A DNA stretch of 64,000 bases. Source: Orenia metallireducens. Its GTDB lineage: Bacteria > Bacillota > Halanaerobiia > Halobacteroidales > Halobacteroidaceae. Shown here in pieces: positions 1-64,000 of the stretch (within the stretch, counting starts at the first letter, position 1; each line of letters begins with the position of its first letter). Made by a program: the position numbers and the translations under genes. The notes under the pieces are model-generated. The model made no database searches. It saw only the letters and a program-made list of their open reading frames with translations, and was not told the origin of the DNA. Location of the stretch: the NCBI RefSeq assembly GCF_001693735.1, contig NZ_LWDV01000007.1, positions 212,810 through 276,809 on the forward strand, read 5' to 3'.

Positions 1-90
1 TATTGTTGTTGTTTTTTCTCTTGAGATACAAACATAATTCTATTTCTCCTTTTAGATATATTGTCAATTATATTATACCATAAATAGAAA

Positions 91-157
91 AGGCTGTTGA
101 CAATAACTTTGTCAACAGCCTGGAAATAAGTCTCTAATTAAAAATTAGAGACTTATT
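91..157. terminator. Two adjacent hairpins downstream of luxS
   Basis: Two strong hairpins sit side by side. The first (91-121) has 12-bp arms AGGCTGTTGACA/TGTCAACAGCCT. The second (124-157) has arms AATAAGTCTCTAAT/ATTAGAGACTTATT and runs into six T residues on the plus strand. On the minus strand the first is followed by TTTCTATTT. Together they could end the luxS transcript and a plus-strand transcript arriving from the left. Confidence 0.6.
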
Positions 158-191
158 TTTTATCTAAATTTATTTTAATTTAAAATAAGAG

Positions 192-506
192 TTTATGGGA
201 TATACCTATACTTTTACTTTAAAAAAAGTAGACAAAGTTATTAGGTTTCACCCAAAGAGTACTTCTTCAGGCGTAATTCTTCGGGTTTGAAAAGATAATC
301 CTCCGTGGCAAAAGCCCACTCACTACACAATCAATATTCATTGAAATTAATAAACTCAAAAATCCTAATTCAAAGATTATCTTAAAACTAATTATTTTTT
401 AGAATACTTGTTTCATTCAAACAGTAATTTTCTTCGATCCAAAATCTCTAAAATCTTTTAATTATCAACTATTAACTGAAGTAAAGGTGTCTCAATATCC
501 CTCTAT
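192..506. repeat. Dispersed intergenic element, copy A
   Basis: A gene-free spacer bounded by inverted ends: GGGATATACCTATACTTTTACTTT on the left is matched, imperfectly, by the complement of AAAGGTGTCTCAATATCCC on the right. Internal blocks (AGGTTTCACCC..AAGAGTACTTCTT, CCTCCGTGGCAAAAGCCCACTCACTAC, TTCATTCAAACA) recur at 10954-11395 and 60655-61008. There is no ORF inside. It is probably a non-autonomous mobile or structural repeat. Confidence 0.6.
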
Positions 507-552
507 AAAGATACATCTAAATTCTACTTGTTGCTTATCAATCATCACTGCT

Positions 553-1005
553 CTAATTGTACTTCTTCACTAGACCTTCCAAGACAATCTTAGCATATTC
601 TTTAGCACCAAATAAGGATAAATCTTTATAGTTCCCACATTGTACAGGATTTGCTGCTGGAATCTCTTTAGCTTCTAATACTTTCTTAAGACTATTAATC
701 CAAGCAACGGCTACCTCTTCTTCACTTCGTTCTCCTACCAAGATTAAATAAAAACCAGTTCTACAGCCCATTGGTGAAAGATCTACTACATCATCTAATT
801 CTTCTCTAATGAAGCCTGCTAATAGATGTTCTAAACCATGAACAGAAGCAGTTGGCATTGCCTCTTGATTAGGTTGAGTGAAGCGAAGATCGAATTTACT
901 GATAATATCACCTTTAGGTGTCTCAATAGTACCAGCCTTTCTAGCAAAGGGTGCACTTACCTTAGTATGATCCATTGTAAAGCTCTCTACAACTACTTTT
1001 TTCAT
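553..1005 (-). CDS. luxS: S-ribosylhomocysteine lyase LuxS
   Basis: LuxS cleaves S-ribosylhomocysteine to homocysteine and DPD, the precursor of autoinducer-2, in the cytosol as part of the activated methyl cycle. At 150 residues it has the normal family length. The HxxEH zinc motif is visible as HGLEH (H56, H60), the third ligand as C123 in QCGNY, and the catalytic cysteine as C81 in GCRTG. A GGGGG ribosome site precedes the ATG. It is the last gene downstream of the sulfur assimilation operon, and the homocysteine it returns can re-enter methionine synthesis. A short spacer with a small hairpin separates it from the AprB-like gene, so co-transcription is likely but not certain. Confidence 0.95.
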   Translation of the reverse strand: MKKVVVESFTMDHTKVSAPFARKAGTIETPKGDIISKFDLRFTQPNQEAMPTASVHGLEHLLAGFIREELDDVVDLSPMGCRTGFYLILVGERSEEEVAVAWINSLKKVLEAKEIPAANPVQCGNYKDLSLFGAKEYAKIVLEGLVKKYN

Positions 1006-1057
1006 TTAAAATCCCCCTTTTTAATTTGATTATACACTTTACTTTAAGAAGAAATAA

Positions 1058-1080
1058 GCACATCATAAAATATGATATGC
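1058..1080 (-). terminator. Small hairpin between aprB-like gene and luxS
   Basis: Immediately after the AprB-like stop, GCATATCAT and ATGATGTGC form a 9-bp stem (one G-U pair) followed by a T/C-rich stretch on the minus strand. It may be a weak terminator or a processing site. A TATAAT-like box follows about 25 bases on, so luxS may also have its own weak promoter. Confidence 0.35.
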
Positions 1081-1416
1081 TTATAAATTAGAATTAAATA
1101 ATAATTTATTCTGAATATTAAACTCTTCTATACTACCATCTAATTTCTTTAGCTTCCATACTATTTTATCACCTAAATCCTGAGCCTGCAAGGTAGAACC
1201 TCTCCCACCAATCTCTGCTGGCAGATACATTGCAATAGCTTGCCTTGGACATTCCTTGACACAAGCAGCACAATCCCAACATTCTCGTTTATCCCTTATC
1301 TCTGCTTGATTACTATCATTCTTATATAATAAATTACCAGGACAGACTCTCACACAACGGGACTCTTTACAACTTCCACATCCATTACATAAACTTTTAT
1401 CAATTTTCACCGCCAT
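1081..1416 (-). CDS. aprB: AprB-like ferredoxin subunit of adenylylsulfate reductase
   Basis: A 111-residue, two-cluster ferredoxin. Cysteines at 10, 13, 16, 21 and 25 (CNGCGSC..CVRVC) and at 46, 49, 52 and 56 (CWDCAACVKECP) can bind two [4Fe-4S] clusters, as AprB does when it feeds electrons to the FAD subunit that reduces APS to sulfite and AMP. The start overlaps the end of the AprA-like gene by 17 bases, so translation is probably coupled. It is shorter than AprB of dissimilatory sulfate reducers (about 150 residues), lacking their C-terminal tail. With sulfite reductase, sat and a sulfur carrier in the same operon, an assimilatory role is the natural reading. Confidence 0.8.
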   Translation of the reverse strand: MAVKIDKSLCNGCGSCKESRCVRVCPGNLLYKNDSNQAEIRDKRECWDCAACVKECPRQAIAMYLPAEIGGRGSTLQAQDLGDKIVWKLKKLDGSIEEFNIQNKLLFNSNL

Positions 1417-3094
1417 CTAGATCACCTAACCTTATATGTTCTCTCTCGATGATTTCAATCTTATCAAGCTTTTGATCATACTTAGAATTGACAAATTTAA
1501 ACCAATTTTTATCATCTTTCTTAGGATAATCGACTCTCTCCTGATAACATCTCCAACGGGTCTCTTTTCTATATAGTAGATGTTCTACAAGCACTCTAGC
1601 TACATCTACCCGATCAATGACCTCATGTAAATTCATCAACTGATGAATATTTTCAGCCCTTCCTTTAGTCAAATCAGCCTTTAACCTTTCCAGCTCTTTT
1701 CTAGCTATAATTAGCTTTCCTTCATCTAATAGATAATTGGTACTTAGCCCTCCAGCATATTCATCCATCACCTTCTGCAATCGTTCTTCAAGATCCTCAG
1801 GAAGAAAACCTTCCGACTTCTCTAAGGGTGAAAATACTCTATCAAACTCTTTATCTATAAGGTCATCATCCACCTCTGTAAAGTCTAGCTGACTAATATA
1901 GTTTAAGGCATCAAGTCCTGCTATCTCACCTTCAACCATAGCACCAGTAACATACTTTTTAGGTGCTCCACCAGCCACATCACCAGCTGCATATAGACCT
2001 TCTAAGGTACTTCTTCTTTTACTATCGACCCAATAACCTGATTGAGAATGTCCTCCTACAATATATGGTTCCGTTCCATATATCTCAACTGGACTTTGAT
2101 TAGGCTCTACCTCTCCATCGGCCCACTTTAAAACAATTCCTGGAGACATATTTAAATAAGCTCGCTTTAAACGATGGTTATTCTCATCACTTAAATGAGT
2201 CACATCTAAGTAACAAGGACCTCTACCCTGTTGATTCTCGGCTAAAGTAGCATGTAGCCTATAAGGGGTAGAGTCCTTCTTATATTCCCCCTGATATTCT
2301 AAACCTTCACCATTAACCTGTTTAGCCTTAAAGCTTTGAGCAAGAACTCCTGTAGGAGAGATGGTATCCTTGGTTCTTAAAGCGATAAATCTCATTTCAA
2401 AGGTTGTCATCTCTGCCCCAGCCCTAATTCCCATAGCATACCCAGCTCCAGTATTAAAGGGAGAGTACCACATCTTATGGCGAGCTGAACCTGGATTATT
2501 AGGTTTATAAATCCCAGCAGCTCCTCCTGTAGCACAGATAACAGCCTTGGCTTGAATAACATAGAATTTATTCTCTCTAACTGAAAAACCAAAGGCTCCC
2601 CTAACCTTACCATCTATTACTATATAATTAGTAATATTAACCCTATTTAGAACCTCTACTCCACTCTCTTCAACAGCTTTAGCCATAATCGGCTTAATAT
2701 GTTCACCATTAATCTTGACACTTCGCTTACCTTTAGCTACATAATTACCTACTTCATCCTTTAAGAAAGGTAAACCCCACTTTTCAAGCCAATTGGTTGC
2801 TTTATTTAATCCCTGAGCAAGAGTATAAACCAGATCATCCCTTACCAGACCTTCTGAATCCTTCTTAACATAATCGAGAAAATCCTTTGGTGTTACTCCA
2901 GGATTTAGATAAGCATTGATTGCACTAATTCCTGCTGCCAAACAACCACTTCGCTTGATATGGGCTTTATCAACTATTAAGACATTAACCTCAGGTTGTT
3001 CATCTTTTATCCTAGCTCCTGCATAACATCCAGCAGCTCCTCCCCCAATAATTAAAATGTCAGTCTTTAATTTAACAATATCTATCTTATTCAT
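1400..3094 (-). CDS. aprA: AprA-like FAD subunit, adenylylsulfate (APS) reductase
   Basis: An FAD-dependent oxidoreductase of the fumarate reductase/AprA superfamily, 564 residues from the ATG at 3094. That start has GGGTGA eight bases upstream; the ATG at 3100 is an alternative. The N-terminal dinucleotide-binding motif is IIGGGAAGCYAGARI. The central segment FNTGAGYAMGIRAGAEM followed by ALRTKD resembles AprA. It would reduce APS to sulfite in the cytosol, taking electrons from the overlapping AprB-like ferredoxin. It is about 100 residues shorter than dissimilatory AprA, and no QmoABC or dsrAB is present, which argues for assimilation. A generic succinate dehydrogenase/fumarate reductase flavoprotein is the alternative, made unlikely by the neighbours sat and sir. 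Confidence 0.8.
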   Translation of the reverse strand: MNKIDIVKLKTDILIIGGGAAGCYAGARIKDEQPEVNVLIVDKAHIKRSGCLAAGISAINAYLNPGVTPKDFLDYVKKDSEGLVRDDLVYTLAQGLNKATNWLEKWGLPFLKDEVGNYVAKGKRSVKINGEHIKPIMAKAVEESGVEVLNRVNITNYIVIDGKVRGAFGFSVRENKFYVIQAKAVICATGGAAGIYKPNNPGSARHKMWYSPFNTGAGYAMGIRAGAEMTTFEMRFIALRTKDTISPTGVLAQSFKAKQVNGEGLEYQGEYKKDSTPYRLHATLAENQQGRGPCYLDVTHLSDENNHRLKRAYLNMSPGIVLKWADGEVEPNQSPVEIYGTEPYIVGGHSQSGYWVDSKRRSTLEGLYAAGDVAGGAPKKYVTGAMVEGEIAGLDALNYISQLDFTEVDDDLIDKEFDRVFSPLEKSEGFLPEDLEERLQKVMDEYAGGLSTNYLLDEGKLIIARKELERLKADLTKGRAENIHQLMNLHEVIDRVDVARVLVEHLLYRKETRWRCYQERVDYPKKDDKNWFKFVNSKYDQKLDKIEIIEREHIRLGDLDGGEN

Positions 3095-3175
3095 CTTCAT
3101 CACCCTTTTAAATGCACAGTGTACATTATCGACTGTTAAATTTTAAATTAATAATGCATCAAAGATATTTAAATA

Positions 3176-3213
3176 CAGGGCGAACACAAAGTCCGCCCCT
3201 ACAATTTTAAAAA
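3176..3213. repeat. Short GC-rich hairpin repeat (GTAGGGGCGGA..TTCGCCC type)
   Basis: In the 211-base gap between sat and the AprA-like gene, CAGGGCGAAC and GTCCGCCCCTAC pair across a short loop. This GC-rich hairpin stands out in an AT-rich spacer. Similar TGTAGGGGCG..CGCCC units occur between genes in many unrelated bacteria, so it is probably a wandering repeat rather than a gene-specific signal. Confidence 0.45.
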
Positions 3214-3281
3214 ACAGAAACATGATTCCACTATTAAATGTTCATTATTAACTTATTATTCTTATAACTCTTTGTGCTCAA

Positions 3282-3310
3282 TAAGTGCTTATAAAACTTT
3301 AGCACTTATT
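3282..3310 (-). terminator. Hairpin overlapping the 3' end of sat
   Basis: AATAAGTGCT and AGCACTTATT form a perfect 10-bp stem with an 11-base loop at the sat stop codon. No clear U-run follows on the minus strand, so it may stabilise or process the mRNA between sat and aprA rather than stop transcription. Confidence 0.4.
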
Positions 3311-4457
3311 TCGCCATTCCTCGAATCAATACATCTGCTACCTCTGGTCTAGTCATCTCTTTTGGTGGTCTCTTTCCATCTCTTAATAGTCCACGTACTT
3401 TAGTACCACTTAAGAAGATATGGTCTTCTTGACCATGAGGACATGTCTTCGCAGTAGCCATACTTTCACACTCTTTACAATAGAAAGCATGATCAAAACG
3501 TAATGGTTCAATTCCTATCTCTTCAGGTTTAAAGTTATCAAACATCTCTTGAGCTTCATATGTTCCATAATAATCTCCCACACCTGCATGATCACGACCA
3601 ACAATAAAGTGGGTACAACCATAATTTTTACGGCATAATGCATGGAATACTGCCTCTCTAGGTCCTGCATATCTCATTGCTGCCGGAAACACAGCCAAGC
3701 CTGTTCTATTTTGAGGATAAATCTTATTCATTACTACCTCATAGCTCTCAATTCTGTACTCTACTGGAACATCAGTACCCTTAGTCTCGCCTACTAATGG
3801 TGTTAACAGTAAACCATCACAGATTTCTAGAGCACACTTTTGAATATATTCATGGGCTCTATGGATTGGATTTCTAGTCTGGAAACCTACTACTCGCTTC
3901 CATCCCTTCTCTTTAATTAATTCTCTAACATCCTTTGGATCTAATCGATACTCATTAAATAGCTTATGCTCAATTCTTCTTAATAATGAGATCTTACCTC
4001 CTAATAAAACATCACCACGTTCATAAACCTTTACTACGCCTGGATGCTCAGTCTCTGTAGTCTTATATACTAATTCAGCTTCCTTCTCTTGGTCATACTC
4101 ATACTTATCGGCTAAATGTAAGACTGCATATACAGTTCCTTCACTATCAGTTAAAGCCACATCTTGACCTACCTCTAAATCTTCTGCTTCCTCTTTACTA
4201 ACTCCTAATACAACAGGAATAGTCCAAGCCAAACCATTACTTAAGTACATATCTTCAACGACTTTAATATAATCAGCTTCAGTCATAAAACCTTCTAAGG
4301 GACTATAAAGTCCAATTGCTATATTTTCAGCCTCAGTTAAATCCCTTAAACTTAACTTTAACTGTGGCATCTCAACAGCTTTCTCTAATAAATCTTCACG
4401 TTCTTTTCCTTCTAATACCCTATTAATCAACTTTCCACCATGAGCTTCAATTAACAT
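3306..4457 (-). CDS. sat: Sulfate adenylyltransferase (ATP sulfurylase)
   Basis: Activates sulfate with ATP to give APS and pyrophosphate, the first step of sulfate assimilation. The length, 383 residues, is normal for the single-chain archaeal/bacterial Sat form. The nucleotide-binding motif [11 protein letters not shown] (193-203) and GRDHAGVG (287-294) are intact, and a C-terminal cysteine cluster (C327, C330, C339, then H341) looks like the zinc site of this subfamily. An AGGAG site lies seven bases before the ATG. It sits between cysC and the APS reductase genes, so its product can go to either. No sulfate transporter is encoded in the window. Confidence 0.95.
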
Positions 4458-4711
4458 TATAGCAACTCCTTATTATCTATTTACCGTTGTATTCTCTAAT
4501 TAAGTACAAAGCAGATTTAACTGCCTAATAAATCTATTCAATATAATTTATATCACCTTTGATTCTCTGTTTTTACTACTTATTTATTACTAATCATTAC
4601 TTCTGTGTTGCCAATTTGCTATCATAATATATCTTGTAATCTATATCTAAGCCTTAACCTCGTATCTTAAAATATCACGAGAGATAAATTGATCACAAGT
4701 ATAGTTTCTTA

Positions 4712-4852
4712 TTAGCTAACTAACTCTTCTCGCTTCAAATCTTGCTTTAAATTAGGTAGGACTGCTTTACTTCTAATTGATTCCTCTTTATTTCCAAAAA
4801 GAGCAATAGAATTTTTAGCAGGCACAGCCACTCCTTCAGGTTGTAATAACAT
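4712..4852 (-). CDS. Possible 46-residue protein between cysC and sat
   Basis: An ATG-to-TAA ORF of 46 codons begins 25 bases after the cysC stop, on the same strand: it starts MLLQPEGVAVPAKNSIALFG and ends LKREELVS. The C-terminal half is rich in lysine, glutamate and leucine and should form a helix. I do not recognise the family. The ribosome site is weak (AGAG about 12 bases upstream), and the remaining 250 bases before sat hold no ORF I can support. Position inside the sulfur operon makes a small accessory protein possible; a chance ORF or gene remnant is equally possible. Confidence 0.35.
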   Translation of the reverse strand: MLLQPEGVAVPAKNSIALFGNKEESIRSKAVLPNLKQDLKREELVS

Positions 4853-4877
4853 TATTAGATTTCTCTAATAATATTGG

Positions 4878-5510
4878 TTATTCTCCCACAACCCTTAACT
4901 TATTTTTAATTACTCCTTGTCTTTGGTCAATAGACTCTAAAACTTTTGTTACTGCCTCTTCTACCGATAATTTAACGGTATCTAATACTAAATCAGCATT
5001 CTCTGGTACTTCATAAGGAGCAGATATTCCAGTAAAGTTCTTAATCTCTCCACTTTTAGCCTTCTCGTATAATCCTTTAGGATCACGTTCAGCACAAGTC
5101 TCTACATCTGCCTTAACATAAACCTCAATAAAGTTATCTTCTCCTGCTCTTTGTCGAGCAAAATCCCTAATCTCTTGATAAGGGGAGATAAAAGAAGCCA
5201 ATGTAATTAAGCCTGCATCCTTAAACAATGCTGCTACTTCAGCGATTCTACGGATATTCTCGTTTCTATCTTCAGCAGTAAACCCTAAATCTGAGTTTAA
5301 ACCATGACGTACATTATCACCATCTAAACGATAAACAACCTTACCTAATTTAATCAATTCCTTTTCAACCTCTACAGCAATAGTAGATTTACCAGCTCCT
5401 GAAAGCCCCGTAAACCAAACAACTAAACCCTCTTGCCCTAAATTATCACATCTATCTTGATAACTTACCTTTCCTTCATGCCAAACGATATTCTTATTCG
5501 ATTCCCCCAT
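4878..5510 (-). CDS. cysC: Adenylylsulfate (APS) kinase
   Basis: Phosphorylates APS with ATP to PAPS in the cytosol. From the ATG at 5510 (GGAGG nine bases upstream; the TTG at 5516 is too close to it) the protein has 210 residues, the normal size. Walker A is GLSGAGKST (35-43); LDGDNVRHGLNSDLGF and FISPYQEIRDFAR are the APS-binding signatures. It lies in the same operon as an APS reductase that would use APS directly, and no PAPS reductase (CysH) is seen in the window. PAPS may serve sulfotransferases or a reductase encoded elsewhere. Confidence 0.95.
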   Translation of the reverse strand: MGESNKNIVWHEGKVSYQDRCDNLGQEGLVVWFTGLSGAGKSTIAVEVEKELIKLGKVVYRLDGDNVRHGLNSDLGFTAEDRNENIRRIAEVAALFKDAGLITLASFISPYQEIRDFARQRAGEDNFIEVYVKADVETCAERDPKGLYEKAKSGEIKNFTGISAPYEVPENADLVLDTVKLSVEEAVTKVLESIDQRQGVIKNKLRVVGE

Positions 5511-5562
5511 ACTCAAACTCCTCCCTAATCTTTTAATTTAAAATTACTATTATGCTACATTA

Positions 5563-6774
5563 TTATTTAAGTGCCTGTGCAAAGTCTGCTTTAAGGTCTT
5601 CTACATTTTCAATTCCTACACTTACTCTAATCAAATCATTATACACACCTAATGCCTCTCTCTCTTTTATTGTATTGCCAGCATAGATTGTAGATGCAGG
5701 ATGAATAACCAATGATTTAACATCACCAATATTGGCTAAGTTATAGAAATACTCCAAATTATTTATGATTTCAAATGCCTTCTCTTTACTACCAACTCTT
5801 AAGGTCAACATGCCACCAAAACCATCACTAAATAACTCTTTAGCCCGCTTATTATACTTATTATCCGCTAAACCTGGATAATTGACCTCTTTTACCTTTG
5901 GATGCTCTGTCAAGAATTCAGCCAACTCTAAAGCATTCTGACAGTGTTTTTTCATCCTTAAAGCTAAAGTAGGGATACCCAATTCATTTAAAAGAGAACT
6001 CAATGGAGATGAGCAAGGTCCAAAGTCCTTAAAGACCTCTCCTCTAGCCTTAGCTGTAAAGGCTAATTTTCCAAATCTCTTATACTCAGCAAAGTTATCA
6101 AAAGTAGTCCAATCAAAGTTTGCTCCATCGATAATCACTCCACCAATGGAGTTAGACGTGCCATTAATATACTTTGAAGTTGAGTGTATTACAAGATTTG
6201 CCCCTAACTCAATTGGCTTAATTAGTACAGGGCTTGTAACTGTACTATCAACAATCAATGGAATCTGATTCTCCTGACAGAGTTTAGCTATACCTTTGAT
6301 ATCTGGGATATCCATTTTAGGATTACCCAGTGTCTCTAAGAAGACGAACTTTGTCTTGTTAGTTACTAACTCTGCAATATCCTCTACTTCAATACCTTGA
6401 CTGAAACGTGGTGTGATTCCATACTTTTGATAGTTCTTAAAGAGATTATAAGTTCCACCAAATAAAGAGCTAGTTGAGATAAACTCATCACCTGCTTCTA
6501 AGAGAGTTAAAGTAGCTGTAGAGATAGCAGCCATTCCTGAAGCAGATAATATGGCCTGTTTTCCACCTTCAAGGCTAGCCAACTTATCCTCTATACTCTT
6601 AGTACTGGGATTACTAATTCTTGAATAAATATATCCCATAGCCCGATTATTAAATACCTTCTCCAAATCCTCAGCATTGTCATAAGCAAAAGAGTTATTT
6701 AAGTAGACTGGAGTATTTGTCGCACCATATTGATCCTTGATCTTTAAATTTACCAACTCCGTTTCAAAGTCCAT
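5563..6774 (-). CDS. metY: O-acetylhomoserine sulfhydrylase, MetY type
   Basis: A PLP enzyme of the Cys/Met metabolism family that replaces the acetyl group of O-acetylhomoserine with sulfur to form homocysteine. Its 403 residues are slightly short for MetY (about 425). The PLP lysine is K201 in HSTSKYING; YSRISNPST and SASGMAAIS are family signatures. The start has GGAGG nine bases upstream. It lies between the sulfite reductase-TusA gene and cysC. With a sulfur carrier, its E1 and a JAMM protease in the same operon, the sulfur donor could be a protein thiocarboxylate, as shown for Wolinella MetY, rather than free sulfide. Cystathionine gamma-synthase/lyase is a less likely alternative. Confidence 0.88.
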   Translation of the reverse strand: MDFETELVNLKIKDQYGATNTPVYLNNSFAYDNAEDLEKVFNNRAMGYIYSRISNPSTKSIEDKLASLEGGKQAILSASGMAAISTATLTLLEAGDEFISTSSLFGGTYNLFKNYQKYGITPRFSQGIEVEDIAELVTNKTKFVFLETLGNPKMDIPDIKGIAKLCQENQIPLIVDSTVTSPVLIKPIELGANLVIHSTSKYINGTSNSIGGVIIDGANFDWTTFDNFAEYKRFGKLAFTAKARGEVFKDFGPCSSPLSSLLNELGIPTLALRMKKHCQNALELAEFLTEHPKVKEVNYPGLADNKYNKRAKELFSDGFGGMLTLRVGSKEKAFEIINNLEYFYNLANIGDVKSLVIHPASTIYAGNTIKEREALGVYNDLIRVSVGIENVEDLKADFAQALK

Positions 6775-6860
6775 TATATTCTCCTCCCTAATATTTTGTG
6801 TGAGAAATTAGTGCGAGCAATTAATAAATCAACTTACTCACACTTATCCTGATACTCACA

Positions 6861-9191
6861 CTATGCTTTTTTAACTCTTAAGCTATAAGAACCGTCTTCT
6901 CTCTTCTCTTTAGATAAGATCTCATGCCCTTCTGAAGCTAAACTCTGAGGAACATTCGCTATCGGTGCCCCCTCATCTAAATAAATATCTAATATCTCCC
7001 CTGAATCAAGAGGTGCTATTGCCACTTTAGCCTTTACAAAGTTCATTGGGCATTTTACCCCTCTTAAATCTACTACCTTACTATCTAAGATATTCTTATC
7101 TTCGTTATTATTATCACTAGTAACTTCTTCTAATTCAAACTCTAACTTAGCATTTAAAGAGTTGAATAAAAATTCTACTCTCTCAATTAAGCCCTTTATC
7201 TGCCCTTGATAAGATAATAAGCTATCAATATCCCCTAATTTATAATCTAGTGCAGCATCTAAAACTTCAGCATAACCTTTATCCACCAAATTCTTATCAA
7301 TAAACTCGGTTTTGAATTTAGATAAAATAACTCTATCCTTATCTGTATCTATACCTCTAACGGCTAGTAATGATCTAGAAGCATTGACGGTCGCTTTATA
7401 AAGTTCATTATTATCCTCTTCTTTAATAGCTTTTTGATAATTGGATTTAGCAGTATTGATATCTAGTTGAATGATATCCATTACACCTGCTCCACATTCT
7501 CCAGGTCCTCTACCTGCTAAGGAGAAGTCTTCTTCTTTACCCCAATCTTTATAAATATCTGGGTCTTCTTCATAAGTAGGAATCTCAATGAATTGCTCAG
7601 CTAGTTCAACTATCTTATCTTTTCCACCCTTATCTAAGTATTCATTAAAATCTACTCGATTATAATCTTGATCATCAGCCAATAATTTAGCCAACTCTGC
7701 TAAAAATTCTGGTATTCTCTTAGCAGGAATATCTATAGCAGCTTCTCCATACTTACTATTGCCTTCCTCTACATTTCCTCCTAAGAATAATGCATAGTGA
7801 GGAACCAATCTATCATTATATCGTTTAGCTTTACCTTCAAAGCCAATATTACCGATGATATGCTGTCCACAGACATTTGGGCAACCACTGATATAGATTT
7901 GAGGTAATGCTGCTTGTAATTTATCACCTAAAGTGATTAATTTCTCTCTGATAGCCTCTGATAAATTAGGTGAGACACATAACCCTAACTTACAAGTAGA
8001 TGCACCTTTACAAGAGACAGGCATTGTTCCCATATTGGAAACTACTAGGTTTGGATTAACCTGATTAATCTTCTCAATTAATCTCTCTAACTGTTGACCT
8101 TTAACACCTCTGATTAATAAGCCTTGTTTAATAGTAGTTCTTAATGATATCTCACTATCACCTAATAAATCTAGTAAGGAATTTAACTCATCATAGCTGA
8201 TGTCTCCATTCTCCATTCTCAACTCTAAAGAATAGTAGCCCTCTACCTTCTCTTGATAGAGATAATCAGCAGTTAGGTCAATCTTCTCACCCTTACTTTC
8301 TCTTAATTCTTCATATCTATTTAAATCTTCAACCTCTAAATCTTCTGCTAATACCTCTGCTAAGTACTCTTTATATTTATTTACAAACTCTTCATCACCA
8401 AGTCTCTTTCTGACAAAACGTAGTCTAGCTCTATGTTTATTGCTACGATCACCATATTCATCAAAGAATCTCTTAATTGCCTCTGCTATATGGAAGATCT
8501 TATCCTCTTCTACAAATTCCTCTAAAACTATACCCAATTCTGAGGAACCGCCCATTCCTCCTCCGCCATATACCTTAAAGCCTCTTTTACCATCTTGCTT
8601 AATAGCTATAAAACCTAAGTCATTTAACGTGGCTAAAGAGTCATCTTTAGGGTCAGAGGAGAAAGCTATCTTATACTTTCTTGGTAAGTTAAAAGAAGAA
8701 CGTGTCTTAATTAGATATTCTGTTAAAGCCAAGTTATGAGGTGTAGTATCGAAAGCTTCCTCAGGATTCACTCCTGCTCTAGCAGAATTTAAGATGTTTC
8801 TAACAGTATTACCTCCACCACCTCGTGGACTTAATCCAGCCTCTAATAGCTTAAATAGTACTTCAGGAGTATCCTCTATCTTAACCTGGTGAATCTGTAC
8901 ATCCTGTCTAGTAGTAATATGGACATATCCATTTCCATACTCTTTACTTAGTTCATTTAAAGTTCTTAGCTGTTCCTTAGTCACTACTCCACCAGGAACT
9001 CTAACTCTTACCATATATCTCTCCTCACCTGGTTCATAACCCCTTTGACTATAAATTCCCATTGGGACTCTACGCCCTTTAAATCTAGCATCATCTAAGT
9101 CTCCTTTTATAAATTGCTCAACTAAAGCTGGATAATTATTCGTATCCTCTTTAACTGTATCTGGAATATTAAAAGTCGGTCGATTACTCAT
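6861..9191 (-). CDS. Sulfite reductase (siroheme/4Fe-4S) fused to a C-terminal TusA domain
   Basis: A 776-residue fusion. Residues 1 to about 520 are a ferredoxin-type nitrite/sulfite reductase with the siroheme-[4Fe-4S] cysteines C394, C400, C437 and C441 (CKGASTC and CPNVC). Residues about 560-690 are a helical linker resembling a HEPN-like bundle. The last 75 residues are a TusA-type persulfide carrier with its cysteine in VKCPMNFVKAK. It would reduce sulfite to sulfide and keep or pass sulfur through TusA. The ATG at 9191 has GGAAGG at good spacing; the GTG at 9200 does not. Twenty bases separate it from the upstream JAMM protease gene. Sulfite rather than nitrite is inferred from the operon. 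Confidence 0.85.
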   Translation of the reverse strand: MSNRPTFNIPDTVKEDTNNYPALVEQFIKGDLDDARFKGRRVPMGIYSQRGYEPGEERYMVRVRVPGGVVTKEQLRTLNELSKEYGNGYVHITTRQDVQIHQVKIEDTPEVLFKLLEAGLSPRGGGGNTVRNILNSARAGVNPEEAFDTTPHNLALTEYLIKTRSSFNLPRKYKIAFSSDPKDDSLATLNDLGFIAIKQDGKRGFKVYGGGGMGGSSELGIVLEEFVEEDKIFHIAEAIKRFFDEYGDRSNKHRARLRFVRKRLGDEEFVNKYKEYLAEVLAEDLEVEDLNRYEELRESKGEKIDLTADYLYQEKVEGYYSLELRMENGDISYDELNSLLDLLGDSEISLRTTIKQGLLIRGVKGQQLERLIEKINQVNPNLVVSNMGTMPVSCKGASTCKLGLCVSPNLSEAIREKLITLGDKLQAALPQIYISGCPNVCGQHIIGNIGFEGKAKRYNDRLVPHYALFLGGNVEEGNSKYGEAAIDIPAKRIPEFLAELAKLLADDQDYNRVDFNEYLDKGGKDKIVELAEQFIEIPTYEEDPDIYKDWGKEEDFSLAGRGPGECGAGVMDIIQLDINTAKSNYQKAIKEEDNNELYKATVNASRSLLAVRGIDTDKDRVILSKFKTEFIDKNLVDKGYAEVLDAALDYKLGDIDSLLSYQGQIKGLIERVEFLFNSLNAKLEFELEEVTSDNNNEDKNILDSKVVDLRGVKCPMNFVKAKVAIAPLDSGEILDIYLDEGAPIANVPQSLASEGHEILSKEKREDGSYSLRVKKA

Positions 9192-9210
9192 ACTCTTCAC
9201 CTTCCTTTCA

Positions 9211-9624
9211 TTAAATTAATTCGATCTCTACCTGAGTAACATCCTTCTGTTCTTTAATGCTAAAGGCCTTTAATACTGGATCTTCATCCTTTAACGATAA
9301 GATAAAGTAGATTGCATCTTCATCATAAGCCAACCTCTTATCCTCCTCTGAAGGACGCGAAGGGGTAAAAGGATGGGAATGATAATTTCCAATCAAATCA
9401 TAGCCCTTATTTCTAACCTCTTTAACTACCGCAAACTGCTCCTTAGGGTCCATTGTGAAGTGTTCTGCTGAAGCATCTAGATTGGTCATAGTATATACCT
9501 CTTTAACTTCAATCTCATCATCAGTTATTACTCCAGCTACTAAGCCACAGGCCTCATTAGGAAATTCAGCTTGGGTATGATTCAATAACTTCTGATATAG
9601 CTCATCTTTCAATTTAATTATCAT
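9211..9624 (-). CDS. hcyD: JAMM/Mov34 metalloprotease, HcyD-like sulfur-carrier processing
   Basis: A compact 137-residue JAMM peptidase. The zinc signature is complete: E24 (PNEACG), then H82-S-H84-P with S92 and D95 (HSHP, seven residues, SEED). In sulfur-carrier systems (Mec of Mycobacterium, HcyD of Wolinella) such enzymes trim the carrier C-terminus or release the sulfur-bearing amino acid. Here the carrier encoded two genes upstream ends in GGG plus five residues, giving this protease an obvious substrate. The start overlaps the end of the E1-like gene by four bases (ATGA), so translation is coupled. The symbol is by analogy. Confidence 0.82.
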   Translation of the reverse strand: MIIKLKDELYQKLLNHTQAEFPNEACGLVAGVITDDEIEVKEVYTMTNLDASAEHFTMDPKEQFAVVKEVRNKGYDLIGNYHSHPFTPSRPSEEDKRLAYDEDAIYFILSLKDEDPVLKAFSIKEQKDVTQVEIELI

Positions 9625-10439
9625 AACTCACAAACCCCTTGTTCATAATCAATCAATTCTGTAATCTCTGGGTTATCACTACAAACTCCACAGTTCTCTC
9701 TCTTATTAAGATTAATCTTTCTAAAATCCATCTTTAAAGCGTCATATGTTAGTAATTTTCCAGTTAATAGTTCACCTTTTCCTAAGATATACTTAATAGC
9801 CTCTGTTGCTTGAATAGTTCCAATTACTCCACCCATTACCCCTATAACTCCTGCTTCCTTACAAGAAGGAACTGAACCTGGCTTAGGTGGCTGAGGGAAC
9901 ATACATCTATAGCATGGTGTATCCTCTCCTGGAACTACAGTTGTGGTCTGCCCTCCAAATCTGATTATTCCCGCATGGGAGAAAGGCTTTCCTTCCATTA
10001 CACATGCATCATTGATTAAGAATTTAGCCGGGAAATTATCAGTACCATCTATTATAAAATCATACTCTCTAATAACCTCTTTAATATTTTGAGAAGTTAA
10101 GTAGTAATCATAAGTCTTAACCTCTACATCAGGGTTCATAGCATTAATCTTCTCTTTAGCCGATTGGACCTTTAACTTACCCACATCAGGTGTATGATGT
10201 AAGACTTGGCGTTGTAGATTAGAAAGTTCTACCCTATCTGCATCTACTAAACCGATTTTACCGATACCAGCTGCTCCTAAAAACTGTGCTGCTGGTGTTC
10301 CAAGTCCTCCAGTTCCTATAATCAATACTGAAGAAGTTAACAATTTCTCTTGCCCCTCTACACCAACATCCTGCAAAATAATGTGCCTTGAATATCTCTG
10401 TAACTGCTCTTCACTAAAATCGTACACTTGCTCCACCAC
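9621..10439 (-). CDS. hcyF: ThiF/MoeB-family E1-like adenylyltransferase (HcyF-like)
   Basis: Activates the C-terminal glycine of a ubiquitin-like sulfur carrier by adenylation before sulfur transfer. The 272 residues show the ATP-binding GTGGLGTPAAQFLGAAGIG (about 42-60), the DADRVELSNLQRQ loop, zinc pairs C177/C180 and C251/C254, and a candidate catalytic cysteine C194 in PSCKEAG. The GTG start lies inside the GGG-encoding codons of the upstream carrier gene, a 26-base overlap that ties expression of the pair. It could be called moeB or thiF by similarity alone; the JAMM protease, MetY and sulfite reductase next door favour a homocysteine-forming role. Confidence 0.85.
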   Translation of the reverse strand: MVEQVYDFSEEQLQRYSRHIILQDVGVEGQEKLLTSSVLIIGTGGLGTPAAQFLGAAGIGKIGLVDADRVELSNLQRQVLHHTPDVGKLKVQSAKEKINAMNPDVEVKTYDYYLTSQNIKEVIREYDFIIDGTDNFPAKFLINDACVMEGKPFSHAGIIRFGGQTTTVVPGEDTPCYRCMFPQPPKPGSVPSCKEAGVIGVMGGVIGTIQATEAIKYILGKGELLTGKLLTYDALKMDFRKINLNKRENCGVCSDNPEITELIDYEQGVCEL

Positions 10440-10632
10440 CCATAAAGTATAAGAATTCTACCTGATCTCCATCCTTTACAACTGTGTCTGAGAAAGTATC
10501 TCTATCTAAAATCTCACCATTTAACTCTACTGATACCATATCTGGCATATCTACATCTTCTTTTACCAATAATTCACTAACTGTTATTTCTTTTTCCAAC
10601 TCTACTGCTTTACCATTAACTTTAATTTTCAT
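10414..10632 (-). CDS. hcyS: ThiS/MoaD-like sulfur carrier with C-terminal extension (HcyS-like)
   Basis: A 72-residue beta-grasp protein starting MKIKVNGKAVEL at the second ATG (10632), which has GGAG nine bases upstream; the ATG at 10647 would add five residues. The C-terminus reads YFMGGGASVRF, so the di-glycine tail that must be free for thiocarboxylation is masked by ASVRF. Proteolysis is therefore expected before activation, and the JAMM protease is encoded two genes downstream. Its only other domain content is the ubiquitin fold. First gene of the operon below the SAM riboswitch. Thiamine or molybdopterin carriers normally end directly in GG and sit beside thi or moa genes, which are absent here. 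Confidence 0.85.
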   Translation of the reverse strand: MKIKVNGKAVELEKEITVSELLVKEDVDMPDMVSVELNGEILDRDTFSDTVVKDGDQVEFLYFMGGGASVRF

Positions 10633-10743
10633 TCTCCACCACTCCATTTCCTAGTATTCCACTTTGTTTTCATGTATTTATATTATTAAAAAGATTATCA
10701 TATTATTACTAGTATGTCAATAAAAATACTTTGTTTTATAATC

Positions 10744-10774
10744 AAAAAATCCTCTTCTTGAAAGAAGAGGATTT
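10744..10774 (-). terminator. Riboswitch expression-platform terminator
   Basis: On the minus strand AAATCCTCTTCTT and AAGAAGAGGATTT pair around a short loop and are followed directly by a T-run. It lies just below the SAM-I aptamer and about 110 bases upstream of hcyS, the place expected for a transcriptional OFF switch. Confidence 0.85.
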
Positions 10775-10788
10775 ATAGACATATATAT

Positions 10789-10896
10789 CCCCTCATCTCT
10801 CAATACTTATCTGTATTGCTGGAATTAGCACCTTTCCCTGTCAGGGATGGTTGCTGGGCTTCATCGGGCCAGTCCCTCCACCTCTCTTGATAAGAG
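10789..10896 (-). promoter_or_regulatory. SAM-I riboswitch (S-box) aptamer
   Basis: Read on the minus strand the segment begins CTCTTATCAAGAGAGG, then GTGGAGGGACTGGCCC, GATGAAGCCCAGCAACC, a variable P3 arm, GGTGCTAATTCC and closes with AGATGAG, which is the conserved S-box order. S-box RNAs bind S-adenosylmethionine and terminate transcription when methionine/SAM is plentiful. The controlled operon is sulfur assimilation and homocysteine formation starting with hcyS. Confidence 0.93.
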
Positions 10897-10953
10897 TTTG
10901 TATTCAGTTTTTTGTATTTATGTTCATTAATTACTTTTCAATATATAGTGATT

Positions 10954-11395
10954 GTTAATTGGTATATTACGATAGTTTCACTTTAAAAAGTAGACAAAAT
11001 TATTAGGTTTCACCCCAAGAGTACTTCTTTAGGCGTAGTGCCTTCAGGACGAAAAAGTGACCAAACCTACGGGTTCATTCTTAAATTTATTACGGAAGGT
11101 TTTTAGTAAAAACCTGCAGGAAACCCTTTGTGATCCTACAGGGAATATAATGCAATTCCCTTTCGTGCAAAGCCAATCCAATCAAGAAGAAAATATACCT
11201 ACGAGTCTATAGGGCAAAACTCTTCATGGCAGAGCCCACTCACTACGCAATCAATATCTGTTGAGGTTAAGAAATTTAAGGGTCCTAATTCAAAGATTAT
11301 CTTAAATCTATTATTCTTTTAGAATACTTGCTTCGTTCAAACATTAATTTTCTTCAATTTTAAGAACCTAACTATCACTTATACACTATAAACTT
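10954..11395. repeat. Dispersed intergenic element, copy B
   Basis: Fills the spacer between cysK and the SAM riboswitch. It begins TTAATTGGTATATTACGATAG and shares internal blocks with copy A in the same order (ACAAAATTATTAGGTTTCACCC, GAGTACTTCTT, GGCAGAGCCCACTCACTAC, ATTCAAAGATTATCTTAAA, TTCGTTCAAACA), plus an extra ~100-base internal segment. The right end is degenerate. No ORF inside. Confidence 0.6.
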
Positions 11396-11402
11396 GTATT
11401 AA

Positions 11403-12326
11403 TTATTCTGCCTTAAACAGTGTAGTACTTAAATATCTCTCTCCAGTATCTGGAAGGATTACTACAACTCGTTTATCTGCTCCTAATTCTTCAGCCACTT
11501 TGACAGCTGCTGCTACTGCTGCACCAGCAGAGATTCCAACTAAAATCCCTTCTTCTACAGCTAGTTTTCGTGCCATCTCCATAGCCTCTTCATTCTCAAT
11601 CTGTTTAATTTCATCTAAGATACCTGTATTCAACACATCTGGAATAAATCCTGCTCCAATTCCTTGAATCATATGTGGTCCAGGATTTCCTCCACTTAAT
11701 ACCGGAGAACCTGTTGGCTCTACTGCCACAATCTTAATCCCTGAAATCTCATCTTTTAAGACTTCTCCAGTTCCAGTAACGGTTCCACCAGTTCCTACAC
11801 CTGCTACAAAAGCATCTAACTTCCCATCAGTAGCTTCTATAATCTCTTTAGCAGTTGTCTTTCTATGTACATCAGGATTAGCTGCATTCATAAATTGCTG
11901 TGGCATAAAATAATCATCATTAGCATCTGCCAGTTCTTTAGCCTTGTCTATTGCACCAGGCATCCCTTTCTCACCAGGTGTTAACATAATTTCTGCTCCA
12001 AAAGCCTTTAATATCTTTCTTCTTTCGATACTCATCGTATCTGGCATTGTTAAAATAACCTTATATCCTTTAGCAGCACCAACCATTGCTAAACCAATTC
12101 CAGTGTTACCACTAGTAGGCTCAATAATTGTACCACCTGCTTTTAATAAACCTTCTTCTTCAGCACTCTCAATCATATTAAGGGCGATACGATCTTTAAC
12201 ACTTCCTCCAGGATTGAATGACTCTAACTTAGCATAAACCTCTGCAGCACCCTCTGGTACCACTCTATTTAATTTAACCATAGGAGTCTGACCAATCAAT
12301 TCAGTAATATTATTTACAACTCTCAT
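11403..12326 (-). CDS. cysK: Cysteine synthase A (O-acetylserine sulfhydrylase)
   Basis: A PLP enzyme that makes cysteine from O-acetylserine and sulfide. The 307 residues match the family. PLP lysine is K44 in GGSVKDR; the substrate loop TSGNTG is at 71-76; GTGGT is the phosphate-binding glycine loop. AAGGAGGGATAAAG precedes the ATG. It is transcribed alone from the promoter at 12385-12413, on the far side of repeat copy B from the SAM-riboswitch operon, so it is not under that riboswitch. A cystathionine beta-synthase-like role is possible but no regulatory domain is present. Confidence 0.95.
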
Positions 12327-12384
12327 CTTTATCCCTCCTTTATATTTAAAACCGAGTAAATCACTATGTTTATATGTTATTCAT

Positions 12385-12413
12385 ATTCTAACAGAATGTT
12401 CATCTTTTGTCAA
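12385..12413 (-). promoter_or_regulatory. Promoter of cysK
   Basis: Minus strand TTGACA (12408-12413), 17-base spacer, TAGAAT (12385-12390). It lies about 60 bases before the cysK start and immediately after the stop codon of the DUF389 gene. Confidence 0.75.
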
Positions 12414-12418
12414 GAATA

Positions 12419-13645
12419 TTATAGTGGTGTCTCCAATCTTTGAGTTGGTATGATTTCAAAGATAACCTGATAGTCAGCTCCAAGACTCTCTTTTATCTTA
12501 TCTGCTAATAATTTAAAATAATACTTATCGGTATTAATAGGAGTATATAGGACAATATCAACCTTCTTATCCTTAACATCAATCGAGAATAATCTACTCT
12601 CTAATTCATCACCAAAATTCTCCCGATAAATTTTACGAACTACATCTTCAGGTTCTTCTCTAACCATCTGATTATAAGTTATTATAGATAATGGTATAGT
12701 AAGCAAGATTACTGAGATAGTCAACACAATCAAACTCTTCTTAATCAATTTTTTAGCAGTAGACTCATACCACCATTGTGGCTTCAATCCTTTAAAATAA
12801 AATACCATGATTATAGCCAATAATAAAGTAAATAAGTTGCCAAGTAATAATAATGATGCACCAATTATCATATCTACATTCCCAAGGGAGATGCCAACAC
12901 CTATAGTAGCCATAACAGGAATTAAAGCAGCAGCAATAACTACTCCAACTAATTGTTGTGACTTAACATGGGTAATCAATGCATAAGCCCCTGCCCCACC
13001 TGCCGCTAGTGCTACTAGTAGATCTGGTAAGGTGGGTAACATCCTCACCTGTAAGGCATGGGTTATCGAGACATTAGGAATTATGAAGGCAAACATAGCT
13101 CCAATAGTAATGGCAATCCCCATAATTGCTAGCTCTACTATAATCCCTTTGACCAACAGCTTTAAATCTCCCAATACAATTCCTATAGCCATCGTAGCTA
13201 TCGGTCCAAATACAGGTGCGATAATCATTGCCCCAACTATTACTGGAGTATTATCAAGAATTAATCCTAAGGTAGCAATTATAGCAGCTACCACAGCTAA
13301 AAACATCAATTGTCCACTTATCTCACTATTCTCTTTAGCATAACTAACAATCGTCTCCCGACTGGCCCTATAATCTTCTTTTTTAGCCTTCTCTTTATTA
13401 CTTGGAATTACAGTATCTGGGGTAAAGATTATTAAACTTCTATGTACATTATTGGTAAAATCAAAGCGATTCTTTAACTTATCTATCAATACATCAACAT
13501 TATGATATAGCAGATTTATAATAAGCAAATCCCCTGATTTAGATTCAATTAATTTATAATCTTCAATCTCTACTCCCAAATTTTTTAGTAAATCAACAGC
13601 ATCTTTTCCTTCACCTGATGCAAAGGTAGCATGAACAACTTGCAT
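12419..13645 (-). CDS. DUF389-family membrane protein
   Basis: A 408-residue protein of the TIGR00341/DUF389 type. The N-terminal ~100 residues form a soluble alpha/beta domain (MQVVHATFASGEGKDAVDLL). Several hydrophobic segments follow, with DNTPVIVGAMIIAPVFGPI typical of the family, then a TM pair, a last TM near residue 305 and a soluble tail. Its function is not established; it is probably a membrane transporter or sensor. AAGGAGG before the ATG supports the start. It stands alone between the DUF4380-like gene and cysK, with a 60-base gap to cysK that contains the cysK promoter. No clear functional link to either neighbour. Confidence 0.8.
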   Translation of the reverse strand: MQVVHATFASGEGKDAVDLLKNLGVEIEDYKLIESKSGDLLIINLLYHNVDVLIDKLKNRFDFTNNVHRSLIIFTPDTVIPSNKEKAKKEDYRASRETIVSYAKENSEISGQLMFLAVVAAIIATLGLILDNTPVIVGAMIIAPVFGPIATMAIGIVLGDLKLLVKGIIVELAIMGIAITIGAMFAFIIPNVSITHALQVRMLPTLPDLLVALAAGGAGAYALITHVKSQQLVGVVIAAALIPVMATIGVGISLGNVDMIIGASLLLLGNLFTLLLAIIMVFYFKGLKPQWWYESTAKKLIKKSLIVLTISVILLTIPLSIITYNQMVREEPEDVVRKIYRENFGDELESRLFSIDVKDKKVDIVLYTPINTDKYYFKLLADKIKESLGADYQVIFEIIPTQRLETPL

Positions 13646-13753
13646 ATTAAACCTCCTTTAATAATATTCTATCCTAGTCTTATAAAAAAAATTATTAATT
13701 CTTACTATAATACTAAAGATTTTATATAATTTTAACATCTATAAATTCATATA

Positions 13754-13779
13754 AAAATAACCCCCTAAAAGGGGATTAT
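13754..13779 (-). terminator. Terminator after the DUF4380-like gene
   Basis: On the minus strand AATCCCC TTTT GGGGGTTATTTTTAT: a short GC-rich stem followed by T-rich sequence directly after the stop codon. Confidence 0.7.
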
Positions 13780-14715
13780 CTAATAGATCAATTTTTTTAT
13801 TATATCCTTTATTGTCATCTGATTATCCCAGCTATATAATTCCCACTCTTCAACAAAACCATATTCCTCTTCAGGAAGCAATTCAGATAAAGGACCATGA
13901 ACCTCTATCTCAAAGTAGTTAAAGTTAGATATATCAAAAATTTCAACAGCACAACCATGACCAAAATTTGCACCTTCAAAGATAGGAAACCTCTTTAAAT
14001 ATCCCAGCCTTTTATCTCCTTTATCAATAATAGCCAGTACCCAACCTGCAGAAAAATCTGTCCCTATCTTAAACATCTTATCACCAAAACAATTAATAAT
14101 AGCATAAAGTTCTTCATTGACTTCTAGTACTTTTATACCTTCTGTACCATCAGTGTCTATTAGGTTCTTAATCTTTTTAAAAGAGGAAATAGGCAAAATA
14201 ACCTGTCCATTATCGGCAATTTGAGTTACATCCCACAATCCACACTCTTTATTCTCTAAACTGCAATTTTTCATGCCTTGTCCAATCTTTAAGCTATAAG
14301 AATCCCTTTCTAAGACAATGGTCCTAGTTAATTGCATCTTACTCTCTCTACAGATTGGACTTATAAGATTGACCTTAATCTTATCTTCACTATGATGATA
14401 GGTACACTTATAACTTCCTAATTCCAAATCAAGGTAAGGAGGCCAATCCCAATTACTTTGAGGAGATAACCAAGTCTTATAGCCACCTAAAGCAATATAC
14501 TTGATTTTTTCTCTATATTCTTTAATATTATCAATCTCTAATAAGTCTAAGGTCATCCCTTGTAAGTTAGGTGCTGTATATAATATTTCATCCTCTTTAT
14601 TAGAAAAACTGATAATCCGCCCTCCTACTTTAGGCAGAATAACTATACTTAAATACTTATTCTCTAACCTGTATGCCTCCCACCCTAGATACTCTATCTC
14701 TTCAATTTTTAACAA
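13780..14715 (-). CDS. DUF4380-like protein with galactose-mutarotase-type fold
   Basis: About 311 residues from the TTG at 14715, which has GGGGGG six bases upstream; a GTG at 14763 would add 16 residues but has no ribosome site. The N-terminus LKIEEIEYLGWEAYRLEN..LPKVGGRIISFS resembles DUF4380 and aldose-1-epimerase-like beta-sandwich proteins that bind sugars. No signal peptide or membrane segment is visible, so it should be cytosolic. The reaction is unknown. It follows a YerC-like regulator with a 58-base gap and may share its transcript. The assignment rests on recognising the N-terminal pattern only. Confidence 0.6.
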   Translation of the reverse strand: MLKIEEIEYLGWEAYRLENKYLSIVILPKVGGRIISFSNKEDEILYTAPNLQGMTLDLLEIDNIKEYREKIKYIALGGYKTWLSPQSNWDWPPYLDLELGSYKCTYHHSEDKIKVNLISPICRESKMQLTRTIVLERDSYSLKIGQGMKNCSLENKECGLWDVTQIADNGQVILPISSFKKIKNLIDTDGTEGIKVLEVNEELYAIINCFGDKMFKIGTDFSAGWVLAIIDKGDKRLGYLKRFPIFEGANFGHGCAVEIFDISNFNYFEIEVHGPLSELLPEEEYGFVEEWELYSWDNQMTIKDIIKKLIY

Positions 14716-14773
14716 GACATACCCCCCTATCAAAGTTCTTATAACCTTATTATTTTTTATCACTATTTAATAG

Positions 14774-15067
14774 TTATTCATTATCCTTCATACGTTCTAA
14801 GATTAACTGATAACCATCAGCACCATAATTTAAACAACGTTTTACTCTACTAATAGTAGCAGTACTCGCTCCAGTAGTTTCAGCAATCTCTTCATATGTA
14901 TAACCCTCATTTAACATACGTGCTACCTCTAGCCTTTGGGCTAAAGATTTTAGTTCATTGACAGTACTTATATCCTCAAAGAATTTATAACATTCTTCTT
15001 TATTATTTAATAATAAGATAGCTTCAAATAACTGATCAGTAAATTTATCTTTTAATTTAGAATTCAA
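14774..15067 (-). CDS. YerC/YecD-family TrpR-like DNA-binding protein
   Basis: A small (97-residue) helix-turn-helix protein of the TrpR/YerC superfamily. The DNA-binding helices are in YTYEEIAETTGASTATISRVKR near the C-terminus, and the N-terminal half is helical (dimerisation). The TTG at 15067 is preceded by AGGAGGTG at proper spacing and is preferred over the ATG at 15085. YerC proteins are widespread in Firmicutes with poorly defined targets. It could regulate the DUF4380-like gene downstream; that is inference from adjacency. Confidence 0.8.
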   Translation of the reverse strand: MNSKLKDKFTDQLFEAILLLNNKEECYKFFEDISTVNELKSLAQRLEVARMLNEGYTYEEIAETTGASTATISRVKRCLNYGADGYQLILERMKDNE

Positions 15068-15178
15068 AAATATACACCTCCACAAATTATTTACACTTAA
15101 CCTCTTAACTATATTATAATAAACTTTCTAGCCTTTTACCAGTAATTTAACCTATTAAAGTATAAAAGTAGAATGATA

Positions 15179-15214
15179 AAAAAAGACCAGCCTGTAATAC
15201 AAGCTGATTTTTAA
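15179..15214 (-). terminator. Terminator of the first GntR gene
   Basis: Minus strand AGCTTGT ATT ACAGGCT (one G-U pair) followed by GGTCTTTTTTT, about 15 bases below the GntR stop codon. Confidence 0.7.
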
Positions 15215-15229
15215 AAATCAATAATATTA

Positions 15230-15955
15230 TTAAGTTGTAGATACAGATTCAGTAGTTATAACATATCTATCTCCAGGATAAAAACTAAGACTGAACTCAA
15301 CAGGATTGTCATTAGACAAAGTTACTCTTCTTCTCTTTAAAACCGCTTTACCCTGCTTAACTTTTAGTATATCACTTAACTCTTTATCTGCTTCTATTGC
15401 TTCAATCTCCTGAATAGTTTTAGTTAGAGTATATCCTTCTTCTCTAAGGTGCTGATAGATAGAATCTTTAGCTAAATCTAATTTTAATAATCCTGGAGCC
15501 AATGCATATGGGATATAAGACTTTTCAAAGGCAACAGGTATATCATCAGCAATTCTCAATCTAACTGTCAAAATTACCTTTTGATTATTATTAATCATTA
15601 ATTTATCACAAATTAGCTCATTAGGAGAAATTACATCCTGTGAGAGAACTTTAGTTGAGGGTTTCTTACCCTCTGCTAACATAGTTTCAGTAAAACCTTT
15701 AAATTCGGTGAAGTCTTTTACCTTTTCTTCTGAAACAAAGGTTCCTTGACCCCTCTCTCTATATAAAATACCTTCTTCAATCAAATTACCAACAGCCTTA
15801 CTAATAGTTGCTTTACTAAGATTAAACTCCTCACTTAATTGATTTAAAGAAGGAATTCTCTCTCCTGACTTATATTCTCCTATCTCTATTCTTCTTTTAA
15901 TTATATTCTCTAATTGATAATATAATGGAATTGGACTGCTCTCATCTAATTTCAT
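15230..15955 (-). CDS. GntR/UTRA-family sugar regulator 1
   Basis: A 241-residue HutC/UTRA-subfamily repressor. Residues 1-75 are the winged helix (PLYYQLENIIKRRIEIGEY, LSEEFNLSKATISKAVGNLIEEG, RGQGTFV) and residues ~95-235 the UTRA effector-binding domain. Members usually sense phosphorylated sugars and release the DNA. It lies downstream of the intact PTS operon (IIB-IIC-IIA-GH1), the likely target. Two TATAC-N7-GTATA type sites upstream of that operon are candidate operators. Separated from the GH1 gene by a 470-base spacer, it is probably transcribed on its own. Confidence 0.88.
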   Translation of the reverse strand: MKLDESSPIPLYYQLENIIKRRIEIGEYKSGERIPSLNQLSEEFNLSKATISKAVGNLIEEGILYRERGQGTFVSEEKVKDFTEFKGFTETMLAEGKKPSTKVLSQDVISPNELICDKLMINNNQKVILTVRLRIADDIPVAFEKSYIPYALAPGLLKLDLAKDSIYQHLREEGYTLTKTIQEIEAIEADKELSDILKVKQGKAVLKRRRVTLSNDNPVEFSLSFYPGDRYVITTESVSTT

Positions 15956-16192
15956 CCTATATCTCCTCTTTTACTTTAGTTATTTATCTCTATATAAGTT
16001 TTAATAACCTATACATTCCTTATTTATTACTGATATTAAACTGGTTTAATTTCTTTTAGAATCATTAATATAGCTTCTAGTTTATTATAACACTAGTTAA
16101 TTTTACTTTCAAATAACCTAAATATTATTGAGATATACATATATAAGTTGAATTAATAATTTTAGTAAAAAAGATATAAATCACAACTTTTT

Positions 16193-16270
16193 TGACGCAG
16201 ACTAAAATCTGACTAAGATTCGATTTAAAAGCTCAATTTATTTAATCTTTTATCTGCGTAAATCTGCGTC
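16193..16270. repeat. GACGCAGA-ended inverted-repeat element
   Basis: A 78-base unit in the 473-base spacer between the GntR gene and GH1. It is bounded by GACGCAGA and TCTGCGTC, with further pairing just inside (AATCTGAC.. / ..TTATCTGCGTAAA). Units of this ACGCAGATT type recur between genes in many bacteria. The rest of the spacer (15956-16192 and 16271-16428) shows only AT-rich sequence and presumably the GntR promoter, which I cannot place securely. Confidence 0.5.
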
Positions 16271-16428
16271 TAAACCTTCTTTTTATATTGATTTTAATAT
16301 GAAGAACTTTAATTCAATCTATATAAATGAAAGCAATACTAATAAATTATTATAGCAAATATTAGAGAACTCCAAATTAAAATAGAAATTTGAATTACAT
16401 TGTTACAATATTTGATTTAAAATGGTAT

Positions 16429-17832
16429 CTAATCATTAAAACCATTATTCTGAGCTACTTCCTTAAACCAATATCCAGACTTTTTCATGGTTCTCTTTAA
16501 ATCATCTTCAAGATCAACTTCAATAAATCCATATCTATTTTTGTAAGCATTCATCCAGGACCAATTATCCATTAGAGTCCACATATGGTAGCCATTAACA
16601 TTACATCCTTCTTCTATTGCCTTGTGTAACCACTTCAAATGTTCTTTTACAAAATTAATTCTATAATCATCATCAATATATCCCTTTTTATTTCTAAATC
16701 GAGCTTCATCTTCAACTCCCATACCATTTTCAGAAATAAAGATTGGTAGGTTACCATAATTATCTTTGATATTAATTAATGTATCAAAGGTGCCCTTTGC
16801 GTAAATTTCCCATCCTCTATACCTATTCATTCTCTTACCTGGCATATCATAATACTCAAATAAATGTTCAGGTAAAAAAGGTGCCTTAGCATTTACAGCA
16901 TTCTCCCTTACTTTAACCCTTCTAGGAAAATAATAATTAAATCCTAAAAATTCTACAACTCCTTCTTTTAATAAATTTTTATCACCCTCTTCAACTACAG
17001 GAAGCATATTTCTATCTGCCAATATACTTACTAGTTCTTCTGGGTAAGCTCCTTTAACACATGGATCTAAAAAACTCTTATTAAAGAATAAATCAGCAAT
17101 TCTAGCAGCCTTTAAGTCAGCAGAATTATTACTTCTTGGATAAGAAGGTGTCAAGCTTAATACGATACCTATCCTTCCATCTTCTCTAACTTTACCTTCT
17201 GCTCTCATCTCTTTATAAAGATTAACTACTTTTGCACTAGAGATTGCAGTATTATAAGCCACTTGGATACCTCTTTTACAATCAACGACATCTGGATAGT
17301 GGAAATTATATAAATATCCACCTTCAACAGGGACAATAGGCTCATTATGAGTTACCCAATGCTTAACTCTATCTCCAAAAAGCTCAAAACATATCTTTGC
17401 ATACTCTTCATAATAATTAACAACCTCTCTACTCTCAAAACCACCTAAATCCATCATTGCCATCGGCATATCAAAATGAAATAATGCAATTACAGGTTCA
17501 ATATTATTTTCAATTAGTTTATCGATAAGATTATTATAAAAATCGACACCTTCTTGGTTTATCTCTCCAAAGCCCTTTGGAAATAATCTAGCCCACGAAA
17601 TAGAGGTTCTAAAAGAGTTAAAATTTAACTCTTTCATTAACTCTATATCCTCTTCATATCTATTGTAAAAATCAGAAGTTACTTTAGGACCTACCCCATC
17701 AAAGAATCTATTTGGTTCTAATTTAAACCATCTATCCCAAGTAGTCTCTCCTCTCTTATCTGAGGCACCTTCAACTTGGAGTGCAGATACAGCAGCCCCC
17801 CACCAAAATCCTTCTGGAAATATATATTTCAT
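16429..17832 (-). CDS. GH1 6-phospho-beta-glucosidase of PTS operon 1
   Basis: A 467-residue glycoside hydrolase family 1 enzyme. Acid/base glutamate is in THNEPIVPVEG and the nucleophile in ISENGMGVED, both intact. From the ATG at 17832, which has GGGGG ten bases upstream, the protein starts MKYIFPEGFWWGAAVSALQVEG, the usual GH1 opening; the ORF can be extended upstream but without ribosome site. It would split 6-phospho-beta-glucosides imported by the PTS genes just upstream (IIB, IIC, IIA). Phospho-specificity is inferred from context. Last gene of the operon. Confidence 0.9.
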   Translation of the reverse strand: MKYIFPEGFWWGAAVSALQVEGASDKRGETTWDRWFKLEPNRFFDGVGPKVTSDFYNRYEEDIELMKELNFNSFRTSISWARLFPKGFGEINQEGVDFYNNLIDKLIENNIEPVIALFHFDMPMAMMDLGGFESREVVNYYEEYAKICFELFGDRVKHWVTHNEPIVPVEGGYLYNFHYPDVVDCKRGIQVAYNTAISSAKVVNLYKEMRAEGKVREDGRIGIVLSLTPSYPRSNNSADLKAARIADLFFNKSFLDPCVKGAYPEELVSILADRNMLPVVEEGDKNLLKEGVVEFLGFNYYFPRRVKVRENAVNAKAPFLPEHLFEYYDMPGKRMNRYRGWEIYAKGTFDTLINIKDNYGNLPIFISENGMGVEDEARFRNKKGYIDDDYRINFVKEHLKWLHKAIEEGCNVNGYHMWTLMDNWSWMNAYKNRYGFIEVDLEDDLKRTMKKSGYWFKEVAQNNGFND

Positions 17833-18034
17833 CTTATTACCCCCTAAACTTATTTTATACAAATAAAAATTAGAAGTTTCCATCACTTCTATGCTGTAAA
17901 GGTTATCAATAACTGCTTTCTGGTATCATAATCAATTTATTCTATCCCTTAAGAGTTCTTAAGGGATAGAATAATATCTAGTTATAACCTTATACTCTTT
18001 ACTTAAATGTCATAATCTTATATTTGAAACTAAA

Positions 18035-18352
18035 CTATGCTTTAAGACTATGAATCTCTTTTTGCATTTGAATCATCTCTCCAATTAAATCTTTTGCTAA
18101 AGTAGCACTTGCTAAATGGTCTTGAGCATGAACCATCAAAATACTAACTTCATTCTTTTGCCCTTGAGCCTCTTTAGTAATCAATTCCGTTTGGATATCA
18201 TGGGCCCTATGAAAGAAGTGATTAGCTTCTTTTAACCTCTCTTCAGCTTCATTAAATTTTCCTTCTTTAGCTAAAGCAAGAGCTTCAAAGGATACTCCCT
18301 TAGCGTTACCTGCTTCGGTAATAATCTTAAATACTATCTCTTCTGAACTCAT
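18035..18352 (-). CDS. PTS lactose/cellobiose-family IIA (operon 1)
   Basis: A 105-residue helical IIA protein of the Lac family. The phosphorylated histidine lies in the LMVHAQDHLASATLAKDLI segment, and QTELITKEAQG is a family signature. It takes phosphate from HPr and passes it to IIB in the cytosol. AGGGGAGG precedes the ATG. The gene follows IIC by 14 bases. The protein is very similar to the IIA of operon 2 at 25470. Confidence 0.95.
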   Translation of the reverse strand: MSSEEIVFKIITEAGNAKGVSFEALALAKEGKFNEAEERLKEANHFFHRAHDIQTELITKEAQGQKNEVSILMVHAQDHLASATLAKDLIGEMIQMQKEIHSLKA

Positions 18353-18366
18353 ATCTTCCCCTCCCC

Positions 18367-19701
18367 TTATAAACTAATAGAACCTTCTGCTATATCATCT
18401 TGCTGTTCTTCTCTTTCTTTATCAACAAGTTGCTTCTCATAAGCCTTAAAGAATGGATAATACATTAATCCTCCTAAAGCTGCTAGAACTATTACCAAAA
18501 CCCCAGCTCTCCAATCAAGTGTTGATAAGAATGCTCCAATTGGTGCTGGAGTAGTCCAAGGTGGATTGATAAATGCCTTTCCAACCCAACCAAATTTAAC
18601 TACAAAGTAAGCTATTACACCCAAAATAGGTTGCACAAAAACAAAAGGGATAAACATAATTGGATTTAATACCAAAGGAGAACCAAAGATAACTGGCTCA
18701 TTGATATTAAATAGACTTGGTAGTAGACTCAATTTACCAATACTTTTAAGTTGCTTAGAACGACTCTTTAGATATAAGAATACCAATGCTAATGTAGCAC
18801 CTGAACCACCAATTACTACAAAGTAAGACCAAAATGGTGTTGTATAAACATACTTCATTGACTCTCCTGCTACACGAAGTTCTGCGTTTCTCATCCAATT
18901 TTGATCTAAAAATGCTTGTTGAATAGCCCCAACAGTTGACGCTCCATGGATACCAGTAAACCATAATAATTGGCATAATAAAGCAAAGAAGAATACTCCA
19001 AAGGGGCTATCTACTGCATTTACTGCTGGTGCCATCATTGCCATAATAGCCTGTGGTAATAACATACCTGTTGTACTTTGAATAATTAGACTAATAAAAT
19101 AGAAGATTGTCATCAGGATAAAGGCTGGTATTAAAGTAGCAAAAGAACTAGCTACTGCTGGCGGAACACCATCTGGCATTTTAATTGTAATTTCTCTCTC
19201 TTCTAAAAACTTTAATAATTCAACACTTAAAATTCCAATAATTATTGCTGTAAATAAGCCTTTAGCATCAAGATAAGCCATTGAGAGTGTACCATCTGTA
19301 GCTGGTGCAGAGACTAATAAATAACTCATAAGCCCCATTCCAATACTCGATAATGGATTTAACTTATAAGTTTTAGCTAAACTATAACTGATACCAATTA
19401 CTGCAAAGATACCTAATAAAGCCATTGTCATTTGAAAGGGCATCATAATAGCATCACCATTGGCATCAGCCCAACTCTTCCATACTAATAATAATCTTAT
19501 AAGAAAATTAGGATTAGAACCTACTCTACTAGGGTCTACTGGTGGAAATCTTAAAATCAATGCCGCACTTCCCACAATTGTAAAAGGAATCGTACTAATT
19601 AAACCATCTCTAACTGCTCTTAAGTGTCTTTGATTTGATATTTGACCCATGACTGGCATAAATTTATTCTCTAAAAAATCAAAAAATTTATTTTTCCCCA
19701 T
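18367..19701 (-). CDS. PTS lactose/cellobiose-family IIC permease (operon 1)
   Basis: The membrane channel of the phosphotransferase system, 444 residues with about ten hydrophobic segments. Family signatures include the central FNINEPVIFGSP(L)VLNP, and KMPDGVPPAVASSF. The N-terminus FLENKFMPVMGQISNQRHL is typical of CelB-type IIC. Encoded between IIB (91 bases upstream) and IIA. It imports a beta-glucoside or related disaccharide; cellobiose or chitobiose cannot be told apart from sequence. It is the intact reference for the decayed IIC at 25863. Confidence 0.95.
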   Translation of the reverse strand: MGKNKFFDFLENKFMPVMGQISNQRHLRAVRDGLISTIPFTIVGSAALILRFPPVDPSRVGSNPNFLIRLLLVWKSWADANGDAIMMPFQMTMALLGIFAVIGISYSLAKTYKLNPLSSIGMGLMSYLLVSAPATDGTLSMAYLDAKGLFTAIIIGILSVELLKFLEEREITIKMPDGVPPAVASSFATLIPAFILMTIFYFISLIIQSTTGMLLPQAIMAMMAPAVNAVDSPFGVFFFALLCQLLWFTGIHGASTVGAIQQAFLDQNWMRNAELRVAGESMKYVYTTPFWSYFVVIGGSGATLALVFLYLKSRSKQLKSIGKLSLLPSLFNINEPVIFGSPLVLNPIMFIPFVFVQPILGVIAYFVVKFGWVGKAFINPPWTTPAPIGAFLSTLDWRAGVLVIVLAALGGLMYYPFFKAYEKQLVDKEREEQQDDIAEGSISL

Positions 19702-19792
19702 ATTAAATCCTCCTATATTTTTTATAAATTTAGAGTATTAATACTTCTAATCTTTTCTTATAAACTTATAAATAGTAGTATCACTCTATTTA

Positions 19793-20095
19793 TTACTTAA
19801 CCATTTCTAAAGCCTGCTCCAAAACCTTAGCTCCATTTACCAGCCCATAAGCTGCTGAATCAATTACAGCTACTGGTATCCCATATTCACCTGCAATCTT
19901 CTTAAATTCATTTTCCTTATATCTGATTTGAGGACCTAATAAGACAACATCATAATCCTCTACTACATCTTCAAATACATCTACCGCCTCAGCTTTAATA
20001 AATGCTTCTAATCCCTTAGTTTCAGCCGCCTCCTTCATCTTTTCTACCATTAAACTAGTACTCATCCCAGCATTACAAGTTAATAAAATCTTCAT
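19793..20095 (-). CDS. PTS lactose/cellobiose-family IIB (operon 1)
   Basis: A 100-residue cytosolic IIB. The phospho-cysteine is C8 in LLTCNAGMSTSLMVEKM, followed by LGPQIRYKENEFKKIA, the lac-family pattern. It passes phosphate from IIA to the incoming sugar. First gene of operon 1, downstream of the duplicated promoter/operator segment (20160-20545). GGAGGTAAATTTT precedes the ATG. Confidence 0.95.
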   Translation of the reverse strand: MKILLTCNAGMSTSLMVEKMKEAAETKGLEAFIKAEAVDVFEDVVEDYDVVLLGPQIRYKENEFKKIAGEYGIPVAVIDSAAYGLVNGAKVLEQALEMVK

Positions 20096-20159
20096 AAAAT
20101 TTACCTCCTTAAATTAAATAATTTAGATAAAGTACTATCTTATATAGATATGTGAATTT

Positions 20160-20545
20160 AAAATTTTAAACTCACATATCTATATTATAAACTTATATTT
20201 AGGAAAAACTATTTAGATTATATTCTTAACCCCTTATAAGCATACAATTCTATACTAGTAGTGTACACCACCTTCTTAGACAAAAATATTTTTTATAGAT
20301 CATGAAAAATTAAAATCAAACCTACTTCTTAACTATATCCTTATCATCTTAAAAATAGTAAGTCAAATTTTAAATTTACATACCCAATCATTATAAACTT
20401 ATATCTTTGGCAAGAGCTATTTAGACTGTATTTCGTTATATTATAATTATATAGCCCTATACTAGTGGTGTATACCACCCTCTGGAACAAAAAATATTTT
20501 TCATCTATAATTAGTATAACAAAAGTTATTTCTGTTTTCAAGTAA
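20160..20545 (-). promoter_or_regulatory. Control region of PTS operon 1: promoter and two operator-like dyads in a tandem duplication
   Basis: A clear minus-strand promoter has TTGAAA at 20536-20541, a 17-base spacer and TATACT at 20513-20518. Below it are two similar dyads, GGTATACACCACTAGTATAG (20457-20476) and GGTGTACACTACTAGTATAG (20250-20269), 207 bases apart. Each lies in the same wider context (ATTATAAACTTATAT..GCTATTTAGA..), so the segment looks tandemly duplicated with divergence. The dyads have the form TATAC-N7-GTATA and are candidate sites for GntR regulator 1; that pairing is inference. Confidence 0.6.
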
Positions 20546-20629
20546 TTTTTCTTTTATTAAGGCAAATAATAGAATTATCCTTTAAAATCCTCTTCATCTA
20601 TCCAACAATTTTTATGAAATAACTTAACT

Positions 20630-21228
20630 TTATTTAGTAAAAGATATAAAAAACGTGGAAGACTCCACTCTTAACAAGCGATACTTCTTTTCCTTGCTCC
20701 CACCATATTCATCACTTCTATGATTAGTTAAAGGTGACAGAAATTGATTGATTAGATATCCATAGGCAGCATGAATCTCAATAATATCAAACCCAACCTC
20801 CTTAGCTCTGATTGCTCCTTTTTGAAAGGCATGGATGGTCTCTTTAATCTCTGTTATAGTCATCTCCTTGGGAGTATGTATATCCTCTCCATAGGTAATT
20901 GGGGAAGGTGCAATAATCTCACCATTTAATTTAGCCTTACGCCCTGCATGGGCTAGCTAGATACCAATCTTTGAACCATTTTGATGGACTGAATCCATTA
21001 ACCTCTTTAACCCTTCAACCTGTTGATCATTCCAAATCCCCAAATCATAAGGTGAGATACGACCTTGAGGTGTTACTGCTGTTGCTTCAGTCATTCATAA
21101 TCAGCCCCACTTGACCTACTGCTCTATTAGTATAATGGGTTAAATACCAATCGGTTGCCTTTCCATCTTCTTTTTCAACAAAATACATACACATTGGTGA
21201 CATTACAATTCTATTCTCAATTCAACAC
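20630..21228 (-). pseudogene. Old yellow enzyme-type NADH:flavin oxidoreductase, degenerate
   Basis: Translating the minus strand gives a readable OYE/NamA-like protein in broken pieces: [20 protein letters not shown], then after a frameshift [20 protein letters not shown], then KIG-I[18 protein letters not shown], then [19 protein letters not shown] and SDEYGGS. Normal family members read IGxQLAHAGRK, so the stop probably arose from a CAG to TAG change. The start and the last ~150 residues are missing. The enzyme would have been a flavin ene-reductase. Confidence 0.75.
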
Positions 21229-21806
21229 TTTTGATTTTATATGATGAGATGAAGAGTACTTGAGCAGTAGTATTATCAATATCTAATAATAAAATTAATA
21301 GATAAGCTAGAATTGGTCTGATAATTAAGCAGATAAGACTAGCTATATAAACATCTGCCCCCTACCAGCATTATAAAAATCCACAGTATGAGTTATCAAA
21401 GTCTGAACAAGTAAGACCCTAATCTGTACAGAGATAGTGTAAGTAGCAAAAGAAGTCTCACCAAAAACTAAAGCTATTAAAGGAAGAGAAAAGTTCCCTA
21501 AATTATAGAACATAATAGTATTTTTAAAAGCACTTTCTTTTGCTATAGTGTATCCTCATAATTTTGAAATTATCACACTTACTACTGCAAGACCTATAAG
21601 AAACAATGCTGCAAATAACAAAACCTTTAATAGCCTTGTATCTATCATAATCTCATATATCTTCACAAAGACTAGAGAAGGGACAAAGATTTTACTTAAA
21701 GAATTGATATCAAACTTGAGCTTTTTAGCCAATAGATAACCTAAAGTAATTATTAAAAAAATTGGTGATATGTTATTAAATAGTACAAATAAAAAGACCT
21801 CTACTT
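21229..21806 (-). pseudogene. AEC-family (auxin efflux carrier-like) permease, degenerate
   Basis: Minus-strand translation yields VEVFLFVLFNNISPIFLIIT, LGYLLAKKLKFDINSLSKIF, a TGA, then KNTIMFYNLGNFSLPLIALV and FGETSFATYT before further stops. The NLGNFSLPL/FGE pattern is typical of AEC permeases. A good AAGGAGGAAG site is present but the start codon after it is lost. Only about half of a normal permease remains. Confidence 0.65.
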
Positions 21807-21906
21807 GTCTTCCTCCTTATTATTCTAATAACTCCTTATCAATAGACAATTTAAGCAACAATATTATAGTTCAAGATAAATGTATATACCCCTTCTAACA
21901 AATACA

Positions 21907-21945
21907 AAGAGAAGGACTTACCTTAAAAACTCAAGATAAGTCCCC
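21907..21945 (-). terminator. Terminator of the second GH1 gene
   Basis: GGACTTATCTTGAG and the matching AAGGTAAGTCC form a stem just after the GH1 stop codon on the minus strand, followed by TTCTCTTTG. Confidence 0.6.
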
Positions 21946-21954
21946 TCTCCAAGC

Positions 21955-23415
<1,461 letters not shown>

Positions 23416-23490
23416 TTAGTTATAAAATCTTTCAAATATTTTCTTTTCTAAATACGACTATGTTCTATTCAAACTATATAGATCATAGTA

Positions 23491-23690
23491 GTTAATGGGT
23501 AAATTGCGACACTTTTACTTTAACTCCGCAACCAAATTGCTTATTGTTATCATTAACTAGATTTTTTAATCAAATTTTAATTGAATTCTAAAATCTCAAT
23601 TCAATTTTTGCTTCGTTCAAACAGAAATTTTTTCGACTTAAAACCTTTAAAGTCTTTTAAACGCTACATTAAAATAGAAGTCTAACCCTA
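23491..23690. repeat. Dispersed intergenic element, copy C (degenerate)
   Basis: Begins TTAATGGGTAAATTGCGACACTTT, the same left end as the other copies, then diverges. It regains identity in the TTGCTTCGTTCAAACA block and the GAATTTTTTCG..TTAAAACC segment shared with 60655-61008. The internal CCTCCGTGGCAAAGCC block is missing. Confidence 0.5.
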
Positions 23691-23756
23691 AAATAGCTAT
23701 AAAGATAAAACGATTTATCAATAAAGCCACTGGAATAAATAGTAGCAACCTCAAGA

Positions 23757-24047
23757 TTACCGTAAAATTGAGATAACATCTTCTTTTCCAATTGGTTTAT
23801 TAAATATTACCTCACCATTGAAGTCCACAATGTGACTACCATTAGTAGTTAAATAAGCCAAGCCTGGTATATCTTGTGTTAACCTCTGAGCTTCTCCATA
23901 ATTTCTTCCAGTAGCAATAACTACCTTATAACCTTTAATGATAAGTCACTTTAAAACATCTTTATTTCTTTTAGATATACTAACCTTTGAATTTAATAAG
24001 GTACCATCCATATCAAGTAATATCATCTCTATCTCATGATTAAACAC
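23757..24047 (-). pseudogene. Cof-type HAD phosphatase, degenerate
   Basis: Minus-strand translation from a GTG start gives FNHEIEMILLDMDGTLLNSK, the HAD motif I aspartates, then a TGA, then LIIKGYKVVIATGRNYGEAQ (motif II region) and LAYLTTNGSHIVDFNGEVIF, before a TAA. That is only the N-terminal ~90 of roughly 270 residues. The family dephosphorylates sugar phosphates and would fit a PTS operon. Located between the GH4 and GH1 genes. Confidence 0.8.
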
Positions 24048-24071
24048 CTATCACACCTAACAGTCATATAA

Positions 24072-24110
24072 AAGAAAAGACTTATCTTAAATCTCAAGAT
24101 AAGCCCTCTC
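24072..24110 (-). terminator. Terminator below GH4 gene 1
   Basis: CTTATCTT GAGATTT AAGATAAG hairpin on the minus strand followed by TCTTTTCTTTTATA, about 25 bases after the GH4 stop. Confidence 0.65.
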
Positions 24111-24132
24111 TTAAAATATTTTTATTACTAAG

Positions 24133-25470
24133 CTATTTTACTCTACCAGACTCAACTACAGCTTTAAATTGAGGTAGATAATCAATATTCTCTTTGATAA
24201 TATCATCTAATAATGGCTTAGCAATACTGCTTTCTACCAATGGATGAATAACTAACGCTTGTAATGCAGCATCATAATCTCCATATACCCCTGCCTCTAC
24301 AGCCAATGCTTCATACTCATTTACTACTTGTAATAAACCTTTTACTTTAGAAGGTAATGGTTTAACATTTAATGGATGTGCACCTTCTTTATCTACATAA
24401 CAAGTCCTTTCGATTGCTGAATCATTTGGTAAACAATCTACTGTTCCATTATTTTGGATATTAACATAATGAATTGTTCCTTTATCATTATAGATTGCAC
24501 TGATTAAATCACAAGCAGCATCAGAGTAATATTGACCTCCACGTTGCTCTAATTGCTTTGGTTTCACTTTTAAATTTGGGTCTTTGTATAATTCAAATAG
24601 CTCTGCTTCTACCTTTTTAACTACCTCTCCACGAGTTCCTTTAGTCTTAGCAGAATCTATCTCTTCTTCTAGCATCTTAGCTGTTAGATAATAGTATCTG
24701 TGGTATGGACAAGGCATCATGCCTAATGACTTAAGAAGATCATCTCCCCATCCAAAATCAGGAATATTTTCAACCTCTTTTCCTTGACCAAAGATTAACT
24801 TTTCAATTACCTCATCAATCTTACTTTCACCTTTGTAGATAACATCTCTCCCCCAGACAAGGTGATTTAATCCTACTAGATCCATTCTCACACCTGCTCT
24901 ATCTACACCTAAGATATCAGCACTGATCATATGCATCTTAACTGGAACATTACATAGACCGATAGATTTTACATTTGTATGCTTATTAACAGTTTCTGTA
25001 ATGATTCCACTTGGGTTAGTAAAGTTAATTAACCATGCATCTGGAGCTAACTCTTCAATATCCTTACAGATATCTAAGATTACAGGAATAGTTCTTAAAG
25101 CCTTAGCTAATCCACCTGCTCCTGTAGTCTCTTGACCGATACAGTTATACCTTAATGGAATCTTCTCATCTCTAATTCTGGCATCTAATAAACCTACCCT
25201 AAATTGAGTTGTTACAAAGTCTGCATCTTTAATGGCTTCTCTTCTATCTAAAGTTAAGTGAATCTTCATATCTACTCCAGCCTCTTCAACCATTCTTTGA
25301 GCTAGCTTTCCAACGATATCTAATTTCCACTTACCCTCTTCAATATCTACTAAATATAAATCTTTAACTGGAAGTTCATCATATCTTTTGATAAAACCTT
25401 CAACTATCTCAGGAGTATAACTACTTCCTCCACCAATTGTTGCAATCTTCAAGCCTCTTTTAGTTGCCAT
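24133..25470 (-). CDS. GH4 6-phospho-alpha/beta-glucosidase, copy 1 (operon 2)
   Basis: A 445-residue NAD- and metal-dependent family 4 glycosidase of the CelF/LicH type. IATIGGGSSYTPEIVEGF is the NAD site; the metal-binding cysteine is in CNVPVKMH and the histidine in GLNHL. The ATG at 25470 overlaps the IIA stop (TAATG), so the pair is coupled. It acts on phosphorylated disaccharides brought in by the PTS. A near-identical copy lies at 30956-32293; they differ mostly around residues 220-250. Confidence 0.93.
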   Translation of the reverse strand: MATKRGLKIATIGGGSSYTPEIVEGFIKRYDELPVKDLYLVDIEEGKWKLDIVGKLAQRMVEEAGVDMKIHLTLDRREAIKDADFVTTQFRVGLLDARIRDEKIPLRYNCIGQETTGAGGLAKALRTIPVILDICKDIEELAPDAWLINFTNPSGIITETVNKHTNVKSIGLCNVPVKMHMISADILGVDRAGVRMDLVGLNHLVWGRDVIYKGESKIDEVIEKLIFGQGKEVENIPDFGWGDDLLKSLGMMPCPYHRYYYLTAKMLEEEIDSAKTKGTRGEVVKKVEAELFELYKDPNLKVKPKQLEQRGGQYYSDAACDLISAIYNDKGTIHYVNIQNNGTVDCLPNDSAIERTCYVDKEGAHPLNVKPLPSKVKGLLQVVNEYEALAVEAGVYGDYDAALQALVIHPLVESSIAKPLLDDIIKENIDYLPQFKAVVESGRVK

Positions 25471-25799
25471 TAGCAATCACCAGCTTTTTTAAGTTCATAA
25501 ATCTCTCTTTGCATCTTAATCATCTCTGTAACTAAGTCCTTAGTTAAAGTTGCAGTAGCTAAATGGTCTTGAGCATGAACCATCAAAATACCTACCTCAG
25601 TCTTCTCACCTTGTGCTTCTTTAGTAATTAGCTCAGTTTGAATGTCATGAGCATTATGGAAAAACTGATTACATTCTTTTAATTTTGCCTCTGCTTCTTC
25701 AAACTTACCTTCTCTTGCTAATGCTAAAGCTTCAAAAGCTATCCCTTTGGCATTACCTGCTTCTGTTATAATAGTAAAGATTATCTCTTCAGAACTCAT
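25470..25799 (-). CDS. PTS lactose/cellobiose-family IIA (operon 2)
   Basis: A 109-residue IIA with the phospho-histidine in LMVHAQDHLATATLTKDLV, very close in sequence to the IIA of operon 1. It appears intact with an AGGGGG site before the ATG. Its partner IIC in this operon is broken, so it may serve the permease of operon 1 or be on the way out. The stop codon overlaps the GH4 start. Confidence 0.93.
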   Translation of the reverse strand: MSSEEIIFTIITEAGNAKGIAFEALALAREGKFEEAEAKLKECNQFFHNAHDIQTELITKEAQGEKTEVGILMVHAQDHLATATLTKDLVTEMIKMQREIYELKKAGDC

Positions 25800-25862
25800 C
25801 TTAATTTCCCCCTTATAAACTCAATATCTTGTAACCTTATAAATTTATTATCTTAAATAGCC

Positions 25863-26752
25863 TTATAATCTTAAGGTAGTAATAAAAGCTCCAATTGGTG
25901 CTGGAGTAGTCCAAGGTGAGTTAACAAAGGCTTTTCCTACCCAACCCCATTTAGTTGCAAAATAAGCTATTACTCCAAGTATAGGAGTTGTAAATACAAA
26001 TGGAATAAATATAATTGGATTCAATACAAGTGGTGCACCACAGATAACTGGCTCATTAATATTGAATAAACTTGGTATTATAGCTACCTTTCCAATACTA
26101 CTTAACTGCTTAGAACGACTTCTTAGTAATAAGAAAGCTAATGTTGCACCTGAACTACCAATAACCATAAAGAAGCTCCAGAACGATCTTGTATAAATAA
26201 ATTGCATCGCTTCACCAGCTACACGCATATCTGCATCCATCATAAGGAACTCATTACTGCTGGTGGTACACCAGCAGGCATCTTAATCTTAATATCTCTT
26301 TCTTCCATAAATCTAAGAATCTCTATTGATAATAAACCAACAACAATCGCAGTAAAGAGACCTTTAACATCAAGATAAGCCATCGGTAAGGCTCCATTTG
26401 CCGCTGGAGCTGAAGCTACCAAATAGGACATTAATCCCATTCCTACACCAGATAAGGGATCTAATTTATAAGTTTTAGCCATATTATAGGAGATACCAAT
26501 TACTGCAAACAAACCTGATAGAACCATGGTCATTTGGAATGGCACCATTATCGCAGCACCATTAGCATCTGCCCACGCCTTCCAAGCCAATAACATTCTG
26601 ATAAGAACTCCAGGGTCTGCTCCTACCTTAGTTGGATCTACAGGTGGATATCTCAAAATTAAAGGGGCACTACCTAAGATTGTAAAAGGAATAATACTGA
26701 TTAATCCATCACGAACTGCTCCCAAGTATCTTTGATTACCAACTTTAGCCAT
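25863..26752 (-). pseudogene. PTS IIC permease of operon 2, deleted internally and at both ends
   Basis: Two overlapping ORFs (26240-26752 and 25863-26243) together resemble the IIC of operon 1 but with losses. The first ~15 residues are gone (it starts AKVGNQRYLGAVRDGL). About 85 residues between GVPPAVMSS and DADMRVAGEAM are deleted with a frame change. The end after GAFITTL lacks the last ~45 residues including a membrane span. The rest is well conserved, so the damage is recent. It cannot form a normal channel. Confidence 0.88.
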
Positions 26753-26819
26753 ACTTAAACCCTCTTTTATTTATACGATACCTATGGTATAATTTGAAAT
26801 AGATAATTTTTTATTTTTT

Positions 26820-26862
26820 GGTGTATCTTCTGTCATTCCCATTAATAGACGGTGGATACATC
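26820..26862. terminator. Intercistronic hairpin between IIB and broken IIC
   Basis: GTGTATCTTCTGTC and GACGGTGGATACAT pair over about 14 positions with a 13-base loop. On the plus strand CTTTTTT follows. A 13-base dyad ATACCTATGGTAT sits nearby (26777-26789). The hairpin may protect or attenuate the PTS transcript. Confidence 0.4.
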
Positions 26863-26877
26863 TTTTTTATACTCTTA

Positions 26878-27180
26878 TTACTTAATAAGTCCTAAAGCTT
26901 GATCTAAAACCTTTGCTCCATTTACCATCCCATAAGCTACTGAATCAATCACCTCTACTGGAATATCATGTTCAGCACCAATCTTCTTAAATTCCGCTAA
27001 CTTATATCTAACTTGAGGTCCTAATAATACTACATCATATTCAGTTACTAAATCTACAAACTTATCTACTGGCTCTGCTTTAATAATAGCATCTAAACAT
27101 CTCTCCTTTGCTGCTTTTTTCATTTTTTCCACTATCAAACTAGTACTCATTCCAGCTGCACAAGTTAATAAAATCTTCAT
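26878..27180 (-). CDS. PTS lactose/cellobiose-family IIB (operon 2)
   Basis: A 100-residue IIB with phospho-cysteine C8 in LLTCAAGMSTSLIVEKM, about 70% identical by eye to the IIB of operon 1. Intact, with a GGGGGAG site before the ATG. It is the first gene of operon 2 but is now separated from the operator-bearing promoters (28889-29195) by an IS element. Confidence 0.93.
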   Translation of the reverse strand: MKILLTCAAGMSTSLIVEKMKKAAKERCLDAIIKAEPVDKFVDLVTEYDVVLLGPQVRYKLAEFKKIGAEHDIPVEVIDSVAYGMVNGAKVLDQALGLIK

Positions 27181-27621
27181 TATTGTTCTCCCCCTTAATT
27201 AAAATAATTTTCCTTAAATCATTTATCAAAAATTCGCTAATATAACTATATCAAAGTCACACTCAAACCCTTTCTATTATCACCCCCACTAAATAATCAT
27301 TTACTGTCCCAATCCCTTAAGATTATATACTTATTTAAGTTATATAATCCTTATAAGACAAGAACCCACCAGAGACATCTTTAATTTAAATGTCTAAAGG
27401 TAGGCTCTTATTATATACTTATTATAGTCTTATTATAATCTTATACCCTAATATTTAATTAAGCAAATTTCAAAATCAATTTCTCTATAAAGAAAAATAA
27501 TTTTAGAACTATGAATTTATCAAACTTTTATTTAAAATTAGATAAATAATACCATTAAAATCAATTGTAAAAAAATGCAACTTGTTTTTGGGTATAGTTA
27601 CTCCCTAGAATCTTAAAAACA
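27181..27621. other. AT-rich leader of operon 2, left of the IS
   Basis: A 440-base spacer. It holds a long imperfect inverted repeat (27357-27410: AAGAACCCACC.. / ..GGTAGGCTCTT with AGACATCTTTAA/TTTAAATGTCT inside) that can fold strongly, and otherwise AT-rich sequence with no ORF I can support. It is probably the original 5' untranslated region of operon 2. Confidence 0.35.
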
Positions 27622-28885
27622 TTTTTTAAGGTAATTAGCTATATTTAAATTAAGTTAATTTTAAAGTTGGAGAGTTGATTTTTTCAATAGTAATTTTAGA
27701 AGTTATCAATGCTATACAACTTAAAAGTACATGAGTTCTCACTTTTTTAGCACCCATGACTTTTACATTTTCAAGGTTTAAGTTTTCTTTTAATCTAGAA
27801 AAACATCGTTCTATACTTGTTCTTTTGTTGTATGCCTTTTGCCAGTTTTCTGACCCTCTATGGGGAATGGATACAAATCGTGGATTATCTTTAACTCTAG
27901 TTTTAACAACTCTTCCATAGTTAGAGTCTGAACACCATGCAGAAACATGGGGACAATTAACTTTACCCAAAACATGAGGACATCTAAATTTATTGCAACC
28001 ATTATAATGACCCCAATAAATTATTCTATAACTGACACTACATTCTGGGATTCCATTAAAATCATATCCTGAATCCATAGCCCAATATTTAGGAATAATT
28101 TGATTATTTTCTTTAAGAAATTGAGGTGTGCCTTTAACTAAAGATAATGCATTTTCAGAATCAGCTTGATTAGCTGGAGTAATATTAAAAGCTAGAGGTA
28201 ATTCACTTTTAGAATCACAAGCCATATGAACTTTTCAACCATACCATTTAAGCTGATTACCATGACAATCATTTTTGGAACCCCAATCAGGGGTGTTAGG
28301 ATTATTTATGTCAATTTGTTTTCTAGGTTTTGCTCGTTCATAAGATTCTAGTGCACTTGAATCTATAGATACAGTTTCTATATCTATAAGATTCATTTTT
28401 AAAGCTTTATTCAGCAACTCTAAATAAAAGTTTTCTAATGATGTACCTTCAACCAACTTATTATAATAACGACTAAAATTTGCTTCACTAGGAATATTGC
28501 CGATGATATCAAAACCACATACATATCTAAACACTGGATCATTATTTAATCTTTTTATCATTGTTTTTCTTTTGGGTATTTGTTCTATTTGCTGAGCTAA
28601 AAGAGCTCTAACTATAGGCGTAGGATTGTAATCACTACGACCTCTATCAAAATTATTTTTAATTTCTCTAGATATTTGAGTAAGATCCAAATTTTCAAAA
28701 ATTAATTCCAATCTGTTCTTTGGTTGCATACTCATTATATCTTCAAAGGAAAATAAACACTCTTGTCGAATATACATAGTATCTTCACCTCTATTTTGTC
28801 TTTATATTTTGTGTAGGTACTCAATGTATTCGACAAAAATGGGGTGAAGTCTTTTTTGTATAGCTAAAAAACCTTAAAATACAGT
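27622..28885 (-). mobile_element. IS1182-type insertion sequence
   Basis: About 1.26 kb. The left end contains TTTTAAGGTAATTAGCTATA and the right end, read inward, TTTTAAGGTTTTTTAGCTATA, so terminal inverted repeats are recognisable. It carries one DDE transposase gene that is broken by an in-frame stop. The right end lies a few bases from a perfect GntR operator at 28889. I cannot define the target duplication. Confidence 0.75.
27650..28777 (-). pseudogene. IS1182-family transposase with in-frame TGA
   Basis: Two ORFs, 28235-28777 (N-terminal, 180 residues) and 27650-28225, are in the same frame, separated by TGA at 28235-28237: LKWYG-stop-KVHMACDSKSELPLAF. The family normally reads WYGYKVHLAVD here. 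DDE residues are seen in SIDSSALESYE, MDSGYDF and TSIERCFSRLKENL. Apart from the stop the gene reads through from MYIRQECLFSFEDIMSMQP to the end, so inactivation looks recent. Confidence 0.88.
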
Positions 28886-28971
28886 TAGGGTATAGACGTC
28901 TATACCAAAAGAACTAAAACAAATAACATCTCATCTAAATTAATTATAGCATAAATATCTTTATCTTACAA
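28886..28971 (-). promoter_or_regulatory. Promoter/operator module 1 upstream of the IS
   Basis: Minus strand TTGTAA (28966-28971), 17 bases, TATAAT (28943-28948), then the perfect 18-bp palindrome GGTATAGACGTCTATACC at 28889-28906. The operator is of the type used by HutC/UTRA GntR repressors. The IS end abuts it, so a transcript from here now runs into the transposase, not directly into PTS IIB. Confidence 0.75.
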
Positions 28972-29077
28972 GAGAATCATATTATTTTTTCCAAGGTACT
29001 TTAGAATTTTTTAATTAAGGCAATTTAACCAAATTTATCATTATAACCTCTCATAAAAATAAATTTCTTGAAATCAG

Positions 29078-29195
29078 GATATAGACACCTATACCGCAAC
29101 TTATTCTACTTCTTGGTGTAGAGGTCTATACCAAGAAGTAGAATAAACTAATTTTTATCTGATTTAATTATAGCATAGTTCATTTTATTTTACAA
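29078..29195 (-). promoter_or_regulatory. Promoter/operator module 2, with two operators
   Basis: Minus strand TTGTAA (29190-29195), 17 bases, TATAAT (29167-29172), then operators GGTATAGACCTCTACACC (29115-29132) and GGTATAGGTGTCTATATC (29078-29095). The promoter and its surroundings (CTCTTGTAA.ATAAA..ATGCTATAATTAA) repeat module 1, so the modules look like a tandem duplication. The operator at 29115 sits at the centre of a 46-base near-perfect palindrome (29101-29146). Confidence 0.72.
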
Positions 29196-29368
29196 GAGAT
29201 TTATAATATTTTTAAAAATATTATATCAATAAAATTAAGTCTTATCACCTCTCACAAGTACAGATTAAGGATAATTTTATCTTAACAAATTAAACTATAC
29301 CACTTCCTTTGACAGACTCTCCTCCATAGACATATCATCTATTTTGAACTCCCTATTAGTAATTATAG

Positions 29369-29916
29369 TTATTGATATACAGTAGCCATTATTCCTGTAC
29401 AACCATAAAGTAGAGCTTTAACCCCAAAATAATCTCTAACTAATCCTCCTAGGAAATTGGCTAATATACCACCTAAGCCCAAATAAGAACAGGTTGCAAA
29501 AGTTTGTGCAGTAGTCTTTAAACTATCAGGAGCAATTTGATTATAGTTGGCAAGAATACCGCAAAGGATAGCGCTTGTAACATTCCAATACCAATAATCA
29601 TAATTGGAGAAGTTGCCAAAGATAATAGAGTAAGTCTAATTATATAGAATATAGCTGAAAATAAAAGTATAACTCTATACTTATACTTTATAATAAACTT
29701 CTTAGACAGAAATAACATAGGCATCTCACTGATTGCAATAAAGAACAGAGCAAGCCCCTGATGGCTAGTTGTCCCCCCTACATTTTTAGGAACATTGGCA
29801 GAAAACTTATCATAATTGTATTTGGCATAAACATCATAGTTGCTATAATAACCAAATAAATATATTCAAAATTCTTAAATAAAGAGAATGGATTTATTGC
29901 TTTCTCTTCCTTGTTT
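29369..29916 (-). pseudogene. MFS transporter, C-terminal half, degenerate
   Basis: Minus-strand translation gives FEYIYLVIIATMMFMPNTIM, GLALFFIAISEMPMLFLSKK and IGIGMLQALSFAVFLPTI, then a frameshift near 29540, then QIAPDSLKTTAQTFATCSYL and GLGGILANFLGGLVRDYFG. This is the C-terminal domain of a major facilitator transporter (LacY-like). The N-terminal half is missing. There are several stretches of hydrophobic membrane spans but no intact gene. Confidence 0.65.
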
Positions 29917-29929
29917 TAATTATCACCGA

Positions 29930-30432
29930 CTAAATCCTCCCTCTGATAACCGTCTTCTATTTTAGAAGTAATGATTGATTAGCCAACTTATTCCCACTAC
30001 AGATAAAGCAGCTAAAAATCCACCCGCTACTCCCTAACATCTAATCATTTTATCCCAAACAAATCTTAATAATATAGGAAATAAAAAGGCTTCAAAGATA
30101 TTCCTTAAAACATACTTCCCAGGCATATAAATAACCCCTTTTATCTTAAATTCAAACTGATTTTTTAACATATTTATATTTCCACCATTTATTATCTCAT
30201 TATCTTCTTCTACCTTCTTATCTATCCACTTCTCTATTGACCAAATAGCTCCTCTACCTAGTGTTCCACCAATAATCACCAAAAATAATGTAGGAAAAGA
30301 TTCTATGATAGAATAGGTCAAACCTATCATAGATACATCTCTCATAATACCAGCTATTGCAATCCCTACAGCCATATCAACCTAGACAACTTCTTCATCA
30401 TTCTCTATCAAACCAAACATAGGTAATAAATC
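29930..30432 (-). pseudogene. Unrecognised multi-span membrane protein, broken
   Basis: The ORF 30034-30375 (MAVGIAIAGIMRDVSMIGLT, then FPTLFLVIIGGTLGRGAIW) is preceded in frame by MFGLIENDEEVV-stop-VD and followed after a TAG by GVAGGFLAALSVVGISWLIN. Read through, it would be a protein of about 155-160 residues with three or more membrane segments. I do not recognise the family. The two in-frame stops suggest a decayed gene. Confidence 0.45.
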
Positions 30433-30805
30433 CAAGATAAGGTGTATTTAATAGCTCTATCATAATGGCCGTCCTTTCTTTATAAATTGAATAGTTAGTC
30501 CTGTCACAACTATTACAACTACTGTTGAAATAAAGACACTAGTAAAGATAGGTAATCATTCCTCCTTCAATAAATCGAGGTTATTAACCAAGCTAATTCC
30601 AGGTTGTATAAAGAATATTGCTAGATGATCTAACAAAAATTTAGCTATATCATCTATCATCTCCAATTTAATAATTCCTTTAGACAATAAAGCTAACAAA
30701 ATAACCATACCAATAACATTGCCAGGTATAGGAATATTAAAAATACTATTTATAAGCTCTTCAGCTAAACAGATAACTAATACAAAGCTGTCTAAATAAT
30801 TTCAA
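30433..30805 (-). pseudogene. LrgA/CidA holin-like gene with stop, plus lrgB 5' stub
   Basis: Minus-strand translation gives FVLVICLAEELINSIFNIPI, then PGNVIGMVILLALLSKGIIK, LFLDHL-like FLLDHLAIFFIQPGISLVN, a TGA after LLKEE, then LPIFTSVFISTVVVIVVTGL. This is LrgA. The stop overlaps ATG of a short MIELLNTPYLGF, the typical opening of LrgB, which then breaks off. lrgAB normally encode a holin-like pair linked to autolysis or pyruvate uptake. Confidence 0.7.
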
Positions 30806-30900
30806 TCTATCACCTCTTTTTATATTTATTAGATTATTAAATAATTGTCTTGACTTTATAATTAAGATATTTTATTTATTCAACAAAGTAACATAGTTAA

Positions 30901-30940
30901 AAGAAGATACTTATCTTTAAAGATAAGTATCTTCTTTTAA
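30901..30940. terminator. Terminator below GH4 gene 2
   Basis: GAAGATACTTATCTTT and its perfect complement make a 32-base palindrome flanked by T-runs on both strands, about 20 bases after the GH4 stop codon. Confidence 0.75.
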
Positions 30941-30955
30941 TATCTAAATGATAAT

Positions 30956-32293
30956 TTATTTTACTCTACCAGATTCAACTACAGCTTTAAATTGAGGTAG
31001 ATAATCAATATTCTCTTTAATAATATCATCTAATAATGGCTTAGCAATACTGCTTTCTACCAATGGGTGAATAACTAATGCTTGTAATGCAGAATCATAA
31101 TCTCCATAGACCCCTGCTTCTACAGCTAAGGATTCATAAGCATTTACTGCTTGTAATAAACCTGTTACTTTAGTAGGTAAAGCTTTAACATTTAATGGAT
31201 GTGCTCCCTCTTTATCTACATAACAAGTTCTCTCGATTGCTGAGTCATTCGGTAGACAATCTACTGCTCCATTATTTGGAACATTAAGATAATGAATATC
31301 ACCTTTATCATTATAGATAGAGCTGATTAAATTACAAGCAGCATCGGAATAATATTGACCTCCACGTTGTTCTAGCTGTTTTGGTTTAACTTTTAGATTT
31401 GGATCTTTATATAATTTAAATAATTCTGCTTCTACCTTTTTAACTACCTCTCCACGAGTTCCTTTAGTCTTAGCAGCTTCAATCTCTTCTTGTAACATAT
31501 GATCAGTTAGATAATAATATCTGTGGTATGGACATGGTAGCATTCCTAAAGACTTAAGTAAGTCATCTCCCCAAGGAATATTAGCCACATTTTTAACAGT
31601 CTCTATATTACCACTAAGAGTCCTTTCAATTACCTCATCAATCTTACTTTCACCTTTATAGATAACATCTCTCCCCCAGACAAGGTGGTTTAATCCTACT
31701 AGATCCATTCTTATATCATTTCTATCTACACCTAAAATGTCAGCACTAATCATATGCATTAATACTGGAACATTACATAATCCAATTGCTTTAACATTAG
31801 TATGCTTATTAACAGTTTCTGTAATGATTCCACTTGGGTTAGTAAAGTTGATTAACCATGCATCTGGAGCTAACTCTTCTATATCTTTACAGATACCTAA
31901 GATTACAGGAATTGTTCTTAAAGCTTTAGCCAATCCTCCAGCACCAGTTGTCTCTTGACCGATACAATTATATCTTAAAGGAATCTTCTCATCTCTAATT
32001 CTAGCATCTAATAAACCTACTCTAAATTGAGTTGTTACAAAGTCTGCATCTTTAATGGCTTCTCTTCTATCTAAAGTTAAGTGAATCTTCATATCTACTC
32101 CAGCCTCTTCAACCATTCTTTGAGCTAGAGCTCCAACGATATCTAATTTCCACTTACCTTCTTCAATATCCACTAAATATAAGTCTTTAACTGGAAGCTC
32201 ATCATATCTTTTAATAAAACCTTCAACTATCTCCGGAGTGTAACTACTTCCTCCACCAATTGTTGCAATTTTCAATCCTCTTTCCGTTACCAT
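30956..32293 (-). CDS. GH4 6-phospho-alpha/beta-glucosidase, copy 2
   Basis: 445 residues, almost identical to the GH4 at 24133-25470 at both ends (for example IATIGGGSSYTPEIVEGF and the C-terminal KENIDYLPQFKAVVESGRVK). NAD, cysteine (CNVPVLMH) and histidine (GLNHL) motifs are intact. It differs mainly around residues 220-250 (RTLSGNIETVKNVANIPWGD). It stands alone, with a promoter and two GntR operators upstream, so expression is likely induced by a phosphorylated sugar. It is the only intact gene of this regulon besides the regulator and possibly the phosphogluconolactonase. Confidence 0.93.
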   Translation of the reverse strand: MVTERGLKIATIGGGSSYTPEIVEGFIKRYDELPVKDLYLVDIEEGKWKLDIVGALAQRMVEEAGVDMKIHLTLDRREAIKDADFVTTQFRVGLLDARIRDEKIPLRYNCIGQETTGAGGLAKALRTIPVILGICKDIEELAPDAWLINFTNPSGIITETVNKHTNVKAIGLCNVPVLMHMISADILGVDRNDIRMDLVGLNHLVWGRDVIYKGESKIDEVIERTLSGNIETVKNVANIPWGDDLLKSLGMLPCPYHRYYYLTDHMLQEEIEAAKTKGTRGEVVKKVEAELFKLYKDPNLKVKPKQLEQRGGQYYSDAACNLISSIYNDKGDIHYLNVPNNGAVDCLPNDSAIERTCYVDKEGAHPLNVKALPTKVTGLLQAVNAYESLAVEAGVYGDYDSALQALVIHPLVESSIAKPLLDDIIKENIDYLPQFKAVVESGRVK

Positions 32294-32425
32294 TAATAAC
32301 CACCATCCCTTTTAAGATATTAAAATTATTTCTTTACACAGCTTAATAAAATCAAACTTACCTTAACCTTCTCTTTGGTGGGAGCTTAAGGGGTTAGAAG
32401 CAAATCAATTATATACTTACCCCAA

Positions 32426-32535
32426 GGTATAGATGTCTATACCAAGATATTCAAAAAATTTATAGCTCAGGTGCATAGGTCTATACCACCGATTCTTTGT
32501 AATCAAATTATACCAGAGTATTTTTCTTATTTCAA
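32426..32535 (-). promoter_or_regulatory. Promoter with two GntR operators upstream of GH4 gene 2
   Basis: Minus strand TTGAAA (32530-32535), 17 bases, TATAAT (32507-32512). Downstream are GGTATAGACCTATGCACC (32470-32487) and GGTATAGACATCTATACC (32426-32443). Both lie between the promoter and the gene, where a repressor would block transcription. The rest of the 32294-32787 spacer holds a possible cre-like ATGCAAACGTTTTTT (near 32684-32698) and a CTAGAA-N4-TTCTAG dyad, neither of which I can confirm. Confidence 0.78.
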
Positions 32536-32787
32536 GTAATTATTAAAATTATTTCTTATTTAACCTTTCTTAATAATTCATTAAAAAACACAACAAGTAG
32601 TTCTAAGTCAATACATAGATAGATATTAACCCCAAATAACAACTGTTATTTATGAGTCTCTATCAAACACATAAACAACTTTAAAAAAACGTTTGCATTA
32701 AGTAAACCTAGAACTACTTCTAGAAAGTTCCATTTATAATACCATAAAAACCACTAATTAAACTCATATGTCGCCAATAAACAGTTA

Positions 32788-33510
32788 TTACAAAGACTTT
32801 TTCTTATTAATTATTGTATATCTATCTCCACGATAGAAATTAAAACTAAACTCTACCACTTTTTTAGAAGAAAAGGTCTTTCTTTCACGTTTCAAAACAG
32901 GTTGACCCACTTCTATATTCAGAATTTGACTTAAATCCTCATCAGACAATGTGGCTTCAACCTCATCTATTGCTTCAGTGGGTTTGTAACCTGATTGCTT
33001 TAAGCACTCATAAATAGAACCTTCTGATAGATCTACTTCAAGTACTACAGGACACATTTCATATGGAATATAAGACTTCTCTATAGCTAACGGTTCCCCA
33101 TCTGCTAAACGTAGTCTATTGGTAAAAATCACTTTAGTTCCTTCTTCAATCTCTAACTTTTCAGCTATTAACTTACTACAAGGTATTACTCTTTGTTCTA
33201 TGACCTTATTCTCTGGTTTCATTCCCCTTGCTTTAATATGCTCATTAAACCCCATTAACTCTGGAACTGACTCTATCTTCTTTCTGGCAACAAATGTTCC
33301 CTGTCCTCGTTTACGATACAGGATACCTTCTTCTACCAGTTCATTAAGAGCTCTTCTTACTGTCATCCTACTTAGTTTAAAGATATCACTCAATTCTCTT
33401 TCAGAAGGTATTTGTTCTTCAACAGCATAATCTCCTTTTTCTACCTTCTCCCTGATTATATTCTCTAACTGATAATATAAAGGAATTGGGCTATGTTCAT
33501 CTAACTTCAT
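32788..33510 (-). CDS. GntR/UTRA-family sugar regulator 2
   Basis: A 240-residue HutC/UTRA repressor from the ATG at 33510 (AAGGAG five bases upstream; a GTG two codons earlier overlaps that site). The winged helix spans residues 1-75 (PLYYQLENIIREKVEKGDY, LSDIFKLSRMTVRRALNELV) and the UTRA effector domain ~95-235. The recurring GGTATAGA..TCTATACC operator is found before its own gene, before GH4 copy 2 and before the IS-disrupted operon 2, so this is the best candidate for the protein that binds it. The effector is probably a sugar phosphate. Confidence 0.9.
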   Translation of the reverse strand: MKLDEHSPIPLYYQLENIIREKVEKGDYAVEEQIPSERELSDIFKLSRMTVRRALNELVEEGILYRKRGQGTFVARKKIESVPELMGFNEHIKARGMKPENKVIEQRVIPCSKLIAEKLEIEEGTKVIFTNRLRLADGEPLAIEKSYIPYEMCPVVLEVDLSEGSIYECLKQSGYKPTEAIDEVEATLSDEDLSQILNIEVGQPVLKRERKTFSSKKVVEFSFNFYRGDRYTIINKKKSL

Positions 33511-33587
33511 AAACACTCCTTCTTTCTACATAGAAATTTTATAATTAAAACTATAATAAGGACCACAAAAATCTAATCTTTTGAAAA

Positions 33588-33680
33588 TTTATCAATAGAA
33601 GTATAGACTTCTATACCTCTATTGATAAAAAATTCTTTTATTAATATTTTAATTATATCACTCTTTAATATTTATTTCAA
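33588..33680 (-). promoter_or_regulatory. Autoregulated promoter of GntR regulator 2
   Basis: Minus strand TTGAAA (33675-33680), 17 bases, TATAAT (33652-33657), then operator GGTATAGAAGTCTATACT (33600-33617). The operator is the core of a 42-base near-perfect palindrome (33588-33629, arms TTTATCAATAGA/TCTATTGATAAA). It could bind repressor and also fold as an RNA hairpin in the leader. Confidence 0.78.
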
Positions 33681-33704
33681 TTAAACAATTATAATACAGA
33701 TTAA

Positions 33705-34400
33705 TTACTCTTCTATATCTGTGAAAATATAGGATTTATCTATAGATTTTACAAGCTTTGATGGACACTCTTTAATAGAAATATCTTCATCAGAAAATCT
33801 CCTATAAGCATCAAACTTCTGCTCTCCAAAGAAGAGAAGAAAAGATTCTTTAGCTTTTAGAAGTAGATTTTTAGATGCACTTATCCTTTTAACAGGAGGT
33901 TTAGGAGAATTATCTACTAAGATATATGCTTCAGACTCATCCTCAATAGATGGATGATTAGGAAATAGTGAAGCTGTATGCCCATCTTCTCCTGCACTCA
34001 ATAGTATTATATCCATCTTTCCACCATACTGATTCAAATCTTTTATATAACTATTTAAGCCATAATCTTTCTGGTTAGGGTCATAAACAAAGGGGTGTAA
34101 ATTTTTCTTTGGTAACTTCCCAGTTCCAATCAATTCATCTAAAAAAGCTTCTTTGGCAAGCTTATAATTACTTTCATCACTATCTAATGGTACAAGGCGT
34201 TCATCAGCCATAAAGATATGTACCTTATTCCAGTCAATAGAATATTCCTTCAGGTAAGAGAATATCCCAGCAACTGAGCTACCACCTACAATACCCAACA
34301 CCAGATAATCATTTTCTTGAAGCAAATTTTCAATACCTTTAACCATTCTTTTAGCTACCTGTTCTTCTAACTCTTTTCTGATACCAACTATTCTTTCCAT
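33705..34400 (-). CDS. pgl: 6-phosphogluconolactonase (DevB/Pgl type)
   Basis: A 231-residue member of the NagB/RpiA/Pgl superfamily. GGSSVAGIF near residue 40, ADERLVPLDSDESNY and GEDGHTASLFPNHP are the Pgl signatures. It hydrolyses 6-phosphogluconolactone to 6-phosphogluconate in the oxidative pentose phosphate pathway. AAGGAGG precedes the ATG. No zwf or gnd is nearby. It lies immediately upstream of GntR regulator 2, whose promoter starts within its 3' flank. A glucosamine-6-phosphate deaminase is a less likely alternative. Confidence 0.85.
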   Translation of the reverse strand: MERIVGIRKELEEQVAKRMVKGIENLLQENDYLVLGIVGGSSVAGIFSYLKEYSIDWNKVHIFMADERLVPLDSDESNYKLAKEAFLDELIGTGKLPKKNLHPFVYDPNQKDYGLNSYIKDLNQYGGKMDIILLSAGEDGHTASLFPNHPSIEDESEAYILVDNSPKPPVKRISASKNLLLKAKESFLLFFGEQKFDAYRRFSDEDISIKECPSKLVKSIDKSYIFTDIEE

Positions 34401-34559
34401 TAATATCCCTCCTTATCTTCTCTTTAATTAGAATATATATAATATTAACCAATTATTCAAGTCAAGATATCATAATCATCTAATTTTAGTTAGATGACAG
34501 TGAGAAAATAATAAGCAATAAATTAATTTCTCTACTGCTCACTTGTTGCTAACATGTCT

Positions 34560-34718
34560 AAATAGATAGATAAAGCGACACTTTTAGAACTCACACCTCA
34601 CCTTAACCCTCTCCACCTCTGAAGAGAGGGAACAAGAAGAAAAAGCATTTCCCCCTCTCATTAGTTAAGGAGAGGGGGCTAGGGGGTGAGGTTGAAAGTG
34701 TCGCAATATACCCATTAG
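34560..34718 (+). repeat. Short dispersed element, copy D (about 155 bp)
   Basis: Runs from TAGATAGATAAAGCGACACTTTT to GAAAGTGTCGCAATATACCC, with a core CCTCACC..CCCTCTCC / GGAGAGGGGGCTAGGGGG that folds into a large GC-rich hairpin. The identical element lies at 42077-42233 in the opposite orientation. Its GCGACACTTT ends match those of copies A, B, C and F. Confidence 0.8.
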
Positions 34719-34751
34719 ATTCTACTCTAAAATTTAACATCTATAATTAGG

Positions 34752-35035
34752 TTACAATTGATAATTACTAACTAACTTATATAAACCTTGAGACATTTCA
34801 GCCAACTCCTCAGTAGACTTAGTCGATTCTTTAGACATCTCTCTTACTTCAGCAATTACATTGACCATATCTTTGCTAGCAATAACCAACCCCTTGCTAA
34901 AGATGTAGACTCCTTTGTATGAGAAAATGTCTCTTCAACTAAATTAGCCATCTCTTGAAATGCTAGCCTGTATCTTCAATTAAGCCTTTTTCTTCAGTAG
35001 ACTCTTCTTTAACCTTTTTACTCATTTATGTCAAC
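34752..35035 (-). pseudogene. Chemoreceptor (MCP) remnant
   Basis: Minus-strand translation shows MSKKVKEESTEEKGLIEDTG, a break, FQEMANLVEETFSHTKEST, another break, then MVNVIAEVREMSKESTKSTE and ELAEMSQGLYKLVSNYQL to a stop. The pattern matches the end of the signalling domain of a methyl-accepting chemotaxis protein. Frameshifts and loss of the hairpin tip show it is a dead fragment. Confidence 0.55.
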
Positions 35036-35112
35036 AATTTAAAGGATTAAAATTAGTATATAAACTAAAAAAGAGTCCCTTGTTAACAAGGAACTCTTCT
35101 TACAATATTTAA

Positions 35113-36450
35113 TTATCCCATAAAGATATATTTTAGAACAAAGGCTACTGCTAATACATACATAAGTGGATGTGTATCCTTAGACCTTCCTGTAAATAAT
35201 TTGATTACTACATAAGAAACTACACCAAATACTATACCTTCAGAGATGCTATAGGTAAATGGCATAGCAATCATTGTAAAGAATGCTGGAATACCTTCTG
35301 AAAAATCATCAAAATTAATGTGTTTTACACTGTCAAGCATGTAAAAACCAACAATAATCAAGGCTGGTGCTGTCGCAAAGGATGGTACTGCTAAAAAGAT
35401 TGGGGAGAATAATAAAGCCAATCCAAAAAGTACTGCTGTAGTAAACGAAGTTAAACCGGTACGCCCACCATCTGCTACACCAGCTGCACTTTCAACATAA
35501 GTTGTTGTTGTAGAAGTACCAAGCATTGCTCCTGTCGTTGTAGCGATAGCATCTGCAAAAAGAGCTTGTTTAATATTTGGCAATTTACCTTCTTCATTAA
35601 GATAACCTGCTTTAGATGATACACCAATTAAAGTACCGATAGTATCAAACAAATCTACAAATAAGAATGCAAAAATAACCGCTAAAAATTCTAAAGTAAA
35701 TATCTTTGTAAAATCAAATTTAAAAGCAATTGAACTGATACTTGGTGGAGCTGAATATAAAGTAGTTGGCATTAAATTAAATTGCATAATCTCAGGATTA
35801 ACCTCATAAATTCCTAATAATTGAGCTATTATTCCTAGAGCATAAGTTGCAAAGATACCAACTAAGATAGCTCCTTTTACCTGTTTAACAACAAGAATAG
35901 CTGTAATAATAACCCCAATAATTGCTAATACTACAGTTACATGAGTTATATCTCCTAATGCTATATAAGTTGCTGGGTCAGCCTTAATTATACCAGCATT
36001 TTGAAAACCAATAAGAGCAATAAATAAACCAATACCTGCACTTACTGCATATTTTAAATTAGTTGGAATTGAATTAAATATCGCCTCACGAACATTAACA
36101 AAGGTTAAAATAATAAAGATAATCCCTTCCACCAATACAGCTGTCAAAGCCATCTTCCATCCATACTTTGCTGCAACTGTAAAAGCAAAGAAAGCATTAA
36201 GCCCCATTCCTGGTGCTAAAGCAAAAGGATAGTTAGCCATCAAGGCCATAACCAAAGTACCAATTACTGCTGCAAGTGCAGTAGCTGTAAATAAAGCACC
36301 CTTGTCCATACCTGTCGCACTCAAAATATTAGGGTTAACAATCAAAATATACGCCATTGTCATAAAAGTAGTAATTCCTGCAAGAATCTCAGTCTTCATA
36401 TCTGTTTTGTTCTCACTTAATTTAAACGTTCTTTCTAAGAAACTAGCCAT
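35113..36450 (-). CDS. pbuG: Guanine/hypoxanthine permease, AzgA/PbuG-like
   Basis: A 445-residue NCS2/AzgA-type purine permease with about 12 to 14 hydrophobic segments. TEILAGITTFMTMAYILIVNP at the N-terminus and the central FLFVDLFDTIGTLIGVSSKAG are family signatures; TTTYVESAAGVADGGRTGL is the substrate region. It imports guanine and hypoxanthine in symport with protons. A guanine riboswitch with terminator lies 40-190 bases upstream, so expression falls when guanine is ample. Purine specificity is supported by that RNA. Confidence 0.93.
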   Translation of the reverse strand: MASFLERTFKLSENKTDMKTEILAGITTFMTMAYILIVNPNILSATGMDKGALFTATALAAVIGTLVMALMANYPFALAPGMGLNAFFAFTVAAKYGWKMALTAVLVEGIIFIILTFVNVREAIFNSIPTNLKYAVSAGIGLFIALIGFQNAGIIKADPATYIALGDITHVTVVLAIIGVIITAILVVKQVKGAILVGIFATYALGIIAQLLGIYEVNPEIMQFNLMPTTLYSAPPSISSIAFKFDFTKIFTLEFLAVIFAFLFVDLFDTIGTLIGVSSKAGYLNEEGKLPNIKQALFADAIATTTGAMLGTSTTTTYVESAAGVADGGRTGLTSFTTAVLFGLALLFSPIFLAVPSFATAPALIIVGFYMLDSVKHINFDDFSEGIPAFFTMIAMPFTYSISEGIVFGVVSYVVIKLFTGRSKDTHPLMYVLAVAFVLKYIFMG

Positions 36451-36490
36451 TAAAATTCCCTCCTACAATTAAGATATTTTATTAGAGTCA

Positions 36491-36541
36491 AAAACAAAAA
36501 ATTCCCAAGATATAATTCCATGTAGAATTAGTAACTTGGGA
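36491..36541 (-). terminator. Guanine riboswitch terminator (pbuG)
   Basis: Minus strand TCCCAAGTTACTAATTC and GAATTATATCTTGGGA pair, followed by ATTTTTTG. It lies between the aptamer and pbuG. Confidence 0.82.
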
Positions 36542-36570
36542 TAAAAGATGTAGTCTAAAACTAACATCAA

Positions 36571-36643
36571 CATCCCGTAGTCGACTAGTTTACGGCTAAT
36601 CGGTAGAAACTTTCAGGCCCTATCCCTGATATTATACGGAATT
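36571..36643 (-). promoter_or_regulatory. Guanine riboswitch aptamer (pbuG)
   Basis: Minus strand begins ATTCCGTATAATATCAGGGA, then AGTTTCTACC, CCGTAAACTAGTCGACTACGG. The purine-riboswitch core is complete, and the specificity base is C (GACTA), the guanine class; adenine riboswitches have GATTA. P1 pairs ATTCCGTA with TACGGGAT. Confidence 0.93.
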
Positions 36644-37350
36644 ACTTATACTTTTATTTTATTAATATTGTTTATTATAAAAATCAATTTAATTTTAACA
36701 GATTTAATCATAACTCATATTCACATTGTAATATTAACATAAATCTAAATTATCTTCAAGAAAAAAACTAATATTTTTATCTTATTTATTTCTTTTGTTC
36801 GTGTTTATCCATTTTGTGTAATTAACTACCTTTATAGGTAACTTTTAATTCATTGGTTATCTTCTTATCAAAAATATACTATCAACCACTATACTTACTC
36901 CTCAATTTATGGTGAGCATAAAAAAATCAAAAATAGTATTCAACCAGAGACATATGAATAAATTAAATTCCATCCTAAACTATATTCTATTCCAGTCATC
37001 TTTAAAGCAATTACTTCCACAGATATAGAAAATAATGTCCATATAAATATATATAATAGATTAATAAATCTGTCATCAAGCCCAAAATCATTGCTATATA
37101 ACAGTTGGGAGCTTATTCAAAAAACTTACTTCTATCAGCAAATTTAAAGAATGTAATCCAAGAAATAATAAATAATGAAATAGAAAAAAGCCATATAGAA
37201 TCATCTATCCTTTCACTTATTAGTCATCTCTTTTACTCTATCCAAATCATCTAATAACTATAATAAGAGATTAATCAAGGAATTTATCTATATGGCTTAT
37301 GTTAAACTTAAAATAAGATTATTTATAATACAACTTTACCCTTAGTCTAA
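36644..37350. other. Gene-free spacer with a degenerate plus-strand ORF
   Basis: About 700 bases. The first part presumably carries the pbuG promoter. On the plus strand, about 36940-37260, two frames read HPKLYSIPVIFKAITSTDIE and NVHINIYNRLINLSSSPKSL, then NVIQEIINNEIEKSHIESSI, with stops and a frameshift between. This looks like remains of a plus-strand protein, which would be the only one in the window, but I cannot name a family. Confidence 0.25.
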
Positions 37351-39051
37351 TTAAAATTTAAACCTATCTACTAATTTTGATAAATCAGTAGACATAATCG
37401 CTAACTCTTGTGAGGAGCTGATAATCTCTTGAGTAATAGCAGACTGCTGTTGACTAGAAGCAGAAACCTCCTCAGTATTAGCTGCAAATTCTTCAGTTAC
37501 TGAAGCCATATTATCAATAGCATTTTTAATGTCATGGCTCTTATGATTCATACTATCTATATTAAAAGTTACACTTTGAATAACTTGACTTAATTCTAAG
37601 GCAATCTCTTTAATATCTTTAAATCTATCAACAGTCTCTTCAATAGATTCAACACTATCACTGACTACCCCTTCACTATTTTTCATCTGTTCAACAGCCT
37701 TATCTACCTGATTTTGAATATTCCTAATCAGTTTAGCTATATTACTAGTAGCTACTGAAGATTCCTCAGCCAATTCTCTAATCTCATCAGCTACAACTGC
37801 AAAACCACGACCATACTCTCCAGCTCGTGCTGCTTCAATAGCTGCATTTAAAGCCAATAAGTTAGTTTGTTCTGCTATATTGCCAATTAAATTTACTATC
37901 TCATCTATCTCTTTAGAATTTTCACCTAAGGCAAATATAATTCCAGAAACATCTTGGGCACTTATCTTCATTCTATTAATCATTTAAATAGAATGATCAA
38001 TTGCTTGGTTACCTAGCTTTACATCCTCTAAGACATTATTAGAAATCTCGTTCATATCCTTAGTTTTATTTTCTATACTTTCAATCTCTAGATTTAATTC
38101 CCCCATACTATTAGATATCTTCTCAATCTGTAAGGAATTATCCTCAGCTCCAGTAGCTATCTCTATAACAGATTTGGTAACTTGATCTGCACCTTCACCC
38201 ATCTGATCTCCTGCTGCTGATAACTCCTCGCTAGAGGCTGTCAAATTCTCAACAGATTCACTAATATTAATAACCACCTCTTTTAGATTATTAAGCATAT
38301 TATTAAGTGCTGTTCTTAATTTTCCTACTTCATCTTCAGACTTTAGCTCTAAATTTTCTAGCTCTAAATTACCTTGAGCAATCTGATTAGCAAAGTCTGC
38401 TGCCTCTATCATTGGTTTAGATAATTTAAGTACAATAAAATAGAATGCAGTTATAATTAATATAGGGATAATTAAACTAAATAACAATACCTTGTTAAAG
38501 ACCTCAGAAATCATCTGGTTAACAAACTCTTTAGAAGCTCCTACATACCAAATTCCTATAATCTCTCCTTGATTATCTTTGATAGGAGTATAACCTGTCT
38601 GATAAAGATGACCTGCTACATTAGCCTCTCCATAATAGTTTCTGCCTTCTCCTAATACTCTTCTTTCTACTTCCTCAGAGACTAAAGTTCCCACTTGCCT
38701 TTTTCCATCTTTTCTAACATTGGTAGCTATCCTCTTATTCTTAGCAAAGATAGTTACGGTATCATTGGTCAATTAGCCTATATAATCTACAATGGCAAAA
38801 TTATTATTCATTAATACCTCACCTTTGTAGAGTTTGTCATCTTCAAGACGCCAGTCACCTGGAAATTTCTGTTCAATAATATCATACCCTGTGGCTAAAT
38901 CTGTCTTCACCTTAATAACTGCTACATCCTTAGCTTTCTCACTGACTACAGTTCTTACTACAATTAAAGTCGATCCTAATAATAGTACTATACTAGCGAT
39001 AATCATAGCTACTAACTTCTTCTTTAACGATGTTCTCTTGATTAAGTTCAT
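37351..39051 (-). pseudogene. Methyl-accepting chemotaxis protein interrupted by two in-frame TAA codons
   Basis: Three ORFs (38773-39051, 37984-38772, 37351-37983) lie end to end in one frame, separated only by TAA codons at 38773-38775 and 37984-37986. Read through, they give a 566-residue receptor: TM1 at residues 10-32, an extracellular sensor of about 150 residues (single-cache-like, with GYTPIKDNQGEIIGIWYVG), TM2 near 205-225, HAMP, and a signalling domain with the conserved tip [19 protein letters not shown] and [14 protein letters not shown]. Nothing else is damaged. Either a very recent pseudogene, sequencing errors, or suppressed stops. Confidence 0.85.
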
Positions 39052-39304
39052 AGATTAAGCCCCCTTTAGTTTCTTACTTAAAGGTAAATTAGTTAAAAAT
39101 AATAGCTCCCATTAATATATTAATAATTCTATAATCTATTATCTATTATCAATTCCCCGCAAAAAGAGAAATTATATAGTAATAATTAAAAATTTAATCT
39201 ATGATCTCTTATAAAATATATTAATTTACCAATAAAAAACAAGCCTTTCGGCTTTAATAAACCCCTTCGAGTTTTTTAAAAACAAAAAAACTCTTCGTGG
39301 AACA

Positions 39305-39334
39305 AAAAAGTAAGCCTTTCGGCTTACTTTTTTA
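39305..39334 (-). terminator. Terminator of guaA
   Basis: AAAAAGTAAGCC GAAA GGCTTACTTTTTT on the minus strand, starting at the guaA stop codon. A second, weaker hairpin with ACTCGAAG follows. The remaining 39052-39300 spacer, ahead of the chemoreceptor gene, holds no ORF. Confidence 0.88.
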
Positions 39335-40882
39335 TTCCCACTCTATGGTTGCAGGTGGTTTAGAGGTAATATCATAAACTACCCTATTTACTTGTGGAAC
39401 TTCATTTGTAATTCTAGTAGAAATCTTCTCTAATACTTCATAAGGTATTCTAGCCCAGTCAGCAGTCATTGCATCTTTACTCTTAACAGCCCTTAAACCG
39501 ATTGTATAACAGTAAGTTCGTCCATCACCCATAACACCTACACTACGCATTGGAGGTAATACAGCAAAGTACTGCCAAATCTCTCTGCCTAAACCAGCAT
39601 TTTTAATCTCTTCTCTATAGATATAATCTGCTTCTTTTAAAATCTCTAGCTTATCTGCAGTCACTTCTCCTAAAACTCTAATTCCTAAACCTGGACCTGG
39701 GAATGGCTGTCTCCAAACAATCTCATCAGGTAGCCCTAATTCTGAACCTACTTCACGTACCTCATCTTTAAATAACTCTCGTAGTGGTTCAATTAATTTA
39801 AACTCCATATCCTCTGGCAACCCACCTACATTATGGTGGCTCTTGATTGTAGAAGCACCTTCACTACCTCCACTCTCAATTACATCAGAGTAAATAGTTC
39901 CTTGTACTAAGAATTTAGCATTACCAACTTTAGCTGACTCTTCTTCAAATACTCTGATAAATTCATTACCAATAATCTTACGCTTCTCTTCTGGGTCTGC
40001 TACCCCAGCTAATTTAGATAAGAAACGTTCCTGAGCATGAACATAAACTAGATTAATATCAAATTCTTTAGTAAAGGTCTCCTCTACCTCTTGACCTTCA
40101 TTCTTTCTTAATAGACCATGGTCTACAAAGATACAAGTCAATTGGTCTCCAATTGCTTTATGGACTAAAGCAGCAGCTACTGAAGAATCTACTCCACCAG
40201 ATAGTCCACAGATAACCTGAGCATCTCCTACTCTTTCCTTGATTTCAGCAACAGTCTCTTCAATATAATTAGTGGTTGTCCAATCTCCTTGGCATTTACA
40301 TACATTGTACAAGAAATTATTGATTATCTCCGTTCCTCTTGGAGTATGTACTACCTCTGGGTGGAATTGAACACCATAAAATCCTTTATCTTGATTTCCT
40401 ACAGCAGCAGCTGGAGAATTTTCCGTATATCCAATAATCTCAAATCCTGTTGGTACTTCTGTTACTCTATCTCCATGGCTCATCCAACATTCAAGCTCTT
40501 CACCTAAATCAGTAAAGATATCCATCTTATTCTTTACATGCATCATTGCCCGTCCATACTCACGACTCTCCGCTCTCTCTACCTTTCCTCCTGGCAAAGT
40601 ATGGCACATGATTTGCATTCCATAACAGATTCCAAAAATCGGTACACCTAACTCAAATATCTCCTCATCTACATAAGGAGCATCCTCTACATATACACTA
40701 GCTGGTCCCCCCGAAAAGATAATCCCCTTTGGGTTTAACTCTTTAATTCTATCTACAGAAACATTATAAGGTAAAACCTCAGAATAAACATTACATTCTC
40801 TGACTCTACGAGCAATCAATTTACTATACTGTGCCCCAAAGTCTAATACCAAAATCAACTCATGATTTCTATTCTGGCTCAT
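39332..40882 (-). CDS. guaA: GMP synthase (glutamine-hydrolysing)
   Basis: A 516-residue two-domain enzyme converting XMP, glutamine and ATP to GMP. The N-terminal class I amidotransferase has the nucleophile cysteine in FGICYGMQ and the HPE pair in GVQFHPEV. The PP-loop ATPase is [13 protein letters not shown]. The C-terminal dimerisation domain ends KPPATIEWE, as usual. AGGGGGAAATTCC precedes the ATG. A guanine riboswitch with terminator lies upstream, matching the pathway product. Confidence 0.97.
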
Positions 40883-40921
40883 GGAATTTCCCCCTCAATT
40901 TTATTAATCTTTAACTATATA

Positions 40922-40969
40922 TAAATAAAAATCCCAAATTATAACCTAAAAAAGATTATAACTTGAGAT
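40922..40969 (-). terminator. Guanine riboswitch terminator (guaA)
   Basis: Minus strand ATCTCAAGTTATAATC and GTTATAATTTGGGAT pair around TTTTTTAG, followed by TTTTTATTTAT. Confidence 0.82.
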
Positions 40970-41026
40970 ATAGTGATAGATTGATATTCTCATAATCAAG
41001 ATTATATAATATACCAATATAACTAT

Positions 41027-41097
41027 ATCTCGTAGTCGACTAATTTACGGCTAGTCGGTAGAAACTATCGAGCCTTATCCTCGAAATTATACGAAAT
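41027..41097 (-). promoter_or_regulatory. Guanine riboswitch aptamer (guaA)
   Basis: Minus strand starts ATTTCGTATAATTTCGAGGA and continues AGTTTCTACCGACTAGCCGT, AATTAGTCGACTACGAGAT. C at the specificity position (GACTA) marks the guanine class. Second copy of this RNA in 5 kb. Confidence 0.93.
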
Positions 41098-41214
41098 CAA
41101 AAAATTTGTTATTACATTCTTGTCTTCTATATCTTGTAGTATAAGTTACATTGAATCTGTTGTCAAGATTAAAAATAGTTTTACTAAAATTATACTCTTT
41201 TAAACTAATCAAAG

Positions 41215-42030
41215 TTATTTTACTAATTTTTTTAATAATTCACGCCCCTCTTCAATACTAACAGGCAGCTCTTCATCTGCTACCAAACCTTTAAATAATT
41301 GACTAACTATTGGTAAAGTATTGGCAAAGGTTGTAATCCCATCTCTCAATATCTCCACTCCTCCTTGAGCAGCCACTTCACCATCATCTAAAATTATAAA
41401 CTTCTCTCCCCATTCAGCCGCAAAATTCAAATCATGGGTAGCTATAACTATCGTCTTACCCTCTGCAATAAGCCTATCCAGTATTTCAATTAAAGTTTGA
41501 GCTCCTAATGGATCTAAAAAAGCTAAAGGTTCATCTAAAAAGATTATTTCAGGCTCCATTATTAAAACACCTGCTAATGCAACTCTTCTCTTCTCTCCAT
41601 AACTTAAATGATGGGGATTCTTCTTTAAAAGATTTTCTATCTTTAATAAATTCACCAGTTCTGCTAACTTATTTTGAATTTCATCTATAGATAACCCAAA
41701 TTGCCTAGGTCCAAATAGAATATCCTCTTCTACTGTTGGAGCAAAGACCTGGTCATCAGGATTTTGAAAGAGATAAGCCATCTTCTGTCGAACAATCTTT
41801 TCATCTATCTTAGATAAATCCTCTCCTTTAAAGAGGACCTCTCCAGTGTCTGGAGAATAAACTCTTAACAGATTAAAGAATAAGGTTGATTTCCCAGCAC
41901 CATTTGCTCCTAGAAATATAGTAGGCTGATTCTTATTAATAGAGAAGGAAATATCCTTTAAAAATAGCTCATCTTCATAAGAGAAGTTCAATTTATTTAC
42001 TTCTAAGATTAGTTCTTTATTTCTTTTCAC
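41215..42030 (-). CDS. nikO: Energy-coupling ATPase of the nickel/cobalt ECF transporter
   Basis: A 271-residue ABC ATPase of the CbiO/NikO type. Walker A is GANGAGKST, Q-loop YLFQNPDDQVF, signature LSYGEKRRVALAG and Walker B EIIFLDEPLAFLDP. It powers metal uptake with the T-component NikQ. The GTG start has GGAGG seven bases upstream. It is the last gene of nikR-nikM-nikN-nikQ-nikO, but a repeat element (copy E) of about 155 bp is wedged between nikQ and this gene, which might affect its expression. Confidence 0.92.
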   Translation of the reverse strand: MKRNKELILEVNKLNFSYEDELFLKDISFSINKNQPTIFLGANGAGKSTLFFNLLRVYSPDTGEVLFKGEDLSKIDEKIVRQKMAYLFQNPDDQVFAPTVEEDILFGPRQFGLSIDEIQNKLAELVNLLKIENLLKKNPHHLSYGEKRRVALAGVLIMEPEIIFLDEPLAFLDPLGAQTLIEILDRLIAEGKTIVIATHDLNFAAEWGEKFIILDDGEVAAQGGVEILRDGITTFANTLPIVSQLFKGLVADEELPVSIEEGRELLKKLVK

Positions 42031-42076
42031 TGATTTCCTCCTAAGATGCTATATTTTTGTGATTGTAAAGTGAAGC

Positions 42077-42233
42077 TTAATGGGGATATTGCGATACTTT
42101 CAACCTCACCCCCTAGCCCCCTCTCCTTAACTAATGAGAGGGGGAAATGCTTTTTCTTCTTGTTCCCTCTCCTCAGAGGAGAAGAGGGTTAAGGTGAGGT
42201 GTGAGTTCTAAAAGTGTCGCTTTATCTATCTAT
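42077..42233 (-). repeat. Short dispersed element, copy E (inverted relative to D)
   Basis: Runs TAATGGGGATATTGCGATACTT to AAAGTGTCGCTTTATCTATC and is almost identical to the reverse complement of 34560-34718, including the GC-rich CCTCACCCCCTAGCCCCC core. It lies inside the nickel-transporter operon between nikQ and nikO. Confidence 0.82.
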
Positions 42234-42268
42234 AACGTCCAAATTTCATTCTAGAGTTCCCCATTTAA

Positions 42269-42862
42269 TTACTCTCTTTCCTCTATAATCAAAGTTTCTA
42301 TATTTAGTCCTCTCAGCTTCATCGCTTGATAAACTTTATCACTCTTATCAATTGAACGAACTACTCCAGCCCCAATGCTTTCTGCCAGTATAGAGTATTC
42401 TTTTATAGAGAATTTCTTCTCTGTTCTTCTTCCTCGTAGTTTACGGGCTAGAATAAATCTATTCATCTCTGCCTTAAAGGTTTTATGATATCTAAAGATG
42501 AAGAAGATTGTGATAATAAGTAAATTGGGGAATTTCAACTCTTTCATTGCTAATATCAAGTCATTCTCATTAAAATCACTTAACAGATTAATATTAAATA
42601 TAATAATTATTAAGAATTTTAAACTCAATTGAATAGTAAATTGCCAACCCTTTGTATGAAAGAATCCTAAAACTATAATGGTTAGAAAAAAAGGTATAGC
42701 AAAATAGAACCTCTGCCATACCTTCTTGGATGATTTATTACAGAGAGCTATAACAACTAATATGCTTAATAATCCAATCAATAACTCTAGATTACTAATT
42801 TGCAAAATTAGTATGACTCCTATTAAGTAGATAAGTACTCTATTCTTAGCCTTAATTCTCAT
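42269..42862 (-). CDS. nikQ: ECF transporter transmembrane T-component, CbiQ/NikQ
   Basis: A 197-residue membrane protein with about four hydrophobic segments in the first two thirds. The cytoplasmic coupling helices are recognisable: MNRFILARKLRGRRTEKKFS and VYQAMKLRGLNIE carry the A-R-G/L-R-G motifs that contact the ATPase. It is shorter than a typical CbiQ (220-260). The start overlaps the end of nikN by 11 bases. It links the ATPase to NikM. Confidence 0.85.
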   Translation of the reverse strand: MRIKAKNRVLIYLIGVILILQISNLELLIGLLSILVVIALCNKSSKKVWQRFYFAIPFFLTIIVLGFFHTKGWQFTIQLSLKFLIIIIFNINLLSDFNENDLILAMKELKFPNLLIITIFFIFRYHKTFKAEMNRFILARKLRGRRTEKKFSIKEYSILAESIGAGVVRSIDKSDKVYQAMKLRGLNIETLIIEERE

Positions 42863-43151
42863 CTTGCTTGACTACCTTCTTATTTATAATCCCTTTAGCA
42901 AGCAAAGTTAAAGTCATATATGTAAGCCCTACACCTAAAAGTCCTGCTAATCCTGTTGCAACTAATCCATCGCCTATCGGTAGCTGATAATCAGAGAATA
43001 TAGAAAAACTATCTTTGGCATAATCAATAAAACCTAAATCCTCTGCCACCCTCTCTAAGCCATCAGAATGGGAGGAAGCTAAAACTGAGTTAAAGAAAGC
43101 TAACAATAAGATAACTCCAACAATCCACAAGAAAACTTTGTTAGTGAGCAC
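42852..43151 (-). CDS. nikN: NikN/CbiN-like small membrane subunit with PDGLE motif
   Basis: A 99-residue protein with two membrane spans, one at the N-terminus and one near residues 65-85. Between them SDGLERVAEDLGF matches the PDGLE domain of nickel/cobalt ECF auxiliary subunits. The GTG at 43151 has AGGTG six bases upstream and overlaps the nikM stop region; GTG at 43160 is an alternative. It assists NikM in metal uptake. The PDGLE motif is found with nickel as well as cobalt transporters; nikR next door favours nickel. Confidence 0.8.
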   Translation of the reverse strand: MLTNKVFLWIVGVILLLAFFNSVLASSHSDGLERVAEDLGFIDYAKDSFSIFSDYQLPIGDGLVATGLAGLLGVGLTYMTLTLLAKGIINKKVVKQDEN

Positions 43152-43791
43152 CACAATCACCTACCCTATAATTTAACAGCTCTAATCTATTTGGAATAAC
43201 CCGTTCTAAATAACTTACTATTAAGACAGTGATCGTCCCTTCAATCAGACCTACTAAAAGATGCCAGCCTATCATAGTAGGTAAGACTAAATCCAAAGCA
43301 ATAGTTCCAGAGATAGCCAATTCCAATGCTGCAACAGCCGCTGAGATTACAGTTGCTAAAAATGCTGCTAAAAATACACTCACCTTAGCAGATTTAGTTA
43401 TCCTCTGCAAGGCAATATAGAGTCCATATCCCGCAAAGACTTGAACCACAGCCATATTAAAGATATTGGCCCCTAACACAGTAATCCCACCATCCATAAA
43501 GAAGATAGCCTGAATCACTAAGATAGCAGTAATTACTATAGTTGCAGCCCAAGGACCAACTACCAGCATAGCCAATACCCCACCTAATAAATGACCAGAA
43601 GTACCAGCAGCAATCGGTAGATTAATCATTTGTGCTGCAAAGATAAAGGCACCTAATAAGCCTAATAAGGGAATCTTCTCCTCAGCAAAATTATTCTTAA
43701 GCTTATCTAAACTAAACTTCAAAGCTCCTGCTGTACCCAAATAGGTTCCTATACAGGTCTTTAAATCTAAAAAACCATCTGGTATATGCAT
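43141..43791 (-). CDS. nikM: ECF nickel/cobalt substrate-binding membrane protein
   Basis: A 216-residue CbiM/NikM protein with six to seven membrane spans. The N-terminus MHIPDGFLD supplies the Met1-His2 metal site of the family; AAGTSGHLLGGVLAMLVVGP carries a further conserved histidine, and VVQVFAGYGLY is typical. It binds the metal outside and forms the path into the cell. It lies 25 bases below nikR with GGAGAGGG before the ATG, so the operon is probably NikR-controlled and the metal nickel, as the hydrogenase and lar genes also require. Confidence 0.92.
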   Translation of the reverse strand: MHIPDGFLDLKTCIGTYLGTAGALKFSLDKLKNNFAEEKIPLLGLLGAFIFAAQMINLPIAAGTSGHLLGGVLAMLVVGPWAATIVITAILVIQAIFFMDGGITVLGANIFNMAVVQVFAGYGLYIALQRITKSAKVSVFLAAFLATVISAAVAALELAISGTIALDLVLPTMIGWHLLVGLIEGTITVLIVSYLERVIPNRLELLNYRVGDCGAH

Positions 43792-43816
43792 TTTACCCTC
43801 TCCTTATTTATAAAAT

Positions 43817-44221
43817 CTATTCAATTGTCGTAAGAGTAAGCTTTCCATGCTTAATCCCTTTTAAAGCAATCAACTTCTTAGATATATCCTCAATCTCCTC
43901 AGTCTTTCCCTCTACCACAATCACCTCTAAACAATAATCATGGGATAGGTGGAGATGTAGATTAGATTTAAATAAATGGTGATAGTGATGCTGTAATTTA
44001 AGCATCTTATCTGTTAAGCCCCGTTGGTGATGATTATAGATTAATGTCAGTGAACCTACTGCCTCTTCCTCACTATCTTGGCATCTCTCCTCAACAATCT
44101 TATCTCTAATCAAATCCCTAATAGCTTCGGAACGATTATTATAACTACCTTCTATCATCTCATCAAACTTCTCTAATAATTTCTCTTCAATAGAAACTCC
44201 AAAACGTACTAATTCAGACAT
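43817..44221 (-). CDS. nikR: Nickel-responsive regulator NikR
   Basis: A 134-residue ribbon-helix-helix repressor. Residues 1-45 (RFGVSIEEKLLEKFDEMI..NNRSEAIRDLIRD) bind DNA; the C-terminal ACT-like domain carries the nickel ligands, seen in HHHYHHLFKSNLHLHLSHD-like segments (HQRGL..LQHHYHHLF, LHLHLSHDYCLEV). When nickel-loaded it represses uptake. It is the first gene of the transporter operon. A 35-base palindrome directly upstream (44263-44297) overlaps its own -35 region and is the probable operator. Confidence 0.94.
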   Translation of the reverse strand: MSELVRFGVSIEEKLLEKFDEMIEGSYNNRSEAIRDLIRDKIVEERCQDSEEEAVGSLTLIYNHHQRGLTDKMLKLQHHYHHLFKSNLHLHLSHDYCLEVIVVEGKTEEIEDISKKLIALKGIKHGKLTLTTIE

Positions 44222-44245
44222 AAATCACCTCATATCTAAATTTAT

Positions 44246-44297
44246 ATTATAGCTGACTAGAATTTAGTAGCACAAATTTTATTTTTGTGTTACTAAA
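44246..44297 (-). promoter_or_regulatory. nikR promoter with candidate NikR operator
   Basis: TATAAT (44246-44251) with TTGTGC 18 bases upstream. A palindrome with 14-base arms TTTAGTAGCACAAA / TTTGTGTTACTAAA (one mismatch pair) and a 7-base centre spans 44263-44297 and covers the -35. The half-sites GTARCA-N15-TGTTAC have the long spacing usual for NikR. Confidence 0.65.
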
Positions 44298-44351
44298 TAT
44301 TATTTAGACAATTGATATTCTCTTCCTGCTTAAACTTTAAATATTTTAATA

Positions 44352-44431
44352 AAGAAAGTGCCGGAGGCTATCCCCCCAACACCTTTTTATTTAAAATAGA
44401 CTATTATCTTCCCTAATTTATAATAAGCATC
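44352..44431 (-). repeat. tatC terminator plus remnant of an aldo/keto reductase 3' end
   Basis: A GC-rich hairpin (AAGTGCCGGAGG / CCCCCCAACACCTT) with T-runs ends the tatC transcript. This hairpin and the next ~40 bases (AGACTATTATCTTCCCTAAT, then TTATAATAAGCAT) match 56415-56492, which is the terminator and the last codons of the aldo/keto reductase gene. Here no reductase gene remains. Confidence 0.6.
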
Positions 44432-44450
44432 TCTATTCTTAAATATCTTA

Positions 44451-45143
44451 TTATTCTATTATCCGTGCAACAACAATACTAAACTCATAAAGAAAAATCA
44501 ATGGTACTGCCATCATAGCTTGAGATATTATATCTGGTGGTGTCAAGATAGCTGATAAGACAAATATACTTACAATTACATATCTACGTTTATTTTTTAA
44601 AAAATTAGATGTAATGAGATTTAGTTTTACTAATAGTGTTATTAATAATGGTAGTTCAAAAATAATACCAAAAGGAATTAAAATTTTGATAATAAAAGAG
44701 ATATACTTATTCAATGAAAACATAGCCTCTAAACCATCAGAGGAAAATCCTAAGAAGAATTTAATTCCAAAAGGAATTACTATAAAAAAGGCAAAGGCTA
44801 CTCCAATCAGAAAGAATATATAGGATAGAGGTACTAGAACAAGTAAGTATCTCTTCTCTTCCTTTTTAAGACCTGGCAGCACAAACCTCCAAATTTGATA
44901 AAGAATTATTGGTAATGCCAATAAGAAACCGACAAACATGGAAAGCTTTAACTGAGTAAAGAAGGCCTCTGTTGGTACTAAATAGACTAGATCTTTACCA
45001 ACTGGTTTAGTAAAGATTTTTAATATATCTGTTATAAAAGAATAACCCAATATTGAAAAGAATATTAACCCTCCAATAGATATTACTATTCTCTTTCTTA
45101 ATTCTGCTAAATGTTCAATTATAGACATCTGCATATCTTCCAT
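44451..45143 (-). CDS. tatC: Twin-arginine translocase subunit TatC
   Basis: A 230-residue membrane protein with six spans; MSIIEHLAELRKRIVIS is the conserved N-terminal signal-recognition region, and a conserved glutamate follows TM3 in the FFLIGVAFAFFIVIP region. With TatA it exports folded proteins with twin-arginine signals. Encoded 78 bases below tatA at the end of the hyp cluster, whose three hydrogenase small subunits carry SRRRFLQW-type signals. Slightly short for the family (about 240-250). Confidence 0.94.
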   Translation of the reverse strand: MEDMQMSIIEHLAELRKRIVISIGGLIFFSILGYSFITDILKIFTKPVGKDLVYLVPTEAFFTQLKLSMFVGFLLALPIILYQIWRFVLPGLKKEEKRYLLVLVPLSYIFFLIGVAFAFFIVIPFGIKFFLGFSSDGLEAMFSLNKYISFIIKILIPFGIIFELPLLITLLVKLNLITSNFLKNKRRYVIVSIFVLSAILTPPDIISQAMMAVPLIFLYEFSIVVARIIE

Positions 45144-45221
45144 AAATCTTCTCCCATCTTTAAAATATAATCGTATAAAATAAATTATACCTGTTATAAC
45201 AGGTATAATTTAAGAAATTAG

Positions 45222-45398
45222 CTATTCTTTATCTTCATCAGTATTTGATATAGATTCTTCAATATTTGATGTTGCCTTTTTAAACTCTCTAATCCCTTTA
45301 CCGATCGCAGCACCAATTTCAGGTAACTTACTAGGACCAAAAATAACTAATGCAATTACTAAAATTAATATTAATTCTGGAATGCCTATCCCTAGCAT
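45222..45398 (-). CDS. tatA: Twin-arginine translocase subunit TatA
   Basis: A 58-residue protein: short N-terminal membrane helix ([16 protein letters not shown]), [10 protein letters not shown] hinge, amphipathic helix [13 protein letters not shown] and acidic tail. ATG at 45398 has GGAGG eight bases upstream; the GTG three codons earlier does not. It forms the Tat pore with TatC. It follows hypE by 47 bases, so the export machinery is probably co-transcribed with hydrogenase maturation. Confidence 0.93.
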
Positions 45399-45445
45399 CG
45401 GCTTCACCTCCTTTTATAAGAATATAATCTATTTAGCATTAAATA

Positions 45446-46450
45446 TTAACAGATTCTTGGTAATAGCTCTCCAGCTAACATATTTAAGATACGAGTTCCT
45501 CCCAGTCCTGTCTTTAGATAAACATTACTATCATTACTATCTACTATAGTTCCAATTATTTGGGCATCTTCCCCCATTGGATTCTTTCTCATCACTTCTA
45601 ATACCTTCTCTACATCCTCTTCTGACACTATAACGATTACTTTACCTTCATTAGCTAGATATAAGGGGTCAACTCCTAAGATTTCACATAAGCTCCTTAC
45701 CTCTGCTTTGATAGGTATCTGTTCTTCTTCAAGCTCGATAGCAACCTGACTCTGACTAGCTATCTCATTTAAAGTAGTTGCTAAACCTCCTCGAGTTGGA
45801 TCTCTTAATACCTTTACATTATTACTGGTATTTAAAATATCTTCAATCAGATTATTCAATAAGCAACAATCACTCTCCGTAGAGAAATCAAAGTCTAAAT
45901 CTCCTCTTTGTGCCATGATACTAGCTCCATGGTCTCCCAAAGTTCCATTGATAATTACCTTATCTCCAGGCTCTGCCATCTCTCCACCAATATAAATATC
46001 TCTTGTAACTACTCCTATTCCAGTGGTATTGATATAAATCTTATCAGCATTTCCCTGTTCTACCACCTTAGTATCACCAGTTACTATCTTAACTCCTGCC
46101 TCTTTAGCAGTCTTAGCTATAGATTTAACTATCTTTCTTAAATCTTCAATAGCCAATCCTTCCTCTATAATAAAACCTACTGTTAAATATAAAGGCTTAG
46201 CCCCACTCATAGCTAAGTCATTGACTGTACCACAAACTGATATCTTACCTATATCCCCACCATTGAAGAATATTGGATTGATAACAAAGGAATCTGTAGT
46301 TACAGCTATTTTCCCATTTACCTCTGGTAGTAATGCTGAATCATTCTTCTGCCCTAATATTTCATTATCAAAATACTGCTGAAAAATGCCATCTATCAAT
46401 TGATGGGTTAGCTTTCCACCACTACCATGGGCTAAAGTAATTACATCCAT
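45446..46450 (-). CDS. hypE: Hydrogenase maturation protein HypE
   Basis: A 334-residue PurM/ThiL-like enzyme that dehydrates the carbamoyl group on its C-terminal cysteine to thiocyanate, the source of the iron-bound cyanides of NiFe hydrogenase. The required tail is present: it ends LLPRIC. ITLAHGSGGKLTHQLID near the N-terminus and TGDTKVVEQG are family signatures. Follows hypD by 31 bases. Confidence 0.96.
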   Translation of the reverse strand: MDVITLAHGSGGKLTHQLIDGIFQQYFDNEILGQKNDSALLPEVNGKIAVTTDSFVINPIFFNGGDIGKISVCGTVNDLAMSGAKPLYLTVGFIIEEGLAIEDLRKIVKSIAKTAKEAGVKIVTGDTKVVEQGNADKIYINTTGIGVVTRDIYIGGEMAEPGDKVIINGTLGDHGASIMAQRGDLDFDFSTESDCCLLNNLIEDILNTSNNVKVLRDPTRGGLATTLNEIASQSQVAIELEEEQIPIKAEVRSLCEILGVDPLYLANEGKVIVIVSEEDVEKVLEVMRKNPMGEDAQIIGTIVDSNDSNVYLKTGLGGTRILNMLAGELLPRIC

Positions 46451-46481
46451 CTATTTCCCTCCTATTACTACTAATCCTATC

Positions 46482-47567
46482 TTATTTCTTTCCATATTTA
46501 TAATAAGCAGCACAGGTTCCTTCCTCAGAGACCATACATGCTCCTATTGGATTTACTGGGGTACATGCTTTAGAGAATAATTTACATTCTAAAGGGGTCT
46601 TCTTCCCCTTAAGTACTTCACCACATATACAACCCTTAAGTTTCTTCTCTCGAGATATGCTAATTCCAAGCTTGATCTCTGTATCAATGTTCTGATATTC
46701 ATTTCTAAGCTTCAATCCTGAACCTTTTATCTCTCCAAGACCTCGCCATTGGCTATTTGTAACTTCAAATATATCAGAGATAATATTAATAGCTGATTGG
46801 TTACCTTCATACTTTACTAATCTACTATATACATTCTCAATTTTAGGTTCTCTATCTTGGATCATCTTCAATAGTTTATATAAGGCAAAGACAATATCTC
46901 CAGATTCAAACCCTGCTACTACTGCTGGAACTCCATATTTCTCTGCTAAAAATTCATAGGGCTTAACTCCAATAACAGTGCTAACATGACCAGGGCAGAT
47001 AAACCCATCAATCTCTATCTCTTCGTCTAAGACCAGACCTTCCATAGTAGCAGGCATAGTCTTTAGAGATTGAAGGATAGAATAATTATTTAGATTTAAC
47101 TCTTCTACTCTCTTGACACTCAATGCAATCGTAGGAATGGTAGTCTCAAAACCTATAGCCAGAAAAACAACCTCTTTATCAGGGTTATCTTGAGCAATCT
47201 TAACTGCATCAAGGGGAGAATAGACCATCCTAACATTAGCACCTAAAGCCTTCTGTTTCTGCAAAGAACTATCAGTCCCAGGTACTCTCATCATATCAGC
47301 AAAAGTTGTTATTATTATATCTTCTCTTTTAGATAATTCAATTGCTGTATCTATATAACCCTGAGGTGTTACACAGACAGGGCAACCAGGTCCAGAGATT
47401 AGCTCGATATTATCTGGCAATAGGTCTCTAATCCCTGTTCTAAAGATTGCCATAGTGTGAGTTCCACAGACTTCCATTATCTTAATCTTTTTATTACTCT
47501 CTAGCTTCAACTTATATAACATTTTCTTAACTGTTGCTACATCTCTAAATTCTTCTAAGTACTTCAT
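46482..47567 (-). CDS. hypD: Hydrogenase maturation protein HypD
   Basis: A 361-residue iron-sulfur scaffold on which the Fe(CN)2CO unit is assembled with HypC. CGTHTMAIFRTG (cysteine near residue 34) and GPGCPVCVTP are the active-site motifs; the C-terminal cysteines CICGEVL, CKLFSKACTP and GACMVSEEGTC bind the [4Fe-4S] cluster. Follows hypC by 18 bases. Confidence 0.96.
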   Translation of the reverse strand: MKYLEEFRDVATVKKMLYKLKLESNKKIKIMEVCGTHTMAIFRTGIRDLLPDNIELISGPGCPVCVTPQGYIDTAIELSKREDIIITTFADMMRVPGTDSSLQKQKALGANVRMVYSPLDAVKIAQDNPDKEVVFLAIGFETTIPTIALSVKRVEELNLNNYSILQSLKTMPATMEGLVLDEEIEIDGFICPGHVSTVIGVKPYEFLAEKYGVPAVVAGFESGDIVFALYKLLKMIQDREPKIENVYSRLVKYEGNQSAINIISDIFEVTNSQWRGLGEIKGSGLKLRNEYQNIDTEIKLGISISREKKLKGCICGEVLKGKKTPLECKLFSKACTPVNPIGACMVSEEGTCAAYYKYGKK

Positions 47568-47585
47568 TAAAAATACCTCCAGATT

Positions 47586-47804
47586 CTACTCATGCTCAGC
47601 TAATTCTCTAAATAACTCTAAGGTCTTCTCAGCTTCCTCTTTATCAAGCTTCTGCATTGCACAACCAGAATGGAGTAATACATAATCTCCAACCTCTACA
47701 TCAGGTACTAAGAGAATATTAACCTGCTTCTTTACTCCTCCAAAGTCAACAGTAGCTTCTGAATCTGATACTTCAATTACTTCTACTGGTACAGCTACAC
47801 ACAT
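47586..47804 (-). CDS. hypC: Hydrogenase maturation chaperone HypC
   Basis: A 72-residue OB-fold chaperone. The functional N-terminal cysteine follows the start (MCVAVPVEV), and VGDYVLLHSGCAMQKLD is conserved. It carries the iron unit from HypD to the large-subunit precursor. The ATG overlaps the hypF stop region by one base. Confidence 0.95.
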   Translation of the reverse strand: MCVAVPVEVIEVSDSEATVDFGGVKKQVNILLVPDVEVGDYVLLHSGCAMQKLDKEEAEKTLELFRELAEHE

Positions 47805-50059
47805 TAGTTATTCCTCCTCTTATAATTGGCAACTACTAACTGTCCTAAAGCCAATCCCCCATCATTGCAAGGTATTTGAGCATGGGTATATACTTTAAAG
47901 CCATCTCTTTTTAACCCAGCATAAATTCCTTTTAAGATAATTTCATTTTGAAATACTCCACCACTTAAAGCAACTTGATTTATCTCATACTTATCTCTAA
48001 GCAGCTTACAGATCTCTATTGAAAGAGCAATTATAGTATTATGGAAGCGTTTAGCTATAATACTCATATCTACCTTATCTTTTATATCTATGATTACATC
48101 CTTTATAATCTGATTAGTATTGATTATATAGTTTCCATTGTCATTTTCAATCTGATAACGATAAACTCCTTCTTCTTTCCTATCAGCTATAACTTCTAAC
48201 TCAATTGCAGCCTGAGCATCATAACTAATCTCTTGCCTTAATCCAATTAAAGCAGAGATTGTATCAAATAATCTGCCCATACTTGAGGTCAAAGGAGAGT
48301 TTAGATTATACTCTAGCATCTTTAAGACACTCTTAATCTTCAGTTTATCTACTCTTTTAAATAAGTCTATATCAACTTCACCTACCTTATACAAATGGCT
48401 AATTGCCATCCGCCATGGTTCTTTAACTGCCTGTTCTCCTCCAGGCATATTAACATAATTTAAGTGAGCTGCTCTAGTGAAACCCTCATAGTCACAGATT
48501 AAAAACTCCCCTCCCCAGATATTCCCATCAGTACCTAAACCAGTGCCATCAAAAGCAAGACCAATAACCTTTTTAGAGATATCATTCTCAACCATACAAC
48601 TTACTATATGGGCATGATGGTGCTGTACACCTACCTTTACACCAGCTTCATTCTGTCCATAAACAGAAGAAAGATAACCTAAATGTAGATCATGGGCAAT
48701 TACTTTAGGATTAAGCTTATAAATCTTCTTAAAATGCTCTATATTCTTCTTAAAATTATTATAGGTATTAAGATTATCTAAATCACCGATATGCTGACTT
48801 AAAAAAATAAATCCCCCTTTAGCAATACAGAAGGTGTTTTTTAGATGTGAACCACAGGCTAGACTCTCGACTAACCCATCAACTTTGAAAGGAATCGGAG
48901 CATATCCTCTAGACCTTCTAATCAAGCGTTCTTTACCCAATATCACTCTAGAGACTGAATCATCTACTGATAAAAAGATATCCCTATCATGTAATAAGAA
49001 ATAATCAACAACCTTGTCTAGACGAGCAATGGCATCTTTATTTTTATACTCTATTGGAAGTCCACTAAGGTTGGCACTGGTCATTAGCAATACCTCTAAC
49101 CCTTGATCAAATAATAGATTATGTAATGGAGTATAAGGAAGCATTACTCCTAACTTATTACTATTAGGAGCTATATTATCAGCCAAATTACCATTTTTTC
49201 TATCTAATAATAAAATAGGTCTTCTAATCCCTGCTAAGATATTCTCTTCAAGTTGATTGACATAGCAGTACTCTCTTACTACCTCTATATCCTTCATCAT
49301 TACAGCAAAGGGCTTATCAGGTCTTAATTTTCTATTACGTAACTTCTCAACAGCCTCTTTATCTTTACCATTACAGACTAAATGAAATCCCCCTAATCCT
49401 TTAACAGCTATAATCTTGCCTTCTTTTAATAGATTAGTTGCTTTCTTCAAAGGCTCTTCAACCTCTACTTTATTACCTAAGTCATCAGTCAGCCAAAGCT
49501 TTGGACCACATTCAGGACAAGCATTTGGTTGAGCATGAAATCTTCTATCTTTAGGATTATTATACTCTACTTTACACTTTCCACACATTTCAAAATCCTT
49601 CATAGTAGTCTGAGCTCTATCATAGGGCAAACTCTTAATGATCGAAAATCTAGGTCCACAATTAGTACAGTTAGTAAATGGATACTTATAGCGCCGATTA
49701 TTAATATCCTCAATATCATCCTTGCAATCAAAGCAAGTTGATACATCAGGAGAGATTAAGGTTAGAACTCTATTATTATCTTTACTCTTTTTGATAGTAA
49801 AAGACTCATATCCTTTAAAGGGTAGTTCCTCAACTCTTATCTTATCTATCTTAGATAATGGTGGTGCTTGAAATTGAAGGTCAATCTTAAAATTATCAAT
49901 ATCTATTACTTTACCTTCAATATCAATCTTTACACCTTCAGTAGTATTACTGACCCACCCCTTTAGATTATATTTAGCAGCCAAGTTATAGACAAAGGGT
50001 CTAAAACCAACCCCTTGTACTATACCTTCAACATTTATATAATTTCTTAATTGCTCCAA
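47804..50059 (-). CDS. hypF: Carbamoyltransferase HypF
   Basis: A 751-residue multi-domain enzyme that turns carbamoyl phosphate into carbamoyl-AMP and loads HypE. Domains in order: acylphosphatase (residues 1-90, VEGIVQGVGFRPFVYNLA), two zinc-finger motifs (CFDC..CTNC and CGKC..CPEC, about 105-185), YrdC-like (200-380), and Kae1-like (390-751; HHHAHIVSCMVEN, GLAFDGTGLGTDGNIWGGEF). A TTG start with AGGAG upstream is used; no ATG option exists nearby. Confidence 0.95.
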   Translation of the reverse strand: MEQLRNYINVEGIVQGVGFRPFVYNLAAKYNLKGWVSNTTEGVKIDIEGKVIDIDNFKIDLQFQAPPLSKIDKIRVEELPFKGYESFTIKKSKDNNRVLTLISPDVSTCFDCKDDIEDINNRRYKYPFTNCTNCGPRFSIIKSLPYDRAQTTMKDFEMCGKCKVEYNNPKDRRFHAQPNACPECGPKLWLTDDLGNKVEVEEPLKKATNLLKEGKIIAVKGLGGFHLVCNGKDKEAVEKLRNRKLRPDKPFAVMMKDIEVVREYCYVNQLEENILAGIRRPILLLDRKNGNLADNIAPNSNKLGVMLPYTPLHNLLFDQGLEVLLMTSANLSGLPIEYKNKDAIARLDKVVDYFLLHDRDIFLSVDDSVSRVILGKERLIRRSRGYAPIPFKVDGLVESLACGSHLKNTFCIAKGGFIFLSQHIGDLDNLNTYNNFKKNIEHFKKIYKLNPKVIAHDLHLGYLSSVYGQNEAGVKVGVQHHHAHIVSCMVENDISKKVIGLAFDGTGLGTDGNIWGGEFLICDYEGFTRAAHLNYVNMPGGEQAVKEPWRMAISHLYKVGEVDIDLFKRVDKLKIKSVLKMLEYNLNSPLTSSMGRLFDTISALIGLRQEISYDAQAAIELEVIADRKEEGVYRYQIENDNGNYIINTNQIIKDVIIDIKDKVDMSIIAKRFHNTIIALSIEICKLLRDKYEINQVALSGGVFQNEIILKGIYAGLKRDGFKVYTHAQIPCNDGGLALGQLVVANYKRRNN

Positions 50060-50097
50060 CTTATCTACATCTCCTATCAGAGTTAATAATATATAAA

Positions 50098-50760
50098 CTA
50101 AGCTTTTCTTCTTTCTAAAACTCTCTTCTCTAAATAACTACTTACCTCATTAATCCCTTGACCAGTTCTAGCAGAGACCTCAAAGACTTTAATACCCTGA
50201 TTTAAGGATTTAATATCTTTGTATAAATCCTCCATTGAAAAATCTGTATATTCCAATAAGTCAACCTTGTTGACTATCAATACCTCTGATTTTTGGAACA
50301 TAGCAGGATACTTTAATGGTTTATCACTTCCTTCAGTTATACTTAATACAGTTACTTTGATATCCTCACTTAAATCATAGGAAGCAGTACATACTAGATT
50401 ACCTACATTCTCAATCACCAATAAATCTACCCCATCAAGGTCTATCTGATTCATAGCCTCTCTAATCATATTAGCCTCTAAGTGGCATGCTCCTCCAGTA
50501 TTAACTTGGATAACTTGAGTTCCATAAGCCTCTATCCTATCTGCATCCTTAGTTGTATATAAGTCACCTTCTATTACAGTTAGATTAATCTTATCTTTTA
50601 ATGATTTGATAATCTGTTCTAATAAAGTAGTCTTTCCAGCTCCTGGTGATCCTACTAAATCGATAGTAAATATTCCTTTTTCTTGAAGCAACTTTCTATT
50701 CTCATCAGCTATTTGATCATTATTTGCTAGAATATTCTTCTTAACTTCAATCTGCTTCAC
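50098..50760 (-). CDS. hypB: Nickel-insertion GTPase HypB
   Basis: A 220-residue GTPase that loads nickel into the hydrogenase with HypA. P-loop is GSPGAGKTT; the metal-binding loop is GGACHLEANMI; NKVDLLEYTD gives guanine specificity. The GTG at 50760 is chosen because GGAGG lies eight bases upstream; upstream extension would overlap hypA further. No histidine-rich storage tail is present. Confidence 0.94.
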   Translation of the reverse strand: MKQIEVKKNILANNDQIADENRKLLQEKGIFTIDLVGSPGAGKTTLLEQIIKSLKDKINLTVIEGDLYTTKDADRIEAYGTQVIQVNTGGACHLEANMIREAMNQIDLDGVDLLVIENVGNLVCTASYDLSEDIKVTVLSITEGSDKPLKYPAMFQKSEVLIVNKVDLLEYTDFSMEDLYKDIKSLNQGIKVFEVSARTGQGINEVSSYLEKRVLERRKA

Positions 50761-50761
50761 C

Positions 50762-51103
50762 TTATTCACCCTCCAAGCTATCAAGTAATAATTCATTACC
50801 TGTGATTATTTTACTACTAAATAAATTACACTTTGGACATAATTTATTGGTATAGTCTATTTTAAATACTTCTTTACAATTTTCACACTCTGCAGTAGCT
50901 TCTACTCTCTTGATAATCAACTCTGCATTCTCTACCACAGTATCTTGAGAAAAGGCTTCAAAGGCAAATTCCAGTGCACTCTCCTCTACACAGGTCATTT
51001 CACCAATCTTTAATTCTACCTTAGTAACCTTCTTAAGATTATACTCTGCAATATTATCCGTTATAATTTCAAAAATTTCAGCCATAATAGAAAGCTCGTG
51101 CAC
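50762..51103 (-). CDS. hypA: Nickel-binding maturation factor HypA
   Basis: A 113-residue protein with His2 in the nickel-binding N-terminus (MHELSIMAEIFE) and a zinc site C-x2-C..C-x2-C (CENC, CPKC). It delivers nickel to the hydrogenase with HypB. The GTG start overlaps the stop of the protease gene (TAGTG). Confidence 0.93.
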   Translation of the reverse strand: MHELSIMAEIFEIITDNIAEYNLKKVTKVELKIGEMTCVEESALEFAFEAFSQDTVVENAELIIKRVEATAECENCKEVFKIDYTNKLCPKCNLFSSKIITGNELLLDSLEGE

Positions 51104-51570
51104 TAAAAATCACCTATACCTTCTTTTTTAAGTTCATTCTTTACTATATCTATAATAGTAGGAATCTCTGCTCTTATCTCTGGCGATAATTCCAAATCAT
51201 AATAGACCTCTTTAGGCTCAACACCAATTATCACTACCTCTGGTGAATATCCCATCAGCTCTACTTTCTTTACGATATCCATAATTTGAACATCATGCAA
51301 AGAGGAACTTTCACTAATATAGCCACCCATTTCTTCAGGGGTAATCCGATAAATAGTAGCAGGTTGGTGACCACCTTTTAGACAGTCTACTATAATTACC
51401 TTATCCTTCTTGACAAAAACATCTACAAGATCAAAGACCGAGGTTCCACCATCAATTATCTCTATATTCTCTGGAAAATCTAAATCTTCTAGCTTATTGA
51501 TCACATGTATTCCTACTCCATCATCTCTTAATAATAGATTACCTATACCTAAAATAGCAATAGCTTTCAC
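51103..51570 (-). CDS. Hydrogenase maturation endopeptidase, HyaD/HybD family
   Basis: A 155-residue protease that trims the C-terminus of the large subunit after nickel insertion. ILGIGNLLLRDDGVGIHV carries the metal-binding aspartate, with a further Asp in DCLKGGHQ and a histidine in SSSLHDVQ. The GTG start overlaps the large-subunit stop. Its substrate must be the neighbouring large subunit, whose tail runs 23 residues past the last histidine. Confidence 0.93.
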   Translation of the reverse strand: MKAIAILGIGNLLLRDDGVGIHVINKLEDLDFPENIEIIDGGTSVFDLVDVFVKKDKVIIVDCLKGGHQPATIYRITPEEMGGYISESSSLHDVQIMDIVKKVELMGYSPEVVIIGVEPKEVYYDLELSPEIRAEIPTIIDIVKNELKKEGIGDF

Positions 51571-53000
51571 TAAAAAGCTCCTTTAGGGTTTGGTGTAGAA
51601 ACTACAAATTCTTTTCTAATATTATTCTCAACATCTATAATATGAACTGAACAACCTGTACACGGATCAAAGGAGTGAACTATTCTTAATAATTCAATTG
51701 GCTGATTGATATCTTGAACAGTTACCCCAATTAAAGCCTGCTCCAATGGTCCCATATTTCCATTATCATCTCGTGGAGAGACATTCCAACAAGTAGGTGT
51801 CAGCACCTGATAATGATCTGTACTTTGATTAGAGAAGTTTAACCAGTGTCCTAAGGCACCTCTAGGTGCTTCTGTTAATCCATAACCTACTCCAGAATCT
51901 GGCAGAGTCAATTCACTATAAGCATTCATATTAGTTGATAATAAATCAGCCCAATAGCTCATCTCTTGAGCTAACTTCTGAGTTTCTAAACCTCTGGCCA
52001 TATGTCTATCCATAACAGAAATTCCTCTTGTATACTCTTTATTCATAAACATTCTTGCCAAAGGCCCTGTCTCATATGCTACACCATTATATCTTGGAGC
52101 TTTTAACCAGGAATATGCTCCTGCTTTACCATATTGCGGTGTAGTTTCTCCATTTTGTGGATGTTTATTAGTTGAAGTATCAGTATACCAAGAATACTTT
52201 GTATACTCTTTAATCAAGTTAGTGTCCATACTACCATAAGTCCCGTTTGTATATGTACCCGCCTTAAATAAGGTATTAGTACTATCTAAATCAAAGACAC
52301 CATAAGTTAATAAGTTACCAGAACCCTTACCAATATAATAATAATCATCATAAGCATTAGCAATTAAGTTCAAGTCATTCATATATTCGTTATCTATAAA
52401 ACTCTTAACTTCACTTAAGTAAGTTTTAAACTTAGTTATATCAGTACTGGTTAACTTCACAGTTACACCACCTGGAACTACTGTCATCACATGAGGTATC
52501 TTCCCAGAAAGAATAGCCGTCATTTCATGTGCTTTTCTTCTTATCTCTAAAGCCTTAATATAGTTGTTAATTACTGCATCATTTTCTGTAGTAGTCAAAC
52601 GATAATCGACATTATAGCCTGGTTGCCAAGGACTCTGTGATGGACCTTGAGCATAATCTAATAAAGCTAAATGATAAAAATGTAAAATATGATCTGATAG
52701 ATAGTTTCCACCTAAGATTAAATTTCTTAGTAATAAGGCGTCAGCAGTTGGAGTATATCCAAAAGCATCTTCAACTGCTTTTACTGAAGCAATACTATGG
52801 CTTACTGGACAAAGACCACATATTCTCTGGGTTAAATGAATTGCATCTCTTGGATCTCTTCCTGCTAATATCTGTTCAAAGCCTCTAAATAAATTTCCAC
52901 TACTATGGGCATTAATTACTGTATTAGTACTATCCACTTCAACCTCTATCTTTAAATGGCCTTCCAATCTCGTAACTGGATCTATCTTTATTTTAGCCAT
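51570..53000 (-). CDS. NiFe hydrogenase large (catalytic) subunit, group 1-like
   Basis: A 476-residue catalytic subunit from the ATG at 53000 (GGAGG nine bases upstream; the ATG at 53009 touches that site). Nickel ligands are in RICGLCPVSHS (C61, C64) and DPCTGCSVH (C447, C450). After the terminal histidine a 23-residue tail awaits cleavage. No signal peptide: it should be carried across by the small subunit through Tat. It is the only large subunit in the window but has three potential partners. No cytochrome b anchor gene is found, so the enzyme is probably soluble or uses another acceptor. Confidence 0.95.
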   Translation of the reverse strand: MAKIKIDPVTRLEGHLKIEVEVDSTNTVINAHSSGNLFRGFEQILAGRDPRDAIHLTQRICGLCPVSHSIASVKAVEDAFGYTPTADALLLRNLILGGNYLSDHILHFYHLALLDYAQGPSQSPWQPGYNVDYRLTTTENDAVINNYIKALEIRRKAHEMTAILSGKIPHVMTVVPGGVTVKLTSTDITKFKTYLSEVKSFIDNEYMNDLNLIANAYDDYYYIGKGSGNLLTYGVFDLDSTNTLFKAGTYTNGTYGSMDTNLIKEYTKYSWYTDTSTNKHPQNGETTPQYGKAGAYSWLKAPRYNGVAYETGPLARMFMNKEYTRGISVMDRHMARGLETQKLAQEMSYWADLLSTNMNAYSELTLPDSGVGYGLTEAPRGALGHWLNFSNQSTDHYQVLTPTCWNVSPRDDNGNMGPLEQALIGVTVQDINQPIELLRIVHSFDPCTGCSVHIIDVENNIRKEFVVSTPNPKGAF

Positions 53001-53037
53001 AAAATTCATCCTCCTTTATTTTTATCTTTTATAAAAT

Positions 53038-53958
53038 TTAATCATCTTCACTATAACTAGTACCTATTTTATAGAATATAGACTGTGGAAAAGTCTCACT
53101 TGCACACCCAATACATAAATTATTAGCTTGAATACACCAATTAACTTCATTATTCCACTTTAAGGTATGACAATTAACATAAGTTTCTGGCCCTCTACAT
53201 CCTATCGCCTCATAACATCCTTCCATTCCTAACTCCTTAACTTCTGGATAACCTGATTCATAAGGACACCTATCATGTAACGCATTACTATAGAAAGTTT
53301 CTGGTCTTCCTTTATAATCTAAAATTGGCATCCCATTGAGTAATAAATCTATTACTGTACTCATTATAATATAAGGATGAGTTGGGCACCCTGGCAGATT
53401 AATTATAGGATTAGTAGTATTACTATTTAAAATACTATTTACATCTTTAATACCAGTTGGATTAGGTCCTGCTGCTGGAACACCTCCAAAGGCAGCACAA
53501 GTCCCTACGTTAATTACATATTTAGCCTGAGATCCTAATTCATTTACTGCATCTAACATTGTCCATGGCTGTCCATCTCTCTCAGTCAAAACACAATAAA
53601 CGCCATTATCAGCTGTTGGAACTCCTCCCTCAATTATTAGAATAAAATCACCATTATGATCTATAGCAGCTTGATCTAAGGTAGAAATAGCCAAATCTCC
53701 TGTTGCTGTCATTAAATTATGGTGATATTTCATATCAACTTTATTCAATAAAAAATCATCAATTGTTGTTTCTTTAATCGAATTTAATAAAGAAATTGAA
53801 CATCCTGAGCAAGCTGCCCCCTGTAACCAAATAACTGGTGGTTTAGTTCCTGCAGCCAAAACCACATTATCTAGTCTCTCTAAATCAAACTTCGATAAAC
53901 CCAAGGCAGCCGCTGAAGCTGCTGTCCATTGCAAAAATCTTCTTCTCGATATCTTCAC
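53038..53958 (-). CDS. NiFe hydrogenase small subunit, paralog 1
   Basis: A 306-residue electron-transfer subunit directly upstream of the large subunit gene. The Tat signal is SRRRFLQWTAASAAALGLS. Proximal cluster: CSGC, GTCAAFGG and LPGCPTHP. Distal cluster: H-D-R-C, then CYEAIGC. Medial cluster: C in VNCHTLKW, C in NWCIQ and CIGC, so four cysteines. Paralogs usually have proline at the NWC position; cysteine predicts a [4Fe-4S] rather than a [3Fe-4S]. No C-terminal membrane anchor. GTG start with AAGGGGG site. About 185 N-terminal residues are nearly identical to paralogs 2 and 3. Confidence 0.94.
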   Translation of the reverse strand: MKISRRRFLQWTAASAAALGLSKFDLERLDNVVLAAGTKPPVIWLQGAACSGCSISLLNSIKETTIDDFLLNKVDMKYHHNLMTATGDLAISTLDQAAIDHNGDFILIIEGGVPTADNGVYCVLTERDGQPWTMLDAVNELGSQAKYVINVGTCAAFGGVPAAGPNPTGIKDVNSILNSNTTNPIINLPGCPTHPYIIMSTVIDLLLNGMPILDYKGRPETFYSNALHDRCPYESGYPEVKELGMEGCYEAIGCRGPETYVNCHTLKWNNEVNWCIQANNLCIGCASETFPQSIFYKIGTSYSEDD

Positions 53959-53984
53959 TCTTTTACCCCCTTGACAAATAATAT

Positions 53985-54037
53985 ATGTTAATATATCTAC
54001 ACATGTAAATTATACTAATTTATTTATATTTTATCAA
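53985..54037 (-). promoter_or_regulatory. Promoter and Rex-like operator of small subunit 1
   Basis: TTGATA (54032-54037), 17 bases, TATAAT (54009-54014), then GTGTAGATATATTAACAT (53985-54002), matching the Rex-type TTGTKAA-N4-TTMACAA in its right half and partly in the left. It covers the expected start of transcription. Confidence 0.55.
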
Positions 54038-54120
54038 GTTATGGGTTTGATTGTATTTGTATTATTTGTATGATTTTTAAGATTAATATATAAATTTATA
54101 TAAATACAACATAGTTGCAT

Positions 54121-55017
54121 TTAACCAAATTTATAAAATGGTGATTCTGGAAAACTAGGAATTGAACAAGCAATACAAGTATGACCTGCTTCTATACACC
54201 AATTAACTTGGTTATTCCATCTTATATTAGGACAATTATACTGGCTACTTTGTCCTTTACATCCTAAGCCATTGTAGCAGCCTAGCTCTCCTAACTGAGA
54301 TGCCTTACCAATACTTCGGCGTGGACAATTGCTATGAATTTTTTCCCCATAAGCAAATGCTGGTCTACCTTCTGAATCTAAATTAGGCATTCCATTTAAT
54401 AATAAATCAATTATAGTCTTCATTATTGTATAAGGATGGGTTGGACATCCTGGTAAGTTAATAATAGGATTTATAGTCTTATTTGATAATATATTATCTG
54501 TTCTTTGGATACCAGTTGGGTTAGGGTCTGCTGCTGGAACACCTCCAAAGGCAGCACAAGTACCTACATTAATTACATATTTAGCCTTTGATCCCAATTC
54601 ATTTACTGCATCTAACATTGTCCATGGCTGTCCATCTCTTTCCGTTAGCACACAATAAACGCCATTATCAGCTGTTGGAACTCCTCCCTCAATTATTAGA
54701 ATAAAATCACCATTATGATCTATAGCAGCTTGATCTAAGGTAGAAATAGCCAAATCTCCTGCTGCTGTCATTAAATTATGGTGATATTTCATATCAACTT
54801 TGTTCAATAAAAAATCATCAATTGTTGTTTCTTTAATCGAATTTAATAAAGAAATTGAACATCCTGAGCAAGCTGCCCCTTGCAACCAAATAACTGGTGC
54901 TTTAGTTCCTGCAGCCAAAACCACATTATCTAGTCTCTCTAAATCAAACTTCGATAAACCCAAGGCAGCCGCTGAAGCTGCTGTCCATTGCAAAAATCTT
55001 CTTCTCGATATCTTCAT
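54121..55017 (-). CDS. NiFe hydrogenase small subunit, paralog 2
   Basis: 298 residues with the same Tat signal and proximal cluster as paralog 1. From about residue 186 on the sequence diverges: distal H-S-N-C and CYNGLGC, medial C in YNCPNIRW, NWCIE and CIACS. All ligands are present. It has its own promoter, and no large subunit gene follows, so it would have to pair with the product of 51570-53000 or another encoded elsewhere. Confidence 0.92.
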   Translation of the reverse strand: MKISRRRFLQWTAASAAALGLSKFDLERLDNVVLAAGTKAPVIWLQGAACSGCSISLLNSIKETTIDDFLLNKVDMKYHHNLMTAAGDLAISTLDQAAIDHNGDFILIIEGGVPTADNGVYCVLTERDGQPWTMLDAVNELGSKAKYVINVGTCAAFGGVPAADPNPTGIQRTDNILSNKTINPIINLPGCPTHPYTIMKTIIDLLLNGMPNLDSEGRPAFAYGEKIHSNCPRRSIGKASQLGELGCYNGLGCKGQSSQYNCPNIRWNNQVNWCIEAGHTCIACSIPSFPESPFYKFG

Positions 55018-55043
55018 CCTTTTACCCCCTTGACAGATATTCT

Positions 55044-55097
55044 ATGTGAATATATCCACATATAAAAATTATACTTATTTAATGGATATTCTGTCAA
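55044..55097 (-). promoter_or_regulatory. Promoter and Rex-like operator of small subunit 2
   Basis: TTGACA (55092-55097), 18 bases, TATAAT (55068-55073), then ATGTGGATATATTCACAT (55044-55061), an almost perfect dyad close to the Rex consensus TTGTGAA-N4-TTCACAA. Position over the transcription start suggests repression by a redox-sensing regulator. Confidence 0.6.
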
Positions 55098-55229
55098 GTT
55101 ATGGATTTGATGAATTTTATCTAATCTTTGAGATAAATAGACAGTATTGCTGGAAATATAACAAAATAAGTGACTATTAATTTACCCTAAAATTAAAGTT
55201 TTTAATATCAGCTACTATCTTAATAGCCT

Positions 55230-56129
55230 TTAACCAAATTTATAAAATGGTGATTTAGGAAAACTCTTTTCTGCACAGCCAATACATCCATGACCTGCCT
55301 CAACACACCAGTTAACTTCATTGTTCCATTTTCTTTGTGGACAATTATATGGTGTTTTCTGTCCCATGCATCCCAAACTACTATAACAACCTTTATCTCC
55401 TAGTTGTAGTGCATTATCCTTACTTTTATAAGGACAATTATTATGTACCTTATCTTTATAAACCATTTCAGGTCTATTCTCACCATCTAGCTTAGGTATA
55501 CCATTTAATAATAAATCAATCAATGTCTTCATTATAGTATTAGGATGGGTTGGACAACCTGGAAGATTTATTATTGGATTTCTTGTCTTGCCATTTAAAA
55601 TCTCTTCATCTATCCTCTTGATACCAGTTGGATTAGGTCCTGCTGCTGGAACACCTCCAAAGGCAGCACAAGTACCTACATTAATTACATATTTAGCCTT
55701 TGATCCCAATTCATTTACTGCATCAAGCATAGTCCATGGTTGACCATCTCTTTCTGTTAGCACACAATAAACGCCATTGTCAGCTGTTGGAACTCCTCCT
55801 TCTATTACTAGGATAAACTCTCCATTATGATCATAGGCAGTCTCATCAATCGAAGATATAGCCAAATCTCCTGCTGCTGTCATCAGATTATGATGATATC
55901 TCATATCAACCTTATTCAATAAGAAATCATCAATTGTTGTCTCTTTAATTGAATTTAATAAAGAGATAGAACATCCTGAGCAAGCAGCACCTTGCAACCA
56001 AATAACTGGTGCTTTAGTTCCAGCAGCCAAAACGACATTATCTAACCTCTCTAAATCAAACTTCGATAAACCCAAGGCAGCTGCTGAAGCTGCTGTCCAT
56101 TGTAAAAATTTTCTTCTCGATATCTTCAT
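55230..56129 (-). CDS. NiFe hydrogenase small subunit, paralog 3
   Basis: 299 residues, Tat signal SRRKFLQWTAASAAALGLS, the same proximal-cluster half as paralogs 1 and 2. The C-terminal half differs: distal H-N-N-C and CYSSLGC, medial C in YNCPQRKW, NWCVE and CIGCA. All cluster ligands are intact. Transcribed from a promoter overlapped by a Fur-like box rather than the Rex-like dyad of the other two, so it may respond to iron. Confidence 0.92.
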   Translation of the reverse strand: MKISRRKFLQWTAASAAALGLSKFDLERLDNVVLAAGTKAPVIWLQGAACSGCSISLLNSIKETTIDDFLLNKVDMRYHHNLMTAAGDLAISSIDETAYDHNGEFILVIEGGVPTADNGVYCVLTERDGQPWTMLDAVNELGSKAKYVINVGTCAAFGGVPAAGPNPTGIKRIDEEILNGKTRNPIINLPGCPTHPNTIMKTLIDLLLNGIPKLDGENRPEMVYKDKVHNNCPYKSKDNALQLGDKGCYSSLGCMGQKTPYNCPQRKWNNEVNWCVEAGHGCIGCAEKSFPKSPFYKFG

Positions 56130-56234
56130 TTTATCCCTCCCATTATAATATTATAATTCTTAACTACAGCTAAGAGTAAAGATATTTGTAATTCTAAAAA
56201 ATAAAAAGATAAAAAAGTTAAATCTCAACTCCAA

Positions 56235-56296
56235 AAATGATTTCCATTATCATTATCAACAATCTTTATTGTATAATCTTTCAGAAAAATTGTCAA
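56235..56296 (-). promoter_or_regulatory. Promoter and Fur-like box of small subunit 3
   Basis: TTGACA (56291-56296), 17 bases, TACAAT (56268-56273), then GATAATGATAATGGAAATCA (about 56238-56258), which resembles the Fur box GATAATGATAATCATTATC. The 110-base leader to the ATG is AT-rich with GGGAGGG as ribosome site. Nothing else is visible in 56297-56414. Confidence 0.55.
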
Positions 56297-56414
56297 TAGA
56301 GTATTATATACTTTACTATATGACTATAAGCAATTATCTTAAGATTTTAGGAATAAAATGGACTATCACCCACTCTCTATAATTAAATACTTTTAAAAAA
56401 GCATATTTTTCTTA

Positions 56415-56450
56415 ATAAAAAAGTATTGGAGGACTCCCCCAATACCTTCT
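56415..56450 (-). terminator. Terminator of aldo/keto reductase 1
   Basis: AAGGTATTGGGGG / TCCTCCAATACTT stem followed by a T-run on the minus strand, immediately after the stop codon. Related in sequence to 44352-44386. Confidence 0.85.
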
Positions 56451-56451
56451 T

Positions 56452-57570
56452 TTAAAAGAGACTATTATCTTCTCCTAGTTTATAATGGCTCATCTTCAAT
56501 TTATCAATCATCGGCAGATTATAAGGACAGGCATCTAAACACTTGCCACATTCACTACATTGATTAGCTTTAATTTCTATCTCCTTATATAAGTCTCTAG
56601 CCATCTCTTGATTACCAAACCAGAACCTTAATCTATCACGTAGAGCAAAATCTGCCGGATTACGCGGCTTACCATCACGCATTTGGCGGTCATAATAACC
56701 TTCTAACTTGAAGATTTCTCGAATATTAATTTCTTCAGAACAGACATTGTCACAACTTCCACATTGGCGACAAATATAATCTCCTAGCTCTGAAGCCTCC
56801 TTAAATAGCTTTTCTTTCTCCTCTTTGGTCATTTGTACGAAGTTATTAGCAAAATCGATATCCATCTTGACCATCTCTTCACTATTCATACCTGTCACTA
56901 CCATAGAGACAGGTAAGGAAAAGGCATATCTAAAAGCTTGCTTGGCAGAACGCCATAAGAAACCATCAGCAATTGGCTTCATACAGATTAGCCCTACATT
57001 ATTCTCTTGAGCCAAAGGAATTAATTCTCCTTCTAATTTAGGAAAGTTGAAACGATCAAAATAATTTAAAGCTGCCATTACCACATCAAACTCACCAGTT
57101 TTAATAGCCTCAATTAAGGTATCAGGTTGACCATGCATAGAAATAGCTACATGACCAATCTTTCCAGACTTTTGAAAATCTCTAACAGCCTCCATAGCCC
57201 CATCAGAGCTTAATATCTTATCTAAATCTTCATAAGTTCCTACAGCATGCATAAATATAATATCCAAATAATCAGTCTGTAAATTCTTCATACTTCTTTC
57301 TATATCGTCTTTTGCCCCTGCTTTATCTCTAGAGCTGGTTTTAGTAGCTAATACAAGCTCATCTCGCCTTTCAGCAATGACCCCTCCAATTTTTCTTTCT
57401 GACTCACCATCTCCATAATCAGCTGCTGTTTCAATATAATTTCCACCTTGATCTAGATAATAATTTAAAAGCCTTCTTGCTTCCTCAGTAGGAATCTCCA
57501 ATAAATGAAATCCACCAAACCCAAGAAGACTTACTTCTAAACCAGTTCTACCTAAAACTCTCTTTTCCAC
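56452..57570 (-). CDS. Aldo/keto reductase with C-terminal 2x[4Fe-4S] domain (1)
   Basis: A 372-residue two-domain protein. Residues 1-255 are an aldo/keto reductase barrel (LGRTGLEVSLLGFGGFHLL, with tyrosine in AADYGDGESERKIG and lysine in ATKTSS). The rest is a ferredoxin-like domain: CRQCGSCDNVC and CSECGKCLDACP. Such proteins are common in anaerobes; the substrate is unknown. GTG start with GGGAGGG upstream. It lies between larC and the hydrogenase genes, on its own transcript. Confidence 0.88.
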   Translation of the reverse strand: MEKRVLGRTGLEVSLLGFGGFHLLEIPTEEARRLLNYYLDQGGNYIETAADYGDGESERKIGGVIAERRDELVLATKTSSRDKAGAKDDIERSMKNLQTDYLDIIFMHAVGTYEDLDKILSSDGAMEAVRDFQKSGKIGHVAISMHGQPDTLIEAIKTGEFDVVMAALNYFDRFNFPKLEGELIPLAQENNVGLICMKPIADGFLWRSAKQAFRYAFSLPVSMVVTGMNSEEMVKMDIDFANNFVQMTKEEKEKLFKEASELGDYICRQCGSCDNVCSEEINIREIFKLEGYYDRQMRDGKPRNPADFALRDRLRFWFGNQEMARDLYKEIEIKANQCSECGKCLDACPYNLPMIDKLKMSHYKLGEDNSLF

Positions 57571-57681
57571 AATAAAACACCCTCCCCTATGATATTATAA
57601 TCCAAAAATTCTTTACTTCATTTCGGAAGTAAAATTATTTTTATCTTAATGCTCCACAGGGTAAGCCCATTAGGGTTTCTT

Positions 57682-58877
57682 TTAAGAATTTCTATAACTA
57701 TCTATTATTATCTGGTAAACTTCTTTGATTGGGAGATTGTATTCTTTAGCTATCCTCTGGCACTCATCATATTCTGGAGCATATTTTAAAATCTCTTCAT
57801 TTTGATAGGCAACCTTCATAGTTACCTCACCAAATGGACTATCAAATTTAATAAACCTTCTAGTTAACTTTTGACGGTCTACCTTATATTTTCTTATTCC
57901 CAAAGTTGTAGTCTCTCTAAATAAAATCTCTTCAAATCTCTTAACATCCTCTTTGTGGCATAATAGACTCAGCTTAATTCCTGGACGATTCTTCTTCATA
58001 ATAATATTAGTCAGATAAAAGTCTAAAGCCCCTTCTTTAAAGACTAAAGGAAATAGATGAGAATAAACTTCAGGATTCATATCATCGATATTACTCTCTA
58101 GTATTACTAGATTATCTTTACTTTTTTTTTACCTAGGACTACTCTTAGTAGATTAGTAATCTCTAATTCTTTCTTTCCTAACCCATACCCTACCTTCTCT
58201 ATACTCACCTCTGGAAGTGCCTTAAATTCCTTAGCCAAAGTCTTAATTATTGCAGCACCTGTTGGAGTAACCAATTCACTCTCTACCCCTTTAGAGTAAA
58301 CTGGGACACCTTCTAATATCTCCAAAGTTGCTGGAGCAGGTACTGGAATATTCCCATGGGCACACTTTACAAACCCCGTACCTAAGTGAAGAGGAGAAGA
58401 GTAAATCTCATCTACTTCTAATAAATTTATACAGATAGCAGCACCGATTATATCCACAATAGAGTCAATAGCTCCAACCTCATGAAAATGTACCTCTGCT
58501 ATACTTTTGTTATGTATCTTAGCTTCAACTTCAGCTACTAATCTAAAGATTCTCTTACTTAAATCCTTAATATTATCTTTAAGTCTACTATTATCAATTA
58601 TCTCTTCTATATCATTAAGGCTTCTATGTTCATGATGATGCTTACCTTTATGATTATGTTCATGACTATGATGATGGTCTTTTATAATAACACCAAAATC
58701 AGTTCCTGTAATTCCATTCTTCTGCCCCTTCTTTATCTTAAGCTCATAACCTGCTACATCTATTTTACTTAGTTCTTCCAAAAATAACTTTTGGTCTATC
58801 CCTAAATCCAGTAAAGCTCCAATTATCATATCACCACTAATTCCAGATAGGCAATCAAAGTATAATATCCTACTCAT
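57682..58877 (-). CDS. larC: Nickel-pincer cofactor synthase LarC, encoded in two frames joined by -1 frameshift
   Basis: LarC inserts nickel into pyridinium-3,5-bisthiocarboxylic acid mononucleotide, the NPN cofactor of lactate racemase and relatives. The N-terminal ORF (58107-58877, 256 residues: [20 protein letters not shown], a histidine-rich [32 protein letters not shown]) ends after GGT-A9-G at 58121-58133. The C-terminal ORF (57682-58080 as ATG, open further upstream) is in the -1 frame; slipping on A9 reads [20 protein letters not shown], exactly the expected junction. A small CTAGT-AAT-ACTAG hairpin follows. LarC from Lactiplantibacillus is known to need a programmed frameshift at this place. 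Full length would be about 398 residues. Confidence 0.9.
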
Positions 58878-58900
58878 AATTAAGACTCCTTTCTTAAGTT

Positions 58901-58968
58901 CAGTAACAAGTGACTAGTGACGAGTAACCAGTACTAATTTATCACCTGTTACCTGTCACTAGTTACTG
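58901..58968. repeat. Inverted repeat between larB and larC
   Basis: AAGTGACTAGTGACGAGTAAC and GTTACCTGTCACTAGTTAC pair over about 18 bases across a 20-base loop. It covers the larB stop codon and the 82-base gap to larC. GTGACTAGTGAC-like repeats occur in many genomes; here it may stabilise or separate the two messages. Confidence 0.5.
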
Positions 58969-59732
58969 CCCTTCATTGCTCTTTCTAATTGCTGATTGAT
59001 ACTATTAGCTAAATAGGCTGCTCCAAAACCATTATCGATATTTACTACACCAATTCCACTAGCACAGCTATTTAACATAGCCAATAAGGTGGCAAGACCA
59101 TTAAAATGAGCCCCATAACCGACACTTGTTGGTACAGCTATTACTGGCTTATCAACCAATCCTCCTACTACACTTGCTAAGGCTCCTTCCATACCAGCTA
59201 CAGTTATAATTACACTGGCTTCATTTAACTTATCACGATTAGATAATAGTCTATGTATCCCCGCTACCCCTACATCATAGAGTCGTTCCACACTATTGCC
59301 CATCACTTCTGCTGTAATTGCTGCTTCTTCAGCTACTGGTATATCCGAAGTTCCACCAGTCACTACTAATATCTTACTTTCAGTCTTCTCTATCTCTCGC
59401 TGTTTGACTACAATAATCCGTGCAGCACTATAATACTCCAAATCCTTAGTAACCTCTTTTAAACCTTCATATATCTCATCATTGGCTCTAGTAGCAAGAA
59501 CATTATTATTCCTCTCTAACATCTTAGTAACAATTCCCTTGATATGCTCTACAGACTTTCCTTCACAATAGATTACTTCAGGATAACCATTTCTTAATCC
59601 CCGATGATGATCTATCTTAGCATATCCTAAGTCTTCAAAGGGTAAATCATTTAATTTATCCATAGCATTATCTACTGATAAGTTACCATCTTTTATACCT
59701 TCTAAAATGGACTTAATATCTTCTTTCTTCAA
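58959..59732 (-). CDS. larB: Nickel-pincer cofactor carboxylase LarB
   Basis: A 257-residue enzyme that carboxylates the pyridinium ring of nicotinic acid adenine dinucleotide and hydrolyses the phosphoanhydride, the first step to the Ni-pincer cofactor. The C-terminal PurE-like domain is visible: VVTGGTSDIPVAEEAAITAE, and AGMEGALASVVGGLVDKPVI with VPTSVGYGAHFNG. A TTG start has GAGGAGGAG upstream. Order larE-larB-larC is a complete cofactor pathway; the racemase LarA is not in the window. Confidence 0.94.
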   Translation of the reverse strand: MKKEDIKSILEGIKDGNLSVDNAMDKLNDLPFEDLGYAKIDHHRGLRNGYPEVIYCEGKSVEHIKGIVTKMLERNNNVLATRANDEIYEGLKEVTKDLEYYSAARIIVVKQREIEKTESKILVVTGGTSDIPVAEEAAITAEVMGNSVERLYDVGVAGIHRLLSNRDKLNEASVIITVAGMEGALASVVGGLVDKPVIAVPTSVGYGAHFNGLATLLAMLNSCASGIGVVNIDNGFGAAYLANSINQQLERAMKGSN

Positions 59733-59760
59733 CTATTACTCCTCCTCTACTACACTAAAT

Positions 59761-60585
59761 TTAAACTTCCATCTCTTCTTTACTCAATACCTCATTCATA
59801 CTACCAGTCCTATAACCAGCCAAATCTAAGGTCACATAGGTAAAACCAATCTCTTTTAATTTATTTGCGATTTCATCCATTTTATCTAAGCTAAAGAACT
59901 TCTCCCTCTCCTCTGGTGCAACCTCAATTCTAGCAATCTCACCATGGTGTCTAACCCTTAATTGTTTAAGACCTAAATCTCTTAAATAATCTTCTGCCTG
60001 CTCAACCATAGATAGTTTACCAACATTAATCTCTTCACCATAAGGAAATCTAGAAGATAGACAAGCAAAGGCTGGCTTATTCCAAGTTGGAAGTCCAAGT
60101 TCTTTAGATACTGCTCTAATATCATCTTTAGTAAACTCCGCATCTTTTAAAGGACTTACTACCTCTAACTCTGCTGCTGCCTTCATTCCAGGTCGAAAAT
60201 CTCCAATATCATCTAGATTAGAGCCATCAAGAACATACTTTATTCCATGGTCTTTGGCAACTTCCTCTACTTTAGTAAATAATTCATGCTTACAGTAATA
60301 ACATCTGTTTGGTGGATTCTGAGCAAATCCATCTATGTCTGTCTCTTCTGATACAATTACAACCTGCTTAATCCCAATTTTTTCTGCTAACTCTTTAGCC
60401 TCTTTAAACTCTCTTTCAGGATAAGTTGATGACCTAGCTGTAACAGCAAGTGCCTTCTCTCCTAAAACATCATAAGCAACTTTACTTAAAAAGGTACTGT
60501 CTACTCCTCCTGAAAATGCTATAGCTACACTATCTAAATCTTTAATAATCTCTTTTAATTTCTTATATTTCTCTTCTAAAGTCAT
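59761..60585 (-). CDS. larE: Nickel-pincer cofactor sulfur transferase LarE (three-cysteine type)
   Basis: A 274-residue PP-loop ATP pyrophosphatase from the ATG at 60585 (GGAG eight bases upstream; GTG three codons earlier is too near). PP-loop is AFSGGVDSTFL. It thiolates the carboxylates of the LarB product. Besides the cysteine in FACLSSRF (C175) it has C95 and C98 in NRCYYCKHELF. LarE proteins with this trio are known to bind a [4Fe-4S] cluster used for sulfur transfer, unlike the single-cysteine form that sacrifices its own sulfur. Reads first in the lar operon. Confidence 0.93.
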   Translation of the reverse strand: MTLEEKYKKLKEIIKDLDSVAIAFSGGVDSTFLSKVAYDVLGEKALAVTARSSTYPEREFKEAKELAEKIGIKQVVIVSEETDIDGFAQNPPNRCYYCKHELFTKVEEVAKDHGIKYVLDGSNLDDIGDFRPGMKAAAELEVVSPLKDAEFTKDDIRAVSKELGLPTWNKPAFACLSSRFPYGEEINVGKLSMVEQAEDYLRDLGLKQLRVRHHGEIARIEVAPEEREKFFSLDKMDEIANKLKEIGFTYVTLDLAGYRTGSMNEVLSKEEMEV

Positions 60586-60654
60586 TAGTCTCACTCCTTT
60601 AATATAAACATCAATAAACTCTCTCTTGTGTTAATCTATAATTTAAATCCAAGA

Positions 60655-61008
60655 TTATGTGGGGATATTACGACACTTTCCACTTTTTAAAAGTGAGCAA
60701 AATTATTAAAATATTTTTCGGGAAAGCTTATCAGCTTTTTTCCCGAGTGACTTTTGCCATTGCCGCAAAAGTCACCAAAAGGTCTAGAAAAAATGTACCT
60801 ATGGGTTCATCCTTAGAACCCTCCGTGGCAAAGCCCACTCACTCAACAATCAAAATAATGAGTATTATCACTTATTAGACTCTCTAAATTAAAATTTTAT
60901 AATACTCTAAATCCTAGCTCAATTTTTGCTTCGTTCAAACAGGAATTTTTTTCAGCTTAAAAACCTTAAAATATTTTTAAATGTCAATTCAAAAGTATCA
61001 CAATATCC
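60655..61008. repeat. Dispersed intergenic element, copy F (best-preserved ends)
   Basis: Bounded by GGGGATATTACGACACTTTC on the left and AAAAGTATCACAATATCC on the right, an imperfect inverted pair. Inside are a hairpin of GACTTTTGCC-ATT-GCCGCAAAAGTC type, CCTCCGTGGCAAAGCCCACTC, and TTGCTTCGTTCAAACA, in the same order as copies A and B. It fills the spacer between larE and the second aldo/keto reductase. No ORF of substance. Confidence 0.65.
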
Positions 61009-61038
61009 ATATATTAAGACACATTTAAATTTTATTAA

Positions 61039-62154
61039 CTAGTACTTCTCTACAGGGGCACACTCTTTTAAGCGGTCAATAATCGGTAGATGCTGAGTAC
61101 ATTGCTCTTCACATAATCCACATTCGATACAATTTTCTGCTCTACTTTCTGGTCTACTCTTTAATGGTCCCCAATTCCGCCTTCCATTTACCTTATCCCC
61201 AAGTATATCTTTATCATCATAAATAATCATTTCATTATAAGCCATCATATAAGCTGGAATATATATATCAACAGGACAGCCCAAACAGTATCCACAACCT
61301 GTACAGAGCTTATCTAATCTCTCTTTTAAATAAGATTTAATCTCCTCAACCTTCTGCTCTGTAAGTTCTTCAAGAGAATTGACTGCTGCTACATTCTCTT
61401 CTAACTCTTTAATATTGTTAATCCCTGCTAAAGTAACAGTAATCTCTTTATGAGCCATATTGAATTTCAAAGCCCCTTGAGCTACACTATCCTCTGGATT
61501 TTGCTTAATAAAAGAGTAGAAATCTGGGTTTTGAGGTATTACCCCTCCACCTAATGGATTCATAGTCACTACCCCTAATCCCTTTTTATAAGCTGCTTTA
61601 AGCCCTTTCTCTCGATAAGCAAAATTACTAGCATTATATCCTAGCAATACCCCTTCAAAGAGGTCATCATTGATTATCTGTACAATCTCATCACCATTGG
61701 CATGAGTAGAGAAGACAAGGTGATCAATCAACCCTTCTTCCTTTAATTTTAAAGCCCCTTCATAGGGTCCACCTTTCTTTATTACCTGTTTATACATATC
61801 CAAGTCCAGAATACACCACATATGTAAGAAGTCAATTTTATCGACATTCATCCGTTTTAATGAAGTCTCGACTCGCTTCCGAAGATCATCAGCCCTTGGA
61901 TCCTTTGTTACCATACTCTTAGTAGAGATATAAAAATCATTTGGCATATCTTTAAAGGCTTCACCATAAATAATCTCACTCTTACTATCACAATAATCAG
62001 GAGCAGTATCAAAATAATTGATTCCTAGTTCAGAGGCTCTTCTTACAATTTGAGCATTCTCTTCAATACTCTTATTTTTAGTATCAAATCTCATCCCACC
62101 AAAACCTAATGCCGATAATTTCTTACCTGTTTTACCATATTCTTTATAAATCAT
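61039..62154 (-). CDS. Aldo/keto reductase with C-terminal 2x[4Fe-4S] domain (2)
   Basis: A 371-residue relative of the protein at 56452, about 30% similar by eye. The barrel spans residues 1-265 (YGKTGKKLSALGFGGMRFDT, FDTAPDYCDSKSE with the tyrosine, STKSM with the lysine). Ferredoxin-like cysteines are CTGCGYCLGCPVDI and CIECGLCEEQC. Substrate unknown. It lies directly downstream of a MerR regulator (about 260 bases), a pairing seen for stress- or aldehyde-responsive reductases, but the interval has no clear promoter. Confidence 0.88.
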   Translation of the reverse strand: MIYKEYGKTGKKLSALGFGGMRFDTKNKSIEENAQIVRRASELGINYFDTAPDYCDSKSEIIYGEAFKDMPNDFYISTKSMVTKDPRADDLRKRVETSLKRMNVDKIDFLHMWCILDLDMYKQVIKKGGPYEGALKLKEEGLIDHLVFSTHANGDEIVQIINDDLFEGVLLGYNASNFAYREKGLKAAYKKGLGVVTMNPLGGGVIPQNPDFYSFIKQNPEDSVAQGALKFNMAHKEITVTLAGINNIKELEENVAAVNSLEELTEQKVEEIKSYLKERLDKLCTGCGYCLGCPVDIYIPAYMMAYNEMIIYDDKDILGDKVNGRRNWGPLKSRPESRAENCIECGLCEEQCTQHLPIIDRLKECAPVEKY

Positions 62155-62415
62155 CTTTATTAATCACCCTTTTCTATATTTAATAGTTATCTCTCTAACT
62201 CTCAAATACCACCTACTACACCCTTCTACACAAATAGATAAGAGGATTATATAATTAAAAGCTTTATAAATCATTTCAATTGTCTGATTATACTACCTTT
62301 CACCAAGAGATGAAAGTAAAATATTTAGTAAGAGTTTATAGAGAAATATAAGATAATAGGATAATCTATGAAATTTAGTATCTCTTTAAATACTAAGTTA
62401 AAATAACTAACTTTT

Positions 62416-62820
62416 TCATTCATTTGTCTTATAATTTGGATTACATACATCTGTCTCTTCACTTATAGTAAGGTCATTATAACACTTTAATTTCTTATTA
62501 ATTTTAACCAAAGATTGTTTCATCTTCTCTATCTTCTGCTCTACTTTAAGTTTGTGATCAAGTATTATCTGCCTTCGCAGTTCAGTTGTCTTATCACCCT
62601 CTATACAGAGATTTACATAGTCCTTTATTTCAGAAATAGACATACCTGTATCTCGCAAACAACAGACCAACTGAATCCATTCAATATCAGAATCTTTAAA
62701 TACACGATTACCATGTTCATTACGTTCAATAAATGGCAATAAACCTTCTTTTTCATAATATCTAAGTGTATATGTTGTCAAATCAACCATTTCAGCTACC
62801 TGCCTAATTGTATATCCCAT
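62416..62820 (-). CDS. MerR-family regulator, AdhR/NmlR-like
   Basis: A 134-residue MerR protein: winged helix in residues 1-70 (YTIRQVAEMVDLTTYTLRYY, EKEGLLPF), then a coiled coil (about 75-118). The C-terminal effector region is short; its only cysteines are in CCLRDTGMS, C85-like CIEGDK and the tail CNPNY. The promoter upstream has the 19-base spacer typical of MerR control, so it probably regulates itself and perhaps the reductase downstream. Confidence 0.88.
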   Translation of the reverse strand: MGYTIRQVAEMVDLTTYTLRYYEKEGLLPFIERNEHGNRVFKDSDIEWIQLVCCLRDTGMSISEIKDYVNLCIEGDKTTELRRQIILDHKLKVEQKIEKMKQSLVKINKKLKCYNDLTISEETDVCNPNYKTNE

Positions 62821-62852
62821 TAACTTACCTCCAAATACTTATTTCTAATTAT

Positions 62853-62883
62853 ATTATACACATTAGAGTTTACTCTAAGTCAA
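62853..62883 (-). promoter_or_regulatory. MerR-type promoter with 19-bp spacer and operator dyad
   Basis: TTGACT (62878-62883), a 19-base spacer and TATAAT (62853-62858). The spacer contains TTAGAGT-AA-ACTCTAA (62863-62878), perfect 7-base arms. A lengthened spacer with a central dyad is the hallmark of MerR-activated promoters. Confidence 0.82.
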
Positions 62884-62927
62884 TAGTTTATTAAAAATAT
62901 TAGAAAATCTTTTATCTATAGAAAATA

Positions 62928-62966
62928 AAAAAGGTCTCCTAAATTGGAGACCTCTCTTATTAACTT
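62928..62966 (-). terminator. Terminator of groEL
   Basis: Minus strand GAGAGGTCTCC AATTTAG GAGACCTTTTTTATT: a short stem with AGGTCTCC/GGAGACCT and a T-run, directly below the groEL stop. Confidence 0.8.
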
Positions 62967-62969
62967 AAA

Positions 62970-64000
62970 TTACATCATTCCTGGCATTCCGCCCATTCCT
63001 GGCATTCCACCCATTCCTGGCATTCCACCACCAGCATTATCTTCATCTTTCTTCTCTACTACTACAGTCTCAGTAGTTAATAATGTAGCAGCAGCACTAG
63101 CAGCATTTTGTAATGCAGAACGGGTTACTTTAGCTGGGTCAACAATTCCAGCCTTAACCATATCTACAAATTCACCTTTGTATGCATTAAACCCAATTCC
63201 AACCTCTTTCTCTTTAACCTTCTCAACAATTACAGCACCTTCATATCCAGCATTATCAGCAATTAATCTTACAGGAGCTTCTAATGCTCTTCTAATGATA
63301 TCTACACCAGTAGCTTCATCACCTGCTAAATCTAGTTCATCTAATGCAGATAATACATCAATTAATGCAGTTCCTCCACCTGCTACAATACCTTCCTCAA
63401 CAGCAGCACGAGTAGCATTTAAAGCATCCTCAATTCTTAACTTTCTCTCTTTTAATTCAGTCTCTGTAGCAGCACCAACTTTGATTACTGCAACTCCACC
63501 AGCTAATTTAGCTAATCTCTCTTCTAACTTTTCACGATCAAAATCAGAATTTGTATTTTCAATCTGTTGACGAATTTGAGCTACTCTTTGCTCAATATTA
63601 GCTTGCTCTCCAGCACCATCAACGATAGTAGTATCATCTTTAGTAACTTTTACCTTATTAGCACTACCTAACATAGTAACATCAACATTTTCCAAGCTTA
63701 AACCTAAGTCTTCAGTGATTACTTGAGCACCAGTTAAAGTAGCAAGATCCTCTAACATAGCTTTTCTTCTATCACCAAATCCTGGAGCTTTAACAGCTAC
63801 ACATTGGAAAGTTCCTCTTAAACTATTAACTACTAATGTAGCTAATGCTTCACCTTCAACATCTTCAGCAACAATTAATAATGGTTTATTCTGTTGAGCA
63901 ATCTGCTCTAATACCGGTAACATATCTTTAATAGAGTTGATTTTTTGATCAGTTAATAAGATATATGGGTCTTCTAAATCAGCAACCATTTGATCTTGAT
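62970..64000 (-). CDS. groL: Chaperonin GroEL, 3' part (cut by window edge)
   Basis: The C-terminal 343 residues of the 60-kDa chaperonin; the gene continues past position 64000. [20 protein letters not shown], the apical substrate-binding domain, [19 protein letters not shown] and [14 protein letters not shown] are characteristic. The tail [19 protein letters not shown] is the usual flexible Gly-Met end. groES should lie further right, outside the window. A T-rich stretch and short hairpin follow the stop. Confidence 0.96.

Follow-up and report, generated by a model that had tools for sequence, protein, structure and literature searches.

Textbook accounts have assimilatory sulfite reductase releasing sulfide. 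In Wolinella succinogenes, a thiocarboxylate pathway to methionine made up of HcyS, HcyF, HcyD, Sir and MetY was reportedly described by Krishnamoorthy and Begley in 2011, with Sir said to make free bisulfide. The CysO-Mec-CysM system of Mycobacterium likewise combines a thiocarboxylate carrier with a JAB peptidase to feed a PLP enzyme, although its product is cysteine and not homocysteine, and no fused TusA is present. A corresponding operon class was recognised in 2006: in the passages of Iyer, Burroughs and Aravind (PMC1779556) that deal with it, class 4e comprises ThiS, JAB, E1, SirA (the same as TusA) and a sulfite reductase; its neighbourhoods always contain SirA, which is predicted to be rhodanese-like, its E1 is always without a rhodanese, and W. 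succinogenes is listed. In dissimilatory sulfate reducers, finally, the siroheme reductase DsrAB hands sulfur to a protein cysteine, that of DsrC, as persulfide or trisulfide (PMC13188885).

Here we analyse an operon in a 64,000-nucleotide stretch of DNA (the window) in which a sulfite reductase, a HEPN-type helical bundle and a TusA domain form a single chain (SiR-HEPN-TusA). The gene set is the same as that of the Wolinella pathway and that of class 4e; the single chain, an additional cysteine (C566) and the joint losses of TusA and carrier genes described below do not appear in the class 4e passages of PMC1779556. In the open-access literature, we found no description of a fusion of sulfite reductase with TusA or with HEPN, nor of C566 or the joint losses. 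Compared with DsrAB-DsrC, the acceptor is TusA and not DsrC, acceptor and reductase share one chain, and the sulfur is used for biosynthesis; compared with ferredoxin-type NirA/CysI, the catalytic part and the active-site residues are alike, whereas HEPN and TusA are absent from the latter. The operon class and the predicted role of SirA (2006, PMC1779556) and the pathway (2011) are already known, and what is added here is a sharper, testable mechanism for a known operon class.

The operon and the fusion protein

In the window, the operon runs from a SAM-I riboswitch through carrier, E1, JAB peptidase, fusion, MetY, APS kinase and Sat to AprA/AprB (Table 1). With the full gene set in one operon the locus is, judging by gene content, of the HcyS/HcyF/HcyD/Sir/MetY methionine type, and the riboswitch at the head together with MetY inside the operon points, indirectly, to a service in methionine synthesis. 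It differs from the Wolinella pathway in the tail of the carrier (GGG-ASVRF vs. GGG-A) and in having the SAM riboswitch, AprAB and APS kinase in the operon; carrier orthologs from the same operon elsewhere terminate in short tails, among them GGGA. Invariant residues are C193, four Zn-type cysteines and, near the C-terminus, C270 in E1, and E24, H82, H84, S92 and D95 in the JAB peptidase. Profile scans found neither a cysteine desulfurase nor a rhodanese in the window operon, and no Dsr gene among the ten operon-region genes scanned, where the DsrA and DsrB models, whose cut-offs are 393 and 342 bits, scored about 39.

Some features of this region are noted in their own right. AprAB, of a kind known from dissimilatory metabolism, is located in a biosynthetic operon (1081-3103), and it shares this operon with an APS kinase (4878-5516), which direct APS reduction would not need. 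A LuxS-like gene lies directly below the sulfate-reduction operon on the same strand (553-1005), and two purine riboswitches are found on the minus strand of the window at 36558-36659 and 41013-41114.

Table 1. Features of the operon region, in window coordinates, with the evidence for each assignment.
Feature	Position	Strand	Evidence or remarks
APS reductase beta subunit (AprB), ferredoxin-like	1081..1416	-	sequence; adjoins AprA, as in homologous operons
APS reductase alpha subunit (AprA)	1400..3103	-	NF005331, 893 bits
ATP sulfurylase (Sat)	3306..4457	-	PF01747, TIGR00339
APS kinase	4878..5516	-	PF01583, TIGR00455
MetY-like O-acetylhomoserine sulfhydrylase	5563..6774	-	PF01053; TIGR01326, 433 bits
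SiR-HEPN-TusA fusion protein, 776 aa	6861..9191	-	single ORF; Pfam; alignment with 17 full-length relatives
TusA domain, residues 704-776	6864..7082	-	PF01206; CPxNFVK and NVPxS..EGH signature
TusA acceptor cysteine C714 (predicted)	7050..7052	-	invariant in 96/96 fusions
Flexible linker, residues 688-703	7083..7130	-	pLDDT < 50 in full-length model; length differs among relatives
HEPN five-helix bundle, residues 567-687	7131..7493	-	PF05168 in 16/59 members; AF2 model; PDB matches
GRGPGEC motif with C566, residues 560-566	7494..7514	-	C566 in 95/96 fusions; low model confidence
Siroheme sulfite reductase part, residues 1-560	7512..9191	-	Pfam NIR_SIR_ferr/NIR_SIR twice; CysI-type active-site residues
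Siroheme/4Fe-4S cysteines C394, C400, C437, C441	7869..8012	-	invariant in 96/96 fusions; alignment with CysI
hcyD-like JAB metallopeptidase	9211..9624	-	PF14464, E 1.4e-25
hcyF-like E1 adenylating enzyme without rhodanese	9621..10439	-	PF00899, 286 bits
hcyS-like sulfur carrier (ThiS-like), end FMGGG-ASVRF	10414..10632	-	TIGR01683/PF02597
SAM-I riboswitch, operon head	10790..10896	-	Rfam RF00162, 96.7 bits, E 4.6e-22
Cysteine synthase CysK, upstream of riboswitch	11403..12326	-	TIGR01139, 469 bits

The fusion is encoded by an exact ATG-to-stop frame on the minus strand (776 aa plus stop), with aaaggaaggtgaagag, which resembles a ribosome site, just before the ATG and a possible alternative start, GTG, at 9200. 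Pfam assigns two NIR_SIR_ferr and two NIR_SIR stretches, followed by TusA at 705-775. A three-domain protein with identical key residues recurs in dozens of genomes, even where identity falls to 35-45%, so that a chance origin can be excluded and the fusion of sulfite reductase, helical bundle and TusA that a sequence-only reading had proposed is real. All four cluster cysteines named in that reading are present: in the alignment, C394, C400, C437 and C441 correspond to C434, C440, C479 and C483 of E. coli CysI. Likewise, R62, R131, K172 and K174 correspond to the sulfite-binding R83, R153, K215 and K217 of CysI. The anion site is therefore of the sulfite type (R, R, K, K), and the K/N of nitrite reductases is absent. 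With both half-domain pairs and the four cysteines, the reductase part is of the NirA/CysI type, and sulfite reduction is its predicted activity.

Taken on its own, the middle segment of the fusion in the window has no Pfam match, even at E 10, and its assignment to HEPN is based on profile matches of its relatives and on structure. PF05168 (HEPN) is matched by 16 of 59 homologous segments (best E 4e-6), the window copy not being among them, and the AlphaFold (AF2) model of the segment is a five-helix bundle with a pLDDT of 87.6. Foldseek with this model gave nothing at E <= 0.001 (best 2hsb, at 0.05), and a ranking with VIA-align was therefore needed. There, solved HEPN domains fill the top ranks: 2hsb (Z 13.5), 4nqf (11.9), 1wol (11.3) and 3o10, the HEPN domain of human sacsin (11.2). 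While a Z of about 13 may be unspecific for helical bundles, here the PF05168 profile matches agree, in line with the HEPN-type bundle suspected earlier.

The TusA domain scores 63.9 bits (E 1.2e-17) against a PF01206 cut-off of 28.6, and it shares both parts of its signature, CPxNFVK and NVPxS..EGH, with the stand-alone TusA of other hcy operons. Its motif reads C714-P-M-N-F-V-K720-A-K722 (CPMNFVKAK), i.e. CPxxxxK; the sequence-only reading was right about its presence, but the spacing it gave, CPxxxxxK, is one residue too long. C714-P715 is invariant in the fusions, and the second proline of the CPxP form is an asparagine (CPMNFVK).

A further cysteine, C566 of the GRGxGEC motif, is placed directly ahead of HEPN and is kept in all but one of the 96 fusions, while in most relatives without TusA it is replaced (..GEEN/GEEL). 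The TusA-less reductases of the Helicobacter family end in ..GIGEEN, a paralog in genome G123 ends in ..GEEL, and GEC near the C-terminus is retained in only 2 of 32 TusA-less reductases. The full-length structure model has low confidence in the stretch around C566; this fits a mobile arm, but the absent cofactors could also account for it. We infer that C566 acts as a relay or resolving thiol.

TusA and carrier genes across bacteria

A genome scan gave 80 relatives, the nearest named genome being that of Orenia metallireducens (92% identity). The order SiR-HEPN-TusA is found in Halanaerobiales, Clostridium, Geosporobacter and other Clostridia, in Planctomycetota, Lentisphaerae/Kiritimatiellae/Victivallales, Hydrogenedentes, Omnitrophica, Deferribacteraceae (protein L111, with a HEPN profile below threshold) and Goldiibacteriota, as well as in one spirochaete bin, one deltaproteobacterial bin and Helicobacter saguini; a search of Campylobacterales yielded many further fusions. 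A search for this domain order across genomes, as had been proposed, thus finds it in many phyla. One Campylobacterales genome, which we take to be that of W. succinogenes DSM 1740 (the species name is our own assignment), encodes a 764-aa fusion together with JAB, E1 and a carrier whose last residues are GGGA; the reductase of the described Wolinella pathway is therefore very probably SiR-HEPN-TusA.

Carrier genes lie within 12 kb of 50 out of 54 TusA-bearing NirA-type sulfite reductases and of none of 23 TusA-less ones, counted over loci flanked by 5 kb or more on each side and with the peptidase-retrieved set left out; L130 and several short contigs, which are masked or truncated, were excluded. 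For Campylobacterales alone the numbers are 19/19 vs. 0/20, and both counts rest on related sequences. The expected tie of the fusion to a thiocarboxylate carrier, E1 and peptidase thus holds across phyla. Wide occurrence of the fusion without carrier genes, which had been named as evidence against such a tie, was not found, the exceptions being 4 in 54 loci, with a high-scoring E1 in the same genome for two of them. In Frackibacter (L052), carrier, E1 and MetY are on another contig, without a peptidase; a high-scoring E1 adjoins the fusion at L105; for L093, a longer E1 and a weak match to the peptidase, both elsewhere in the genome, are all that was found; and Helicobacter saguini (L109) has neither peptidase nor carrier operon.

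The reverse search took the JAB peptidase as its starting point in 398 Clostridia-type genomes, and 38 neighbourhoods were examined. A sulfite reductase is present in 30 of these, and each of the 30 also has TusA, fused in 11 and as a separate gene in 19, so that the pairing of TusA and sulfite reductase in carrier operons is near-exclusive. The separate gene mostly overlaps or abuts a short ferredoxin-type (AsrC-like) sulfite reductase, which belongs to a different reductase class, and the stand-alone TusA of the 19 loci has CP-x-N/T-F-V-K and the NVPxS..EGH signature, as in the fusion. In three JAB neighbourhoods without a sulfite reductase, E1 instead carries a rhodanese tail (identified with Pfam in one and by eye from the motif in two). 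TusA thus goes with the reductase as the sulfur source, and it does so whichever reductase class supplies the sulfur.

In the reductase tree, the TusA-bearing sequences form one large group with about five losses of TusA inside it: an Akkermansia bin, L113, a Pelosinus group, Helicobacter and a paralog in G123. All of these are without carrier genes nearby, and in G123 the copy that lost TusA is the paralog, while an intact carrier operon is kept beside the fused copy. The peptidase is absent from all nine TusA-less Helicobacter-family genomes. The fusion is kept without a peptidase in Helicobacter saguini and G746, which look like intermediate stages in which the peptidase is lost and TusA remains. 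A sign test on independent pairs of losses gave a p of about 0.06, a weak result from few events.

Possible routes of the sulfur

On balance, we favour the view that the fusion is the sulfite reductase of a thiocarboxylate route from sulfate to homocysteine and methionine, and that it passes its sulfur to C714 and from there to the adenylated carrier. Sat would activate sulfate, AprAB would reduce it to sulfite, and the N-terminal siroheme enzyme would reduce the sulfite. C714 of TusA would take up the sulfur, which would most likely be zero-valent and bound as a persulfide, and a mobile C566 arm may deliver it. The JAB peptidase would trim the tail of the ThiS-like carrier and E1 would then adenylate the C-terminal glycine, to which C714 would donate its sulfur; carrier thiocarboxylate and O-acetylhomoserine would react on MetY, and JAB would release homocysteine. 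Making a thiocarboxylate from a persulfide would need one further thiol, for which C566 or C193 and C270 of E1 are candidates. Thus, we picture a persulfide on C714, a relay through C566 and a transfer to either the carrier or E1.

Forming a persulfide on a thiol from free sulfide requires an oxidation, and a persulfide on TusA would therefore imply that zero-valent sulfur is released or that a disulfide is involved. According to a study of 2026 (PMC13188885), zero-valent sulfur is the direct product of four assimilatory sulfite reductases, and sulfide arises only secondarily; with such direct production a persulfide hand-off would be chemically natural. We speculate, more tentatively, that the fusion does in assimilation what DsrAB-DsrC does in dissimilation: the siroheme site would take sulfite no further than zero-valent sulfur, which would travel by way of the C566 arm, the C714 persulfide and the carrier thiocarboxylate and never appear as free sulfide. 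A widespread chain that unites reductase and carrier offers a direct handle on protein-channelled sulfur all the way from sulfite to methionine. It suggests a protein-to-protein hand-over in place of free sulfide, and it offers a reason why some bacteria employ a protein carrier for amino acid synthesis.

Alternatively, Sir might release free bisulfide that reacts with the adenylated carrier, as in the model reportedly published for Wolinella, and TusA might then be dispensable; it would dock E1 or the carrier, or prevent loss of sulfide, without an obligatory role for its cysteine. CysK, a user of free sulfide, does adjoin the operon. However, pure docking would have no need for C714, which is invariant in all 96 fusions, and in other operons the fusion is replaced by a stand-alone TusA with the same CP motif; we consider this explanation rather unlikely.

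We give little chance to a role of TusA on the substrate side, in which it would carry sulfite bound as an S-sulfonate, or thiosulfate-derived sulfur, to the siroheme. In other systems, TusA-like proteins do deal with thiosulfate (TsuB matches), and AprAB produces the sulfite that is used here, but Planctomycete and Campylobacterales loci keep TusA without nearby Apr genes, which ties TusA to the genes of the sulfur-accepting carrier and not to those that make sulfite.

It is also scarcely probable that the C-terminal half is a regulatory device outside the sulfur path, binding nucleotide or RNA as HEPN domains often do. The middle segment has the HEPN fold, but only 10 of 59 members have the nuclease motif R-x4-6-H, so that a ribonuclease role is unlikely, and among the sampled reductases HEPN is found only alongside TusA. 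In Bacteroidota, some sulfite reductases may have HEPN and lack TusA. Most likely, the bundle is a non-nuclease spacer or docking module.

Loading of TusA by a cysteine desulfurase, the classical situation in E. coli (PMC6225789), with the fusion merely coordinating two sulfur supplies, is hardly credible here, since the window operon has neither desulfurase nor rhodanese and the rhodanese-E1 examples examined have neither sulfite reductase nor TusA.

Variant gene arrangements in related loci

Several loci show other arrangements of the same genes. The JAB peptidase is fused in front of SiR-HEPN-TusA at L078:9578-12229 and L079:9572-12361, and at L276:8966-10237 it forms a single chain with a short AsrC-like sulfite reductase. 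At L057:15857-16879, a ThiS-like carrier is N-terminal to E1 in one chain (..FFMGGGAFDLTEEEIERYSRH..), and carrier-E1 fusions are also found at L058, L059, L060, L098, L110, L263 and L273; where the carrier is fused to E1, the peptidase must free its C-terminal glycine before use. In genome G011, of the same order, a stand-alone TusA of 86 aa (L048:8793-9053; 73% identical) is located beside a truncated AprA, and in the absence of the reductase and carrier genes this is apparently a decaying operon. Finally, dsrA/dsrB-like genes occur near TusA, a short sulfite reductase and a JAB peptidase at L278 and L282, so that dissimilatory and carrier-type sulfur genes can adjoin.
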